Assembly: GCA_024280485.1 (NCBI GenBank)
Contig: JAJRQB010000165.1
Span: 1-52,869, forward strand
Length of the DNA: 52,869 bases
Reading direction: 5' to 3'
From: Deltaproteobacteria bacterium
Lineage (GTDB): Bacteria > Desulfobacterota > Desulfuromonadia > Desulfuromonadales > Geopsychrobacteraceae
A program made the position numbers and the translations under genes. This document shows, piece by piece, positions 1 to 52,869 of this stretch; within the stretch, counting starts at the first letter, position 1, and each line of letters starts with the position of its first letter. Below the pieces are notes generated by a model, which had not been told where the DNA came from, ran no database searches, and worked only from the letters and a program-made list of their open reading frames with translations.

Positions 1-43
1 AGGTTATCCAGCGTCGCTAACGATTCCGGTGCGAGTAAAAAAA

Positions 44-139
44 TGGCACAGCTTGGACCGGAATCAGTGGCACACTTTGCTCCGGAACGGGTGGCCTACT
101 TTGGATCGGAATGGGTGGTACAGTTTGGTCCGGAATACG
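44..139. mobile_element. Terminal repeats of an IS21-like element (element runs off the window)
   Basis: Four consecutive imperfect direct repeats of exactly 24 bases start at 44, 68, 92 and 116. Each has the pattern TGGCACA-cTTTGgtCCGGAAtg. Arrays of such repeats are typical of the ends of some IS21-family elements, where the transposase binds. The last repeat ends one or two bases before an attC site (141), so the element appears to have inserted right beside that site. The transposase genes would lie before position 1. The family call rests on remembered repeat style, not on a seen transposase. Confidence 0.55.
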
Positions 140-140
140 C

Positions 141-264
141 ATTCTAACGGGTAATGATAACCAGCGGCGACGCGAGATTGCGTGACCCACCGCAATTTTA
201 GATTTTGTTTTTTAAAATTTGCACAGACGTATTTTTCCGTCCGCGTTGATTGGTTTGTTAGGGC
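141..264 (-). other. Integron attC site 1
   Basis: Read on the minus strand the site starts with an R'' core ending in CTAAC (plus-strand GTTAGGGC at 257-264) and ends with the R' core GTTAGAAT (plus-strand complement at 141-148). Imperfectly complementary inner boxes lie between them (AACGCGGACGG and CGTCGCCGCT). It would be the attC of the cassette carrying the 1612-2232 gene, but an IS481 element now separates gene and site. It is longer and more diverged than sites 3 and 4. Confidence 0.7.
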
Positions 265-271
265 GTTTCAC

Positions 272-1600
272 GGTACGAACCGGGTACATAGGTAACACTT
301 TCTTCTGGGTACATGGGTTACACCGGGCGTGGATTCTGGTGCCGCATCGGCACCCGCTTGATTACGTCCTTGATAATCCCCATCTCCTCGTAAAACCTTC
401 CAATCAAAAGTTCCCGGAAGTAAACATTGTAAACGCCATCATCGATCTCTTCAAAGCCAATACGATCCTCTATTAGCGTTTGGCTGACAGGCACTCGATG
501 ATGATGCCAGCGGATGCCGCCATTCCGACTGACGCGGCGCACCTCAAAGTGCTGTGGATACTCGTAAGGCAGGATATTTTCCGGCATCTTTCGGTTTGAG
601 GCCGTGTAGACCTCCGCTGGGGTTTTCATGTCCAGCGACTCATGGGGCCGGATCTTGTTGTATTCCTCACGGAAGGCATTGAGTTGCTGTTGTTGAGCCG
701 TCAGATGTCTTCCTGGGGGAATGGTCGCCTCCTTCTTCAGGGTGCGATGCATCCGCTCATGTTTGCCGTTTTGCTGCGGCTTTCCCGGTTCAATCTGTTC
801 TGGATAAACCCCCAACTTTATCCACCAGACGGATAAGGCCGAGAGCCTGGCAATCGCACTGGAGGCAAAGGGTACGCCGTTGTCGGTGCGAATGCGTTCT
901 GGCAGGCCATAAGTCTTAAAGAGGCGCGTAAAGGTAACTTGGCTCGCCACCAGAGAAATGGCCGAATGTGCTGAACAACCGAGCAGATAGCGACTGTGCA
1001 TGTCACATACGGTCAGTGGATAACAATATTGACCGTTGAGCATCTTGAAGTGGCCCTTGTAATCTGCCGTCCAGATCTCATTCGGTGCATTGCATGTCGT
1101 CTTGGGGCAACCGGGATGCTGACGACGAAGGCGCCGACGTTTAGGTTCGATCAGACCTTTGCGTTTGAGAATGTCTGCTGCGGTGGAGATCGCAGGTAAC
1201 GTCCACTCCGGGTGCCGTTTGCCGATCACATGCAGAAGTTTTTTCGGTCCCCAAGTCCGATGTTTACGCCGTTCCCGCACAATGGCCTGAATAATGGCAT
1301 CATCAGTTTGATGCGGGCAGGCCAGCGGTCGTCGGGAACGCTCTTCCAGGCCTTCAACACCATAGTCGCGATAACGGCCAACCCACTTATATCCTGTCTT
1401 GCGGCTGACACCGAAGTGCTGGCACAGTTCACTAAAGGAATAAAACCCCTCTAGATAATCTGAAAGAAAACGAATCCTCTGGTCCATTACGGTAACTCCT
1501 CTCCAACCCATAGACGCCTCCTTTGGCAATCTATGAATTCTACAAAAAGTGTTACCTATGTACCCAGAACGTTTTGTTACCTATCTACCTGTTTGCTACA
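272..1600 (-). mobile_element. IS481-family insertion sequence
   Basis: The element consists of one transposase gene flanked by complex inverted ends. A perfect 19-base inverted repeat GGGTACATAGGTAACACTT lies at 282-300 and, inverted, at 1547-1565. Each end carries a second related box (307-324 on the left, about 1576-1589 on the right), so each end has two GGTACATAGGTAACA-type boxes about 25 bases apart. Outer limits are estimated from the weaker outermost match (about 272 and 1600), and I saw no convincing target duplication. It lies between the stop of a cassette gene and that cassette's attC site. Confidence 0.8.
318..1487 (-). CDS. IS481-family transposase
   Basis: A 389-residue DDE-type integrase-fold transposase. 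The N-terminus is a helix-turn-helix (FGVSRKTGYKWVGRY, about residues 25-40). It is followed by an rve core with WTADYKG (first Asp, about residue 142), RTDNG (second Asp, about 205) and GKHERMH (Glu, about 246), and by a C-terminal region typical of IS481 members. The ATG at 1487 is chosen because GGAG precedes it at good spacing; a TTG at 1529 would add 14 residues. The reading frame is intact and both ends are present, so the element may be active. Confidence 0.9.
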   Translation of the reverse strand: MDQRIRFLSDYLEGFYSFSELCQHFGVSRKTGYKWVGRYRDYGVEGLEERSRRPLACPHQTDDAIIQAIVRERRKHRTWGPKKLLHVIGKRHPEWTLPAISTAADILKRKGLIEPKRRRLRRQHPGCPKTTCNAPNEIWTADYKGHFKMLNGQYCYPLTVCDMHSRYLLGCSAHSAISLVASQVTFTRLFKTYGLPERIRTDNGVPFASSAIARLSALSVWWIKLGVYPEQIEPGKPQQNGKHERMHRTLKKEATIPPGRHLTAQQQQLNAFREEYNKIRPHESLDMKTPAEVYTASNRKMPENILPYEYPQHFEVRRVSRNGGIRWHHHRVPVSQTLIEDRIGFEEIDDGVYNVYFRELLIGRFYEEMGIIKDVIKRVPMRHQNPRPV

Positions 1601-1611
1601 CACGCCGCAGT

Positions 1612-2232
1612 CTAATACTTTTCGTGATTCATCAGTGCCGCAATATTTATTAGTTCATTGGTAGTGTTTTTTATGCGTCTGACCTCAGATTCAAAAGACT
1701 CAATTTCTTTGATATTTGTAGTCAGGTTATTGTCTCTTGTTATTGCAATTACGACACTAAAAAGAAGCCACGCCGCGTCGATGGCTAAATCTATGAGGTT
1801 TTCTTCAATATGGGCGTCACCGACTTTGCGATTACGTTTCTCACCATTCAAACTTGGGTTGCGGATAAACCATGCTGTTCCACCCAGTGAGATAAGGTAG
1901 CCATGAAACAGTGAATGTCTATAGTTCATGAGGTCTTTAGCAGCTATAGCAGCTATATTTAACACCTCATTCGCCGTAATACTTAGCTCATCACTGCCTT
2001 CCGCTAGAGTGGCGACCCATGAATGTGCTGATGTTTTGTCAGTCGAGGGTCTATTGCCTCGTACATTCTCTTTTTTTAAGGCCCAAACGGCCCGCTCTAA
2101 ATTGGATTCGAACAGCCCCCACGCTACGGCAAAAGTACCTATCTTTTGTTGTATAGGTATCGGTATGCCAGCCTTTTGTAGTTTTTCGGTAACAATCAAG
2201 GCATTTCGTGTATGGGTGGGTAGCTTATGCAT
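1612..2232 (-). CDS. Integron cassette protein with a HEPN-like RxxxxHG motif
   Basis: A 206-residue protein of no family I recognise by name. It is mostly helical by eye and contains the stretch NYRHSLFHGYLI at about residues 103-114. This fits the R-x4-H signature of HEPN-domain RNases (R, four residues, H, G), where the Arg and His are catalytic in active members. It starts 9-10 bases after the R' core of attC 2 and has no clear ribosome binding site, as is common for cassettes. Its own attC (141-264) is separated from it by the IS481 insertion. Toxin or defence RNase activity is inference from the motif alone; many HEPN-like cassette proteins are uncharacterised. Confidence 0.75.
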   Translation of the reverse strand: MHKLPTHTRNALIVTEKLQKAGIPIPIQQKIGTFAVAWGLFESNLERAVWALKKENVRGNRPSTDKTSAHSWVATLAEGSDELSITANEVLNIAAIAAKDLMNYRHSLFHGYLISLGGTAWFIRNPSLNGEKRNRKVGDAHIEENLIDLAIDAAWLLFSVVIAITRDNNLTTNIKEIESFESEVRRIKNTTNELINIAALMNHEKY

Positions 2233-2242
2233 ATTTCATTTC

Positions 2243-2350
2243 GCCCTAACGGCCTGATCTGAGCGGCGGCGTACTCAGATTCAAGATAGTAAAATGCTTA
2301 TCGAACAACACCGCTGATATTTCCGTCCGACCCCAGAGATTGGTTAGAAG
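2243..2350 (-). other. Integron attC site 2
   Basis: On the minus strand it runs from the R'' core CTTCTAAC (complement of 2343-2350) to the R' core GTTAGGGC (complement of 2243-2250), with an imperfectly self-complementary interior (CCGCTGATATTTCC versus GGCGGCG boxes on the plus strand). It follows the stop of the HNH cassette gene and precedes the start of the 206-residue cassette protein, which is the geometry expected of a cassette junction. Confidence 0.75.
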
Positions 2351-2393
2351 CAGATCCCGCAATAGTCTGCGAGACCTGCTGACAATAATGAAT

Positions 2394-2645
2394 TTAGCCG
2401 CCATAACTCCCTGTTTTTTTGTGGCAATCTTGGCACAGGATTTCACAGTTGCTAAGCACAGGCTCACCATTAGAATTAATGTGGTGCGCCTCCCAACCCA
2501 TTGCCGTCTCTTTGCCTCGGCTCCCTTTGTTTAATTGTGTTCGACATCGGCTTGCATGACCATGAGACGAGCGAGTACATTCGCATCTGCCACCTGAGCG
2601 GTTCCATGCGGCTTCTACTACTGATTCTGGAAATGGTTTTGCCAT
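2394..2645 (-). CDS. Small HNH endonuclease-like cassette protein
   Basis: An 83-residue protein with the core of an HNH nuclease: paired cysteines near residues 22-35 (CEC...C), then WEAHHINSNGEPVLSNCEILC and DCHKK. The central HH is the catalytic histidine region, and the CxxC-H pattern at the end is a zinc-binding finger. The ATG at 2645 is preceded by a very good ribosome binding site (AAGGAGGAG). The gene is bounded by attC 3 upstream and attC 2 downstream. It is short for a complete nuclease but matches the size of free-standing HNH proteins. Its role (restriction, homing or defence) is unknown. Confidence 0.85.
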   Translation of the reverse strand: MAKPFPESVVEAAWNRSGGRCECTRSSHGHASRCRTQLNKGSRGKETAMGWEAHHINSNGEPVLSNCEILCQDCHKKTGSYGG

Positions 2646-2675
2646 TTGCTCCTCCTCCTTTGTGGGTTATTGTTG

Positions 2676-2781
2676 CTTCTAACGGTAGTGATAAGCGGTG
2701 GCGACGCGAACTTGCGTGTACCACTGAATTATTCGTGAACAACAAAGCTATATGCCATCCGCTTCATTATATGGTTAGATG
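2676..2781 (-). other. Integron attC site 3
   Basis: A 106-base site. Minus strand: R'' CATCTAAC (complement of 2774-2781), spacer, L'' AAGCGGATGG, central loop region, L' CCACCGCTT, spacer, R' GTTAGAAG (complement of 2676-2683). L'' carries one extra base (A) relative to L', the usual asymmetry that sets attC orientation, and it places the recombining R' end next to the HNH cassette start. The site is over 90% identical to attC 4, as in chromosomal integrons with host-specific attC families. Confidence 0.88.
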
Positions 2782-2784
2782 CAT

Positions 2785-3594
2785 TTATTTTGTATATATT
2801 TTGCAATTCTCATTGATTGGCTCACGAACAATGCTTATTTCAACTAAGTCCATTTTTGTTATTTTATTTATACATTCTTTTTCATCATATAATTCACCTG
2901 CAATATGGTTGCAATATATATAGTTTTTATTGCATATTCCGCAAATTGGCTTCCTAACCAACCCTCCAATACTAAACCCTTTAAGAGTACCTGATTTCAG
3001 CAATGAATAAGTATTGTCGTCTGTAATAATAGCTTCTTCGACGAATAAGCCTTTATCTTCAGTTTTTATATTCCCCCAACCAACTAGTTTGGGAGAATGT
3101 TCCAAGAAAATTGGAACCGGTCTGATTGGGTTTGGCGGAGGAATGGTCCGGATTGCCTGATGGATTTTTGAGCGTTCTTTCAATAGGGAAACTAACTCTT
3201 TAAACTTGCTGTCAGAAATAGGAGCGCCAATATGATTGTAATGGAGTTCTTTCCCTTCTTGGTCAACCTTAATGACAATATTAGTTGTTTCTGGTTTAGG
3301 GAGTTCTTTAAGCGAGTCGAAAGTATAGGAGGCAATCAAGCTAGTAAGTACCCCCAAGGGAATACCAACAAGCGTAGCAATAATCGGGGTGCTCAGGAAT
3401 TCCTTTACCCCTTTTTCAGCAATATAATTTATTTCACTTCCATCATCTGGAGTGACAATTACAGAATAACCTTTTGAACGTAAATTCTTTATGAGGTGTA
3501 AAGTTTCTCTCGAAACCACTCTGCGGTTTGGATAAATGCTTTCATAGGGGTTGGTTGATTGAAATTCAACCCTATAGATATGACTTTGTGACAT
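2785..3594 (-). CDS. Integron cassette protein with a prohead-protease-like C-terminus
   Basis: A 269-residue protein. The N-terminal third is unknown, with a hydrophobic segment at about residues 67-90 (STPIIATLVGIPLGVL...). From about residue 180 it reads LFVEEAIITDD..LLKSGTLKGFSIGG, and near the end DLVEISIVREPINENC. The pair 'LKGFSIGG' and 'LVEISIV..P.N' is typical of HK97-type phage prohead (U35-like) proteases. A cysteine cluster (CGICNKNYIYCNH) lies between the two parts, which is unusual for that family. ATG 3594 has an AAGGTGG ribosome binding site, and the stop lies 4 bases before attC 3. Protease activity is inferred; the residues that would form the catalytic set cannot be assigned with certainty. 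Confidence 0.8.
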   Translation of the reverse strand: MSQSHIYRVEFQSTNPYESIYPNRRVVSRETLHLIKNLRSKGYSVIVTPDDGSEINYIAEKGVKEFLSTPIIATLVGIPLGVLTSLIASYTFDSLKELPKPETTNIVIKVDQEGKELHYNHIGAPISDSKFKELVSLLKERSKIHQAIRTIPPPNPIRPVPIFLEHSPKLVGWGNIKTEDKGLFVEEAIITDDNTYSLLKSGTLKGFSIGGLVRKPICGICNKNYIYCNHIAGELYDEKECINKITKMDLVEISIVREPINENCKIYTK

Positions 3595-3615
3595 GTTCCA
3601 CCTTTATAATTTTTG

Positions 3616-3721
3616 CATCTAACGGTAGTGATAAGCGGTGGCGGCGCTAACTTGCGTGTACCACTAAATTATTCGTGAACCACAAAGCTATATTCCATCC
3701 GCTTCATTATATGGTTAGCTT
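3616..3721 (-). other. Integron attC site 4
   Basis: A 106-base site nearly identical to attC 3, differing at about six positions. Minus strand: R'' AAGCTAAC (complement of 3714-3721) to R' GTTAGATG (complement of 3616-3623). The inner AAGCGGATGG / CCACCGCTT pair and the extra A in L'' are kept. It belongs to the cassette whose membrane-protein gene is broken by IS30; the reconstructed stop codon of that gene (3707-3709) falls inside the attC, as is common in cassettes. Confidence 0.88.
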
Positions 3722-3802
3722 GATTTTTATTATGTTAATAATGCTGCCTACCCAAATAGAATTAAACGCATATAAAAATGCCGTAAAAGCAATTAGGTAG
3801 GT
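3707..3802 (-). pseudogene. Severed C-terminal end of the IS30-disrupted membrane-protein cassette gene
   Basis: Between attC 4 and the left end of the IS30 element the minus strand is open in one frame for 31 codons. It reads TYLIAFTAFLYAFNS and then IWVGSIINIIKIKLTI before a TAA inside attC 4. The content is a transmembrane helix followed by a basic tail, and the other two frames stop quickly. Joined to the 4870-5442 gene across the IS30 element, it would restore a membrane protein about 30 residues longer than the present one. The exact junction is uncertain because no target duplication was identified. Confidence 0.55.
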
Positions 3803-3804
3803 GA

Positions 3805-4900
3805 ATTCAAATTGCAAGTGCACCACGCGCTACGGGCCAGAACACTTCATGGGGTGTCCGGTATCCAAGACATTTCCGTGGTCGATTATTTAACCGCCTG
3901 ACGGCTTCTGCAACGGCATCCTCGTTGACTTTGCGAAAGTCGATCCCTTTTTGAAAATACTGTCGCAATAAACCGTTGGTATTTTCGTTGGCTCCCCGCT
4001 GCCATGCAGCATAAGGATCAGCGAAGTAAACTGTCAGGCGTGTTCTCTTCTCAAGTTCTTTGAAATTAGCGAATTCAGAGCCGTTGTCCAAGGTCAACGT
4101 TTGCCGCATTCTCCGGGGAATGGGGCCAAAAGCTTTGATACATTTTTCTGTCAGTGTTGCTGCTTTTTTGTCTTCGAGTTTCGCTGCTACAAGGTAGCGA
4201 CTTTTGCGTTCGACCATTGTTGCGACACAACCGGTTCCCAGCTTTCCTTGAATCGTGTCGCCCTCCCAGTCACCAAATCTTTGCCGGGTTGCAACCACTT
4301 TTGGCCGCTGATCAATACTGACTCGACCAGCTCGGAAACGACGCCCTGCGCCGTACCTACGCTGCTTTCGCCGTTTTTTATGTTTACGGCGTAGTTGCTT
4401 ATATAGGGTCCCGTCGACACTGCTTTCAAGATAGAGCCAGCGATAAATGGTTTCGTGGCTGATTCGCATGCGATCATCTTTTGGATAGTCTATGCGAATC
4501 CTGTTTGCAATCTCCTCTGGCGACCATTCTTGACTGAGTTTGGATGCGACATAAGCCACCAGTCGCTGATTATTTTGCCGTCTAAAATGCCGAGGTTGCT
4601 GGTTGCTCTCAAGAGCTAATGGTTGCGTCCAGCTGTAATGATAAGTTGTCCACGGATGCCTGGCTTTGGCTCGTTTGAACTCTCGACTGATGGTGCTGTG
4701 ATTACGGTCAAGTCGCCGGGCAATTTCCCGGATGCTGTAATCATATTGTAAATGGCTGATGACATAGCGCTCTTTTTCGCTAAGATGTTGGTAGGACATG
4801 GCAGGATCCCTTCTGGCTCTGAGTTGGTCGTACTTCACAGAATACCAGAAGCCCTGTCATGTTCTACTCTTAGCTCAAGTGGTGCACTTTGAAGTTGAAT
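3805..4900 (-). mobile_element. IS30-family insertion sequence
   Basis: About 1.1 kb with one transposase gene and 22-base imperfect inverted ends: ATTCAAATTGCAAGTGCACC at the left (from 3805) and ATTCAACTTCAAAGTGCACC inverted at the right (ending at 4900). These match at about 19 of 22 positions. The right end supplies the last residues and stop of the neighbouring membrane-protein gene, showing that the element inserted into that gene. No clear short target duplication was seen. Confidence 0.82.
3807..4799 (-). CDS. IS30-family transposase
   Basis: A 330-residue transposase. The N-terminal helix-turn-helix reads YSIREIARRLDRNHSTISRE (about residues 21-40). The DDE core has GDWEGDT (first Asp), LTLDNGSEF (second Asp) and GANENTNGLLRQY (Glu), which are diagnostic of IS30. 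The ATG at 4799 (MSYQHLSEKER) is chosen over an upstream start that would add 13 residues, because IS30 proteins usually begin at this point and an AAGGGA sequence precedes it. The frame is intact. Confidence 0.92.
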   Translation of the reverse strand: MSYQHLSEKERYVISHLQYDYSIREIARRLDRNHSTISREFKRAKARHPWTTYHYSWTQPLALESNQQPRHFRRQNNQRLVAYVASKLSQEWSPEEIANRIRIDYPKDDRMRISHETIYRWLYLESSVDGTLYKQLRRKHKKRRKQRRYGAGRRFRAGRVSIDQRPKVVATRQRFGDWEGDTIQGKLGTGCVATMVERKSRYLVAAKLEDKKAATLTEKCIKAFGPIPRRMRQTLTLDNGSEFANFKELEKRTRLTVYFADPYAAWQRGANENTNGLLRQYFQKGIDFRKVNEDAVAEAVRRLNNRPRKCLGYRTPHEVFWPVARGALAI

Positions 4901-5442
4901 CTACCGTATGGGAGTAAATAATCGGACACTCCCTTTCTGTTGATCAAAACATGAAAAAAAGAAATGACAATATCGTATGTAAATGGAATTGCGGATAGTT
5001 CTATGTCTTTATTTGTGTCCTCACCGTACATGTTTCTTTCTGACACAACATTGACTTTTAATTTTAAAAAATTTGCCATTTTCGTGTCAGAAAACATAAA
5101 TTTACCACCATGCTCCTCGCAAGCAGGACAGACCTCAATTGATTTTTTTCTGATTTTCGTCCAACATCTGCTGTTAAGTTTATCCAAGAACCCACTAACA
5201 ATTCCAAGATCAGGCTCATCTCTACAATATTGATAATATCGAATAAAGAAATATGAAAACATTACCCAAAGAGAAATATAAACAACTTCAAAATCTTGAA
5301 ATTTAAGCTTTAGACCAACTAAGCTGAAATCTTCAATAACAACACCACCTTCAGCAAAAACTATTATCAAAATACTGATGATAAGTAGATTCCTTCTTTG
5401 TCTCGCTAAACCACTCGACATTTCTATTGGTGTTTTAATCAA
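4870..5442 (-). CDS. Integron cassette membrane protein, C-terminus replaced by IS30 sequence
   Basis: A 190-residue protein with two N-terminal transmembrane helices (about residues 17-35 and 50-68: NLLIISILIIVFAEGGVV and VVYISLWVMFSYFFIR). A soluble part with a CPAC pair (CPACEEHGG) and a weaker hydrophobic segment (YDIVISFFHVLI) follow. The last residues, NFKVHHLS, are encoded by the IS30 right end, so the native C-terminus is lost; a likely remainder lies at 3707-3802. Translation probably begins at TTG 5442 (preceded by AAGAGA) or ATG 5421. The family is not recognised. Its position directly behind a GTTAGCC core marks it as a cassette gene. Confidence 0.7.
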   Translation of the reverse strand: MIKTPIEMSSGLARQRRNLLIISILIIVFAEGGVVIEDFSLVGLKLKFQDFEVVYISLWVMFSYFFIRYYQYCRDEPDLGIVSGFLDKLNSRCWTKIRKKSIEVCPACEEHGGKFMFSDTKMANFLKLKVNVVSERNMYGEDTNKDIELSAIPFTYDIVISFFHVLINRKGVSDYLLPYGRFNFKVHHLS

Positions 5443-5458
5443 TTTAATCTCTTTTTTA

Positions 5459-5540
5459 AGGCTAACAGGGATTCAGCGGTTACCAGAACATTGGATCTAC
5501 CGGTAACCGGATATTCAATATTCTGGTAATCGTCTATCCG
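5459..5540 (-). other. Degenerate attC or attI-like site at the head of the cassette array
   Basis: The minus strand ends in GTTAGCC (complement of 5460-5466), with the first cassette gene starting about 17 bases further on, as at the other cassette junctions. Inside it, CAGCGGTTACCAGAACATTG on the plus strand pairs imperfectly with CAATATTCTGGTAATCG...CCGCT. A proper R'' core (CTAAC) is not visible at the far end, so the site is either decayed or an attI-like half. No integrase gene follows within the window. Confidence 0.4.
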
Positions 5541-5678
5541 CTAAAAATTCCAATAAATACAGTATGTTATTTATTAGAATTTGTGATTTATTACGTTAAT
5601 TACTTTCACGCGAATGGACGGATCAATGTTTCCGAGAGAGATCATTCTCAGGTTTTAAATCCGGAAACTCATATCTTA

Positions 5679-5733
5679 AAAATAGAAAACCCGCCTGTGT
5701 CTGCAGAGTTTAATCTGCACTCCAAGCGGGTTT
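5679..5733 (-). terminator. Rho-independent terminator
   Basis: AAACCCGC (5687-5694) pairs with GCGGGTTT (5726-5733), with an inner TGCAGA/TCTGCA stem. On the minus strand the hairpin is followed by TTTTC-TATTTTT. It sits about 100 bases downstream of the endonuclease/exonuclease/phosphatase-fold gene, so it likely ends that transcript and insulates it from the cassette array. The rest of 5541-5836 is AT-rich and holds no gene that I can see. Confidence 0.75.
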
Positions 5734-5836
5734 CTTGTTCTTAAATGATTTCCCCTCAGATTCATGCATGACACCCCCCACAAAAACGTGACTTCATTAA
5801 AATTTGTCACAGTCTACAGGTGGCATGGCTAAACGG

Positions 5837-6706
5837 TCAAGAAAATCGGTTGGTTGGTTTTAGTCCTTCCTTTTTTGGGGACTTTTTGACTCTATTCTCT
5901 GCTGATCCGCAGGTCTGGTCGCAGGGGGACGGAATATCCCCTTTATCACGACAGGAGCAGTGTGGTGGCCTTGGGACTTTGCGGTCATCTTCGGCGACTT
6001 CGACATCGAAATCGACCAATACGGGGAGGTGATCGGAGAATTGCACCTGTGGGACTTGAAAGTTGCGGACTTTAATCCCTTTGCTGTGCAAAACAAAATC
6101 GAGATGGCGGCTTGGATTTTTGCTTGGGTAAGTGGGCAAGCTATCGACGTTGGCATTCACCAGCCCGGTTGCGGCCAGAAACATGTCGATCTCGGTTTCA
6201 CCCCAGAGCATGTTGAAATCTCCCGCGACCACGCAGGGGCGATCGGTCTTTTTAACCAGCTCATAGAGGGCGCTCAGCTGCTGGTGCCGGGTGCGTGCTC
6301 CCAGGGATAGATGGACCAGAAACACCACGACATGCTGCAGCTCGAGTTCTATGACCAGCCGTTTCATCCCGGTCTTTAAAAAGTGAAAGGTCTCGTCACG
6401 GATGCGGTAGCGGGTTAAAAATGCATTCCCTTGATTCCTGATGATCGGAACATTCCGCCAGACCGAGCCATGCTCGTATTTGATGGAATGGGAGTGATAA
6501 TGGCCGAGCGACTTGGCCAGCTGCTCAGCCTGGTTCTGGCCGTTGCTGCGATAGGAACCATGATCCACCTCGATCAGGCCGACCAGATCGGGCTCGAGTT
6601 CGCGCAGAAAATCGCTGATCTTTTCAAAGTTCTTTTTTGAAGAGCTGGCCGATCTGTGGATTCTCGGACCGGTCGCATACCGCATGTTGTAGAGCACAAA
6701 CCGCAT
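5837..6706 (-). CDS. Endonuclease/exonuclease/phosphatase (EEP) fold protein
   Basis: A 289-residue metal-dependent hydrolase of the EEP superfamily (DNase I / APE1 / Mg-dependent phosphodiesterase fold). Conserved points in order are YNMRYA (Asn, residue 7), LVGLIEVD (catalytic Glu, about 46), VHLSLG (His, about 132), VVAGDFNM (Asp/Asn, about 162), HLDFVL (about 201) and FSDHLPVLVDF (Asp-His pair, about 224). The core ends near residue 235; the last 50 residues are a low-complexity tail with several Cys and Pro. No signal peptide is apparent. The substrate (DNA, phospholipid or nucleotide ester) cannot be told from sequence. A terminator follows downstream. Confidence 0.85.
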   Translation of the reverse strand: MRFVLYNMRYATGPRIHRSASSSKKNFEKISDFLRELEPDLVGLIEVDHGSYRSNGQNQAEQLAKSLGHYHSHSIKYEHGSVWRNVPIIRNQGNAFLTRYRIRDETFHFLKTGMKRLVIELELQHVVVFLVHLSLGARTRHQQLSALYELVKKTDRPCVVAGDFNMLWGETEIDMFLAATGLVNANVDSLPTYPSKNPSRHLDFVLHSKGIKVRNFQVPQVQFSDHLPVLVDFDVEVAEDDRKVPRPPHCSCRDKGDIPSPCDQTCGSAENRVKKSPKKEGLKPTNRFS

Positions 6707-6897
6707 AAGTACCTGTCTTTATCAAGGTACGATCAAGTGATAATGCCAGGGATGACCTCGGCCACTATCTCGTCATTTTAAATTAAACAGCCACGATTTG
6801 TCAGTCCCCTCGTCTGGTTTTCTGTGCTGAGCCTCAGTTGCGGGCAAAGCCGGTATGGTAAAAAATCTGCCGATTCATAAGGGGCTATCCGCGCAGT

Positions 6898-8319
6898 TCA
6901 AACATCCCAGCGGGATTTGTGAGTGTGACTTGAACCGCTTTGGCCGGACGAAAAGGTGCCGCCGGAGAGCAGGGTTCGTTCGCGCATCGGCAGGATTGCT
7001 TTGTAGATCTGGTCACCTGTGGAGACGGCTTCGCTGGCGTAGCGGTGTGAATTCTCCTCAATCGCCAGCTCAATCGCGCCGTTCTTCCCGCTGATGAGCA
7101 GCCTGACCTGGTCCGCCTCTGCCGGGGTGGCGAGGTTATTCAGGGTGTCCTGAACGATGCGGAAGATGATGATCTTCAACGCCTGCGAGATCTCCTCCTC
7201 CTCGACATTGGTTTCCAGTTCAATGGTCAATAGAGGCTGGGCAGCTTTCAGATCCTTGATGAACCATTCCAGGGTTTTCAGCAGGCCGACCTCATCGAGA
7301 CTGGAGGGGCGCAAGCGCATGGCGATGGTGCTGGTTTCGCTGATCGCCTCCTGCAGATAACCGGTCAGGCTGGTTAAGGAATTGAGCAGGGGACTGTCTT
7401 TGTCGACCTCCTGCGTCATGGCCTCTAGCCGCATCTTGATGCCGCACAGGGTCTGAGCCACGCTCTCATGGAGGCCGTGGGCGATATTCTTTTTCTCGAC
7501 TTCCTGATCGCTGAGCATCTTCGCCGTGAGAAATTCCAGCATATGAGTGCGCTCGCGGATGATGTGGTCCTGGCGCGTTATGACTCCGGCGGCCCTCCAG
7601 ACGCTGGCAACCAGAAATACGAACATCAGCAGAAAGACCCCGCTCAGAGAGGCGAGCATCAGCAGTTGCGAAGTCTCGGTGTGTTTCACGAGAAAGTTGA
7701 CATCAAAATAAATTTCAAAGGCCCCCAGGGTCCTGCCGGATGGTTCATCCCGCGCGGGCAGATAGGTCTGAATCAGGTTGCTGTCGTTATCTTCCTTATC
7801 AAATCGATTAAAACTGTCACGATAAATCAGCTCGCTCATGGTTTGCCCGCTGAGGGCATTCTGTACGCCATGATTATCGAGCTGGATCTGCCCGATCTGG
7901 GTCGGCAGGGTCGAGTAAATAACCACCCCCTGCCGATTGTAGACCTTGATGCGGACAATGGCGGTTTCGTTGGTCAGGCGTTGCATGGCCTGAACCAGCT
8001 CCGGCGGGACCGTCTGGTTTTTTGCGTCCTCGGCGCTGGCGTTCTCCATGCGCTTCAAATAGGCGAGAAGCTGGGGGCGCATCGATGACAGGGCCGTTTG
8101 AGCCAGGGTGATGTTGGTCATTTCGCCGAGGGTGATGATGGTCTTCACCGCCGCCCGGCGGTAGATAAACTGCATCAGAACGGCTGTCGTCAGAATAATC
8201 AGGAGACTGGTCAGAATAAAATAGCGAAGCAGGTGAAAGGGTTTGGGTGTGGTTGTGCTCAGGTCTTGGGGATCGGGGAGCGCGGGAGTTTTATTGGAGC
8301 TGGCATCTTGGTTTGGCAT
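6898..8319 (-). CDS. Orphan NarX-type sensor histidine kinase with a degraded ATPase domain
   Basis: A 473-residue membrane sensor. TM1 is at about residues 31-51 and TM2 at about 218-240; between them is a periplasmic sensor region of about 165 residues. A HisKA_3 dimerisation helix follows, with the phospho-acceptor region AHGLHESVAQTL (about residues 281-292). The HATPase part is present in outline (IFRIVQDTLNN, MRERTLLSGGTF), but the N-box histidine/lysine and the G1 DDGxGF motif are missing (EENSHRY instead), and G2 is altered. ATP binding therefore looks doubtful. No response regulator lies in the window. It could act as a phosphatase, pseudokinase or allosteric partner, or be decaying. 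Confidence 0.85.
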   Translation of the reverse strand: MPNQDASSNKTPALPDPQDLSTTTPKPFHLLRYFILTSLLIILTTAVLMQFIYRRAAVKTIITLGEMTNITLAQTALSSMRPQLLAYLKRMENASAEDAKNQTVPPELVQAMQRLTNETAIVRIKVYNRQGVVIYSTLPTQIGQIQLDNHGVQNALSGQTMSELIYRDSFNRFDKEDNDSNLIQTYLPARDEPSGRTLGAFEIYFDVNFLVKHTETSQLLMLASLSGVFLLMFVFLVASVWRAAGVITRQDHIIRERTHMLEFLTAKMLSDQEVEKKNIAHGLHESVAQTLCGIKMRLEAMTQEVDKDSPLLNSLTSLTGYLQEAISETSTIAMRLRPSSLDEVGLLKTLEWFIKDLKAAQPLLTIELETNVEEEEISQALKIIIFRIVQDTLNNLATPAEADQVRLLISGKNGAIELAIEENSHRYASEAVSTGDQIYKAILPMRERTLLSGGTFSSGQSGSSHTHKSRWDV

Positions 8320-8381
8320 AGGCGGTCCCCCGGTGCTGGAGCGAATGGAGAGCGGATCCCTTGTGCAAGGGAGACTGTTTC

Positions 8382-8410
8382 AGTATAACCGCGCGAGGTG
8401 CGAATTTGAA
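8382..8410 (-). promoter_or_regulatory. Candidate sigma-70 promoter of the sensor kinase gene
   Basis: On the minus strand TTCAAA (complement of 8405-8410) and TATACT (complement of 8382-8387) are separated by exactly 17 bases. They lie about 65 bases ahead of the kinase start codon. No other elements were recognised. Confidence 0.5.
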
Positions 8411-8481
8411 TAGGGTGCGGAAGAGTTTGTAACGGGCAGGGGCAGAATCGCTCTGAGAAGGATGCGGGTTTGATCAGAAAA

Positions 8482-8673
8482 TCAGTCCAGCACCAGGCTC
8501 TGGCGTGGGCAGGCGGGCAGGCAGACGCCACAGAGATTGCAGCGCAGGGGATCAGCCTGGGCCAGCTTACGCCCACTGCCGCCGGGGTGTTCGCTATTTA
8601 AGGTTAAAGCACCGACCGGGCAGGCTGCGACGCAGCCGCCACAGCCGGTGCAATTGTCCTGTACCCTGAGGGT
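8482..8673 (-). CDS. Small 2[4Fe-4S] ferredoxin, no canonical start codon
   Basis: About 63 residues with two full cluster motifs: NCTGCGGCVAACPVGA and RCNLCGVCLPACPRQ, the usual layout of a bacterial 2[4Fe-4S] ferredoxin that carries low-potential electrons. Natural relatives would begin about at MLRVQDNC, but here the codon is ACC (8671-8673), and no ATG, GTG or TTG is found in frame back to a stop inside the preceding YciI gene. An ATA overlaps the YciI stop as ATAA, which could be a mutated ATGA overlap. The gene is therefore a recent start-codon loss, a rare initiator or a sequence error. Coordinates mark the conserved coding part. Confidence 0.6.
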   Translation of the reverse strand, partial: TLRVQDNCTGCGGCVAACPVGALTLNSEHPGGSGRKLAQADPLRCNLCGVCLPACPRQSLVLD

Positions 8674-8687
8674 TGTTTCCCCCCTGT

Positions 8688-8963
8688 TTATGGGAGCACC
8701 TTTTTCCAGGGCTGGATAATGACTTTTTCGAAGAGGCCGGCTTTGGCGTAGGGGTCGTTGGCGGCGAAGGCTTCGGCCTCGGCCAGGTCAGCCAGGTCGA
8801 GGATGACCAGCGAGCCGTTCATGTTTTCAGCGGCATCCAAGGTTGGACCGGCGGCGTGCAGTTTTTCGCCGAAACTCTTCAGGTAGGCGACATGTTCCGG
8901 ACGGTTGTCCATGCGGGTTTGCAGATGGTCGGTTTTGTCGAAGGCGTGGATAAGATAGAGCAT
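8688..8963 (-). CDS. YciI-family protein
   Basis: A 91-residue dimeric alpha/beta-barrel protein of the YciI-like (ferredoxin-like fold) family. Visible features are MLYLIHAFDK at the start, the conserved RPEHVAYLKSF region, GSLVILDLADLAEAEAF and the final NDPYAKAGLF...IIQPW. The conserved His/Asp of the family are present (H24, D71 by rough count). The start ATG has GGAG eight bases upstream. It lies between two ferredoxin-type genes on the same strand, and its stop overlaps the 8482-8673 reading frame. The biochemical role of the family is poorly known; some members act on small aromatic or chlorinated compounds. Confidence 0.85.
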   Translation of the reverse strand: MLYLIHAFDKTDHLQTRMDNRPEHVAYLKSFGEKLHAAGPTLDAAENMNGSLVILDLADLAEAEAFAANDPYAKAGLFEKVIIQPWKKVLP

Positions 8964-9051
8964 CTATTTCTCCATAGGGTTCAAGTTCAAGTGATTTTCA
9001 GACGATTGTCGATACTCTCTGCCACTCTTGTCAAGGATTCTCCCAGATAGA

Positions 9052-10218
9052 TTATTTCGGCAGGATTTGCTTGATCTTCTGCTTGATTCCATCCACCACA
9101 AAGGGTGTCATCCGTTTCTTCTCTTTGAGGATTTGTTTGAATAGTTCTTTCTTCTTGTTCGGAATAACCGGCGGAGCTACAGCCACCATGCTCAGGGCAT
9201 CCTTGGGGCAGGTAGAAATACAGGCTCCACAGCCGAGGCAGACATGCTCTGCAATGGTCAGTTGGCGTGTGGCCTTTTCCCCTTCAAGCTTGAGGGCTGC
9301 GACGTTGCAGGCCTTGACGCAGAGACCGCAGTTTGTGCATTTTTCGATATCGACGGCGACGCTGAAGCCGGTCTTGCCGACTCCTTCGCTGTAGCCGGCT
9401 TGCACTCCGGCGAGCAGTTCGCAGCAGCAGGAGCAGCAGTTGCAGATGAAGCTCGGTTTGTGGCGGATGTTGTCGGTGATGTGGGTCAGGTTGTATTCGC
9501 GGGCGCTGTCGATCACCGCCAGTAGTTCGTCGACCGTGCGTTCTTCGGCAAAGCCACGTCGTGCCATGAACTTGGCCGCGCTGCCAAGGGAGATGCAGGT
9601 CCCCGCGACCGGCGCGCCCTTGGCGCAGCTTTCATCCAGATGTTCCTTCTTGTGGCGACAGTAGCAGAGTCCGACCGCGCCGCCGCCCGATTTGCGGATG
9701 ATCTCACGCGCACCCTCGTAACTGGTGACCTGCGAGCTGACGGGAATAGTCTCTTCGTAGGCGAGGGAACGGGTCAGCGGCGTCTTGCTGCCGAAGAATT
9801 CACTGGCTTGACCGTTTTCTGGATCTTCGTAGAGATATTCCCCCATCAGCCTGGCCAACTCTGCCACCGGCAGATCGGCGCGTTGCTTCATGAAGGTGAA
9901 CTCGAAGAAACCGATCAGTCCCGGCAACAGCAGGTAGTAGACGGTCCCTTTATGGGGCATGTCGATCACCAGCCCCTTGTCAGCCATGGTTTCGAGCAGT
10001 GCGGCCAAGGGCTCTGCCGCATAGCCGGTGCGCTTGACCAGCTCGGCGAGGGTCGCTTCATGTAGCGGAAAGCGCGAGGCGACAAAGGCCTCTTCTTCAC
10101 TGAAGAGGATCGCCAGAATCTGGCGCAGCTTGTCGTTATCGACCAGCCCAATCGGGTACTTGTTGAGTCGGTCGATCAAAGGCACGATGCTGCTTTTGCT
10201 GGTGCTGTGGTGTCCCAT
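9052..10218 (-). CDS. Cysteine-rich 4Fe-4S protein with an N-terminal winged-helix-like region
   Basis: A 388-residue cytoplasmic iron-sulfur protein. Residues 10-110 resemble a winged-helix module (LAELVKRTGYAAEPLAALLE), followed by hydrophobic YYLLLPGLIGFFEF. Cysteine groups follow: LCYCRHKKEHLDESC at about 188, ICNCCSCCCE at about 258, then a 2[4Fe-4S] ferredoxin domain CTNCGLCVKACNV and CLGCGACISTCPKDA at about 295-345. It has a basic C-terminal tail. Proteins of this layout occur in Geobacter-type bacteria and are annotated only as 4Fe-4S binding. It lies downstream of the fatty-acid cluster on the same strand, so it may take electrons from acyl-CoA or dienoyl-CoA oxidation; that is inference. 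Confidence 0.8.
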   Translation of the reverse strand: MGHHSTSKSSIVPLIDRLNKYPIGLVDNDKLRQILAILFSEEEAFVASRFPLHEATLAELVKRTGYAAEPLAALLETMADKGLVIDMPHKGTVYYLLLPGLIGFFEFTFMKQRADLPVAELARLMGEYLYEDPENGQASEFFGSKTPLTRSLAYEETIPVSSQVTSYEGAREIIRKSGGGAVGLCYCRHKKEHLDESCAKGAPVAGTCISLGSAAKFMARRGFAEERTVDELLAVIDSAREYNLTHITDNIRHKPSFICNCCSCCCELLAGVQAGYSEGVGKTGFSVAVDIEKCTNCGLCVKACNVAALKLEGEKATRQLTIAEHVCLGCGACISTCPKDALSMVAVAPPVIPNKKKELFKQILKEKKRMTPFVVDGIKQKIKQILPK

Positions 10219-10248
10219 GTGATGGTCCCTCTGCGGTTCTTGAAAGGC

Positions 10249-10318
10249 AACAGGCTATTTTGGCCACGGATAAAATCTGATTGTATCCGTGAAATCCGTG
10301 GCAAAAAGCCTGTGGCTT
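10249..10318. repeat. Intergenic inverted repeat
   Basis: AACAGGCTATTTTGGCCACG followed by GAT on one side folds against ATCCGTG...GGCAAAAAGCCTG on the other. The core word CCACGGAT / ATCCGTGG occurs in several orientations. It resembles the short CACGGAT-type intergenic repeats scattered through some deltaproteobacterial genomes. It fills the space between the chalcone-isomerase-like and 4Fe-4S genes and could act as an RNA hairpin that separates them. Confidence 0.5.
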
Positions 10319-10335
10319 AACCAAAGGTTTGAGGT

Positions 10336-10893
10336 TTAAATATCCCCAAGCATGCCGTTTTTCAAATCGTCATCAACAGGCTCACTGCCAAAGTAGTTCA
10401 GCAATAAAGCCTTGGCGAGATTGGCAGATTGGGCCGTTCCCAATAGACGGTCGTTGTGTGTGGCGCTGACCAGATTGTCGGCGGTGATAGCCAGGTCGAC
10501 CCGATCCCCCTCGACCCATTCCTTATCAAACCAACCGAGAAACTGCTCAACGGCAGGATCCTGGCGTAGTTCGGGGCTATTGGCCGCAATCCCCTTGGCG
10601 AATCCGCCGACAACGCGCTCTTTTTCGAGTTTACTGTAGAGGAAATTCAGGCGGATCAGTTTGGCGCCGGGCGCATCGACAACCTGGGCTGCGGTGGCTA
10701 CTTTTTGTGCGGTATAGAGCGCGCCGACATAGATCTTGAAAAAGTATTTTTTGCGGATGCCGTAGCCGTTAAGTTGCAGCTGCTGGCCGCCGATTTCGAC
10801 GCTGTTGGGTAGTTTGATCCCGGCGACCTCAGCGGCCTCAGCCAGCCCGCCGATGCTCAGCAATAGAACCAGCAGGAGTATAAGTTTTTTCAT
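10336..10893 (-). CDS. Exported chalcone-isomerase-like protein
   Basis: A 185-residue protein with a clear signal peptide (KKLILLLVLLLSIGGLAEAAE, cleavage after about residue 20). The body matches the bacterial chalcone isomerase-like family: GIKLPNSVEIGGQQLQLNGY, then RKKYFFKIYVGALYT and LIRLNFLYSKLEKERV. Bacterial members lack plant flavonoid substrates; the fold binds fatty acids in related proteins. It is the last gene of the tightly packed lipid block (10 bases after the DUF4442 gene), so a lipid-binding periplasmic role fits. This is inference. It has an AGAGG ribosome binding site. Confidence 0.82.
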   Translation of the reverse strand: MKKLILLLVLLLSIGGLAEAAEVAGIKLPNSVEIGGQQLQLNGYGIRKKYFFKIYVGALYTAQKVATAAQVVDAPGAKLIRLNFLYSKLEKERVVGGFAKGIAANSPELRQDPAVEQFLGWFDKEWVEGDRVDLAITADNLVSATHNDRLLGTAQSANLAKALLLNYFGSEPVDDDLKNGMLGDI

Positions 10894-10902
10894 TTTGACC
10901 TC

Positions 10903-11361
10903 TTATGCTTCGGATGACTTGCGTTTGACATACAGAGTTTTGTGCACCCGGGCGATTACTCGGCCGTTCGGGTCGGTGATCTCGACGTCAAATTCGGGGC
11001 GACAGGGGGTGCCGTCTGCGGTCAGTCTGCGGATGTTATCAACCTGCTCTTCGGTCAGGCGGATCGCTGCTCGCACTTCACCGCGGCCGGGGGATAAAAA
11101 ATCGATCTGTGCCGCACGATCCCAGATGACATACTGTTTGCCGAGCTTCTGCATCAGCAGCAGCATGAAGTGCGGATCGACCATCGAATAGAGACTACCG
11201 CCGAACTGGGTCCCAATAGCGTTGCGGTTGTACCAGCGCAACTTCATCGCCAGATCCATTTCCAACCAGTCGGTGCTGATCCGTTTGACCCTGACCCCGG
11301 CGCCCAGATAGGGGCCGTAGATGTTGAGCACGAACTTCAGCAGTCGGGGTGTCAGGCGCAT
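10903..11361 (-). CDS. DUF4442 hotdog-fold protein (thioesterase-like), copy 1
   Basis: A 152-residue hotdog-fold protein of the DUF4442 family, similar to acyl-CoA thioesterases. Visible are the family block YNRNAIGTQFGGSLYSMVDP with its central helix, the strand WDRAAQIDFLSPGRGEVRA, and a final RVHKTLYVKRK. The start ATG follows the stop of the neighbouring DUF4442 gene by two bases, so the two are translationally coupled. It probably hydrolyses or binds acyl-CoA esters released in the beta-oxidation block; the substrate is not predictable. Confidence 0.82.
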   Translation of the reverse strand: MRLTPRLLKFVLNIYGPYLGAGVRVKRISTDWLEMDLAMKLRWYNRNAIGTQFGGSLYSMVDPHFMLLLMQKLGKQYVIWDRAAQIDFLSPGRGEVRAAIRLTEEQVDNIRRLTADGTPCRPEFDVEITDPNGRVIARVHKTLYVKRKSSEA

Positions 11362-11363
11362 CT

Positions 11364-11885
11364 TTAATCGACCTTGGTTTTAACCTTGTCCCAGCGTTTG
11401 ATCTGCCAGGTGACACGAGCACTGGCGACATGGTTCTGCTTGGCGTCGTGCACCTCTGTGTTTTGAGTAAACAACAGTTTGTCGCTGTCGGCAAGCGGCT
11501 TGAGGATCTCATCCTTGAGTTGCTGTTCGCTGATACGGGTCTCGGCGATGATCGCGCTTTTAGCCTGGTAATGGTAGTCGATCTCCAGATGCGCCATGAT
11601 CAGCCGATAGCGGGCTGGATTCAGGCGCGATAAGAAGAGCAGCCCCGATGAGAACTCGGCGGCGGTCGCAATGCAACAGGCGTGGACCCCGCGGATATGG
11701 TTGTGGTTTTTGCGTTTGTAGGGCGCTGTGGTTTTGACGTGCTCTTTCCCTAATTCAAGGATGTGTACGCCGTGTGGCCGGTTGAAAGGGATCAGGCGGC
11801 CGAGGAACAGATTCAGCAGCTTCAGCTTGAATGGTGACTTACGCGCACCTTCCAGCAGGGCCGGAAGTTTGGCCAGACCACTCAT
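11364..11885 (-). CDS. DUF4442 hotdog-fold protein (thioesterase-like), copy 2
   Basis: A 173-residue second member of the DUF4442 family. Visible blocks are the helix HNHIRGVHACCIATAAEFSS, a strand MAHLEIDYHYQAKSAIIAE and a C-terminal strand SARVTWQIKRWD. Its ATG overlaps the stop of the upstream flavoprotein as ATGA and is preceded by AGGAGG, so it is coupled to that gene. Copies 1 and 2 are clearly different in sequence, suggesting an old duplication or a heterodimer; hotdog proteins commonly pair. Confidence 0.82.
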   Translation of the reverse strand: MSGLAKLPALLEGARKSPFKLKLLNLFLGRLIPFNRPHGVHILELGKEHVKTTAPYKRKNHNHIRGVHACCIATAAEFSSGLLFLSRLNPARYRLIMAHLEIDYHYQAKSAIIAETRISEQQLKDEILKPLADSDKLLFTQNTEVHDAKQNHVASARVTWQIKRWDKVKTKVD

Positions 11886-13876
11886 GCAACCTCCTGTCCG
11901 GCTTTGTGCCCCTGGTGGACGGCGTCGAAGACCATCGCCGGTTTGCGTGCATCACCGATGGTGGTGCACGGGATGTTCAACTCTTCACAGATGCTCTGCA
12001 GCGGATTTTCAGCGCGGGTGCCGATCGCCAGTACGACGGTGTCGGCCGGTAACAGCTCTTCGCCCTCTTCACTTTCGAGCAGCACCCCTTCGGGTGTGAT
12101 ACGTGTCACCTTGACCTTGGTGCGACTCTGGACAGCATAGCGCTCCAGATCCTGTAGCATGGTCCAGCGTGTGGTCTTGCCAAAGTTGCGACCGAGCTTG
12201 TTGATCATCTCGACGATGCAGATCTCACGATTGCTCTGGGTGGCGAGGCGATAGAGTTCTTCGGGATCTTCGGCGCGATGGACGAGCAGAAATTTGAGGG
12301 TTTCGGCTGGCAGGGTCGCTTCTTCGGCGAGCAACAGCGCACTTTCGATGCCGACTGCGCCGCCACCGATCACCACCACGCGCTTGCCGGCGGTCGCTTT
12401 CTGTTGCAGCAGATCCCAGGCCTGCACCACATGCGGAAGGTCACTGCCGGGGATGGCTGGTGCCAGTGGTTTGCCGCCGGTCGCCAGAATGACGCGGTCG
12501 GGCTGAATCTGTTGCAGCAGTTCGACATCGACACTTGTCTCAAGGCGGGTTTCGATTGCCGCTGCCGCGATCTGATGTGCCAGATCTTGAGCCAAAACAC
12601 TGAACTCTTCCCGTCCTGGGGGCGCACCAGCCAGATCGAGTTGCCCACCGAGTCGAGTCGATTTTTCACACAGAATGACTCGATGACCCTGTCGAGCCGC
12701 AGAGAGCGCCGCGCTCATACCGCCCGCACCGCCACCGACCACCAGAACCATCTGTGAGGTTGAGGCTGGGGAGATCTCTTCATCTTCGTGCCCGGCGCGC
12801 GGGTTGCACAGACATTCGACTTGCTGAAATTTGAACAGGGCATCGAAACAGCCCTGTCCACAGGCGACACAATGTACCAGCTGTTGCTCGTTTCCGCCTG
12901 CGGCCTTGTTCGGCAGCTCGGGATCGGCGATCAGTGCGCGCCCCATGGCGACGGCATCGCACCAGCCCTGGCCGATCAGTTCGCGGGCGGTGTCCGGATC
13001 GTTGATGCGGTGTCCGGCGATCACCGGGATAGAGACTTGCTGGCGAATGTTGCGTGCCAGGTAGGCGAAGGCGCCGCGTGGCACCTTGGTGACGATCTGT
13101 GGCATCTGTGCTTCGTGCCAGCCGACATTGATACTCAGGCCATCAACGCCAGCTTTTTCGAGCTCGGAGGCAAATTGCTGCAGGGTTTCGCGGCCGATCC
13201 CACCGGGCATAAAATCGTTGCCGTTGATCCGCACCAGGAGCGGCAGGTTGCATTCCTGCTTGACGGCCTTGATCACTTCCAGTCCGAACCGCATGCGATT
13301 CTCTAAGGATCCGCCCCAGCGGTCTTGACGTTTGTTGGTCAAGGGAGAAAGAAATTCACTGATGATGTAGCCGGTGCCCGCCAGGATTTCAACCGCATCA
13401 AAGCCAGCGGCTGCAACGCGTTGAGCAGCGGCGGCAAAAGCGCTGATCAACTCTTCGATTTCGTTGTCACTCAGCTCACGCGGGGTCTCTCCGGTCAGGC
13501 GCGAAGGAACGGCCGAGGGGGCGACCGGCTGTAGTCCGTCGGTCAGCATTGAATGGTTGTAGCGTCCGGCGTGATTGAGCTGGACGAAGGTCTTGGCACC
13601 ACCGACGTGGATGGTTTCAGCCAGGCGGGTTAACCCGGGAATATGGCTGTCGTCGTGGGCGCCGATATGCCCGATATGGGCGGCGAGCAGATCAATACTG
13701 GCATAGCCGACGCCGATCAGCCCCGCGCCACCCTTGGCTCGCGCGGCATAGAAGGCACAGAGCTTGTCGGTGACCTGATAGTCATCGGCCATGTTCAGAT
13801 GCATGGCGGGCATCAGGATGCGGTTTTTAAGCGCCAGGTGGCCGAGTTTCCAAGGTGAGAATAGTGGATCATTCAT
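11882..13876 (-). CDS. 2,4-dienoyl-CoA reductase-like NADH:flavin oxidoreductase
   Basis: A 664-residue three-part flavoprotein of the old yellow enzyme / FadH type. Residues 1-330 form an FMN TIM barrel (LALKNRILMPAMHLN at the start). Then comes a 4Fe-4S cysteine set (CVACGQGCFD...CLCNP). An FAD domain (VLVVGGGAGGMSAALSAARQ) and an inserted NAD(P)H domain (VVVIGGGAVGIESALLLAEE) follow. Such enzymes reduce the 2,4-dienoyl-CoA formed from unsaturated fatty acids. ATG 13876 is preferred over a GTG at 13891 because GAGAT precedes it and OYE proteins begin NDPLFSPW. It is the only FadH-type candidate in the lipid block. Another NADH-dependent enoate reductase activity is possible. Confidence 0.88.
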   Translation of the reverse strand: MNDPLFSPWKLGHLALKNRILMPAMHLNMADDYQVTDKLCAFYAARAKGGAGLIGVGYASIDLLAAHIGHIGAHDDSHIPGLTRLAETIHVGGAKTFVQLNHAGRYNHSMLTDGLQPVAPSAVPSRLTGETPRELSDNEIEELISAFAAAAQRVAAAGFDAVEILAGTGYIISEFLSPLTNKRQDRWGGSLENRMRFGLEVIKAVKQECNLPLLVRINGNDFMPGGIGRETLQQFASELEKAGVDGLSINVGWHEAQMPQIVTKVPRGAFAYLARNIRQQVSIPVIAGHRINDPDTARELIGQGWCDAVAMGRALIADPELPNKAAGGNEQQLVHCVACGQGCFDALFKFQQVECLCNPRAGHEDEEISPASTSQMVLVVGGGAGGMSAALSAARQGHRVILCEKSTRLGGQLDLAGAPPGREEFSVLAQDLAHQIAAAAIETRLETSVDVELLQQIQPDRVILATGGKPLAPAIPGSDLPHVVQAWDLLQQKATAGKRVVVIGGGAVGIESALLLAEEATLPAETLKFLLVHRAEDPEELYRLATQSNREICIVEMINKLGRNFGKTTRWTMLQDLERYAVQSRTKVKVTRITPEGVLLESEEGEELLPADTVVLAIGTRAENPLQSICEELNIPCTTIGDARKPAMVFDAVHQGHKAGQEVA

Positions 13877-13891
13877 CTTTATCTCTTTCAC

Positions 13892-14830
13892 TTAAAGGTT
13901 TTTGAAATCATCGGCCAGTGCTGCGAAAAGACCGGCGTCTTCGAGGACCTGTCTCAGTCGTTGTGGCTCGGCGAGCAGATCCTGCATGAAGATGATCTCT
14001 GAGGCCTTGAGATAGAGACCGAAGAGGGGGAGTTGGCGGTCGCCGAAGAGGTGCTCGATCAGGGCGGCAATATCTTTCTCTTGGGCATAGGGCTTGAGTT
14101 GAATCGCCCGACTGATCAATTTACGCAGATAAAAGAGGATGGTTTCGTCAACCGATTCAATGCTATAGCGATGACCGGGTAAAATCTGACAATCGCGCAG
14201 GCTGACAAGGGTGCTGATGCTGGTGCAGTAGGCTCGGTAATTGTGAAAGCGACCACTGAAGCTTTGCAGGTCAATATCAAGCAGTGGTGACTGGAAGATG
14301 CCGCGCAGCAACACATCACCACTGACGGCCTGATTTCCGATGCGATAGACCAGGTCACTCTGAGAATGGCCCGGGCAAGGCAGAACTTCGATACCGAGCT
14401 TTTGCGGAACCAGCGATTCTTCAACAATCTGATACTGCTGCGGAAATGGCGGAAAGGTTGAATCACTGTCGATTTCGGCGCGAAGTTCGTCGAGATAGGC
14501 CTGGTCGAAGCCGTAGCCTCCCATCACATCCATCATCCCCTGGATGCGGTGCTGGTGGTGGGAAATCTTGTCAGCATCGCGCTGCGGCAGATAGAGTGTC
14601 GCGCCGGTCTCAGCGGCGAGGCGTGCGGCATTCCCCCAGTGGTCGATATGACAGTGGGTGATAAACACATGGCGCAGCTCGGCCAGATCAATTTCCGCCT
14701 CAAGCATTTGCCAGGCTTGATCGGTCAGGGGACCGGTATCAAAGAGAACCAGCTCCCCTTCAAGTCTGGCGCTGTAAAAGTGCACATCGCCGACCATATA
14801 GGGGGTGGTTATGGTGTGTTGCTTAATCAT
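13892..14830 (-). CDS. MBL-fold metallo-hydrolase
   Basis: A 312-residue metallo-beta-lactamase fold enzyme. The metal site motif is FITHCHIDHWGN (HxHxDH, residues about 55-66), with a further ligand in LPCPGHSQSDLVYR (His about 152) and a late GHRYS. The N-terminus HTITTPYMVGDVHFYSARLE is typical of glyoxalase II-like or lactonase-like members. It lies between the acyl-CoA dehydrogenase and the dienoyl-CoA reductase-like gene, so hydrolysis of an acyl thioester such as an acyl-CoA is plausible. The true substrate is unknown. Confidence 0.85.
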   Translation of the reverse strand: MIKQHTITTPYMVGDVHFYSARLEGELVLFDTGPLTDQAWQMLEAEIDLAELRHVFITHCHIDHWGNAARLAAETGATLYLPQRDADKISHHQHRIQGMMDVMGGYGFDQAYLDELRAEIDSDSTFPPFPQQYQIVEESLVPQKLGIEVLPCPGHSQSDLVYRIGNQAVSGDVLLRGIFQSPLLDIDLQSFSGRFHNYRAYCTSISTLVSLRDCQILPGHRYSIESVDETILFYLRKLISRAIQLKPYAQEKDIAALIEHLFGDRQLPLFGLYLKASEIIFMQDLLAEPQRLRQVLEDAGLFAALADDFKNL

Positions 14831-14842
14831 ATTGAGTATTTG

Positions 14843-14864
14843 AGGGGCAGGATGACCTGCCCCT
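14843..14864. terminator. Intercistronic hairpin in the lipid operon
   Basis: AGGGGCAGG pairs perfectly with CCTGCCCCT across a four-base loop, in the 48-base gap between the acyl-CoA dehydrogenase stop and the MBL start. On the minus strand, the direction of transcription, no T-run follows. It may be an attenuating or RNA-stabilising hairpin rather than a full terminator. Confidence 0.45.
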
Positions 14865-14878
14865 ATATTTCTTTCTGG

Positions 14879-16657
14879 TTAGAACAGGTACTTCTCTTCT
14901 TCGAGGGAGCTGCTGGCGAGCAGGCGTGTGGCCTGCATCAGACCGCTGGCATCGTACTTGGCAAAGCGGCGCACACCGGAGAGGATCATGGTCAGGGTGT
15001 CGCCTTCTTCAACATAGAAGGCACCACGCTTGGCGGCGGTTCCGGCGATCTCGGTGGCGTTGAAGGTGCAAACCTTCACCGCCGCTTTGAGCAGTTCCTT
15101 ACGTTTCTCGCTCGCCTTAGCATAGCCCTTTTCAGCTCGCAAAACGGCGCTTTCAATGGCGAAAATCTGGATGGTGACATCGGCCGCCGCCATCAGGATC
15201 TCCTGCTGTTCAACAAGCTTCTCCATATATTTCTGCACCCCGGCACCGGCCAGGATCAGAAAGAGAGTCTTGAGGTTTTTGAGCAGATCTTTTTCGGCGG
15301 CAAAGGGATCCTCTTCGTCGAGGTCCGGGAAGCTCGGAGTCATCAGTGCTTCGAAGGCCTTCATCGCTTCGGCTTGCAGTGGTAGCTCACCCTTCATCGA
15401 GCGTTTAAGGATCATCCCCGGAATCAGCAAGCGGTTGATTTCGTTGGTCCCTTCGAAAATCCGGTTGATCCGTTCATCCCGATAGAAGCGCTCAGCCGGA
15501 TAATCGGCTGTAAAGCCGTAGCCGCCGTGAATCTGGACGACCTCGTCGACCACATGCGCCAGCACTTCGGAGCAATAGACTTTGGCGATGGCGCACTCGG
15601 GGGCGTACTCCTCAATCCCCTTCATGTACTCTTCGTAGTAGTTGCTGACAGACTTGTCGATTGTCGCGAGCTTTTCATCGAGCAGACCGGCCAGACGGTA
15701 GGTCAACGATTCTGCGGCAAAAAGTTCGGCCTGCAGGTTGGCGAGCTTCTCACCAATAGCACCGAATTTGCCGATCGGGGTGTTGAACTGCTTGCGCTCG
15801 TTAGCGTATTTAATGCCGACCGATAGGGCGTACTTGGCCGCACCAGTGACCGCTGCGCCAAGCTTGAAGCGTCCGACGTTGAGAACGTTAAAGGCGATCT
15901 TGTGCCCTTTGCCGATTTCGCCGAGAACGTTTTCGACCGGGACTTTGCAGTTATCGAGGATGATCTGGGTGGTTGAAGAACCCTTGATGCCGAGTTTCTT
16001 CTCTTCGGCGCCGATGACTAACCCTTCAAAGGTCCGCTCAATCAGAAAGGCGGTGAATTTAGTTTTGTCGACCTGGGCGAATACGGTGTAGAGATCAGAA
16101 AATGAGCCGTTGGTGATGAACTGCTTGGTCCCGTTGAGAACGTAGTGGCTACCATCTTCACTGAGAATGGCTGTTGTGCGCGCGCCCAACGCATCGGAAC
16201 CGCTCCCCGGTTCGGTCAGGCAGTAGGCGCCCATCCATTCACCGGTTAACAGCTTTTCGAGATACTGCTCTTTCTGGGCAGGGGTGCCGTAGTAGACCAG
16301 AGGCAGGGTGGCGATGCCGGTGTGACAGGCATAGGCGACAGAGAAAGACCCTGCAGGGGCGATCTTTTCGGCGGCGAGCATGCTGGTCACCTTGTCGAGT
16401 TCGAGACCGCCATATTCTTCGGGACCATCGATCATCAGCAGGCCGAGCTCACCACATTTCTTCATCCCTTCAACCACCAGGTCGAACTGACCGGCTTCGA
16501 TTTCGTCGATCTTCGGGAAGATCTCGTTTTCAACAAAAGCGCTGGTGGTTTCGGCGATCTGTCTCTGCTCGTCGCTGAAATCTTCGGGGGTGAAAATTTC
16601 ACTGCAATCGGTTTCGGCGATAAGAAATTCGCCACCTTTTTTCACTTGCTTGCTCAT
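14879..16657 (-). CDS. Acyl-CoA dehydrogenase (long, about 590 residues)
   Basis: A 592-residue FAD-dependent dehydrogenase catalysing the first step of beta-oxidation (acyl-CoA to trans-2-enoyl-CoA), passing electrons to ETF. Typical blocks are YCLTEPGSGSDALGARTTA, LNGTKQFITNGSFSDLY, ERKQFNTPIG, and QIHGGYGFTADYPAERFYRD with the catalytic region just after (IFEGTNEI). An extra C-terminal domain of about 170 residues, as in very-long-chain and bacterial 'long' ACADs, explains the length. ATG 16657 is chosen because GAGG precedes it and it leaves a 28-base gap to the thiolase stop; a longer start would overlap thiolase. ETF genes are not in the window. Confidence 0.92.
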   Translation of the reverse strand: MSKQVKKGGEFLIAETDCSEIFTPEDFSDEQRQIAETTSAFVENEIFPKIDEIEAGQFDLVVEGMKKCGELGLLMIDGPEEYGGLELDKVTSMLAAEKIAPAGSFSVAYACHTGIATLPLVYYGTPAQKEQYLEKLLTGEWMGAYCLTEPGSGSDALGARTTAILSEDGSHYVLNGTKQFITNGSFSDLYTVFAQVDKTKFTAFLIERTFEGLVIGAEEKKLGIKGSSTTQIILDNCKVPVENVLGEIGKGHKIAFNVLNVGRFKLGAAVTGAAKYALSVGIKYANERKQFNTPIGKFGAIGEKLANLQAELFAAESLTYRLAGLLDEKLATIDKSVSNYYEEYMKGIEEYAPECAIAKVYCSEVLAHVVDEVVQIHGGYGFTADYPAERFYRDERINRIFEGTNEINRLLIPGMILKRSMKGELPLQAEAMKAFEALMTPSFPDLDEEDPFAAEKDLLKNLKTLFLILAGAGVQKYMEKLVEQQEILMAAADVTIQIFAIESAVLRAEKGYAKASEKRKELLKAAVKVCTFNATEIAGTAAKRGAFYVEEGDTLTMILSGVRRFAKYDASGLMQATRLLASSSLEEEKYLF

Positions 16658-16685
16658 GGTTGCCTCGCTCTGTCTATTTTTAGGG

Positions 16686-17858
16686 TTAAAGAAGTTCGTA
16701 AATTCCAGCTGCGCCCATGCCACCACCAATACACATTGAAACCATGCCGTATTTTCCCTGGCGGCGTTTTATCTCGTGCAGCAAGGTGGCGGTCAGTTTT
16801 GCGCCGGTGCAACCCAGTGGATGCCCCAGGGCGATGGCGCCGCCGTTTACGTTGATAATTTCCGGGTTCAGGCCGAGATCCTTAATCACTGCCAGAGATT
16901 GGGCAGCGAAGGCCTCATTGAGTTCGATCAGATCGAGCTGCTCCTGCTTGAGACCAGCCATCTTGAGTGCCGCCGGGATCGCTTCGATCGGTCCGATCCC
17001 CATCAATTCGGGCGGCACACCACGGACGGCGAATGCGACAAAGCGGGCCATCGGGTCTTGTTTGAGTCTCTTCAGATAGTCTTCTGAGACCACCAGGGTT
17101 GCCGCGGCACCATCGGTCATCTGTGAGGAGTTCCCGGCGGTGACACTGCCGCCCAGTTTGAAGACCGGTTTGAGCCGGGCCAGCCCTTCGGCGGTGGTGT
17201 CAGCACGTACGCCGTCGTCGATAGTCACCAGTTCAGTCTTGCTCTGGGCCTTTCCTTTGATGATGGCGGTCTGTTCGATTTCAACCGGAATGATCTCATC
17301 GGTGAACCGTCCGGCCGCAATCGCCGCCGCGGTTTTTTGATGGCTGGCAGCGGCGAACTGATCCTGAGCGAGGCGATCAATACTGTATTTCTCGGCAACC
17401 AGTTCGGCGGTGACGCCCATGGAAGCGAAAGATTCAGGCCACTCAGCGACAAGTCCAGGATTGGCACTGTACTTGTTGCCCCCCATCGGCACCGTGGTCA
17501 TCGATTCGGTGCCACCGGCGAGAATACAGTCGGCGAAACCGGCCATGATCCGCTCGGCAGCCAGAGCAATCGATTGCAGGCCCGAGGAGCAGAAGCGGTT
17601 GATGGTTTGTGCCGGGACCTGATAGGGGATTCCAGCTTTCATGGCGGCGATGCGCGCAACGTTCATCCCCTGCTCCGCCTCGGGGAAGGCACAGCCGAGG
17701 ATGACATCTTCGATACTGGCCGGATCGATGCCGGTGCGTTCAATAAGGCCAGCCATCGCCGCGGCAGCCAGGTCATCAGGACGCATGTCCTTGAACTTTC
17801 CTTTGTTTGCCCGGCAACCTGGGGTGCGGTAACTTGCGAGTATATATGCTGTTTTCAT
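16686..17858 (-). CDS. fadA: Acetyl-CoA C-acyltransferase (thiolase)
   Basis: A 390-residue thiolase II, cleaving 3-ketoacyl-CoA to acetyl-CoA and a shortened acyl-CoA. Hallmarks are the acyl-enzyme cysteine in [20 protein letters not shown] (Cys about residue 88), the [19 protein letters not shown] block with the active His, and the second active Cys in [18 protein letters not shown]. Its length is normal for the family. AGGA precedes the ATG. It lies between the ACAD and the FadB-type gene. The gene name is by function; no fadA/fadB adjacency of the E. coli type exists. Confidence 0.9.
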
Positions 17859-17899
17859 CTGTATATTCCTCCGTATGAATTGTTCTTAAATTCGTTTTA

Positions 17900-18072
17900 G
17901 CCACCAAGTCACCAAGGACACCAAGTAAGTTCGAAAGCTATTTAACGCTGAGGCGGAGAGACAAGCAAAACCTATTAAGGGTTATAAACATAACCAAAGT
18001 TTAAGGTTCTTCTCTCCGACTCTCTTTCTTTGCGTCTCTGCGTTAAAATGTCTTTCTTGGTGTCTTGGTGGC
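17900..18072. repeat. Large imperfect inverted repeat between fadA and fadB-like genes
   Basis: The outer arms are GCCACCAAGTCACCAAGGAC (from 17900) and CTTGGTGTCTTGGTGGC (ending 18072). The inner arms are TTAACGCTGAGGCGGAGAGA (from 17943) against TCTCTGCGTTAA (about 18036-18046). The result is a nested palindrome of about 170 bases with no coding potential. The CACCAAG and ACGCAGAGA words resemble scattered intergenic repeats in Geobacter-type genomes, so it may be a small non-autonomous (MITE-like) element. It splits an otherwise close operon. Confidence 0.6.
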
Positions 18073-18082
18073 CATTTTGCTC

Positions 18083-20470
18083 TTAATTCCGTAGCGGTTT
18101 TCCGGTCTTGAGCATGTTTTGAATCCGTTCGACGGTCTTTTTGTTACCGCAGAGTTTGAGGAAACCTTCGCGCTCAAGCTGTAATAGATAGTCTTCAGAT
18201 ATCGGCGTGCCAGCCGGGACATTGCCGCCGCAGATAATATCGGCGATCAGCCCGCCGACCTCCAACTCGTATGCAGTGACAAAGCCGCCAGCCTGCATGT
18301 TCCACAGTTGACTCTTGATGCTGGCTGCGATGCTGCGCCCCGGTGCCGGAACGTTGACCGCCGCGCGGCGCGGTCGGAAGTTGGGGGCCATCCCGATAAC
18401 TTTCTGCTTGGCATCAGCAATCAGGCGCTCGGGATTCATAGTGATGCTGTCGGCCTGGCGCATGTAACCCATGTCGTAGAGTTCAGCCGCGCCCATGGCA
18501 ACCTTGGCCATGCCGATCTGTTGGAAATATTTGAAGATAAAGGGGGTGACGTCGATGCCGGTGTGGGCAGCCTGTTCGACGGCGCGCAGGCACATCTCTT
18601 TGGTGCCACCACCGGCTGGCAGTAAGCCAACACCGATTTCGACCAGACCCATATAGGTTTCGGCTGAAGCATTGATTGCCGAGGCGTGCAGGGCGTATTC
18701 ACATCCGCCACCCAGGGTCATGCCGAAGGGTGCAACCACCACTGGCACCTTGGCCAATTTGAGGGCCATGGTCGCCTTCTGGAACTGTTTGATCATCATG
18801 TTGATGTCGTCGTAAGCACCTTCGGCCAGAGCGACGGCCATCAGCATCAGGTTGGCCCCGACCGAGAAGTTGGTCCCCTGGTTGCCGATCACTAAGCCAA
18901 CGCCTTCGGCTTCTGCGCGTTTGACTGCCTTCTGGGTCATGGCCAGAATATCGCCGCTGATCGAGTTCATCTTGGAATGAAATTCGAGACCGAAGACGCC
19001 GTCGCCCAAATCATGCAGGCTGGAGCCGGAGTTCTTCTCGACGACACCCTGGGCTTTTTTGAGAATCTGCAGATCGATGATCCCGGCCGCCTGAACGACT
19101 GGCTGATAGCTGCTGGTTCTCAGGTCGAAATACTCTTTGATCCCTGATTCGTTGAAACGATAGAATTTTTCGATACTGCGGAGACTTTCCGGGAAGGCGA
19201 TACCCTCTTTGTCGCAGCGCGTGACGAAGTTCTTGACGCCGATGGCGTCGAACATCTCGAAGGGACCGATCTCCCAGTTGAAACCCCACTTCATGGCGTT
19301 GTCGACGTTAACCACATCGTCGGCAGCCTCGGGGATTCGATTGAGGGTATAGATCAGGCTGTCGCGCAGGGTGCGCCAGGCGTATTCACTCCCCTTGTCC
19401 CCGGGCGCAACCATCATTGCAATTTTTTTGGCTGGGTCGTCGATCATTTTGACCGCCTGGACCGAGGCGAACTTCGGTTTTTCGGCAGGTTTGTATTCAC
19501 CAACGTTGTAGTCGTAATAGTAAATTTGTTTTTTACCACCAGACTTATCCATCTTGTAAAAACCCTGGCGACTCTTGTTGCCGAGCAAGCCCTTTTCGAC
19601 CATCTGTTGCATGAACGGCGGAATCTTGAAAACGTCCCGCTCTTCGTCATTGGGCAGATATTCGTATGAGTTGTTGGCGACATGGACCAGGGTGTCGATG
19701 CCGACCAGGTCGGCGGTACGGAAAGCCGCTGATTTGGGGCGTGCAGTAGCGGTCCCGGCGATGCTGTCGACCTCCTCCACCGTCAAACCCATCTCCTGCA
19801 TGTGCTCCATCCCCTTGAAGATGGCGTAAACCCCGATGCGGTTGGCGATGAAGTTGGCGGTATCTTTAGCGAAGACCACACCCTTGCCGAGCCGCCGGCT
19901 GATGAAATCGGACATCCCGGCGACGATCTTGGGATCGGTCTTTGCGCAAGGGACGATTTCGAGCAGGCGCATGTAGCGTGGCGGGTTAAAAAAGTGGGTG
20001 ACCAGGAAGTTTTTCTGCACTTCTGGTGGTAGCACCTCGGCCATTTCGTTGACCGACAGGCCGCTGGTGTTGGTTGAGAGGATCGCCCCATCGGCCAGAT
20101 GTGGAACCAGGCTGGTCAGCAGACTCTTCTTGATATCCATCCGTTCGATGACGACTTCAACCACCCAGTCACAACTTTTGAGTTGAGCAAGATCATCGCT
20201 GAGGTTGCCGACTTCTATCTGCTGCAGATACTGTGGCAGGTAGAGCGGCGCTGGCTTCATCTTTTTCAGGCTTTCGCGACCGTTAATGACGATACGGTTA
20301 CGGACCTGCGGGCTTTCGAGAGTCAGCCCGGCAGCCTCTTCGGCGGGGAGCAGACTGGTGGGCGCGATATCGAGCAGCAGCACATCGAGCCCGGCATTGG
20401 CTAGATGTGCGGCGATCGTGGCGCCCATGACACCCGCTCCTAAAACGGCAACTTTATTGATCTGCCTCAT
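18083..20470 (-). CDS. fadB: Fused 3-hydroxyacyl-CoA dehydrogenase / enoyl-CoA hydratase
   Basis: A 795-residue bifunctional beta-oxidation enzyme performing hydration and NAD-dependent dehydrogenation. The dehydrogenase comes first: NAD fold INKVAVLGAGVMGATIAAH at the N-terminus, then THFFNPPRYMRLLEIVP and the C-terminal HCDH domain (IANRIGVYAIF). The hydratase/crotonase part is C-terminal (VGLVIGNQGTNFSVGANLML, PFGMTLGGGCEYALH). This order is the reverse of E. coli FadB and is the form common in many anaerobic and deltaproteobacterial genomes. Its ATG overlaps the stop of the upstream acyl-CoA ligase by four bases (ATGA), so they are co-translated. Confidence 0.92.
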   Translation of the reverse strand: MRQINKVAVLGAGVMGATIAAHLANAGLDVLLLDIAPTSLLPAEEAAGLTLESPQVRNRIVINGRESLKKMKPAPLYLPQYLQQIEVGNLSDDLAQLKSCDWVVEVVIERMDIKKSLLTSLVPHLADGAILSTNTSGLSVNEMAEVLPPEVQKNFLVTHFFNPPRYMRLLEIVPCAKTDPKIVAGMSDFISRRLGKGVVFAKDTANFIANRIGVYAIFKGMEHMQEMGLTVEEVDSIAGTATARPKSAAFRTADLVGIDTLVHVANNSYEYLPNDEERDVFKIPPFMQQMVEKGLLGNKSRQGFYKMDKSGGKKQIYYYDYNVGEYKPAEKPKFASVQAVKMIDDPAKKIAMMVAPGDKGSEYAWRTLRDSLIYTLNRIPEAADDVVNVDNAMKWGFNWEIGPFEMFDAIGVKNFVTRCDKEGIAFPESLRSIEKFYRFNESGIKEYFDLRTSSYQPVVQAAGIIDLQILKKAQGVVEKNSGSSLHDLGDGVFGLEFHSKMNSISGDILAMTQKAVKRAEAEGVGLVIGNQGTNFSVGANLMLMAVALAEGAYDDINMMIKQFQKATMALKLAKVPVVVAPFGMTLGGGCEYALHASAINASAETYMGLVEIGVGLLPAGGGTKEMCLRAVEQAAHTGIDVTPFIFKYFQQIGMAKVAMGAAELYDMGYMRQADSITMNPERLIADAKQKVIGMAPNFRPRRAAVNVPAPGRSIAASIKSQLWNMQAGGFVTAYELEVGGLIADIICGGNVPAGTPISEDYLLQLEREGFLKLCGNKKTVERIQNMLKTGKPLRN

Positions 20471-22314
20471 GATTCTTCTCCTTTGGGGGTTGGTGCCGTG
20501 ACGCTCTGGTCATGGTAAAGACCTTCGATTTTGTCACGATATTTTTCATAGATGGCTTTACGCTTCATCTTCAAGGTTGGGGTCAGTTCGCCACCTTCAA
20601 TTGAAAACTCGTGCGGCAACAGAACAAAATTCTTGATTGTTTCATAGGGTGGGAGACGTTTATTCACCTCTGCAACCCGCTCGGAATATAGTTCCAGGGT
20701 CCGGCTGCTGTTGACCAGTTCGTTGGTATCGAGATAAGGAATTTTTTGGGCTTTTGCGAACTCAAATATTCGATCAATGTTGGGCGTCAGTAGCGCGACC
20801 AGGTAGGGTTTTCGATCCCCGAAAACGTAGGCCTGTGAGATGAACTTGTCGAGACGTAGTTCATTTTCAACCGCTTGGGGAGCGATGTTTTTGCCGCCAG
20901 CAGTGACGATGATCTCCTTCTTGCGATCGATAATAAAGATATAGCCATCCTCATCAATCTTTGCGATGTCACCAGTCTTGAACCACCCATCCTCAAACGT
21001 CTCTGCCGTGGCCTGTGGGTCGTTATAGTAGCCGCTCATGATTTGCGGCCCTTTTAGCAGAAGTTCGCCATCCTCGGCGAGTTTGGCCTCAGTCTCTTCA
21101 AGCAGGGTTCCGACCGAGCCGAAACGCACACGCCAGGGAGCGTTAAGTGTGACCGCTGGGCTGGTTTCAGTTAGTCCGTAGCCTTCAAAGGTCGGGATGC
21201 CGATGGTCCACATAAATTCGTTAATTGTTTTGTCGAGGGGAGCACCGCCAGAGATGAAGTAGCGCAGTCGGCCACCAAAGCGTGCGCGGATTTTGCTGAA
21301 AACCAGGCGATCAAGAATTTTGTGTTCCAGACGGAGTAAAAAACTGATCGGACCAGGCTCGATGTAGCGGAGCAATGTGTACTCGCGGCCACGGCGCACC
21401 GCACGATGAAAGAGCTTGCGTTTTAGTGCGCTGGATTGATGAACGTTTTCGTAGATGCGCGAGTAGATTTTTTCAAACAGGCGCGGCACGCTGACCATGA
21501 TGGTGGGACGGAAGTCGAGAATATTTTCGACCACCTTGTCAACGCTTTCGGCAAAGGCGATATGGCAGCCTGACATCAACGCTCCGTGGTAACCGGCAGT
21601 GCGTTCGAGCACGTGGCTGAGCGGTAGAAAACTGAGGAATATCTCGGAAGGGTCAAGCCCTTCAAGTTTCTTCAGGCCAGCATAGGCATTGAACACCATG
21701 TTGGACTGGCTGAGCATAACCCCCTTGGGGGTGCCGGTGGTTCCCGAGGTGTAAATCACCGTGATCAGATCTTGAGGTTCGACCATGTCGATCCAGCCTT
21801 CGATCTCCTGCTGCTCCTTGTCGGTCAGCGGATAAGAAACTTCGGACAATTGATAGAGCGAATAGACCGGTAATTCACGGAGCCCGATAAAGCTTTCGTA
21901 GGAGACGACCAGATCCACATTTTTAAGCTGATCGCGGACCGCGAGGAGCTTCTCGTATTGTTGACGGGTAGAGACAAAGACGATTCGTGCCCCGCTGTGA
22001 TTGATAACGTAGGCAGCTTGCTCCGCAGTGTTGGTAGCATATATCGGTACGGTAATGCCGCGGGCGGACTGTACCCCAAGATCTGAAATTGCCCAGCCCG
22101 CGCGATTTTCAGAGAAAATTGCGACCCGGTCGCCCGGAGACATGCCCGCACGGCGCAACCCACGAGCAGCCATCAGGACTCGTTGGTAAAATTCGGCATA
22201 GCTGAGGGTGATAATCTCCCCAGATTTTTTGTAGCTGATCGCAGGTCGCTGTGCATGTTTTGCCGCACTGTTGCGGAGCATGGCTGGAATTGATTTGTAG
22301 GGTAGTTTATTCAT
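20467..22314 (-). CDS. fadD: Long-chain acyl-CoA synthetase (AMP-forming)
   Basis: A 615-residue ATP-dependent ligase that activates fatty acids to acyl-CoA. The P-loop-like AMP motif is TVIYTSGTTGTPKGVMLSQS (about residues 186-205). FEGYGLTETSP and GWFKTGDIAKIDEDGYIFI are further signatures, and the catalytic Lys region is near the C-terminus (TPTLKMKRKAI). It belongs to the FAA1/LACS type, which often acts with the membrane. It is the first gene of the long minus-strand lipid block and overlaps the next gene by four bases. A promoter and palindromic sites lie upstream. Confidence 0.92.
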   Translation of the reverse strand: MNKLPYKSIPAMLRNSAAKHAQRPAISYKKSGEIITLSYAEFYQRVLMAARGLRRAGMSPGDRVAIFSENRAGWAISDLGVQSARGITVPIYATNTAEQAAYVINHSGARIVFVSTRQQYEKLLAVRDQLKNVDLVVSYESFIGLRELPVYSLYQLSEVSYPLTDKEQQEIEGWIDMVEPQDLITVIYTSGTTGTPKGVMLSQSNMVFNAYAGLKKLEGLDPSEIFLSFLPLSHVLERTAGYHGALMSGCHIAFAESVDKVVENILDFRPTIMVSVPRLFEKIYSRIYENVHQSSALKRKLFHRAVRRGREYTLLRYIEPGPISFLLRLEHKILDRLVFSKIRARFGGRLRYFISGGAPLDKTINEFMWTIGIPTFEGYGLTETSPAVTLNAPWRVRFGSVGTLLEETEAKLAEDGELLLKGPQIMSGYYNDPQATAETFEDGWFKTGDIAKIDEDGYIFIIDRKKEIIVTAGGKNIAPQAVENELRLDKFISQAYVFGDRKPYLVALLTPNIDRIFEFAKAQKIPYLDTNELVNSSRTLELYSERVAEVNKRLPPYETIKNFVLLPHEFSIEGGELTPTLKMKRKAIYEKYRDKIEGLYHDQSVTAPTPKGEES

Positions 22315-22390
22315 TCTGGCATCCTCGGTTGGCCATCCATCTCTCTTTTAGGCTGTAGTTATCTGCTTACATAGCCTGTACGGTAATCCA

Positions 22391-22408
22391 CATGGCAATT
22401 ATGCCATG
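22391..22408. promoter_or_regulatory. Candidate operator palindrome CATGGCA-N4-TGCCATG
   Basis: A perfect 7+7 inverted repeat with a 4-base ATTA spacer lies 77 bases ahead of the acyl-CoA ligase start. Its size suits a dimeric repressor such as the TetR-type fatty-acid regulators often found before beta-oxidation genes. No regulator gene is adjacent, so the protein is unknown. Confidence 0.4.
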
Positions 22409-22511
22409 AATGATTTGGTTGTACAGAAATGGCCAGCGCGTGTTTCCTCTGAATTGCTCAATTTGTCTAAATAAGTTGAGCCGCTGATGTGGCTGACTTG
22501 GTTATGCCTTG

Positions 22512-22521
22512 AGTTCGAACT
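22512..22521. promoter_or_regulatory. Candidate operator palindrome AGTTCGAACT
   Basis: A perfect 10-base palindrome, imperfect to 14-16 bases (TTGAGTTCGAACTTG), placed about 20 bases downstream of the predicted minus-strand -10 element. A bound repressor there would block transcription of the fatty-acid block. The assignment is positional only. Confidence 0.35.
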
Positions 22522-22541
22522 TGTGAAAATACTGTGTCCTC

Positions 22542-22569
22542 ATTATGCAGACGTTTACGTGCAAGTCAA
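22542..22569 (-). promoter_or_regulatory. Candidate sigma-70 promoter of the fatty-acid block
   Basis: On the minus strand TTGACT (complement of 22564-22569) and CATAAT (complement of 22542-22547) are 16 bases apart. The predicted start lies near 22535, giving a leader of about 220 bases that contains the palindromes listed above. Confidence 0.5.
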
Positions 22570-22668
22570 GCATAAATATAACAATGTTTTCGTTTGAAGG
22601 TTTCGATAGATTCGTTTGTATGTAAATGTTGAATGTGATTTGGGTGATGGCAATTATTTTTGCTTTTC

Positions 22669-22697
22669 TTGACAGTCAATCAGGGGCGTGATAACCA
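22669..22697 (+). promoter_or_regulatory. Candidate sigma-70 promoter of hemL
   Basis: TTGACA (22669-22674) is followed after 17 bases by TAACCA (22692-22697). The -35 is perfect and the -10 is weak. It lies about 80 bases ahead of the hemL start. Confidence 0.4.
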
Positions 22698-22779
22698 AGT
22701 CGCTATCAATTTTTGAGCACAAAATGCCTGATGGAATGCTTATTTTTTAGTTTTTGTATAGAAGAAAGGCCAGATCGTT

Positions 22780-24063
22780 ATGAATCGTCAAACTTCGGAA
22801 TCACTCTTTGCCAAAGCGAAAACTGTAATACCAGGGGGAGTTAATAGCCCCGTTCGGGCTTTTAAGTCGGTCGGTTGTGATCCTATCTTTATAAAAAAGG
22901 CTGCTGGCAGCCGCATTACTGATGCCGATGGCAACGAGTATATTGATTATGTTGGTTCCTGGGGGCCGATGATCCTCGGCCATTGCCATCCCAAAGTGGT
23001 TGAGGCAATTCAGCAGACGGCCGCCAGCGGTGCATCATTTGGGGCCCCGACCGCCCGCGAAACCGAACTGGCTGAGATGGTCTGTGGGGCTTACCCGAAT
23101 ATTGAAAAGATCAGGATGGTCTCCTCGGGTACCGAAGCAACCATGAGTGCTATCAGATTGGCGCGTGGGTATACCGGGCGGGACAAGATTCTCAAATTTG
23201 ATGGCTGCTATCATGGCCATGCGGACAGCTTGCTGGTTAAGGCCGGCAGCGGTCTGGCCACTTTCGGTGTGCCGACGTCACCCGGTGTGCCTGCAGATTT
23301 TGCCAAGTACACCTTGACTGCCACTTATAACGATCTAGAAGATGTGAGGCGAGTTGCCGCTGCCAACAAGGGAGAGCTTGCCTGTATCATTATTGAGCCT
23401 ATCGCAGGGAATATGGGCTGTGTCCCGCCGGCTGCTGGTTTTCTCGAGGGTCTGCGTACCCTCTGTGATGCCGAAGGAATTCTGCTGATCATTGATGAGG
23501 TCATGACCGGGTTTCGGGTCGCTTACGGTGGTGCGCAAGAACGTTTCGGTGTGCGCGGCGACCTGGTTTGTCTGGGTAAGATTATTGGAGGCGGTTTGCC
23601 GGTTGGAGCCTTTGGTGGCAAGCGGGAGATCATGGATGCACTCTCTCCGGAAGGCGGCGTTTATCAGGCGGGTACCTTGTCGGGAAATCCATTGGCAATG
23701 AGTGCCGGAATCGCAACCTTACAACTGCTTCAGGAAGAGGGTTTTTATCAGCAGATTGAAGAAAAGAGTGCCTACCTTGAAAAAGGTCTGCTTGATGCGG
23801 CTGGCAATTCATCGCTTCCCACTTGCTGGAATCGTGTGGGCGGCATGTTCTGTACCTTTTTTCAGCAAGGCCCTGTGAACAATTTCGCAGATGCGCTTAA
23901 AAGCGATACTGATGCCTTCGGTCGTTTCTTCCGCAGTATGCTCGATTCCGGGATCAATCTTGCTCCTTCGCAATTTGAGACTGGCTTTATGAGCGTTGCC
24001 CATAGCCAGGACGATCTCGATCAGACGATCGAGGCTGCGGCTAAGGCTTTCGCTGCACTTTAG
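22780..24063 (+). CDS. hemL: Glutamate-1-semialdehyde 2,1-aminomutase
   Basis: A 427-residue PLP enzyme converting glutamate-1-semialdehyde to 5-aminolevulinate, the entry to haem by the C5 pathway; it fits a genome rich in cytochromes. Typical blocks are [19 protein letters not shown] at the start, [20 protein letters not shown] (PLP phosphate site), DEVMTGFRV, and the PLP lysine in [17 protein letters not shown] (Lys about 268). [13 protein letters not shown] follows. Length and motifs are those of a normal enzyme. AAAGG lies about 10 bases ahead of the ATG. Confidence 0.95.
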
Positions 24064-24088
24064 ACCCTGTCAGAGGGAGGCTTTGCGG

Positions 24089-24117
24089 TTGACTTGATGT
24101 TCATGCCGTGCTATTTA
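24089..24117 (+). promoter_or_regulatory. Candidate sigma-70 promoter of the F0 operon
   Basis: TTGACT (24089-24094), a 17-base spacer and TATTTA (24112-24117) lie about 80 bases ahead of atpZ. A short inverted pair TTGTAT/ATACAA (about 24137-24153) lies in the leader. Confidence 0.55.
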
Positions 24118-24197
24118 AATGCGGCTTTGCGGCGGATTGTATGCTGTATACAATTTCTTGGCTTCGCCGACCGGCCTCTGGGCTTAAGGAATTGACT

Positions 24198-24464
24198 ATG
24201 GCAGAAGACAACAAACAGCTTTTTCGATCGCTGAGTTTTCTTTCAGGCGTTGGAATCTCGATGGTTGCAGCCACTTTCATTGGTTTGGCCATGGGCTACT
24301 ATCTTGATCGTTGGTTTGGTACTTCGCCTTGGTTCACGTTGAGTTTTTTAGGGTTGGGAATTATTTCCGGGTTTCGAAATATCTTTATTATGACAACCCG
24401 TGAATTACGGCGACAAGAAAAAGAGGATCAGGAAAAGACGGACTCTGGGCGTGACCAATCCTGA
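24198..24464 (+). CDS. atpZ: AtpZ/AtpI-family small membrane protein of the F0 operon
   Basis: An 88-residue protein with two transmembrane helices (SGVGISMVAATFIGLAMGYY and PWFTLSFLGLGIISGFRNIF) and the family's GYYLDRWFGTSPW turn. AtpZ proteins accompany F0 genes and, with AtpI, have been linked to cation uptake for the ATP synthase and to c-ring assembly. ATG 24198 is chosen for the AAGGA just upstream; an in-frame GTG further upstream gives an unlikely extension. It overlaps the next gene. Confidence 0.85.
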   Translation: MAEDNKQLFRSLSFLSGVGISMVAATFIGLAMGYYLDRWFGTSPWFTLSFLGLGIISGFRNIFIMTTRELRRQEKEDQEKTDSGRDQS

Positions 24465-24816
24465 CGATCAGTTAATTCAGAGTATTGGCCGAATGAACTG
24501 GTACGTGCTGATACTGATGCTGTTGGCTAGTTTGTTCTGGCAAACAATGTCAGTAACTCTGGGGATTCTGGCCGGAGGTTTGCTCGTTATTTTGAACTTC
24601 GGTTGGATGGGTCGCTCCCTGTTCAGGGTTATCAGTACGCCGCAGCAGTATACCGCCGGAGGGTTCAAGCGGAATTACTTCTTGCGCCTACTGGTTGTTT
24701 GTTGTGCGATTTATCTGTTTCTTGTGCATTACAGTGTTCATCCTCTGGCCCTTGTTGTTGGGTTGTCGGTCGTTGTTGTGAGTTTGTTGCTGACGACTGT
24801 TAAACGCTTTTATTAG
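24451..24816 (+). CDS. atpI: ATP synthase subunit I
   Basis: A 121-residue protein with four predicted transmembrane helices: WYVLILMLLASLFW, SVTLGILAGGLLVILNFGWM, LLVVCCAIYLFLVHY and LALVVGLSVVVVSLLL. Helices 1 and 2 of the AtpI family are recognisable from the FGWMGRSLFR loop. The start is probably GTG 24451 (VTNPDDQLIQ), overlapping atpZ by 14 bases; an upstream GTG at 24400 is also in frame. AtpI is an assembly or cation-supply accessory protein of F0. It lies between atpZ and atpB, as in other bacteria. Confidence 0.82.
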   Translation: MTNPDDQLIQSIGRMNWYVLILMLLASLFWQTMSVTLGILAGGLLVILNFGWMGRSLFRVISTPQQYTAGGFKRNYFLRLLVVCCAIYLFLVHYSVHPLALVVGLSVVVVSLLLTTVKRFY

Positions 24817-24852
24817 ACTTTTTTGTTCATATAGTAAGGAGACTTTCAGATT

Positions 24853-25527
24853 ATGACTCATCCTTTTCTGTTTTTGAAATGGCTGACCGAACAGATGCAC
24901 ATCAATCTGGGTGAACATGTGACCTACACCTGGCTGGTCATGGCAATTCTCATTACTGTTGCATTTGCCGCCTCACGCGCAATACAGATGGTTCCGGGTG
25001 GGGTTCAGAACCTAATGGAAGCTGTGCTTAGTGGTCTTGATAATTTGCTCGGAGAGACTATGGGCAAAGAAGGCAGGGCGTATTTCCCATTGATTGCGAC
25101 CTTTGCACTCTTTATCCTGGTGTCAAACTTGATCGCTCTGATACCTGGGTTTATGCCACCCACCGCTAACGTCAATACCAACGCCGCTCTGGCCTTGACA
25201 GTTTTTGTCATGACCCATGCTGTTGGTTTCAAAAAGCACGGTGCTGCCTATCTTAAGCATTTTATGGGCCCGATTTTGTGGCTCGCTCCATTGATCTTCA
25301 TCATTGAAATTATTGGTCACATTGCGCGTCCCCTTTCGCTCACCTTGCGTCTTTTCGGGAATATGTGGGGTCATGAAATCGTACTGATGATCTTTATCGG
25401 TCTGGTTCCTTTATTTGTTCCGGTTCCGATGATGCTGATGGGTGTCCTGGTTGCCTTTATTCAGACCTTTGTCTTTACCCTGCTGGCGATGATCTACATT
25501 GCTGGTGCTTTGGAAGAGGCGCACTAA
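24853..25527 (+). CDS. atpB: F0 ATP synthase subunit a
   Basis: A 224-residue stator channel subunit. The essential arginine lies in [20 protein letters not shown] (about residue 168), and the C-terminal helix pair [20 protein letters not shown] is diagnostic. The N-terminal half has the [11 protein letters not shown]-type block typical of subunit a. AAGGAG lies 9-10 bases before the ATG. Together with atpE it forms the ion path; b, delta and F1 genes are not in the window, so the ATP synthase genes are split into at least two clusters, as known in Geobacter-type bacteria. Confidence 0.95.
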
Positions 25528-25535
25528 GTTATTTT

Positions 25536-25555
25536 CTCTTCGCAGGGGCGAAGAG
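25536..25555 (+). other. Hairpin between atpB and atpE
   Basis: CTCTTCG and CGAAGAG form a 7-base stem with a CAGGGG loop in the 79-base atpB-atpE gap. There is no T-run. A hairpin here could favour the high expression of atpE needed for its multimeric ring, by processing or RNA protection. Confidence 0.4.
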
Positions 25556-25606
25556 CAGTCCTATACAATATAGGAACAATATAAACCGTAAAAAGAGGAG
25601 TACAAA

Positions 25607-25888
25607 ATGGAATTTTTCGCATGGTGTGTAATGGCTGCAGGTATCGGCATGGGTCTTGGTTCTTTTGGTACCGGTATTGGTCAGGGCCTGGCCATTAAAT
25701 CCGCAGTTGAGGGTGTTGCCCGCAACCCTGGTGCCTCCGGTAAGATCATGACCACCATGATGGTTGGTCTGGCGATGATCGAGTCTCTGGGCATCTATGT
25801 TTTCGTTGTTGCCATGATCATTCTCTTTGCTAACCCGTTTGTGGACACCTCCACAAAATTGACCATTGCTCAGATGGTTGGCAAGTAA
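25607..25888 (+). CDS. atpE: F0 ATP synthase subunit c
   Basis: A 93-residue two-helix ring subunit. Helix 1 holds [19 protein letters not shown], the polar loop is ARNPGAS, and helix 2 holds [15 protein letters not shown] with the ion-carrying Glu59. Gln26 (GIGQG), Glu59 and Ser60 match the Gln/Glu/Ser ligand set of Na+-coupling c-rings, and Tyr64 is also kept. The Thr that follows Ser in Ilyobacter (EST) is Leu here. Ion choice is therefore open. AGAGGAG precedes the ATG and a terminator follows. Confidence 0.95.
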
Positions 25889-25913
25889 AGCGATTTTCAA
25901 AGTTCTATAAAAA

Positions 25914-25945
25914 AAGGGCGTCCCAATGGGGCGCCCTTTTTTTTT
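25914..25945 (+). terminator. Rho-independent terminator of the F0 operon
   Basis: GGGCG (25916-25920) and CGCCC (25932-25936) form the stem, extended by TCCC/GGGG, followed by nine T residues. It lies 28 bases after the atpE stop. Confidence 0.9.
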
Positions 25946-26050
25946 AATTTTTTGTAGTTTGGTGCGCATAAAAAAGTCTGAAAAGATGTTCGTATAATAT
26001 TCCATTTATGTAGGTCTCCAGCTATTTGAGCCTTTTGACCATTAAATGTA

Positions 26051-26080
26051 TTGACAAAACAATTAGTGTAAATTTATTAT
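26051..26080 (+). promoter_or_regulatory. Strong sigma-70 promoter of the riboswitch-activator transcript
   Basis: TTGACA (26051-26056), an 18-base spacer and TATTAT (26075-26080). It is the only near-consensus pair in this 569-base gap and places the transcript start just ahead of the riboswitch aptamer (about 26087). Confidence 0.75.
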
Positions 26081-26092
26081 GATTCGAAAATA

Positions 26093-26189
26093 CTGAGTTG
26101 ATACACGATAATACTAAACCACTCGTAAGGGTGGGACGGAAAGCCTATAGGATCTCAATGAGATAGCCAGGTTGCCGAAATATCTTCAG
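26093..26189 (+). promoter_or_regulatory. GEMM-I riboswitch aptamer, predicted cyclic AMP-GMP type (GEMM-Ib)
   Basis: The GEMM-I core is plain: CTAAACCACTCGTAAGGGTG (stem with a GTAA GNRA loop), GGGACGGAAAGCC, a second stem GATCTCAATGAGAT, then AGCCAGGTTGCCGAA. P1 can form between CTGA..GATA (26093-26102) and TATC.TTCAG (26181-26189). Aligned by the conserved AAACC to the V. cholerae Vc2 aptamer, the base equal to G20 is A (26113). The A20 form and the AATACTAAACC 5' strand are those of Geobacter GEMM-Ib RNAs that bind 3',3'-cGAMP. The next gene is the sigma-54 activator at 26458. Ligand identity is a prediction; the aptamer class is near certain. Confidence 0.9.
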
Positions 26190-26212
26190 ATATTCGGTGA
26201 GCTGGTTTTTTT
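26165..26212 (+). terminator. Terminator serving as riboswitch expression platform
   Basis: CCGAAATATC (26175-26184) pairs with GATATTCGG (26189-26197) around a TTCA loop. An outer CCAG/CTGG pair follows and then seven T residues (26206-26212). The 5' half of the stem overlaps the 3' strand of the aptamer P1, so ligand-bound P1 and terminator exclude each other. This predicts an ON switch: ligand present, read-through. Confidence 0.8.
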
Positions 26213-26232
26213 GTGTCTGGTTGAGAAATGAG

Positions 26233-26284
26233 CAGTTATTGTGGGGAGTATAACATGCAAATGTTATACTCCCCACAATAACTG
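26233..26284. repeat. Perfect 24-bp inverted repeat with GCAA loop
   Basis: Positions 26233-26256 and 26261-26284 are exact reverse complements of 24 bases each, separated by GCAA. The arm begins CAGTTATTGTGGGGAGTATA. As RNA it forms a very stable hairpin with a GNRA tetraloop, placed between the riboswitch terminator and the activator gene. No T-run follows, so it is not an ordinary terminator. It could be an RNase III site, a 5' stabiliser or a DNA operator. Confidence 0.85.
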
Positions 26285-26457
26285 TTGATATTAATTATCA
26301 AATATGTATTTATGTTCCAACTCTGGACAGCGTGGTCTCATGTGATTGACTTAGGTTGTGTTTATAGCAAGCGTTATGCGTTAAGGAGTCGGGCCGTGTT
26401 TGCCCGTGCATATGGAGATACCTCGAAATTGGATTTATACCAATCGGGAGAGAGTTG

Positions 26458-27819
26458 ATGCCGAGTCGTTACCTAAATCTAGATCAACTGATCAACCTCA
26501 GTATTGATGCGTCCGCTTCTGGGCTGCCGCCGAACCATAACCTCCTTGATAGTGTTGCTGACGGCATCTTCGCCGTTGATAGCGATATGCGGATTATTTC
26601 TTTTAATCATGCAGTAGAAAAGATGACAGGTTATGCACGAGAAGAGGCAATTGGCAAATATTGCAAGGATATATTCAAGAGTGAAATGTGCCGTCAGGAA
26701 TGTTCGGTACAAAAAACTATCCACTCTGGTGAGTCCGTTTCAGGCAAAGAGCTTGATATCTTCAATAAACATAATCAACCACTGCGTGTATCTATAAACG
26801 CTTCGCCGCTTAGAAATGAACAGGGTGATATTGTAGGAGCCGTTGAGACGCTGCGTAATCTCTCTCGCGCGGTGGAAAGAAAGCCATATCAGAGCAAATA
26901 TGTTTTTGAAGAAATCTATAGTCGTAATGAAGGGATGCACGGTCTTTTTGATGTTATGCCTGATATCGCTGCCAGTAATGCCACAGTATTGATTCAGGGA
27001 GATAGTGGCTCCGGGAAAGAACTATTTGCCCGTGCTATCCACAAACTGAGCCCACGCTCTAAGGGGCCATTGGTTATCGTTAACTGTGGGGCCTTGCCCG
27101 AACCTTTACTTGAAGCGGAAATCTTTGGTGCCCGACGCGGAGCCTACACGGGCGCTGTTGAAAGTCGTCCCGGGCGACTCGAGATGGCGGAGGGCGGGAC
27201 GTTGTTTCTTGATGAAATAGGCGATTTACCACTTGCCCTGCAGGTCAAGCTTTTGCGCGTGTTGGAAAATCGTGAGTATCAGCCGTTAGGCGCAAAATCA
27301 CCGATGAAAGCAGATGTACGTTTTGTTGCTGCAACTCATCGTAATCTAGAGAAAATGGTTGCAGATGGGAGTTTCAGGCGTGATCTATATTTTCGAATTA
27401 ATGTTATAGGATTCACAATTCCTTCTTTAAGCGAACGACGCGAAGACATTCCCCTCCTGCTTGATATGGCACTAGATCGCTTCAATTTAGAGTATGCGAA
27501 GTCGGTACGAGGGTTTTCTCCGGCGGCGATGCGTTTATTGATGGAACATGAGTTTCCTGGGAATATCAGGGAGTTGTTGAACATTGTAGAGCAATCAATT
27601 ATTTTCTGCAGGAATGGAGAAATCAGTGCTGAGCTCTTGCCTGAGAGTGTCCGAATTGCCGACCCTGAGAGTTCAAGACGACGTCGTGGTTGCCCAGAAG
27701 AGGCAGCGTTGCGCGCGGCACTAGATCGGTTTGATGGAAATAGAAATCGCACCGCACATGAATTTGGGGTAGATCGTACGACCCTTTGGCGTTGGATGCA
27801 AAAGTACGAGCTTTGTTAA
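26458..27819 (+). CDS. PAS-domain sigma-54-dependent transcriptional activator
   Basis: A 453-residue enhancer-binding protein without a receiver domain. The PAS domain (about residues 30-140) contains a cysteine cluster [17 protein letters not shown]. The AAA+ core (about 160-390) has Walker [19 protein letters not shown] in place of GAFTGA, Walker [14 protein letters not shown], and an arginine-finger region [10 protein letters not shown]. The Fis-type HTH is at the C-terminus ([18 protein letters not shown]). ATG 26458 has GGGAG seven bases upstream. The gene lies behind the riboswitch and upstream of the respiratory clusters. The likely inputs are cGAMP, through RNA, and a redox or metal signal through the PAS cysteines (inferred). 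Confidence 0.9.
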
Positions 27820-27834
27820 TGCCTGCTGTCAATG

Positions 27835-28893
27835 TTATCTGACGCTGACAAAAACCTTCCCCTTGCCTTGGCCGGCACCAAAATCATCCGGATCATAACG
27901 GACTTTGATCGTCAGTTCATTGTAAAGTGTGAAACGGCAAGACGCAAAATTGCTGCTGTTTAATCGCCCGCGGCGTGTGTGTTTGCCATAGCGAAAAACG
28001 TAACCACCCTCATAGTAATCCCCCAGTCGAGCAGACTTCCCTTTTTTCAGATTTTTTAATTCAAGCGTAAGGCGATCGTAGGGTAGCTTGTAATAAGTGA
28101 CAACGGTCGGGTCAAGCTTTAGGGCAATATAGTAGTAGGAGCGATTGGAGTTGTACATCTCTTCAATCGAAATTGTTAGGTGCTGCTGGTCTCGAGCACG
28201 TAGAATTTTTTCACGCACTTTAGGTTGTAGCTCTTTAAGTTCATGCAAAACATGTTCTTCACGGGCCAATTCTTTTTGTTTTAGAGCTTTATTGGTCCGC
28301 CCCTTCTCTTGGCGTTTCAACTTTGATATTTCTTCCTGCCCTTTGTCAATGATTTGTTCGTGTTTAAAATCAGCAATCAACTTACTGGTTTCGTTCTTAT
28401 ACACCTTGAATTCTCCCTCAAGTACTTTTCCTTCAAACAGAAATTTGACCTGATAAGAGCCAGTGTCGACATCTCGAAAGCTGACCGGAGTTTTAGCCAT
28501 TTCCTTATCGTTAATTTCAATCAGAGCGCCTGTGGGTACGCTGGCAAATTGAATGTTGCCACGATCGACAATAATGGTTGGTTTTTCCATGACGCCATTA
28601 AAGAAAGTGGGTCGTGATTGCTGCAAATTTATTTTGTAGATTTGAGGATTAATGTTGTCGATTGTGACTGAAAAGCTATGGGTTGTCCCAGTTTTTTCAA
28701 TTTGAAGTGAAATTTGGTGTGGTCCGATTTCGATATCAGGGTCGGTAAAAGGAGTAAGCCCAGCGTAGATATTATCAATGAAAACTTCTGCTCCCGGGGG
28801 GGCGGTGTAAATCTCTATGATGCCAGTTTCAGCAAAAGTTGGACCGGCTGAAAGTATAAGCAGTATCAGTGGCATTATAATTCTGAGATTCAT
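27835..28893 (-). CDS. Exported PEGA-domain protein
   Basis: A 352-residue protein with a signal peptide (RIIMPLILLILSAGPTFAE). Two PEGA repeats follow: GIIEIYTAPPGAEVFIDNIY at about residues 24-90 and IQFASVPTGALIEINDKEMA at about 113-170. Next is a charged coiled-coil stretch (about 175-225, rich in Lys/Glu) and a C-terminal domain of about 125 residues that I do not recognise, ending in a beta-rich part. PEGA domains are found in surface and envelope proteins. It converges on the activator gene with 15 bases between stops and diverges from the first NrfD operon, so it could share that regulatory region. Confidence 0.85.
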   Translation of the reverse strand: MNLRIIMPLILLILSAGPTFAETGIIEIYTAPPGAEVFIDNIYAGLTPFTDPDIEIGPHQISLQIEKTGTTHSFSVTIDNINPQIYKINLQQSRPTFFNGVMEKPTIIVDRGNIQFASVPTGALIEINDKEMAKTPVSFRDVDTGSYQVKFLFEGKVLEGEFKVYKNETSKLIADFKHEQIIDKGQEEISKLKRQEKGRTNKALKQKELAREEHVLHELKELQPKVREKILRARDQQHLTISIEEMYNSNRSYYYIALKLDPTVVTYYKLPYDRLTLELKNLKKGKSARLGDYYEGGYVFRYGKHTRRGRLNSSNFASCRFTLYNELTIKVRYDPDDFGAGQGKGKVFVSVR

Positions 28894-29064
28894 TCAAACC
28901 TCCAGTGGAACTCTGTGATTAAGGCTAGTTCTAGTGGCCTACATTACTAATTGTCAAAGTTGAAGTGATGATCATATCAAAGAAAGAGTAATAAATAATA
29001 TAAAGTACGACTTTAACTACAATAAAATATTTGACGATAGCTTGGTTGATGCAGTTTTGATTAT

Positions 29065-29097
29065 GCAACATGGGTGCAACATGAATGCAACGAAGTG
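29065..29097. promoter_or_regulatory. Three TGCAAC boxes at an 11-base period
   Basis: TGCAACATGGG, TGCAACATGAA and TGCAACGAAGT stand head to tail (29065, 29076, 29087). The 11-base step puts all boxes on one face of the helix. They lie about 220-245 bases upstream of the candidate sigma-54 promoter, a usual place for enhancer-binding-protein sites. Confidence 0.6.
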
Positions 29098-29199
29098 ATT
29101 AGTGTGGCTGATAAATAAACCAAAAAGGCCTTTCTTCTAACCTTATTGATAGATAGTGATGAACGGCTCATCTCCGAATTGATAATTTAAAAAATCCTT

Positions 29200-29215
29200 C
29201 GTTGCAATTGCAACG
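29200..29215. promoter_or_regulatory. Palindrome CGTTGCAATTGCAACG
   Basis: A perfect 16-base palindrome made of two TGCAAC boxes facing each other. It sits about 95-110 bases before the candidate sigma-54 promoter. A dimeric HTH protein such as the 26458-27819 activator could bind it. Confidence 0.6.
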
Positions 29216-29226
29216 TCACGACCGAT

Positions 29227-29624
29227 TTGAAAATTAAGATTACTACTTTGACCATTCGTAAGGTACTGATTTTTATAGAAAATAATATTTTTAGAAGATT
29301 ATTGGTAACTGGCACGGCCCTTGGATTAATGAGAGCCATGAAAATAAACAGAGAGTTTAGAGATCTGAGAATTGGTGTGACTTCAGGGGGAGAGGTTGTG
29401 TTGACGGGAGAAACTGGCCCCAAGGCATTTCGAACCTTGACAGCGGTTAACATTGGAGTGGTCCACAATGTAAGTGGAGTTTTGTTGAAGAAGCAGTGCG
29501 GGACAGTTTGAATGGGCGCTTTTCACTTGCGCCGCATCCAAATGAGGTCCGAATTGCCTTCTGGGAAAGTATTTGGCTCAAAAAAAGTCGAAACCCGCTG
29601 AAACATCCTTCACTGGGTAGCTAG
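29227..29624 (+). pseudogene. BON-domain-like gene with a frameshift
   Basis: The first frame (from TTG 29227 to TGA 29511) contains a BON-like pattern FRDLRIGVTSGGEVVLTGE followed by VVHNVSGV, then runs out of frame. From about 29484 another frame continues plausibly: VEEAVRDSLNGRFSLAP, then NEVRIAFWESIWLKK, ending in HPSLGS and TAG at 29622-29624. One extra T in the GTTTTG run at 29479-29484 would join them. Either a recent frameshift or a sequencing error is present. The candidate sigma-54 promoter lies inside the 5' part, so the upstream start is doubtful. Confidence 0.45.
29310..29324 (+). promoter_or_regulatory. Candidate sigma-54 promoter of the first NrfD operon
   Basis: TGGCACGGCCCTTGG: GG (29311-29312), 10 bases, GG (29323-29324). 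The -24 box is perfect; the -12 box is TTGG rather than TTGC. The predicted start is near 29336. TGCAAC boxes lie upstream at enhancer distance and a sigma-54 activator gene is nearby. Confidence 0.5.
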
Positions 29625-29648
29625 TTGTTGATCAGGGAGACTGAATTA

Positions 29649-30863
29649 ATGGCAAATGGGATTGTTCCATCAAGTTTAACCCTGGGTGAGATCGAATCGG
29701 CCCTGGTTGGCCGCCTGCGCTCAGGCGGGAACGGCTATTACGTCGCGGTATTGCTTTCGGGTGTGTTGATGCTGGTTGGTGCAATAGCAGCGCTTTACGC
29801 AACAGTTGGCGGACATCATACGATTTATAATGTAACCCGTGAAATACCTTGGGGAGTGTTGATCTCGGGCTACATATTTTTTGTCGTTACCGCGACCGGA
29901 CTCTGCCTGATTTCATCAATCGGACATATCTTTGGAAGTAAGACTTTCATGCCTATTGCACAAAGGGCAGTCTTTCTTTCGATCGTTACATTGATGTCGG
30001 GGTTCTTCGTAATTCTGGCCGAGATTAAGGTGCCGATCCGGATGTTGATTTACAATATCATCTCGCCGAATTTTACCTCGAGTATCTGGTGGATGGGGAC
30101 GCTATATGGTTTTGCGCTTTGCCTGATGATCTTTGAATTTATTTTTCTGCTCATCGGTCGTCATCGGCCAGCAATCGCCTGTGGATTCGTGGCGCTGCTC
30201 GCGGAGATTGCCGCAATTAGCAATCTAGCAGGTGTTTTCGGCCTGTTGAATGGCCGTGAATTTTGGCATGGGCCCTATCTGCCGATCTTCTTTATCGCGT
30301 CTGCAATGATGGTCGGAGCCTCTGCAATCATCTTCTTTCAGATCCTTGCGCAGAAGGTTAATGGTGAACCCTTCACGCCGATGATGAGAACCTGTCTGGC
30401 CGGCGCTCGCAAGGTAGCTATTCTGATGATCTGCATCATCCTTTTCTTCACAATCTGGCGCACTGTTTCGACCCTGGTTGGTATGCCAAATGGTCAATAT
30501 GTCGGGGTCATGGCGATGCTGACCGGGCCCTACGCCTTGAGCTTCTGGGGGGGGGAAATTTTAATGGCCCTGTTGGCGCCGCTGGTGCTGTATATCCTTT
30601 CGCGCGGAACAAACATTCGCATGATGCTTCTGGCCTCAGGACTAATGCTTCTTGGAGCATTTTTCATGCGTTACAACATGGTGATAGTTGGTCAGATCAT
30701 CCCGGTTTACATCGATCTGAATGTGACCGGCTTTACCGAACTTCTCCAGTATTTCCCGTCGACAAACGAAATTATTATCACGCTCGGGGCATTCGGATTG
30801 ACCGGGTTCTTGTTCTTGCTGGGTGAAAAGATATTTAACGGTCATAAGGTCGAGGATCATTAA
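29649..30863 (+). CDS. NrfD/PsrC-family quinol-interacting membrane subunit, module 1
   Basis: A 404-residue integral membrane protein with about 10 helices, of the NrfD family that exchanges electrons with the quinone pool in complex iron-sulfur enzymes. Recognisable blocks are NVTREIPWGVLISGYIFFVV near the start, LSIVTLMSGFFVILAEI, and a late FFMRYNMVIVGQIIPVY. ATG 29649 has AGGGAG upstream; a TTG at 29625 adds eight residues. It is followed by its ferredoxin partner (29 bases), a trihaem cytochrome and a small membrane protein. No molybdopterin or other catalytic subunit is present. Confidence 0.9.
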   Translation: MANGIVPSSLTLGEIESALVGRLRSGGNGYYVAVLLSGVLMLVGAIAALYATVGGHHTIYNVTREIPWGVLISGYIFFVVTATGLCLISSIGHIFGSKTFMPIAQRAVFLSIVTLMSGFFVILAEIKVPIRMLIYNIISPNFTSSIWWMGTLYGFALCLMIFEFIFLLIGRHRPAIACGFVALLAEIAAISNLAGVFGLLNGREFWHGPYLPIFFIASAMMVGASAIIFFQILAQKVNGEPFTPMMRTCLAGARKVAILMICIILFFTIWRTVSTLVGMPNGQYVGVMAMLTGPYALSFWGGEILMALLAPLVLYILSRGTNIRMMLLASGLMLLGAFFMRYNMVIVGQIIPVYIDLNVTGFTELLQYFPSTNEIIITLGAFGLTGFLFLLGEKIFNGHKVEDH

Positions 30864-30892
30864 GTGCGATTGTCTCGCAGGAGTGGACAGAT

Positions 30893-31645
30893 ATGATCAG
30901 GAATTTGATTAAAAACAAACAGCAGAATGAAGGGGTTGAGGCCCTGTCAAATGATGAGCGGCGCCATTTCCTCAAGATGGGATTAAAGCTGACAGGTGTC
31001 TTTGCCGGAGGTTCGCTCCTGTCGCTGGTGTCTGTGGTTGTAAAAGTCTACGCAACCCCAGGCCAGTTTAAGGACAAGTACCCCTACAGGCCGCACTACA
31101 GCATGGTTATGCATCTGGATTATTGTGTTGATTGTGAGCGTTGTATCGAGGCCTGTGCCGCAACGAATGATATCCCCAAGTACGGATTTCGCACCAATAT
31201 CCTTGAGCGACAGATTCCAGATGGAATTGATCAGCAGGTTGAATTCATGCCGGTGCTCTGTAATCACTGTAACGTCGCGCAGTGCGCCAGGGTTTGTCCG
31301 ACGGCGGCTACCTATAAGAATGAACAAAACGGTATCGTCATGATGGATGTTAAGAAATGCATCGGCTGCCTGTCATGTCAGTTGGCCTGCCCTTATAACG
31401 CACGCTATTTCAACGAGGAAAAATGGGCTGTAGATAAGTGTGATTTCTGTTTCGATACTCGACTTAGCAAGGGAGTGGATTTAACCGCTTGCGCTGAGGC
31501 TTGCCCTGCCGGAGTACGGATATTTGGTGATATTTCAGATCCGAAAAGTCGCGTGTATCGTGAGGTCCATCAGGTCAGCAGAACCGTTTGGGTGCTGCGG
31601 CCAGAAGCTGGGACCAAGCCAAATGTTTTTTACACCAGAGGCTGA
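30893..31645 (+). CDS. Tat-exported four-cluster ferredoxin subunit, module 1
   Basis: A 250-residue DmsB/NrfC/HybA-type electron-transfer subunit. A twin-arginine motif ERRHFLKMG precedes a hydrophobic stretch at about residues 23-50, so it is exported or membrane anchored. All 16 cluster cysteines are present: CVDCERCIEAC, CNHCNVAQCARVCP, CIGCLSCQLACP, and CDFC...CAEACP. It would pass electrons between the NrfD partner and the next gene's cytochrome. The neighbour spacing is 29 bases upstream and 18 downstream, indicating one operon. Confidence 0.9.
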   Translation: MIRNLIKNKQQNEGVEALSNDERRHFLKMGLKLTGVFAGGSLLSLVSVVVKVYATPGQFKDKYPYRPHYSMVMHLDYCVDCERCIEACAATNDIPKYGFRTNILERQIPDGIDQQVEFMPVLCNHCNVAQCARVCPTAATYKNEQNGIVMMDVKKCIGCLSCQLACPYNARYFNEEKWAVDKCDFCFDTRLSKGVDLTACAEACPAGVRIFGDISDPKSRVYREVHQVSRTVWVLRPEAGTKPNVFYTRG

Positions 31646-31663
31646 ATCTCGGCCAGGAGAAGA

Positions 31664-32035
31664 TTGATGAAGAAACTGTTGTTGGGAATGATCTTGCTGG
31701 GGTTCGTTGCCATGCCTGTATTCGCCGATGATTCGGGGGGGGATATCCATTATGACAAACCGGTGATCGGAGTGCTATTCAGTCACGCGAGTCATGTTGA
31801 AGAAGCTGGCCTTGACTGTGATAGTTGTCATAATGATTTATTTTCAATGGAGGCTCGAGCCGTTCAGGAAGAACAAGATTTCAATATGTTAGCACTGTCA
31901 GAGGGGCGCTACTGTGGTGCCTGCCATGATGGCGAAATGGCTTTTGCATCAAGCACCCGATGTGCCTCTTGCCACGAAGGCGCGATCGGTTTTAGACGAT
32001 CTCTCGGCTTGAATGATTCAGGGGGTCGTCATTAA
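31664..32035 (+). CDS. Periplasmic trihaem c-type cytochrome, module 1
   Basis: A 123-residue protein with a signal peptide (KKLLLGMILLGFVAMPVFAD) and three CxxCH haem sites: CDSCH (about 53), CGACH (about 85) and CASCH (about 99). The FSHASHVEEAG segment ahead of the first haem supplies axial histidines, as in cytochrome c7/c3-type proteins. It is probably the periplasmic electron acceptor or donor of the NrfD-ferredoxin pair. It ends with a Gly/His-rich tail. Confidence 0.9.
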   Translation: MMKKLLLGMILLGFVAMPVFADDSGGDIHYDKPVIGVLFSHASHVEEAGLDCDSCHNDLFSMEARAVQEEQDFNMLALSEGRYCGACHDGEMAFASSTRCASCHEGAIGFRRSLGLNDSGGRH

Positions 32036-32080
32036 CGGAGGTTGTACAGGAACAACAACACCCACTGAAGGGAGGCTACC

Positions 32081-32266
32081 ATGACCGCGACAAGAACAGT
32101 CGATCAAGTGATGAGTGTCGAGATGGCTAAAACAACCGAAGTGAGCAATCCATTTGCTACCGCTTGGTTGTGTGTTTTAGGTCTGATTCTTGGCTCAACC
32201 TTGCTTTGCTCAGCAGTTTTGATGGCTTGGCCAATTGTTGCCCAGTATGCCGCTAACCTGCATTGA
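32081..32266 (+). CDS. Small single-pass membrane protein of the NrfD operon
   Basis: A 61-residue protein. An N-terminal polar part (to about residue 25) is followed by one transmembrane helix, FATAWLCVLGLILGSTLLCS, continuing AVLMAWPIV, and a short end. There is a good GGAGG ribosome binding site. I do not recognise a family. It closes the operon before a terminator, and may be a small subunit or assembly factor of the module 1 complex. Its two membrane cysteines could be of interest. Confidence 0.7.
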   Translation: MTATRTVDQVMSVEMAKTTEVSNPFATAWLCVLGLILGSTLLCSAVLMAWPIVAQYAANLH

Positions 32267-32290
32267 AAAAAGCAGAGGAACCTCCATTCG

Positions 32291-32319
32291 GGGCGTCTCG
32301 CAAGAGACGCCCTTTTTTT
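32291..32319 (+). terminator. Rho-independent terminator of NrfD operon 1
   Basis: GGGCGTCTC, a GCAA loop and GAGACGCCC, followed by seven T residues. It lies 25 bases after the small membrane protein stop. The following space to 32573 shows no gene and no clear promoter, apart from AT-rich sequence. Confidence 0.92.
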
Positions 32320-32573
32320 GTGTTGTTAAATGGATTGTTGCTTGTATTGAAACTTAGAAATATTGCGGTTATAGACTGATTGTAAGGTGAGGCAACGAAA
32401 TCTCAATTTGTATGCAGTATGCACTTTTTGGTTGCATTTTGACGGTAGTTCGGGTATTTGTCTTTGGTTTTATTGTTTCCCGGTTAGCGAATAAATAACC
32501 AAATAAAGGGTTCTCAAGGCTTGTTTTTATGCTTGCAGGACCCGTTCTGTATTCAAAAAAAGGAAGGTGATTC

Positions 32574-33740
32574 ATGGGAGCGAATGTTAAGGATTTTCTG
32601 GGCTGGTGTCGTCGTCATCTGATTTTGGTGACAGTTATGACGCTGGTTGCTGTTGCCGGTTTTACCTATGTGAACATTCAGGTTCTGCACATGACATCTG
32701 AGCCTGAGTTTTGTCACCTCTGTCACCCCGCTAAGGGCTTTGGTGCCCTTGCCGAGGTCGACTCGTGGGAGCACTCGGGTCATGCGGAAGCAGGCGTTTC
32801 TTGTCTCGACTGTCATGGTCGTCCCGGTGTTGTTGGCTATGTAAAGGCGAAGCTCGGTGGTCTGAAAGACGTTTATATGCAGTTGACGATCACTCCAGAG
32901 GAGAAAATCCATATCCTTGAGAACCCGGGTGCCGATCTTGTTCCTTCTGAGCAGTGTATGTTCTGTCATACTGATGAGGGGAACGCCGCCTATCGTAAAA
33001 AGCACAAATACACGATGCAGGTCGTCGAAATGCGGATGCTTGATTCGGTCATAAATCCAGAATTTCGCATGCGTAAGGGTTTGCCCGACATTATGACAGA
33101 TACCTTTGTCGGCGGGACTCATTTCGATCACAGCTTCCATATCGAATCGTTTGAGATGGAGTGTAATTCATGTCATTTCGGATTGATTCACCAGGTCAAC
33201 ACGAAGAGTGACCGGATGAATATGTGTCTGACTTGCCATGATGAAAATGAGGGTTCTTCGGCTCCGTTGCTGTCTGAATGCTACACCTGTCATGAAGCAC
33301 AGGTTGCTATGAATACCGGCCTTGGTGCCAAGGGTGTTGCTGGCGAAGCGAGTCTGATGTACGGCAATGGCATTACCTGCGAGGAATGCCACATCGGCGC
33401 AGAAGACGGTCAGTACCGTCCCACATCAGAGACCTGTGTCAATTGTCATGACTCCGATTATGTAGAGATTTTCACCGATTGGGCTAGTGAAACAAAAGCT
33501 CAGATGAAAGAGTTGAAGTTGATCCGCTCTGAAGTCGAATTGTTACTCAAAGAGGCTGACAAGCGTAAGCGGACAACCACTGAGGCCTGGGCTCGTTACG
33601 AGAAAGCGCTCTATAACTTCCGCCTGGTGCGCAATGATGGAACCAACGGTGTGCATAATAACGAATATGCTAATGCGATTCTTGATTCCGTTGCGCTTGA
33701 TTTCCGCGAAATTCAGAAAGGTTTGAACGAAGCCTGGTAA
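32574..33740 (+). CDS. Membrane-anchored octahaem NapC/NirT-type cytochrome
   Basis: A 388-residue protein with an N-terminal membrane anchor (LILVTVMTLVAVAGFTYVNI, about residues 17-36) and eight CxxCH sites: CHLCH, CLDCH, CMFCH, CNSCH, CLTCH, CYTCH, CEECH and CVNCH. The first two resemble NapC/NirT quinol dehydrogenases, and a charged helical tail without haems follows residue 300. Geobacter ImcH is a NapC-type inner membrane cytochrome with seven haems, so this is a related electron exit with one more. AAGGAAGG precedes the ATG. It is a single-gene unit between two terminators. Confidence 0.9.
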   Translation: MGANVKDFLGWCRRHLILVTVMTLVAVAGFTYVNIQVLHMTSEPEFCHLCHPAKGFGALAEVDSWEHSGHAEAGVSCLDCHGRPGVVGYVKAKLGGLKDVYMQLTITPEEKIHILENPGADLVPSEQCMFCHTDEGNAAYRKKHKYTMQVVEMRMLDSVINPEFRMRKGLPDIMTDTFVGGTHFDHSFHIESFEMECNSCHFGLIHQVNTKSDRMNMCLTCHDENEGSSAPLLSECYTCHEAQVAMNTGLGAKGVAGEASLMYGNGITCEECHIGAEDGQYRPTSETCVNCHDSDYVEIFTDWASETKAQMKELKLIRSEVELLLKEADKRKRTTTEAWARYEKALYNFRLVRNDGTNGVHNNEYANAILDSVALDFREIQKGLNEAW

Positions 33741-33796
33741 ATCCGAAGTCACTTTGGATCCGCAGCCTCGACTGAGTGAGTCAGGGGGATTGTTGA

Positions 33797-33853
33797 TTTG
33801 TAACAAAAAAGACCGGCCGTCCATGAAGGACAGTCGGTCTTTTTTGTTACAAA
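33797..33853. terminator. Long bidirectional terminator
   Basis: TTTGTAACAAAAAAGACCG pairs with CGGTCTTTTTTGTTACAAA, with inner GTCC/GGAC and an ATGA loop. The A and T runs inside the stem make it a terminator in both directions, between the convergent octahaem cytochrome and the DUF2339-like gene. Confidence 0.92.
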
Positions 33854-33958
33854 TTACGCAAGGTTCCCACCGGTTCGGGCTTTAAAAATACTGTATTTAA
33901 AGCTTATGGAGGCATTAGATCCTCACTTGACCCAAGAGGGTGGTTGTTCAGTCTAGTC

Positions 33959-35779
33959 TTAACCTGTAGCGTTATTATCCTGAGGAGAAGATGCCTCAGA
34001 GAGTGATAATTCTTCTGCATGGCTACGTTCCCAGGCCTCAACTTTTTGCCAGCGGGTCAATGCGTAGGATTGTAGGGACGCGGCCATGCCGAAGGAGAAG
34101 ATACTGACCACCAGGCCAAGGCCACTGATGCTGAGCATATCGCCAAGGAAGACCTTGGCACCGCCAATGATAATGATGAGAATAGCGACGTTGCGTAATT
34201 CTTTATTACGCCAGGCTAAAGCGAGGGCCATGATCACCGTGGCTGCGCCATTGATTGAGACAGATTGAATTGCAGCAAGGGCCTCAGCCAGTTGAACGTC
34301 AGGGTAAAGCAGCAGCCCCTGATAGACCAGGACCATGGTCATGAAATAGCCATTCGCGAGGCCTGCAAGTAACACCAGAACCGCACTGCGATCACGTTTG
34401 TCGAAGCTGCTGAAGAGTGTGGACTCTTCCGGCGGTGGCGTCTTGCGGCAATAGCGATAATGTGCCAGGCCAAAAAGGCCGCAAATTGCGCTGACGATCA
34501 TGCCGTTATAAAAGTGATCTGAGATTCCTTCCCCACCAAGAAACCAAGTTAGACAAAGGGTAACAAAGATCTGGAGCATATATGATGTAGCGCGCATTCC
34601 TCCACTGCCCCATCGGTTCGAAACAGCATTGATTCCGAGCGCCAGGGCCGAAAGGAGTGGCAGAGCATAGAGCATACTGCCAAGCAGGTCGGGGAGAGAA
34701 ACACAGAGGAGTGCAGCGCCCGCTAGAGTGAAGGCATTAATCCCGGGGGCGCGTGCAGCTCTGCGTTTCGACAACTTCCAGGCGATGGCAAGGTGAAGAA
34801 TTGCAACCAGGGTTGAAAGCCCACCAAAAAGTGATAGATTTTCTACCGGATAGCGCACAAACCAGTGTGCCCAGAGAACGTTGATCAGTGGCAAGGTCAG
34901 ATCGAACTTTGAGATTCTCTGCTCACCACAGCGTAGAATGCCCATAAGTGCAATAGCGATGAAGGTGCCGGCTAGCAAAAATGAAATCGGATAGATCCAG
35001 CCAGGGGCCAGGTTGTGTTGCAGTTCTCCCCCAAAGTTGACGAAGCTGCCGAGCTTGGTTCGCCATAGCATCAGCATGAAAATTGTTGCAATGAGAGTCA
35101 CCCAGCGCAGCCACGAACAGCGATGTAGGCGGGTGGCAAAGAAGGCCAGAATGTTTGAAAGGCAGAGCACCAGAGCCAGGTAGGGGAAGAAGGGTGCTGG
35201 CCAGTCGATGGCTACACTGGCGAAGCACATGCCAAATGTGCCGACCAGGATTGGCAGGCTGACTCGTTGAAAATAGCTGGTCGCAGCAAGCCCGATCCCT
35301 GTTGCTGCTAAAGTCAGGTAGGCCAGTTCGGCTGGAATCGATTCGAAGCGAGCATGAGACTCCAGTACGATGCTGAACATCAATAGAGCGCCAGTGATCG
35401 AGAAGACTGGCGCCAGCACACTCTTTTTGGCGTAGCGGAACCAGCCCGCAAGGCCAAGGGCCGCAGCGTAAACCATGCCGAGAAGTGACCCGATTTGCGG
35501 ATCGATGGTTCCGGCATCAGTCAGGGTGCGCAGGCCGAGAGCGACCACCATTAAAAAGCAGAGAGCTGCGATACGCGGTAGCAGTGAGCTGCCACCCACC
35601 AGCTGCCACAGACGGTTACCGGTTTTCTTTTCGGACTTTGCGACACTGGCCGGAGTTGAGAGTTCAGGCAGGGTGCCGGCCGCGAACGCTTGTTCCAGTT
35701 GATTAACGCGCAGAGTCAGGGCTTCAACTTGACTACTGAGGTCAGAAAGGTTTGATTCGAGGTTAGTTTGGGTCGACAT
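33959..35779 (-). CDS. Polytopic membrane protein, DUF2339-like
   Basis: A 606-residue protein. A short coiled-coil N-terminus (LSDLSSQVEALTLRVNQLEQ, about residues 8-30) is followed by about 16-18 hydrophobic helices and a short polar tail. This layout (coiled coil, then many helices) matches DUF2339-type proteins of unknown function. ATG 35779 is chosen because CGGAGG precedes it; a longer upstream start has an implausible N-terminus. It is transcribed against the neighbouring cytochrome genes. The role is unknown. Confidence 0.78.
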   Translation of the reverse strand: MSTQTNLESNLSDLSSQVEALTLRVNQLEQAFAAGTLPELSTPASVAKSEKKTGNRLWQLVGGSSLLPRIAALCFLMVVALGLRTLTDAGTIDPQIGSLLGMVYAAALGLAGWFRYAKKSVLAPVFSITGALLMFSIVLESHARFESIPAELAYLTLAATGIGLAATSYFQRVSLPILVGTFGMCFASVAIDWPAPFFPYLALVLCLSNILAFFATRLHRCSWLRWVTLIATIFMLMLWRTKLGSFVNFGGELQHNLAPGWIYPISFLLAGTFIAIALMGILRCGEQRISKFDLTLPLINVLWAHWFVRYPVENLSLFGGLSTLVAILHLAIAWKLSKRRAARAPGINAFTLAGAALLCVSLPDLLGSMLYALPLLSALALGINAVSNRWGSGGMRATSYMLQIFVTLCLTWFLGGEGISDHFYNGMIVSAICGLFGLAHYRYCRKTPPPEESTLFSSFDKRDRSAVLVLLAGLANGYFMTMVLVYQGLLLYPDVQLAEALAAIQSVSINGAATVIMALALAWRNKELRNVAILIIIIGGAKVFLGDMLSISGLGLVVSIFSFGMAASLQSYALTRWQKVEAWERSHAEELSLSEASSPQDNNATG

Positions 35780-36086
35780 GAAATCCTCCGGCATTTTATC
35801 AAACAGTATTTTAAATAAGTGCGCTTGCTGGTAGTATGTCCGAAAGTTAAAATGATTGAAGTTGCGATTGTCGTAGAGACTAAGGATACAATGAGCTCGA
35901 AAAATATACCAGACTTTCAATTTAGTGCAAGGATATTGAAGGGTTGAGATAATTGTTGACTTGGGTGCTTGGCTTGCTCAATAATTAAAAACATTGTTCT
36001 ATTGGTCTTGGTTTTATGGGAGAAATTTCAGAGGATCTAGCTTTGCCGACTGTCGGTTCAGCTTTTATCCCCGTGGCGAGGTTGTG
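35780..36086. other. Divergent gap before NrfD module 2
   Basis: 307 AT-rich bases without a gene. At 35962-35978, TTGGGTGCTTGGCTTGC has the GG-N10-GC spacing of a sigma-54 promoter, but the -24 box departs from TGGCAC. It lies about 110 bases ahead of the tetrahaem cytochrome. No TGCAAC boxes were seen here. Confidence 0.4.
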
Positions 36087-36698
36087 ATGAGTAGAACACC
36101 TGTGTTTTTCGCCCTGCTGACCTTTGTGGTCCTGGTTGCGGTCCTGGTCGGTGCACCTGACCCAGCCAGTGCGGTTAAGGAGAAGTATTTCGACCGCTCA
36201 GGCAACCTTGTCATTGAAGAGAGGTCTGCGGCAGAAGCGCTGCGACCTTACAAGATTAAGAACCGTGAACCGGAAAAATCCTTTGCAGTCCCTCCGGCCC
36301 CTTTTTCTGAAGGAATTTTCCCCTGTAGTGATTGCCATGCTGACATGGAGCCGAATCTACAGCGTCGTGAGCTCGAAGATATGCATACCGACATCGTCCT
36401 GCATCACGCCGAAGGGCAGCGCTGGTGTCTCGATTGTCACAATCCGAATGATCGGGACAAGCTGCGACTGGTCTCGGGTGAGCTTATAGAATTCTCCGAA
36501 TCTTACCGACTGTGCGGGCAGTGTCATGGTGTCAAGTTCCGGGATTGGAAGGTTGGTATCCACGGCAAGCGGACCGGCTACTGGAATGGTGATAAGCAGT
36601 ATCTGCTTTGCGCACATTGCCATAATCCTCACGACCCGAAATTCAAGTCCCTAACCCCGATGCCCCCACCAGTCAGACCCGGGCAGGCTCGGCACTGA
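36087..36698 (+). CDS. Tetrahaem c-type cytochrome, module 2
   Basis: A 203-residue protein with an N-terminal hydrophobic signal or anchor (FFALLTFVVLVAVLVGAPDP) and four CxxCH sites: CSDCH, CLDCH, CGQCH and CAHCH, the last in CAHCHNPHDPKF. Additional histidines (DMHTDIVLHHAEG, GIHGK) can be axial ligands. ATG 36087 has GAGG upstream; an earlier in-frame ATG region (35994) has no sensible signal peptide. It is followed after 37 bases by the ferredoxin subunit, so cytochrome-FeS-NrfD forms one transcript. Confidence 0.9.
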   Translation: MSRTPVFFALLTFVVLVAVLVGAPDPASAVKEKYFDRSGNLVIEERSAAEALRPYKIKNREPEKSFAVPPAPFSEGIFPCSDCHADMEPNLQRRELEDMHTDIVLHHAEGQRWCLDCHNPNDRDKLRLVSGELIEFSESYRLCGQCHGVKFRDWKVGIHGKRTGYWNGDKQYLLCAHCHNPHDPKFKSLTPMPPPVRPGQARH

Positions 36699-36735
36699 AA
36701 CTTACTTTATTCAGCCATCCTCAGGGAGAATATAG

Positions 36736-37662
36736 ATGCCGGATCAAAAGAAACAGGATGATCACGTTTTCAGGTTGAGTCGTCGTAAAACCCTTAAGGG
36801 GCTTGTTGCGGGATTAGGTGCTATAGCACTTCCTTCAGCTACGGCTTCAGCCTCGGTCTGGGAGTCCTTTTTTCAGCAGCATTTTCGGGAGTTGAGCAAA
36901 AAGGAACTTCAGGAGGTTCTGGCGCGTCTCGAAAAGGGCTACAGCAAAGAGTATGGCAAGCCGGTCAAGGTCAAGGCAACAGCGCCGATCGAAGGAGTGA
37001 AGTTCGGCTATGGTCTTGATCTCTCGCGCTGCATCGGTTGTCGCCGCTGCGTTTATGGATGTGTGACAGAAAACAACCAGTCGCGCGATCCGCAGGTCCA
37101 CTGGATCCGGGTGGTGCAGCTTGACAAAGAGAGAGGTGTCGATCTCGACAAGGCCGAGCATTACTACAATCCGAAAAAAGTTCCCGAAGAGGGCCACTTC
37201 TATATGCCGGTCCAGTGTCAGCAGTGTGAAAACCCGCCCTGCACCAAGGTATGCCCTGTACAGGCGACCTGGACGGAGACCGATGGTGTCATCGTCGTCG
37301 ATTACAATTGGTGTATCGGTTGCCGCTACTGCATGGCTGCCTGCCCGTACGGGGCGCGTCATTTCAACTGGAGCAAGCCAACGATTCCAGCAGACGAGGT
37401 CAATCCTGACACCCATTATCTGGGGAATCGACCTCGTCCGGTCGGGGTTGTCGAGAAATGTACCTTTTGTGTGCAGCGAACTCGAGAACAGCCGGGGAGA
37501 TATCCGGCCTGTGAGGAGATCTGCCCGGTCGGAGCGCGCAAGTTCGGCAATCTACTCGATCCGGATAGTGAAATCCGTTACCTGATTGAAAATAAGCGGG
37601 TATTTATCCTCAAGGAAGACCTGAATACGCAACCCAAATTCTTCTATTTCTACGCGACCTAA
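36736..37662 (+). CDS. Tat-exported four-cluster ferredoxin subunit, module 2
   Basis: A 308-residue HybA/DmsB-type subunit. The twin-arginine signal is LSRRKTLKGLVAGLGAIA (about residues 14-31). Four cluster motifs carry all 16 cysteines: CIGCRRCVYGC, CQQCENPPCTKVCP, CIGCRYCMAACP, and CTFC...CEEICP. A helical linker of about 50 residues separates the signal and first cluster. It should shuttle electrons between the NrfD protein encoded next and the tetrahaem cytochrome. Confidence 0.92.
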   Translation: MPDQKKQDDHVFRLSRRKTLKGLVAGLGAIALPSATASASVWESFFQQHFRELSKKELQEVLARLEKGYSKEYGKPVKVKATAPIEGVKFGYGLDLSRCIGCRRCVYGCVTENNQSRDPQVHWIRVVQLDKERGVDLDKAEHYYNPKKVPEEGHFYMPVQCQQCENPPCTKVCPVQATWTETDGVIVVDYNWCIGCRYCMAACPYGARHFNWSKPTIPADEVNPDTHYLGNRPRPVGVVEKCTFCVQRTREQPGRYPACEEICPVGARKFGNLLDPDSEIRYLIENKRVFILKEDLNTQPKFFYFYAT

Positions 37663-37678
37663 ACCTGCGGAGTCTACC

Positions 37679-38977
37679 ATGCAATTACGTGAAGTCTGGT
37701 CGTTTTACAAAGGTACATTCGTCCTGATCGGTAAGGGGAGCAAGGCCTATTATGCTTGGGTGGCGATCCTGCTCTCTCTGATGGGCATCGGAGTTGCCGC
37801 TTACCTCTATCAGCTCAATCATGGGCTCGGGGTTACCGCTATGCGGGACCAGGTTTCCTGGGGCTTTTATATCTCCAACTTTACTTTTCTGGTTGGAGTG
37901 GCCGCCGCCGCAGTTCTCCTGGTTATTCCTGCCTATGTGTATAATTGGGGACCGATTAAGGAAATAGCGGTTCTGGGTGAGCTGCTCGCAATTTCCGCGA
38001 TCTGTATGTGCCTGATGTTCGTGACTGCCGATCTCGGGCGACCCGACCGTTTTTGGCATCTGATCCCCAAGATCGGTAATCTTAATTTTCCCAGTTCAAT
38101 GCTTGCCTGGGATGTTGTGGTCCTCAATGCTTACCTGGGGCTCAACCTGGTGATTGTGGTCTATTACCTTTATAAGACCTACTACAAACGGGTGGCCAAC
38201 GAGTCGTTTACCACCCCCCTGCTGCTGCTATCTATCCCGGCAGCGATCTCGATCCACACGGTGACCGCCTTTTTGTATAATGGCCTTGGGGCGCGACCCT
38301 TCTGGAATGCTTCGATCCTTGCCCCCCGTTTTCTGGCCTCGGCGTTCAGTGCCGGTCCGGCGCTCATGATTATCCTCTTCTTGCTGATCCGGAAATACAC
38401 CCGTTTTAAAATCAAGGATGAGGCGATCCACAAGGTTGCTGAGTTGATCGCCTATGCCATATTCATCAACCTATTTCTGTTCGGCGCCGAACTGTTCAAG
38501 GAGTTCTACACTGCAACCAAGCACTTGGCACCGATGGAGTACCTGCTTTTTGGTTTGCATGGGCACAATGCTCTGGTCCCCTGGATATGGACAGCGATAA
38601 TCTTCAACCTGTTTGCTTTTCTGATTTTCCTGATTCCTGAAACCCGGACTAACCATGTCACTCTTGTCATGGGCTGTGTGTTGATATTTATCGGAGTCTA
38701 TATCGAAAAAGGGATGGGTTTGATTATCCCCGGTTTTATCCCTGATGTGCTGCATGAAATCTATGAGTATGCCCCAACTGGAGTCGAACTTCTGGTTACT
38801 ATGGGGATTTGGGCCACCGGCATGTTCATCTTTACCATGCTGCTGCGGGTGGCGATTCCGATTCTCAACGGTGATTTTCATGTTGCCGATGACGGGATAG
38901 GTTCGTACATCGGTGATCAGATGTTCCTGACGAGTCCGACGAAAAAACCGATTCAGCAGCCCGAGGAACCTCTTTGA
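37679..38977 (+). CDS. NrfD/HybB-family quinol-interacting membrane subunit, module 2
   Basis: A 432-residue protein with about 10 transmembrane helices. Family blocks include YQLNHGLGVTAMRDQVSWGF, then YISNFTFLVGVAAAAV near the start, TADLGRPDRFWHLIPKIG, and AFLYNGLGARPFWNASILAP. The gene starts 16 bases after the ferredoxin stop with GGAG upstream. It is more like HybB/DsrP than module 1. With no catalytic subunit nearby, it probably links menaquinol to the tetrahaem cytochrome. Confidence 0.92.
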   Translation: MQLREVWSFYKGTFVLIGKGSKAYYAWVAILLSLMGIGVAAYLYQLNHGLGVTAMRDQVSWGFYISNFTFLVGVAAAAVLLVIPAYVYNWGPIKEIAVLGELLAISAICMCLMFVTADLGRPDRFWHLIPKIGNLNFPSSMLAWDVVVLNAYLGLNLVIVVYYLYKTYYKRVANESFTTPLLLLSIPAAISIHTVTAFLYNGLGARPFWNASILAPRFLASAFSAGPALMIILFLLIRKYTRFKIKDEAIHKVAELIAYAIFINLFLFGAELFKEFYTATKHLAPMEYLLFGLHGHNALVPWIWTAIIFNLFAFLIFLIPETRTNHVTLVMGCVLIFIGVYIEKGMGLIIPGFIPDVLHEIYEYAPTGVELLVTMGIWATGMFIFTMLLRVAIPILNGDFHVADDGIGSYIGDQMFLTSPTKKPIQQPEEPL

Positions 38978-38994
38978 GGCGTTAATCGGCCTCT

Positions 38995-39027
38995 CCCTCC
39001 CTCGAAATCTGAGGGAGGGCTTCTCTT
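38995..39027 (+). terminator. Hairpin after NrfD module 2
   Basis: CCCTCCCTC and GAGGGAGGG form a 9-base stem with a GAAATCT loop, followed by TTCTCTT. It is a moderate terminator at best. The gap 38978-39292 shows no gene; its middle holds a GGCTGA/TCAGCC stem and, at its end, the promoter listed next. Confidence 0.6.
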
Positions 39028-39165
39028 ATATATGACATATAATAAATAGAACACTTTTCTAGTACTCGGCTGATAGTGAGATTTAAGTCTTTCGGTCTCA
39101 GCCAGTTTGTGCCTTTTGGTCCAAGTTGAAAAATTAAACATGCTGGAAAAATAAAACGCTATATA

Positions 39166-39194
39166 TTGACAAATAATACAGAAAATACTATTTT
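39166..39194 (+). promoter_or_regulatory. Sigma-70 promoter of NrfD module 3
   Basis: TTGACA (39166-39171), a 17-base spacer and TATTTT (39189-39194), about 100 bases before the module 3 cytochrome start. Confidence 0.6.
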
Positions 39195-39292
39195 TACGCT
39201 GCCGTTGCGGACTGCTTCCTTTGAAATTACGAGCATTTTAATCATGGAAACAGTGTTATGTATCATTTAAACCTTTCAGAAGGGGTGCACCA

Positions 39293-39781
39293 GTGAAAAG
39301 TCACGTTTGGCGACCGCTCATTGTGGTTATCTGTATCGTGGTTGGAATTTTAGTCTTCCGACTGTTCTATGTCCCAGACGATTTTGGGTCAGGTAAGGCG
39401 GGCTTCATGTACTCCTACCATCGTTTCTCCGCCGAGGATGACGCGAGATCCCAACTCATCAAGTATCGCGATACCGGCAAGCAAAAAATGCACGAGTATT
39501 GTGCAGAGTGTCACGGTGACGAAGTGGAAATCCGCACCGAAGACCTCCACGGTATCATTGCTTGCGAAAATTGCCATGGTCCGGCCCTTAATCACCCGGA
39601 TGAACCTGAAGAGTTGACCATTGATCGCGGCAGAGGTCTCTGTCTGCGTTGCCACACCGATCTCCCCTATGCCACTAGTGAGCGGCACCGCATCCCCGGC
39701 ATAGATCCTAAGGAACACAACGTCGATGACGAATGTGTAGAATGTCACGATCCACACAATCCGAGACTGGAGGATATGTAA
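39293..39781 (+). CDS. Membrane-anchored tetrahaem cytochrome, module 3
   Basis: A 162-residue protein with an N-terminal transmembrane anchor (LIVVICIVVGILVFRLFYV) and four CxxCH sites: CAECH, CENCH, CLRCH and CVECH. The order and spacing resemble the module 2 cytochrome, including a final HDPHNP, so the two are probably related by duplication. It starts at GTG 39293 with AAGGGG upstream. The next gene begins two bases after its stop. Confidence 0.9.
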   Translation: MKSHVWRPLIVVICIVVGILVFRLFYVPDDFGSGKAGFMYSYHRFSAEDDARSQLIKYRDTGKQKMHEYCAECHGDEVEIRTEDLHGIIACENCHGPALNHPDEPEELTIDRGRGLCLRCHTDLPYATSERHRIPGIDPKEHNVDDECVECHDPHNPRLEDM

Positions 39782-39783
39782 CG

Positions 39784-40557
39784 ATGAAGAGGCGAGATTT
39801 CGTAAAAAGTTCGATTGCCGTCATCGCCGGTGCATCGGTTCCTCTTGCGGCGTTGGATCTGATTGATCCGAAAGAGGTTCTGGCGGCTAACGAAGATATT
39901 CACTGGGCTTTTCTGATCGACACTCATAAGTGTGTTGGTTGCGGATTTTGTGTAAAAGCCTGTAAGACCGAGAATGACATCCCGTTTGGAGCGAAAGTTA
40001 CCCGGACCTGGGTCGAACGCTACGTGTTCACCAAGGATGATCGGCGCTATGTCGATAGTCCCGACGGTGCTCTTTACGGTTTTACCGAAAGTCGGGTCGA
40101 TCTTGGCAGGGGAGAGTACAAGGAGATCGATCCAGAAAACGTCGGCAAGGCGTTTTTTGTGCCGAAACTCTGTAACCACTGTGCAACCCCCCCCTGCACT
40201 CAGGTCTGTCCGGTGGGTGCCACATACAAAACCGATACCGGGCCGGTGCTGGTCGACAAAACCTGGTGTATCGGTTGTGGTTACTACATCATGGCCTGCC
40301 CGTACGGCGCACGTTACTTCAATCCGATTACCCATGTAGCCGACAAGTGCACATTCTGTTACCACCGGTTAGCCAAGGATCTTGAGACTGCCTGTGTCAA
40401 TGCATGTCCTTTTGGGGCACGAAAAATGTGCAATATCCGTGATATCAACGACCCGGTCACCAAGATGATTCTCAATCAACGAGTCGGGGTTCTCAAGGAT
40501 GAATTCGGTACCAGGCCACAGGCCTTTTATATCGGTCTTGCCCAGGAGGTGCGTTAA
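39784..40557 (+). CDS. Tat-exported ferredoxin subunit with one missing cluster cysteine, module 3
   Basis: A 257-residue HybA/DmsB-type subunit beginning MKRRDFVKSSIAVIAGA (twin-arginine signal). Motifs are CVGCGFCVKAC, CNHCATPPCTQVCP, CIGCGYYIMACP and CTFC...CVNACP. In the third, the expected CxxCxxC ends in Tyr (codon TAC, where TGC would be Cys), so one cluster has three ligands only and may be [3Fe-4S] or altered. ATG 39784 has GGAGG upstream. It is coupled to NrfD by a two-base gap. Confidence 0.92.
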   Translation: MKRRDFVKSSIAVIAGASVPLAALDLIDPKEVLAANEDIHWAFLIDTHKCVGCGFCVKACKTENDIPFGAKVTRTWVERYVFTKDDRRYVDSPDGALYGFTESRVDLGRGEYKEIDPENVGKAFFVPKLCNHCATPPCTQVCPVGATYKTDTGPVLVDKTWCIGCGYYIMACPYGARYFNPITHVADKCTFCYHRLAKDLETACVNACPFGARKMCNIRDINDPVTKMILNQRVGVLKDEFGTRPQAFYIGLAQEVR

Positions 40558-40559
40558 TC

Positions 40560-41846
40560 ATGGTTGAAGTTGTAGATCTGATAGTTCATGGACAGGCCTG
40601 GACGACCAAAGAGCTGTTCGTTTTACCGAACGAATATATCTACTGGTCGATTCAGATCGTCATGTACCCGTTCATGACTGGGTTGGTTGCCGGTGCTTTC
40701 GTTCTTTCATCTCTTTACCACGTCTTTGGTGTGACCAAGTTGAGGGAGATAGCGCGTTTTTCGCTGGTCTTCTCTTTTGCCCTGCTTCCGGTGGCGATGA
40801 TGCCGTTGATGCTGCACCTGCAGCAACCGTTACGAGGGATAAATGTCCTGATGACGCCGCATTTTACATCGGCGATTTCAGCCTTCGGGATCGTCTTTCT
40901 GGCCTATGCTTTCATCGTTGCCGGTGAGATCTGGTTTGTCTATCGCAAGCATTTTGTGTTGCGGACGAATGAACTACAGGCCAAGTCGAACCGGAGCAGT
41001 ATGGACAGCCTTTATCTGCTGATTTTCAAGGTCCTGACTCTGGGTGCGATGGACATCGGTGAAGAGTCCCTTGAAAAGGACCATAAGGCTGTCAAAATGC
41101 TGGCCAGCATCGGTATCCCGGTCGCCTGCTTTCTGCACGGGTATGCCGGCTTTATCTTCGGTTCGGTCAAGGCCAATGCCCTCTGGATGACGCCCTTGAT
41201 GCCGGTCATTTTCATCTGTTCAGCGGTTGTTTCAGGGATTGCGCTCTGTATTCTTTGCTACGTTCTCGCTCAGGAGGGACGCAAATTTCTCGCCAAGCGC
41301 AAATTGTCGCGCTGGTCTAAAGATCCGAGCGCACCCTCAGTTGAAACTCTACAGGGCTCCTTGGAGACAGAGGTTGGCATGACCGCCAACTACCTGCTCT
41401 ATTTCATGATTGCCGCTCTCACCCTGGAGATTCTTGACCTTATTTTCCGCGGTTACACTCAGGTTAAATCCTGGGATATTCTCCGCGAGGTTATCTTGGA
41501 GCGAGACTTTACGAAGATCTTCATTGTTCAGTACGGCCTCGGTAATATCTTGCCGTTTGTGCTGATGATTTTGCCGGGCCGAACGGTCAAACGAACCACT
41601 TTCGCCACGGTACTGGTGCTCATGGGTGTTTTCATGATGCGTTATAATGTTGTTATCGGCGGGCAGGCTTTTTCTCTCAGCTTCGCTGGTTTCATGCATT
41701 ACCATCTACCGATCATTCCGCACGATATGGAAACCTTTAAAGAGGGCCTCTTTGGCGCCCTGACCGTTATGGCCACGCCCTTCGTGATCTTCTGGTTTCT
41801 CGCCAAAATTGTGCCGCCTTTCCTTAAAGGGGACGATGCACATTAG
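40560..41846 (+). CDS. NrfD/HybB-family quinol-interacting membrane subunit, module 3
   Basis: A 428-residue protein with about 10 helices. Blocks include VLPNEYIYWSIQIVMYPFMT near the start, FSFALLPVAMMPLMLHLQQP in the second part, and MRYNVVIGGQAFSLSFAGF late, similar in place to the MRYN motif of module 1. An insert rich in charged residues (WSKDPSAPSVETLQG) lies in a cytoplasmic or periplasmic loop. It closes the cytochrome-FeS-NrfD operon of module 3. A strong hairpin follows. Confidence 0.9.
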   Translation: MVEVVDLIVHGQAWTTKELFVLPNEYIYWSIQIVMYPFMTGLVAGAFVLSSLYHVFGVTKLREIARFSLVFSFALLPVAMMPLMLHLQQPLRGINVLMTPHFTSAISAFGIVFLAYAFIVAGEIWFVYRKHFVLRTNELQAKSNRSSMDSLYLLIFKVLTLGAMDIGEESLEKDHKAVKMLASIGIPVACFLHGYAGFIFGSVKANALWMTPLMPVIFICSAVVSGIALCILCYVLAQEGRKFLAKRKLSRWSKDPSAPSVETLQGSLETEVGMTANYLLYFMIAALTLEILDLIFRGYTQVKSWDILREVILERDFTKIFIVQYGLGNILPFVLMILPGRTVKRTTFATVLVLMGVFMMRYNVVIGGQAFSLSFAGFMHYHLPIIPHDMETFKEGLFGALTVMATPFVIFWFLAKIVPPFLKGDDAH

Positions 41847-41874
41847 CCTTAATTCGGAATTTTGATGTTTTTGT

Positions 41875-41918
41875 CTCCAACAAAGGTCGTTCTGTAAATA
41901 GGACGGCCTTTGTTGGAG
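41875..41918 (+). terminator. Hairpin after NrfD module 3
   Basis: CTCCAACAAAGG and CCTTTGTTGGAG form a 12-base perfect stem, with further CGT/ACG pairing inside. No T-run follows, so termination efficiency is uncertain; it may also protect the mRNA end. Confidence 0.6.
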
Positions 41919-42031
41919 GTAGCTAGTGATTTTATAAATAAAATGATTTACTATACAAAAATAGTCAGGTATTTGATTCGCCTTAGTATAGGTAATGTTC
42001 AAAACCCTTTTGATGAATGTTTGGAGAAATT

Positions 42032-42505
42032 ATGAGAAAAGCCGCATTTGTACTGCTGATTCTGTTTTTTGGACTGGTGCTGGGGGGCACTTCTTTTGCT
42101 CAGGATAAAACAACTCGCGATGAGATTGTTGAAAAGTGTAAAGAAGCCGCCGAACTGTTACTTGTGAACCGTGCTGTGGGAATAAGCGAGATAGCTGATA
42201 AAGAGGGTCGCTTTGTCTGGAAAGATACTTATGTTTTTCTGATGGATATGCAGGGAAATATGCTGGCTCATCCGATCATCCCGCAGCTGACCAAGAAGGG
42301 ACCACTTCTCGGACTGACCGATAAAAACAAAAAAAAGCCAAAGAAAATTTTCATTGAATTCGTTGAGATGGCCCAGAAAAACGGTGCGGGCTGGATTTGG
42401 TATAAATGGACGAAGCCGAAGGAAAAAGGGATCTTTGACAAATTCACTTATATTCAACGGGTCGGATATACGGACTTGATTGTTGGAGCTGGTATCTATA
42501 AGTGA
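42032..42505 (+). CDS. Exported single-Cache-domain protein
   Basis: A 157-residue protein with a signal peptide (AAFVLLILFFGLVLGGTSFA) and a small Cache domain: TYVFLMDMQGNMLAHPIIPQ, then FIEFVEMAQKNGAGWIWYKW and RVGYTDLIVGAGIY. Such free-standing periplasmic Cache proteins sense small organic ligands and often lie near cytochrome or chemotaxis genes. ATG 42032 has GGAG eight bases upstream. It sits after module 3 but probably has its own transcript, with a terminator following. Confidence 0.85.
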   Translation: MRKAAFVLLILFFGLVLGGTSFAQDKTTRDEIVEKCKEAAELLLVNRAVGISEIADKEGRFVWKDTYVFLMDMQGNMLAHPIIPQLTKKGPLLGLTDKNKKKPKKIFIEFVEMAQKNGAGWIWYKWTKPKEKGIFDKFTYIQRVGYTDLIVGAGIYK

Positions 42506-42580
42506 TGGAGAACTCTTCACTTCCTGACTTCTCTCCCAGAATTGAGGTCTGGTGAGTTTTGAAGTTTTTTGAATTTATCA

Positions 42581-42614
42581 GGGCTGTCTCTCTTTGTGAG
42601 GCAGCCCTTCTTTA
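42581..42614 (+). terminator. Rho-independent terminator after the Cache gene
   Basis: GGGCTGTCTC pairs with GAGGCAGCCC around TCTTTGT, followed by TTCTTT. The stem has one mismatch. Confidence 0.75.
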
Positions 42615-42680
42615 TCGCATTGACTTGCGGGGGCGGGTGAGTTAATGACGAAAGATGATCCTTTCTGGGAGGTGCTAGCA

Positions 42681-42941
42681 ATGCGCTGGAAACTTTACCT
42701 GTCATTTATTCTGCTATTATCGATTCTCACCTTTGTCGTCCAGAATACGGAGACGGTGACCTTCAATTTTCTTTTCTGGACCTTTGGTCTGCCAGGGGCG
42801 TTAATGCTGCTGGTTGTTTTTATAGTCGGAGTTGCTACGGGCATGTTACTGGTTGCTGGCAAGATTCCTCGGCAGCGTGGAACGATGGGCATTAAAAAAG
42901 AAAACCCTCAACAAACTGACTTACAAGGAAAGGGATTGTAG
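42681..42941 (+). CDS. LapA-domain (DUF1049) small membrane protein
   Basis: An 86-residue two-helix protein: LYLSFILLLSILTFVVQNTE, then FNFLFWTFGLPGALMLLVVF, continuing with IVGVATGMLLV. The VQN..TVTFNFLFW and LP..L..L blocks are those of the LapA/YciS family, which links to LPS-assembly regulation in enterobacteria. Its role here is unknown. ATG 42681 has GGAGG upstream. The next gene starts just behind its stop. Confidence 0.82.
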   Translation: MRWKLYLSFILLLSILTFVVQNTETVTFNFLFWTFGLPGALMLLVVFIVGVATGMLLVAGKIPRQRGTMGIKKENPQQTDLQGKGL

Positions 42942-42942
42942 G

Positions 42943-43521
42943 ATGGGAGAGATTCAAGAAAAATTCTGGTTACAGATTGATCAGGTGGCTCTGGTTGTTG
43001 TCGATGTGCAGGAAAAGCTGGTGCCGGCGATGAACAGCCGGGTTAGTGGTGAATTGGTTCACCATGTTGAGTTACTGCTAGAGGGCTTTGAAGCTCTGGA
43101 CTTGCCGGTGATCGCCACCGAGCAATATTCAAAAGGGTTAGGTCATACCATCGACAAGCTCACAGCCGCGACCAGCCAGAGCTGCATAGAAAAAACCAGT
43201 TTCTCCTGTTGTGGTGAACCAAACTTTATGAGCGCCCTCGAGAAAACCGGGGCGAAACAGGTTCTGCTGGTTGGGATGGAAGCCCACGTCTGTGTGTTGC
43301 AGACTCTGCTCGAACTCCTCGATCGCGGTTACGTTGTCCATCTGGTCAAAGACGCAATTTGTTCGAGGTTTAAAACTGATTTCGAAACGGCCGTCGCGAC
43401 TGCAGGTGCGGCTGGAGCTGTCATCACGACAACTGAAACTGCGCTCTTTCAGTTGGTTGGTGGAGCAAAACACCCTGGTTTCAAGACAGTTTCACAGCTG
43501 GCCAAACGGCGCACACCCTGA
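42943..43521 (+). CDS. Isochorismatase-family cysteine hydrolase
   Basis: A 192-residue hydrolase of the isochorismatase/YcaC type. The catalytic Asp is in ALVVVDVQEKLVPAM (about residue 20), the Lys region follows TEQYSKGLG, and the nucleophilic Cys is in LLVGMEAHVCVLQTLLELLD (about residue 115). Members act on amides and related small molecules; the substrate is not predictable. The ATG follows AGGAAAGG and the LapA-like gene by one base, and its stop overlaps the next ATG. Confidence 0.88.
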   Translation: MGEIQEKFWLQIDQVALVVVDVQEKLVPAMNSRVSGELVHHVELLLEGFEALDLPVIATEQYSKGLGHTIDKLTAATSQSCIEKTSFSCCGEPNFMSALEKTGAKQVLLVGMEAHVCVLQTLLELLDRGYVVHLVKDAICSRFKTDFETAVATAGAAGAVITTTETALFQLVGGAKHPGFKTVSQLAKRRTP

Positions 43522-43880
43522 TGGCTGAACTAACAGTGGGTCAACTGGGGGAATTGTGTGAAATGATCCGCCAGCAATGCCGAGAACTGGAAGATTTCCT
43601 CGAGAGTTCGGCTGAGAGTAGTAAACCGGTCGCTCTCGATGAGCCGATCGGTCGTTTGTCGCGCATGGATGCCATGCAGCAGCAACAGATGGCGATCGCC
43701 AGTCGCCAATCTCAGACCCAGAGACTCCAATTGTTGCGTAATGCTTTACAGTCGATTGAGCGAGAAAATTACGGTGATTGTCGCATTTGTGAAGAACCCA
43801 TCGGCTATCAGCGTTTGAAGGTCCGGCCTGAAACACCTTTCTGCCTCAGTTGTCAAAGCCGCTCCGAAGGAGAGCGATAA
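43521..43880 (+). CDS. DksA/TraR-family zinc-finger protein
   Basis: A 119-residue protein with a charged helical N-terminal part (about residues 5-80) and a C-terminal C4 zinc finger CRICEEPIGYQRLKVRPETP and FCLSC. The layout is that of short DksA/TraR-like proteins, some of which bind RNA polymerase. The N-terminal region lacks a clear DxxDxA tip motif (SRMDAMQQQQ instead), so DksA function is not assured. It overlaps the isochorismatase stop by one base (TGATG). Confidence 0.85.
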   Translation: MAELTVGQLGELCEMIRQQCRELEDFLESSAESSKPVALDEPIGRLSRMDAMQQQQMAIASRQSQTQRLQLLRNALQSIERENYGDCRICEEPIGYQRLKVRPETPFCLSCQSRSEGER

Positions 43881-43881
43881 G

Positions 43882-44319
43882 ATGTCGAACCTGGTTCTGT
43901 TCTTGGCGATTTTAGCTGCCGGCGCTGCTGCGACAGTACAGCCCCCAATCAACGCAAGGCTGGCGGAAAAGATCGGAATTATTCATGCTGCGACCATCTC
44001 TTTTTTAGTCGGTACAGTCGTGCTATTGGTGGTTTCTTTAAGTGTCGGCCGTGGTTCTTACAAAGAGATTGTTCATGCTGATTGGTGGCAATACAGTGGT
44101 GGATTGTTCGGAGCTTTTTTTGTCACCCTAACGATCCTCGCTGTTCCCCGGTTAGGGATTGGTGCAGTGATGGCTGCGTTGATTGTCTCTCAGTTGGCAA
44201 CGGGGTTGGTTTTTGATCATTTCGGACTGTTTGGTATGCGACAGATTCCGCTCGATTTGAGTCGAATCGCCGGGGTGGTTTTGTTAATGATCGGAGTGGC
44301 ACTGATCTTTCGCAGGTAG
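43882..44319 (+). CDS. DMT-superfamily (YdcZ-type) transporter
   Basis: A 145-residue membrane protein with about five helices, of the DUF606/YdcZ family (half-size drug/metabolite transporter). Family features are the start LFLAILAAGAAATVQPPINA (with NARLA) and YSGGLFGAFFVTLTILAVPR. It begins two bases after the DksA-like gene's stop. The substrate is unknown; such half-size proteins form dimers. Confidence 0.85.
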   Translation: MSNLVLFLAILAAGAAATVQPPINARLAEKIGIIHAATISFLVGTVVLLVVSLSVGRGSYKEIVHADWWQYSGGLFGAFFVTLTILAVPRLGIGAVMAALIVSQLATGLVFDHFGLFGMRQIPLDLSRIAGVVLLMIGVALIFRR

Positions 44320-44325
44320 CAGGCC

Positions 44326-44670
44326 TTAACCCCAGCAGATTCCGATGGGATCGTCATCGAGCGCTTTGATAAGGCGGCTTAGATTCAAGCTCGGAGTTAT
44401 ACTCTGATAAATATGCCAACGGAGATCACGGTCAATCGAGTAGAGCACCCATTGATTGAGATCTGGGCTATAGCTGAAACGAGCTATTGGCGTGCGCAAC
44501 CATTCCTCTTCGCCTGTGGAGTTGAGTCTTTCCTCAAATAGAGTGACGTGATTGTCTGTAAGGCTGTACCCGAGCCTAAGTCCCTGAAAGCGTTCACAGG
44601 GAACACGTTCTCGACAAAATTTGTCGAGTTGCTGCTGTGCTTGTTTCTGTAGCAGTTCAGGCAATTTCAT
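44326..44670 (-). CDS. DUF3024-like protein
   Basis: A 114-residue protein resembling DUF3024: LGYSLTDNHVTLFEERLNST, IARFSYSPDLNQWVLYSIDR, and a final NLSRLIKALDDDPIGICWG. ATG 44670 is used; the codon before it is TTG in frame. An AAAGG sequence precedes it. It is convergent with the transporter gene, 6 bases apart. Function unknown. Confidence 0.78.
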   Translation of the reverse strand: MKLPELLQKQAQQQLDKFCRERVPCERFQGLRLGYSLTDNHVTLFEERLNSTGEEEWLRTPIARFSYSPDLNQWVLYSIDRDLRWHIYQSITPSLNLSRLIKALDDDPIGICWG

Positions 44671-44680
44671 CAATAAGCCT

Positions 44681-44794
44681 TTAGGGTGGACAGTCAGCGC
44701 ACGAAGAACGGAAGAGATTGGTGCTCAGATAACGATCCCCCCGGTCCGGCAGAATAACCACGATTGTTCCCGTCTCAAAATCTCTATTTTTCAT
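44681..44794 (-). pseudogene. C-terminal remnant of a cysteine synthase-like gene
   Basis: A 37-codon minus-strand frame reads NRDFETGTIVVILPDRGDRY, then LSTNLFRSSCADCPP and stop. 'GTIVVILPDRGDRYLST.LF' is the highly conserved end of PLP-dependent cysteine synthase / cystathionine beta-synthase proteins. Nothing of the remaining 250 or more residues is present; instead the UbiD gene stop lies about 40 bases upstream. Three tandem CATCAG copies stand at the broken edge (44792-44809). This is a deletion remnant. Confidence 0.7.
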
Positions 44795-44836
44795 CAGCAT
44801 CAGCATCAGTAAAACCTCAAATGGAGAACTTGGAAA

Positions 44837-46678
44837 TCAGATAATTCCGTGCAGCGGGCCACCGCTGACGCCCAGAGCATCAACCTGCTTTTCAATCTGC
44901 GGGTCGTCGATCCATGGTGGGGCGTGGTGTGGCTTGATCCGCGCATCGATAATAAGCGATCCTTCACAGCCCCAATGTTTAGCTTGCAGGTTGCTGTTAA
45001 CACCGTAGATGTCAGCGGCGGGATTACTGCGCGTGAAGGTGACCCACAACCAGTTATTCAGTGTAGCAGAACAGAAGTCGCTATCATCAACGATCAGGAT
45101 CAATGGAAATTCATTGAGTGGATTGTCTGTGCCCAGGCTAATACAAAGTTTATCAATATTCAGATCTGCCCCAGGTTGATGGAGTGTACAGGCAGGGCCT
45201 TCGATTAACAACAGGCCGGGGAGTGCCAGACGTGGATTGTTGAATCCCTCAGGAAGACTGAGATTTTCGGGAATCCGCAGCGGAAGTTCGCGCCGTGTTG
45301 GGCCAACTGCTGCGATAACAACCTTGGAACCACGATTCAGACCATCGCCACTGTAGTCGAGGGTATCGATGGTGGTGTTGGTCTGAAAATGTAAGTCACG
45401 GCGCCAATCGACCCGCTCAAGCAGGTGAGCAAAGAACGCAGGGATATCATGGATGTCGAGGCGCGGATTGTCATTCTCTGCCGCTATCAGCAGATATTTG
45501 GCCAGCGACAACTGCCCCTGCCCGAGAATGGCATTGGCCTGGGTCAGTAACTCCTGCGGCTGGTGCAATTGATCGTAGGGGGTATAACGTTCGCTGCCGA
45601 TGGCAAGGAGCAGTGGATGAACGCCAGTCGCATCGACCGCATGTACCGCTTTAACGCCGGGGAGCACATCGGGGATCAAGGTCCCGGTCAATTCGTGGAT
45701 GAAAGCGCCAAAACTGGTGTCCTCCTGTGGCGGACGACCGACAGTCGTAAAGAGCCAGATCGCATCCGGGCGATGAAAAACAGCTTCAACCTTGATCAGT
45801 GGAAAATCGTGAGCGAGGCTGTAATAGCCGAGGTGGTCGCCGAAGGGACCTTCCGGCTTCTTGCATCGTGGATCGATAGTGCCGCAGATCACGAAATCAG
45901 CCTCAGCCGGGATAGGCAAATCACCAGGCCCTTTGACGAGTGGAATTCTGTGCCCACCGAGCAGCCCGGCAAATGCGATTTCAGGCATCCCTTCTGGCAA
46001 TGGCATGACCGCTGCGACTGTCATCGCAGGGGGGCCGCCGACGAAGATATTAACCCTCAATGGGTGACCAAGGGCTAAAGCCTCGCGGTGATGAACGCCG
46101 ATGCCTCGGTGAATCTGGTAGTGCAGGCCGATCTCTTCATCCGTCTGATATTGATTTCCCGACAGTTGTACCCGGTACATGCCGAGGTTCGAACTGCGCA
46201 AGCCAGGGTTCGAAGGGCTTTCACTATAAACCTGAGGCAGGGTGATAAATGCACCGCCGTCATCCGGCCAACTTTTGATCTGCGGTAGTTCAGAAATGCA
46301 GGTTTGTTGCTGAAGGACTGGACCGCTTCGAACTTTTTTAGGGAGCAGGTTCCAGGCTGCGGCAGGGGCGCGTAACAGGTTGGTCGGTTGTTTGAGAAGT
46401 TGTTTGGGGTCGAGTTTTAAGTTAATCAGGGTTTCGACGCTGCGCAGGCTGTCACGAAACATAAATCGGGTCCGCTCCAGAGTGCCGAACAGGTTGGCGA
46501 CAGCCGGAAAGCTACAGCCTTGAAGATTATTGAAGAGCAGCGCTGGACCCTGTGCCTGATAGACACGTCGCTGGATAGCCCCGGCCAGCAGATTGGGATC
46601 GATCGGCTGAGTGATCCGGATGAGCTGACCAGTTTTTTCAAGATCAGTTACAGCCTGTTTAAGATTTCGATATCCCAT
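44837..46678 (-). CDS. ubiD: UbiD-family decarboxylase
   Basis: A 613-residue prenylated-FMN-dependent decarboxylase-type protein. Blocks are FNNLQGCSFPAVANLFGTLE, LGMYRVQLSGNQYQTDEEIG, HYQIHRGIG (prFMN region), AFAGLLGGHRIPLVKG, and EGPFGDHLGYYS with the catalytic Glu/Asp region. It is longer than E. coli UbiD (about 500 residues), like the long members found in anaerobes, some of which act in menaquinone synthesis (futalosine route) or on aromatic acids. No UbiX partner is nearby. The gene symbol marks the family only. Confidence 0.88.
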   Translation of the reverse strand: MGYRNLKQAVTDLEKTGQLIRITQPIDPNLLAGAIQRRVYQAQGPALLFNNLQGCSFPAVANLFGTLERTRFMFRDSLRSVETLINLKLDPKQLLKQPTNLLRAPAAAWNLLPKKVRSGPVLQQQTCISELPQIKSWPDDGGAFITLPQVYSESPSNPGLRSSNLGMYRVQLSGNQYQTDEEIGLHYQIHRGIGVHHREALALGHPLRVNIFVGGPPAMTVAAVMPLPEGMPEIAFAGLLGGHRIPLVKGPGDLPIPAEADFVICGTIDPRCKKPEGPFGDHLGYYSLAHDFPLIKVEAVFHRPDAIWLFTTVGRPPQEDTSFGAFIHELTGTLIPDVLPGVKAVHAVDATGVHPLLLAIGSERYTPYDQLHQPQELLTQANAILGQGQLSLAKYLLIAAENDNPRLDIHDIPAFFAHLLERVDWRRDLHFQTNTTIDTLDYSGDGLNRGSKVVIAAVGPTRRELPLRIPENLSLPEGFNNPRLALPGLLLIEGPACTLHQPGADLNIDKLCISLGTDNPLNEFPLILIVDDSDFCSATLNNWLWVTFTRSNPAADIYGVNSNLQAKHWGCEGSLIIDARIKPHHAPPWIDDPQIEKQVDALGVSGGPLHGII

Positions 46679-46859
46679 AAGACCTCAGAAGAAGAAATAC
46701 CAGCAGAGACGCGGAATCTGCAGTCTGCGTGCTTGTCAGAATTTGATCTCAAGTGTGCACATTTACAGTCGGAACCTGGTGAGGTTGGCCGACTGCATCT
46801 GCCATTTATAGATCATGCCGAACAGTATTTCAACAGCCGGGCAGGAGAACCCACCTCCT

Positions 46860-48278
46860 TCAGGAGTCTAATGCCATTACCGGTCCGTCAAGCAGTCCCT
46901 GAAGTCGTGCATTATCTTGTGCAACGAGGCGCAGTCCATCACTGATACTGGGGTAAATGTGCACTGTTGTTGCGAGGTCAACGACAGTCAGACCAAAGCG
47001 GATTGCCAGAGTCGCTTCGTGGATGATATCGGCGGCTCGTGGTGCCAGCATCTGGACGCCCAGAACTTTACCTGAGCCTTTTTCCGCGCAGAGCAGAAAC
47101 CCGCCCTTCCTGTCTCCCATGACATGTGCCTTCGGCACCCGGTCGAGATCGATATAGTTTTCGATGGCCTGCATGCCGTTGGCTTCCGCAGTTAAACGAC
47201 TCATTCCGACCGTTGCAAATTCCGGATCGACAAAGACCGCCATCGGCGTCAAACGATGATCGATGGTTGCATTCGCGGCAGGGTCAAGCATGTTCTCCAT
47301 TGCGGTCATCGCCTCTCGCGCTCCAGCCGGGGCGATCATTGGTGCGCCGGTGACATCACCTGCGGCCCAGATACCGGGTGTGGTCGTACGTAATTGGCGA
47401 TCAACCAGGATGAAGCCGGTCGATAGAGTTTGTACCCCGGCTTTTTCAAGCCCGATCCCTTCGCTGGCCGGAGCAGTCCCGACCGCCAGCATCAGCCGTT
47501 CAGCGCAAAATTCAAGGGACTCTTCCCCAACGCGGGCGTGGAGGCAGATCTCTTCGCCGCGCTGTTCGATCTTCTCCGTTTCAGCATTAAACAGGAATTG
47601 AATCCCTTCCTCTTCAAGGATTTGCTGAAATTGTCGAGTCAGACGTGGGTCGAATTCGTTCAACAACAGCGGACCGCGCTCGAGGATTGTGACCTTAGTG
47701 CCGAAACGGGAGAACATCTGGCCCATTTCGAGCGAGATGACGCCACCACCAAGGGTCAGTAATGATTGGGGGAAACAGGGCAGGTGCAAGGCACTGTAGC
47801 TCGTCAGGTAGTCTGTTTCATCGAGACCGGGTATCGGTAATACTCGCGGTGTCCCTCCCGTGGCGATCAGAATTTTTTTACAACGGATGATGTCTGAGCC
47901 GACCTGAACTTCGTGAGGAGAGAGAAAGGCTGCATGACCTCGGAGAACCTTGAGGTTCGGAGTGTTCTCCAGTTCGTACTGATAGTGACTCTCACGTACG
48001 GTTTCGACCGCCTGGCGCTTCAATGACATCAAAGTGTTGCAGTCCGGCTTACCTGCGGTCAGATTAAGGCCCCAGTTCATCCCGCGACGTGCAGCATGGT
48101 ACATCTCTGCTTTGTCGATCAGGGTCTTGCTTGGGATGCAGCCCCAGTTGACGCAGGTGCCGCCCAGGTGACTCTGTTCTATCATCAGCACCTTTTTCCC
48201 CTGCGCCGCAGCGAGGCGAGCAGCGGCAAAAGCGGTAGTGCCAGAGCCGAGGATCAAGATGTCAGGATGATGAGGCAT
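46860..48278 (-). CDS. FAD-dependent disulfide oxidoreductase (dihydrolipoyl dehydrogenase / mercuric reductase-like)
   Basis: A 472-residue class I pyridine nucleotide-disulfide oxidoreductase. FAD site ILILGSGTTAFAAARLAAAQ; redox-active pair in GGTCVNWGCIPSKTL (Cys43/Cys48 by rough count); NAD site LTLGGGVISLEMGQMFSRFG; second FAD block GIWAAGDVTGAPMIAP; dimer domain with TTVHIYPSISDGLR, where the expected HxHP-type catalytic His is kept only in part. The C-terminal vicinal cysteines and the N-terminal HMA domain of MerA are absent, so mercury reduction is unproven. It is a single-gene unit. Confidence 0.85.
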   Translation of the reverse strand: MPHHPDILILGSGTTAFAAARLAAAQGKKVLMIEQSHLGGTCVNWGCIPSKTLIDKAEMYHAARRGMNWGLNLTAGKPDCNTLMSLKRQAVETVRESHYQYELENTPNLKVLRGHAAFLSPHEVQVGSDIIRCKKILIATGGTPRVLPIPGLDETDYLTSYSALHLPCFPQSLLTLGGGVISLEMGQMFSRFGTKVTILERGPLLLNEFDPRLTRQFQQILEEEGIQFLFNAETEKIEQRGEEICLHARVGEESLEFCAERLMLAVGTAPASEGIGLEKAGVQTLSTGFILVDRQLRTTTPGIWAAGDVTGAPMIAPAGAREAMTAMENMLDPAANATIDHRLTPMAVFVDPEFATVGMSRLTAEANGMQAIENYIDLDRVPKAHVMGDRKGGFLLCAEKGSGKVLGVQMLAPRAADIIHEATLAIRFGLTVVDLATTVHIYPSISDGLRLVAQDNARLQGLLDGPVMALDS

Positions 48279-48338
48279 TGTCTTCTCCTTCGTTGATAAT
48301 AGCAGAAGAGCAATGTATCAGTGTGTGTGAATTCCAAC

Positions 48339-50207
48339 CTAAGGCGGGAGCCGCATTTTCGCTTTGGCACTCAGTGGCGAATCAGGAAAATTGTCGATGC
48401 AGCGCTGGTAATATTGGACGGCGACATCCGTCAGACCCATGGTTTCGAAGGTTCGAGCACATTGGAACAGGGCTTTTTCAAGCACCAGCGCCGGGGTCTT
48501 TTTATCGATGCAGACCATTTCGAGACAGCGTGACGACATCTCAAAGTTGGTTTCGCGATGAAAAATGTTTGCGAGCCGGTACATGGTTGCGGCGTCAAGC
48601 GCTTTCATATAGATCTTGAAGTAATCCTGAAAGGCAACTTTCGCTTCGTCAGGGCGATCACGCACCAAGACTGGAATCACCTTCTGGTAGAGTTGATCGG
48701 CCTCTTCTGTCGCTGAGAACTTGCTCCGCAGCCGCGCGAGCAGCAGCAGGGCTTCGCTGTTTTCAGGATCTTTTTTCAGCAGCAAGCGCAGCGATTTTTC
48801 TCCTTCACCACTCCCTGAGCCGATATTGGCATTCACCGATTGACTGCCGATTTCTATATGACGCTCGGTGGTCGCTTCCTCATTCAGTTTAAAGATTGTT
48901 GCCAGCGCGATGCCGCAGATCATCCCGCCAATATGCGCCCAGTGGCCGATATTAGAAGTGCTGGTTCCGGCCAGTTGTTGAACACCGCCGTTGAGATCGG
49001 CGAGAAAAAAGAGTCCGATGATCACCAGAGAGTTCAGTCGCACCTTGAGGCTGATCGGTAGAATAAGGGAGAAAATGCCAAGAATTGGGAGCGGAAAGAC
49101 CATACTCTTGAAATAGCATCGGACTGCGAAAATCCCCATAACTCCGGCGATAGCTCCTGAGGCGCCAAGGATATGGGCCGGATTGCCGGAGATGGCACAG
49201 GCGAGCAAGTAGGTGATATTGGCCGCAATGCCAGCGGTCAGGTAAAAAAGGATAAAGCGTGTCGAACCGATCCGCCGCTCAATCACCGTGCCGACAGCCC
49301 AGAGAAAGAGCATGTTCCCCCAAAGATGGGCATGACTGGCATGTAGAAATAAAGAACTAAAGGCACTCAGCGGGACATTCAGCACGTTTGGTTTGTAGGG
49401 AAGAAAAACCAGGTGATTGAAAATCAGCTCCGGGTTTATCTGCATCTCAAATAGATAAAAAATCAGAATGTTAATCAGGATCAGACCGTAAGTCACCTGT
49501 GGCAAGAATTCCTGGGCGCGCTCTTCTTTCGAATACATGACCGGCATCAGGGTTATATGTTGCGCCAGAAGTTGAGTCGCGGACTGATCCGTTGCGGCCG
49601 CCTGCATCCGGATGTAGAGGAGGAAGCCAACCGGAAAAACCAGGAAGATAAAGTTCAGCAGTCCACCCAGAAAACTTCGGAGCAGCAGGATGGCAACAAT
49701 AAGGGCGAAGGCTTTAAGAATAAAGAGTTGTTCGGGGTGTTCTTTGAAGTAGGAGTCTTCTTCTTGAGGTGACGCAGGTTGTTCTTGCGGATTTTCGGCA
49801 CGGCGTGCCTGGATCTCTTCAAAGCGCGAGAAGAGCAGGCCGCATCGTTGACATGTATCACTGGTCTGTTCTTTGGCAAAACATTTCGGACAGATGCGAC
49901 TCGCAGCTTCGACGGGAAGAATTTGGCGAGTTTCCAAAGAGGGGGGTTCTGCCAGAGTGGAAACAGGTTGTGACGTTTCTGGCTGGAGATCACAGAGAAC
50001 ACCGATCCGATCGAAAAAATCTTTGTAGCGCTGAGCCGCAGCATAGGCCAGCCCTTTTTTGAGCACCGGACAGTCCCCAGCCAGGATTCCATCAATGGTT
50101 TCCTGATTGTATTTACATTGGACCGCCAGATTTTCTCTGACTTGCTCCTCATCAGTATCGAGCGCCAGGACACCACTAAAGATCACTCGATAAAGCTGAA
50201 CAGTCAT
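48339..50207 (-). CDS. Rhomboid-family serine protease with N-terminal zinc ribbon and C-terminal TPRs
   Basis: A 622-residue multidomain protein. Residues 1-75 are an unknown small domain; about 105-125 is a zinc ribbon (ICPKCFAKEQTSDTCQRCG). About 160-200 holds two hydrophobic helices. About 240-440 is the rhomboid core with HLWGNMLFLW, the catalytic Ser in ILGASGAIAGVMG and the His in HWAHIGGMICG. About 470-620 has helical TPR-like repeats (PENSEALLLLARLRSKFSAT and similar). The Ser-His dyad is intact, so intramembrane cleavage is likely. The substrate is unknown. The TPR part may hold substrates or partners. Confidence 0.9.
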   Translation of the reverse strand: MTVQLYRVIFSGVLALDTDEEQVRENLAVQCKYNQETIDGILAGDCPVLKKGLAYAAAQRYKDFFDRIGVLCDLQPETSQPVSTLAEPPSLETRQILPVEAASRICPKCFAKEQTSDTCQRCGLLFSRFEEIQARRAENPQEQPASPQEEDSYFKEHPEQLFILKAFALIVAILLLRSFLGGLLNFIFLVFPVGFLLYIRMQAAATDQSATQLLAQHITLMPVMYSKEERAQEFLPQVTYGLILINILIFYLFEMQINPELIFNHLVFLPYKPNVLNVPLSAFSSLFLHASHAHLWGNMLFLWAVGTVIERRIGSTRFILFYLTAGIAANITYLLACAISGNPAHILGASGAIAGVMGIFAVRCYFKSMVFPLPILGIFSLILPISLKVRLNSLVIIGLFFLADLNGGVQQLAGTSTSNIGHWAHIGGMICGIALATIFKLNEEATTERHIEIGSQSVNANIGSGSGEGEKSLRLLLKKDPENSEALLLLARLRSKFSATEEADQLYQKVIPVLVRDRPDEAKVAFQDYFKIYMKALDAATMYRLANIFHRETNFEMSSRCLEMVCIDKKTPALVLEKALFQCARTFETMGLTDVAVQYYQRCIDNFPDSPLSAKAKMRLPP

Positions 50208-50288
50208 AAATCACTCCCCCGAAAATAAATAGTTCTTACTCTGACGCCGAATTATGGTGGATGTCTAATCTCTCTGTCAACCCGGTGC

Positions 50289-52280
50289 TTAAGACATCGC
50301 CAGTTCCTGCTTTTCGAGGCTTAGCATCTTGTCGCGTAATGCGGCCGCTTTTTCAAAATCGAGGTCGGCGGCGGCGGCGAGCATCTGTTTTTTAGTCGTC
50401 GCAATCATTTTTCTCAATTCGTTGGGATTACCATAAAAACTCAGCTCTTCAGCCGCCAACGATAGATCATCCTTCGTGCGGCCAAGGGTATCGAGGATGG
50501 AGTTGAGCGATTTTTTAATCGATTGCGGGGTGATGTTATGTTCTTTGTTGTGTGCCATCTGCTTTTTGCGCCGTCGTTCTGTTTCATCGAGGCAAGCCTG
50601 CATCGAACGCGTGATTTTATCGGCGTACATAATCACCCGCCCTTCGACATTTCTTGCCGCGCGGCCGCAGGTTTGAATCAGAGACCGGGTTGAACGTAAA
50701 AAGCCTTCCTTGTCGGCATCGAGGATAGTGACCAGCGAAACTTCGGGAATATCGAGCCCCTCGCGGAGCAGGTTGATACCGACCAGCACATCAAACTCCC
50801 CTTCGCGCAAGCCCCGGATAATTTGGACTCGATCCATAGTTTTGATATCGGAGTGCATGTAATTGACACGGATGCCGACCTCTTGGAGATAGCTGGTCAA
50901 GTCCTCGGCCATTCTTTTGGTCAGGGTGGTGACCAGCACCCGCTCCTTCTTTGCGACCACCTCACGAATTTCGCCAATCAGATTATCGACCTGATCGCTG
51001 GCCGGGCGGACCTCAATCGGAGGATCGATCAATCCGGTCGGGCGGATAACCTGTTCAATAAAGACCCCGTCCGCTTGCTCCAGTTCGTAGTCCGCTGGAG
51101 TCGCCGAAACATAGACAGTTTGCGGCTGTTTAGCAGTGAACTCTTCGAACATCAGCGGGCGGTTATCGAGGGCACTCGGCAGGCGAAAACCGAAGTTGAC
51201 CAGGGTCTCCTTGCGCGAGCGATCACCACGATACATAGCGCCGACCTGACTGACACTGACGTGGCTCTCGTCAATGACCATGAGCGCATCGTCGGGAAAG
51301 TAACTGAGCAGGGTCGAGGGCGGTTCTCCCGTTTGACGGCGATCGAGAAAACGGGAATAGTTTTCGATCCCCTGGCAGTAACCCATCTCCTCCATCATCT
51401 CGATATCGAACATCGTCCTTTGTTCAAGGCGTTGCGCCTCGACCAGCATATTGTTCTTGCGAAAATGTTGCAGACGCACCAGCAACTCATCCTGAATCTC
51501 CTTGATGGCGCGTTCGAGGGTGGGGCGAGTCGCTACATAGTGGCTGGCGGGAAAAATGATGGTCTCCTCAAGTCGATCCGTCACCTGGCCGCGGAGTGGA
51601 TCGATCTCGCTGATCGCATCGATTTCGTCACCAAAAAATTCAACACGGATCGCGCGCTTCTCTTCATAGGCTGGGAAGATTTCGACCGAATCACCACGCA
51701 CGCGGAAGGTCCCGCGATGAAAATCGACATCGTTCCGTTCGTACTGGATATCGACCAACTGCTTGAGCAGGTCGTTGCGTTCAATCTCTTGTCCGGTTTT
51801 AAGTTTGAGTAACATGCCGAAGTAGGCCTCCGGCGAACCCAGGCCATAGATGCAACTGACCGAGGCAACAATTAGTACGTCCCGTCGTGACAACAGACTA
51901 CGGGTCGCACTGTGGCGCAGCTTGTCGATCTCTTCGTTGATCGCGCTATCTTTTTCGATGAAGGTGTCGGTCGAAGGGACGTACGCCTCGGGTTGATAGT
52001 AGTCGTAGTAGCTGACGAAATATTCGACGGCATTGTCGGGGAATAGTTCTTTAAATTCACCGTAAAGCTGCGCGGCAAGGGTCTTGTTGTGGGCCAGCAC
52101 CAGGGTCGGTTTTTGAACCTTTTCGATGACATTAGCCATGGTGAAGGTCTTGCCCGAGCCGGTGACCCCGAGCAGCACCTGATGGCGGTCACCCCGCTCG
52201 ATCCCTTCGACAAGTTCGGTAATTGCCTGAGGCTGATCTCCCTGGGGGGTGAAGTCGGTATGTAGTTTAAAGCGGGCCAT
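50289..52280 (-). CDS. uvrB: UvrABC excinuclease subunit B
   Basis: A 663-residue DNA damage-recognition helicase-like subunit of nucleotide excision repair. Walker [17 protein letters not shown]; the beta-hairpin region [20 protein letters not shown]; Walker B and motif VI regions [12 protein letters not shown] and [21 protein letters not shown]-terminal UVR motif [18 protein letters not shown] for contact with UvrC and UvrA. Its length is normal. No LexA-type box was recognised ahead of it. Confidence 0.97.
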
Positions 52281-52612
52281 GGATCAAATCTTTCGGTGCG
52301 GTAGGGAGAAGCCGTCGGGGTCGGCCCGAGAGTAACCCAAAGTGGCTAGTGACTGCAAAGGGAGGTCTGTTGAGAATTTTCCGCTCATTAAAATATATGG
52401 GTATTTCACTGGGATTAATGTGAAATACCCGGGATGACAGCTATGTCGGATTTATAGTCGTAATAATAGCAGGTTGGATAGCTTCGTAAGTTACCGTAAA
52501 ACCATAGTTTAATTAAAGTCTATTCGTTGGATTGTGGGTCTGGCATAGAAATTGGAAGATTTATTGGTGAAATTTAAATAAAAGGGAGTGCAAATTTGCA
52601 CAGGCAATACGG
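52281..52612. other. Gap upstream of uvrB with two palindromes
   Basis: No gene is seen. GGGTATTTCAC (52399-52409) and GTGAAATACCC (52420-52430) are perfect 11-base inverted arms with a 10-base spacer. GTGCAAATTTGCAC (52588-52601) is a perfect 14-base palindrome. Either could be an operator or a hairpin. The remaining sequence is AT-rich. Confidence 0.55.
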
Positions 52613-52642
52613 CTCCTCGAGACATGATCATGTCTCGAGGAG
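52613..52642. repeat. Perfect 30-bp loopless palindrome
   Basis: The half CTCCTCGAGACATGA is followed directly by its exact reverse complement. There is no spacer and no T-run. It lies 57 bases before a terminator hairpin. A DNA-binding dimer site or a cruciform is possible; its function is unknown. Confidence 0.85.
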
Positions 52643-52698
52643 TTGACAATAATTGAAAATACCCGGTGGGGGGGGGCGGTGCTACGAAGATATTTATA

Positions 52699-52735
52699 CC
52701 ACCCCATCGGTCATGACCGGTCGGGTGGTTTTTTT
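52699..52735 (+). terminator. Rho-independent terminator hairpin
   Basis: CCACCC (52699-52704) and GGGTGG (52723-52728) with inner GGTCATGACC, followed by seven T residues. It stands alone with no coding gene visible before it. The likely group IIC intron begins directly behind its T-run. Confidence 0.85.
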
Positions 52736-52736
52736 G

Positions 52737-52869
52737 GTTTGCCCAGCGGAGCTGGCAAACCCGGCCTGTTGCAAGATACAGGCGTCACCCTGATCAGGGG
52801 GAAGACAATCCGAATCGCAAGGGCGTTGCTGGCAACGGCAGGGTCTGAAGGAAGCGATAGGAAGTGAAC
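52737..52869 (+). mobile_element. 5' part of a probable group IIC intron (cut by the window end)
   Basis: Starting GTTTGCCCAGC, the sequence resembles the 5' end and domain I of class C group II introns. In particular CGCAAGGGCGTTGCTGG and GGGTCTGAAGGAAGCGATAG match, in order and spacing, the Oceanobacillus intron's CGCAAGGGTGTCCGTGG and GAATCTGAAGGAAGCGGACG. Class C introns insert directly behind transcription terminators, which is the position found here. The reverse transcriptase gene and the 3' domains would lie beyond the window. The assignment rests on memory of the family sequence. Confidence 0.7.

Follow-up and report, generated by a model that had tools for sequence, protein, structure and literature searches.

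A riboswitch aptamer of the GEMM-I class, carrying an A at its ligand-discriminating base and sharing its 3' strand with an intrinsic terminator, lies ahead of a gene for a sigma-54 activator, and a palindrome and sigma-54-like promoter that recur near homologues of that gene stand before a neighboring respiratory operon. The explanation we favor, and consider fairly probable, is that a cGAMP-selective GEMM-Ib ON riboswitch controls the activator, which in turn would drive an NrfD operon beside it and one small gene on another contig (C74). The window, i.e., the whole 52,869-nucleotide stretch that we analyzed, is contig C11 of a 4.14-Mb assembly in 178 contigs (G000, the focal genome). Feature coordinates are collected in Table 1.

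Results

The only gathering-level Rfam match within the window is to the c-di-GMP-I/GEMM-I family (RF01051; E = 1.8e-07). It spans the full model (positions 1-87 of 87) and scores well above the gathering score of 35 bits, which bears out the original prediction of a GEMM-I aptamer. Among the 17 GEMM-I aptamers of the focal genome, it ranks twelfth by score. The A predicted at the discriminating base is also present in the match. It is the unpaired base ahead of a two-base-pair element, at model position 11, which we take to be the equivalent of G20 in Vc2. Given the model structure and this numbering, A26113 would be the ligand discriminator.

To place this aptamer among its kind, we compared 137 GEMM-I loci, made up of the window, its counterpart in the sister genome G007, the 16 others of the focal genome, and 119 loci from relatives. 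The last were taken best-first among the matches listed, leaving out loci at contig ends and many lower-scoring ones. We took the eleventh base of each match as position 20, which agrees with the reading of the 17 focal aptamers. Across the 137 listed loci the discriminator column was bimodal (95 G, 40 A, 1 C, and 1 N), and the focal genome itself had A20 in nine aptamers and G20 in eight. The two bases after position 20 covaried with their partners in the same loci. The resulting pair element was GC:GC at 110 loci (in 109 of them after an A or G, in one after a C), CC:GG at 20 (19 of them G20 aptamers), GT:AC at three, and CT:GG at two, the window and G007; one further element contained an N and one was read as CT:GC. 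Because A20 is joined to a C-first element only in the window, G007, and one aptamer of G027, this combination is rare among the loci listed, and the CT:GG element is atypical for A20 members, most of which have GC:GC. When position 20 was masked and the focal genus left out, a profile classifier scored the window aptamer as A20-like (+9.9), with only moderate discrimination between the two types (AUC = 0.79, 134 aptamers). The nearest match to the window aptamer other than G007 is a G20 aptamer (G035), and next comes the G027 aptamer, which combines A20 with CC:GG. Elsewhere in the focal genome, a tandem of a G20 and then an A20 GEMM-I aptamer precedes a single gene (L009, C45, 2300-2568, minus strand), an arrangement that could possibly act as a two-ligand gate for c-di-GMP and cGAMP.

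Table 1. Features of the riboswitch, activator gene, and predicted target operon, in window coordinates
Feature	Position	Strand	Basis or remark
Sigma-70 type promoter, TTGACA-N18-TATTAT	26051-26080	+	11/12 matches; both hexamers kept in G007
GEMM-I (RF01051) aptamer	26103-26179	+	Rfam, 52.4 bits; 76/77 bases kept in G007
Presumed ligand-discriminating base A (Vc2 G20 equivalent)	26113	+	Rfam alignment; Vc2 numbering assumed
Intrinsic terminator	26165-26212	+	Stem 26165-26207, T7 26206-26212; shares 26165-26179 with aptamer
29-nt inverted repeat between terminator and gene	26228-26289	.	93% complementary, 4-nt loop
PAS - AAA+ sigma-54 activator - Fis-type HTH, 453 aa	26458-27819	+	Pfam; GAYTGA loop in translation
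Three TGCAAC half-sites, spaced 11 bp	29064-29091	+	Conserved in G007; comparable repeats in G004
Palindrome CGTTGCAATTGCAACG, predicted activator binding site (UAS)	29200-29215	.	Recurrence near homologues
Sigma-54-like promoter CTGGCACGGCCCTTGGAT	29309-29326	+	-24 perfect; -12 TTGG, not TTGC
Probable remnant of PF02579 (NifX-like) gene, directly after promoter	29338-29511	+	E = 0.018; 54.5% identity over 33 aa to a G033 protein
NrfD-type membrane subunit, first intact gene of predicted operon	29649-30863	+	Pfam
4Fe-4S protein (Fer4_11)	30893-31645	+	Pfam
Triheme cytochrome c7	31664-32035	+	Pfam
61-aa putative single-membrane-helix protein	32081-32266	+	Look-alikes behind same promoter type elsewhere
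Terminator-like hairpin with T7, closing predicted operon	32290-32319	+	Read from sequence

The consensus promoter expected ahead of the aptamer holds up at the level of its hexamers, TTGACA at 26051-26056 and TATTAT at 26075-26080. Downstream, the terminator stem has a folding energy of -22 kcal/mol (z = -5.15), which none of 200 shuffled sequences equaled, and it was not listed by a simple terminator scan. Since the 5' arm of this stem includes the 3' strand of the aptamer, and both folds use 26165-26179, aptamer and terminator are mutually exclusive. The proposed competition between P1 and a terminator with seven T residues stands in its exclusion and its T tract, and needs amending in that the terminator takes the aptamer 3' strand, not P1 alone. 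The aptamer segment by itself folds at -21.9 kcal/mol, and its consensus structure evaluates to -11.1 kcal/mol, a value that leaves out tertiary contacts and ligand. When the whole leader was folded without constraint, the terminator formed, drawing on the aptamer 3' strand. Because the terminator excludes the aptamer, and by analogy with the pilM switch of Geobacter metallireducens, the leader fits a transcriptional ON riboswitch. In the absence of ligand, 26165-26179 would be drawn into the terminator and transcription would end at the T tract; with ligand bound, the aptamer would keep this strand and RNA polymerase would read on into the activator gene. Between the terminator and that gene, the plus strand showed no promoter-like site.

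The same interval contains the inverted repeat, whose hairpin is strong (-43.9 kcal/mol, z = -12.2). It is weaker in G007, where folding is confined to an 11-bp core dyad and some of the changes are paired. The repeat could be an operator, an mRNA stabilizer, or a product of quasi-palindrome correction, all of which are possible, and the hairpin might add an unrecognized regulatory layer. It is not a repeated element, having no second copy in the genome. A 48-codon open reading frame that overlaps the activator start (26312-26458) was rejected as a leader gene on account of an early stop in the G007 frame. The dyad AACATNNNNATGTT is at most a weak candidate for a general operator; allowing one mismatch it has five window matches where 1.81 were expected, a count reached in 3 of 100 shuffles. 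Its sole exact window match is at 26252; it is exact in G007 as well and not exact in the G001 and G004 segments.

The controlled gene is the AAA+ sigma-54 activator that had been predicted. Its product, translated from an ATG at 26458, matches PAS_9, Sigma54_activat (PF00158, E = 4.4e-65), and HTH_8 (PF02954, E = 2.5e-08), and it combines a loop of the GAFTGA type with a helix-turn-helix, as expected of a sigma-54 activator. The genome also encodes rpoN. Among the 137 listed GEMM-I loci, covered for mostly about 3 kb downstream and in some cases much less (e.g., L241), a sigma-54 activator follows the aptamer only in the window and G007 (hmmsearch, E <= 1e-10). The PAS domain (26560-26865) has several Cys residues (KYCKDIF..MCRQEC), which might bind metal or sense redox.

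Conservation between the focal genome and G007 is uneven. The aptamer is identical at 76 of 77 bases and the remainder of the terminator at 32 of 34; the figures are 118 of 156 for the upstream intergenic stretch, 35 of 54 for the inverted repeat, 150 of 171 for the rest of the leader, and 84% for third codon positions of the activator gene. The G007 terminator still folds, less strongly than that of the focal genome (-17.6 versus -23.9 kcal/mol for similar segments). The orthologous genes of G001 and G004, which belong to the same genus, have no aptamer; the one in G004 is 73% identical, and the one in G001 also follows atpE, the two being about 300 nt apart. An Rfam scan of 20 homologue loci, two of them with less than 400 nt of upstream sequence (L035 and L050), found an aptamer at G007 only. 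The idea that this is a general Geobacter arrangement does not survive these comparisons. Since the G001 and G004 orthologues lack the aptamer, the switch appears to have been added to an older circuit in one lineage, and the simplest reading is that it was gained in the ancestor of the focal genome and G007.

As a source of ligand, we examined the GGDEF domains, which occur at 24 places in the focal genome (E <= 1e-5). A REC-GGDEF protein on C69 (L161, 1456-2826, minus strand) has Ser in place of Asp in its nucleotide pocket and an intact GGDEF motif; a divergent GGDDY domain (L166) has such a Ser too. In the PDB, the C69 protein best matches 6d9m, the Hypr structure of Gmet_1914 (E = 5.4e-49), and its GHLAGSAAL aligns, Ser to Ser, with GHLVGSQVL of that structure. 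Orthologues occur once each in 40 of 41 genomes (E <= 1e-60), and the Ser is kept at all 30 cyclase loci checked, that of the focal genome included. Judged by its sequence, the C69 protein is a GacA-like Hypr cyclase and a candidate cGAMP maker that would supply the switch. According to the available text of a study of GEMM-Ib aptamers (PMC6456294), A20 favors cGAMP, an A20G change turns the cGAMP aptamer of Gmet_0970 into a c-di-GMP aptamer, and deletion of gacA lowered transcription of all genes behind GEMM-Ib. The same text describes some A20 aptamers that sense c-di-GMP too, and an OmcST switch that senses both ligands. With a single GacA-like Hypr cyclase encoded in the focal genome, we consider cGAMP a more likely ligand here than c-di-GMP.

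Upstream of the NrfD operon, as far as the convergent PEGA gene, the sequence has partly diverged from G007, with three well conserved blocks: the TGCAAC half-sites, the palindrome, and CTGGCACGGCCCTTGGAT. Comparable blocks stand at the same place beside the activator of G004, before a different operon. The TGCAAC half-sites are possibly extra activator contacts. The palindrome GTTGCANNTGCAAC occurs at 54 sites in 30 of 60 genomes, compared with eight sites for a reversed control. Of 21 homologue loci, 11 (the focal one among them) have a copy with no more than one mismatch in the 1.5 kb that follow the activator gene. At the other 10 (G014, G010, G029, G025, G023, G031, G020, G030, G040, and G002) it was not found within that distance; two of these have less than 400 nt of 3' sequence and four have less than 46% identity. 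In G029 a copy with one mismatch lies 2.4 kb on, and in G023 (L044), whose 3' side is 335 nt, the palindrome is absent from the whole locus.

Following the palindrome, CTGGCACGGCCCTTGGAT matches 12 of 13 positions of the usual sigma-54 consensus, TGGCAC-N5-TTGC; Markov-shuffled windows had 0.2 such sites each (20 windows). A search of the window for canonical promoters anchored on GG and GC gave two sites at 11/13, as many as the reversed control, and CTGGCACGGCCCTTGGAT surfaced only once the C of the -12 element was no longer required. Measured to the best promoter-like site 80 to 134 bp after the palindrome, the spacing was 108 to 113 bp at 12 of 14 inspected sites, the others being 101 bp (G021) and 90 bp (G053). 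Promoter scores were poor at G021, G053, and G027 (9 to 10 of 13, with 9 at G027). The sequence TGGCAYGNNNCTTGGAW had eight matches in 6 of 60 genomes (control, 2), six of them about 110 bp from a palindrome. When half-site, spacing, and promoter were combined, there were 19 matches in 13 of 147 genomes and one in the control. Of the 19, at least two (L332 and L334) stand before unrelated genes and could be chance matches; for three, the sequence available downstream is too short for an assessment. Exactly two matches fall in the focal genome, at C11:29209-29325 and C74:48401-48521. Nine activators encoded beside the palindrome, that of the window included, have TLWRW in the recognition helix region.

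The promoter is 322 nt from the NrfD gene. The intervening NifX-like remnant is called only probable because its Pfam score is under the cut-off; its G007 counterpart also looks decayed. On C74, the promoter leads to a lone gene for a small membrane protein, also of 61 aa and similar to that of the window. Beside the same palindrome and promoter there (L271/L318), another sigma-54 activator is encoded, 33% identical and with a different recognition helix, and this neighbor might be the true regulator of the C74 site. Putative single-helix membrane proteins of 47 to 61 aa with an ..AWPIIAHLA..-like end recur behind sigma-54-like promoters of this type (32081-32266, L328, L329, L330, L333, L335, L339, L341, L343, and L345), some with uncertain starts; two were searched, including that at 32081-32266, and matched no Pfam family. 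Elsewhere, similar promoters precede PF02579 proteins, MinD-type ATPases with ferredoxin domains, small membrane proteins, and 9-heme proteins. The available text of PMC12316311 names ParA/MinD groups, along with others, as enriched in the sigma-54 regulon predicted for Desulfuromonadia.

The original prediction had named the adjacent respiratory clusters as the probable regulon. This is supported insofar as a candidate UAS and promoter precede the 29649-32266 operon, and too broad for the window's other respiratory clusters: a search of the whole window found no second exact palindrome and no other sigma-54-like site scoring 12/13 or better, before those clusters or anywhere else. The one further site in the genome is that on C74. 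Another cluster, encoding FeS and DsrP-type proteins (36736-38977; NF045798, 431 bits, cut-off 350), was not found in the G007 segment examined. An integrase-core (rve) protein with HTH_38 (3807-4838, minus strand) is probably an insertion-sequence transposase. Finally, no CXXCH motif was counted in the reported downstream reading frames (up to five each, several contigs being short) of the 17 focal GEMM-I aptamers, so that cGAMP may reach cytochrome genes here mainly through the activator.

Discussion

We propose that a GEMM-Ib riboswitch sets how much of the sigma-54 activator is made, and that the activator, additionally gated by its own PAS domain, would bind GTTGCANNTGCAAC at 29200-29215 and drive sigma-54 RNA polymerase at 29309-29326. 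The NrfD/FeS/cytochrome c7/small-membrane-protein operon and the one C74 gene would thereby be switched on. Because the activator keeps a PAS sensor, the circuit would be an AND gate of second messenger and second signal. On the broader history, we see the case as evenly balanced for a Desulfuromonas-related lineage having gained a cGAMP riboswitch before a pre-existing sigma-54 activator, so that a protein relay running from riboswitch to activator, enhancer, and sigma-54, gated by a second signal, would carry cGAMP signaling to genes of respiratory electron transfer in place of riboswitches on the cytochrome genes themselves. Several points count against our preferred explanation, among them the atypical CT:GG element, the weaker terminator of G007, the TTGG of the -12 element, the probably decayed first gene, and the 10 of 21 loci without a nearby palindrome.

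There are three other readings. The switch could be the same with c-di-GMP, or both dinucleotides, as its natural ligand, the A20 variant having derived from G20 aptamers of the C:G type. The likeness of CT:GG to the CC:GG of 19 G20 aptamers, the G20 type of the nearest aptamer after G007, the eight G20 aptamers and many canonical GGDEF domains of the focal genome, and the dual-ligand OmcST precedent (PMC6456294, available text) all speak for it. We nevertheless hold it doubtful, if worth keeping in mind, since A20 favors cGAMP and A20G reverses this in Gmet_0970 (same source), a Hypr cyclase is present, and the aptamer next in similarity to G035 pairs A20 with CC:GG. Far less credible is a leader that is degenerate or read through constitutively, in which the aptamer no longer switches and the promoter and PAS domain alone set activator levels. 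Orthologues without an aptamer, the twelfth rank of the score among 17, and the weaker G007 terminator would agree with such decay, which is hard to square with an aptamer and terminator that G007 has kept almost intact, with a stem that still folds, while their flanks drifted.

A different concern is that the riboswitch is real and the palindrome belongs to another regulator, the activator acting elsewhere than on the adjacent operon. The palindrome does lie beside the paralogous activator on C74, it is often found away from this activator gene in the 30 genomes that have it, and the -12 element is unusual. We think this unlikely: the palindrome recurs 3' of the orthologous gene despite different downstream operons, its distance to the promoter is narrowly held, and the TLWRW of the nine activators beside it contrasts with TVARK in the C74 paralogue. 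If a riboswitch does control a sigma-54 activator whose candidate operator is mapped, cGAMP would command a second regulatory layer, and the locus would show how a riboswitch can join an old circuit. The regulon of this activator family, with its operator, its promoter, and the small membrane proteins, would also become open to direct tests.

A GEMM-I aptamer ahead of a regulator gene is already known from the Vc2 riboswitch on tfoY in Vibrio cholerae, which resembles the window in this respect and differs in being of the c-di-GMP type and in controlling a TfoX-family regulator. The closest mechanistic parallel is the cGAMP switch on pilM of G. metallireducens (PMC9262584), which, as far as the available text describes it, belongs to the same aptamer class, has a terminator that uses the aptamer 3' strand and excludes the aptamer, and is an ON switch; it controls pilus genes directly, whereas the window's would control a transcription activator. 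The GEMM-Ib switches of Geobacter sulfurreducens share with the window the A20 base and a Hypr cyclase (GacA) in the genome, and ON behavior is reported for them (PMC6456294 and PMC8835794, available text). Their named targets are mostly cytochrome, pilus, and surface genes, unlike a sigma-54 activator, and described cGAMP switches in general act mostly on structural genes (PMC9262584, PMC6456294, and PMC8835794, in the parts available).

The targets differ among relatives as well. Beside the activator, the operons of G004, G021, G054, and G039 encode a 9-heme c-type protein of 620 to 664 aa, which in G004 has a weak, below-cut-off match to cytochrome b561. In size and heme number these proteins look like CbcL, an inner-membrane quinone oxidoreductase (PMC9129911, available text); the window's predicted target is an NrfD/FeS/c7 module instead. 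Among the papers listed by our literature searches, we found no report of a sigma-54 activator controlled by a cGAMP or c-di-GMP riboswitch, and one GEMM-Ib target is called only "a transcriptional regulator" in the available text of PMC6456294. While GEMM-I control of a regulator thus has precedents, a GEMM-I aptamer on a sigma-54 activator, together with that activator's candidate regulon, is what the present locus adds to them.
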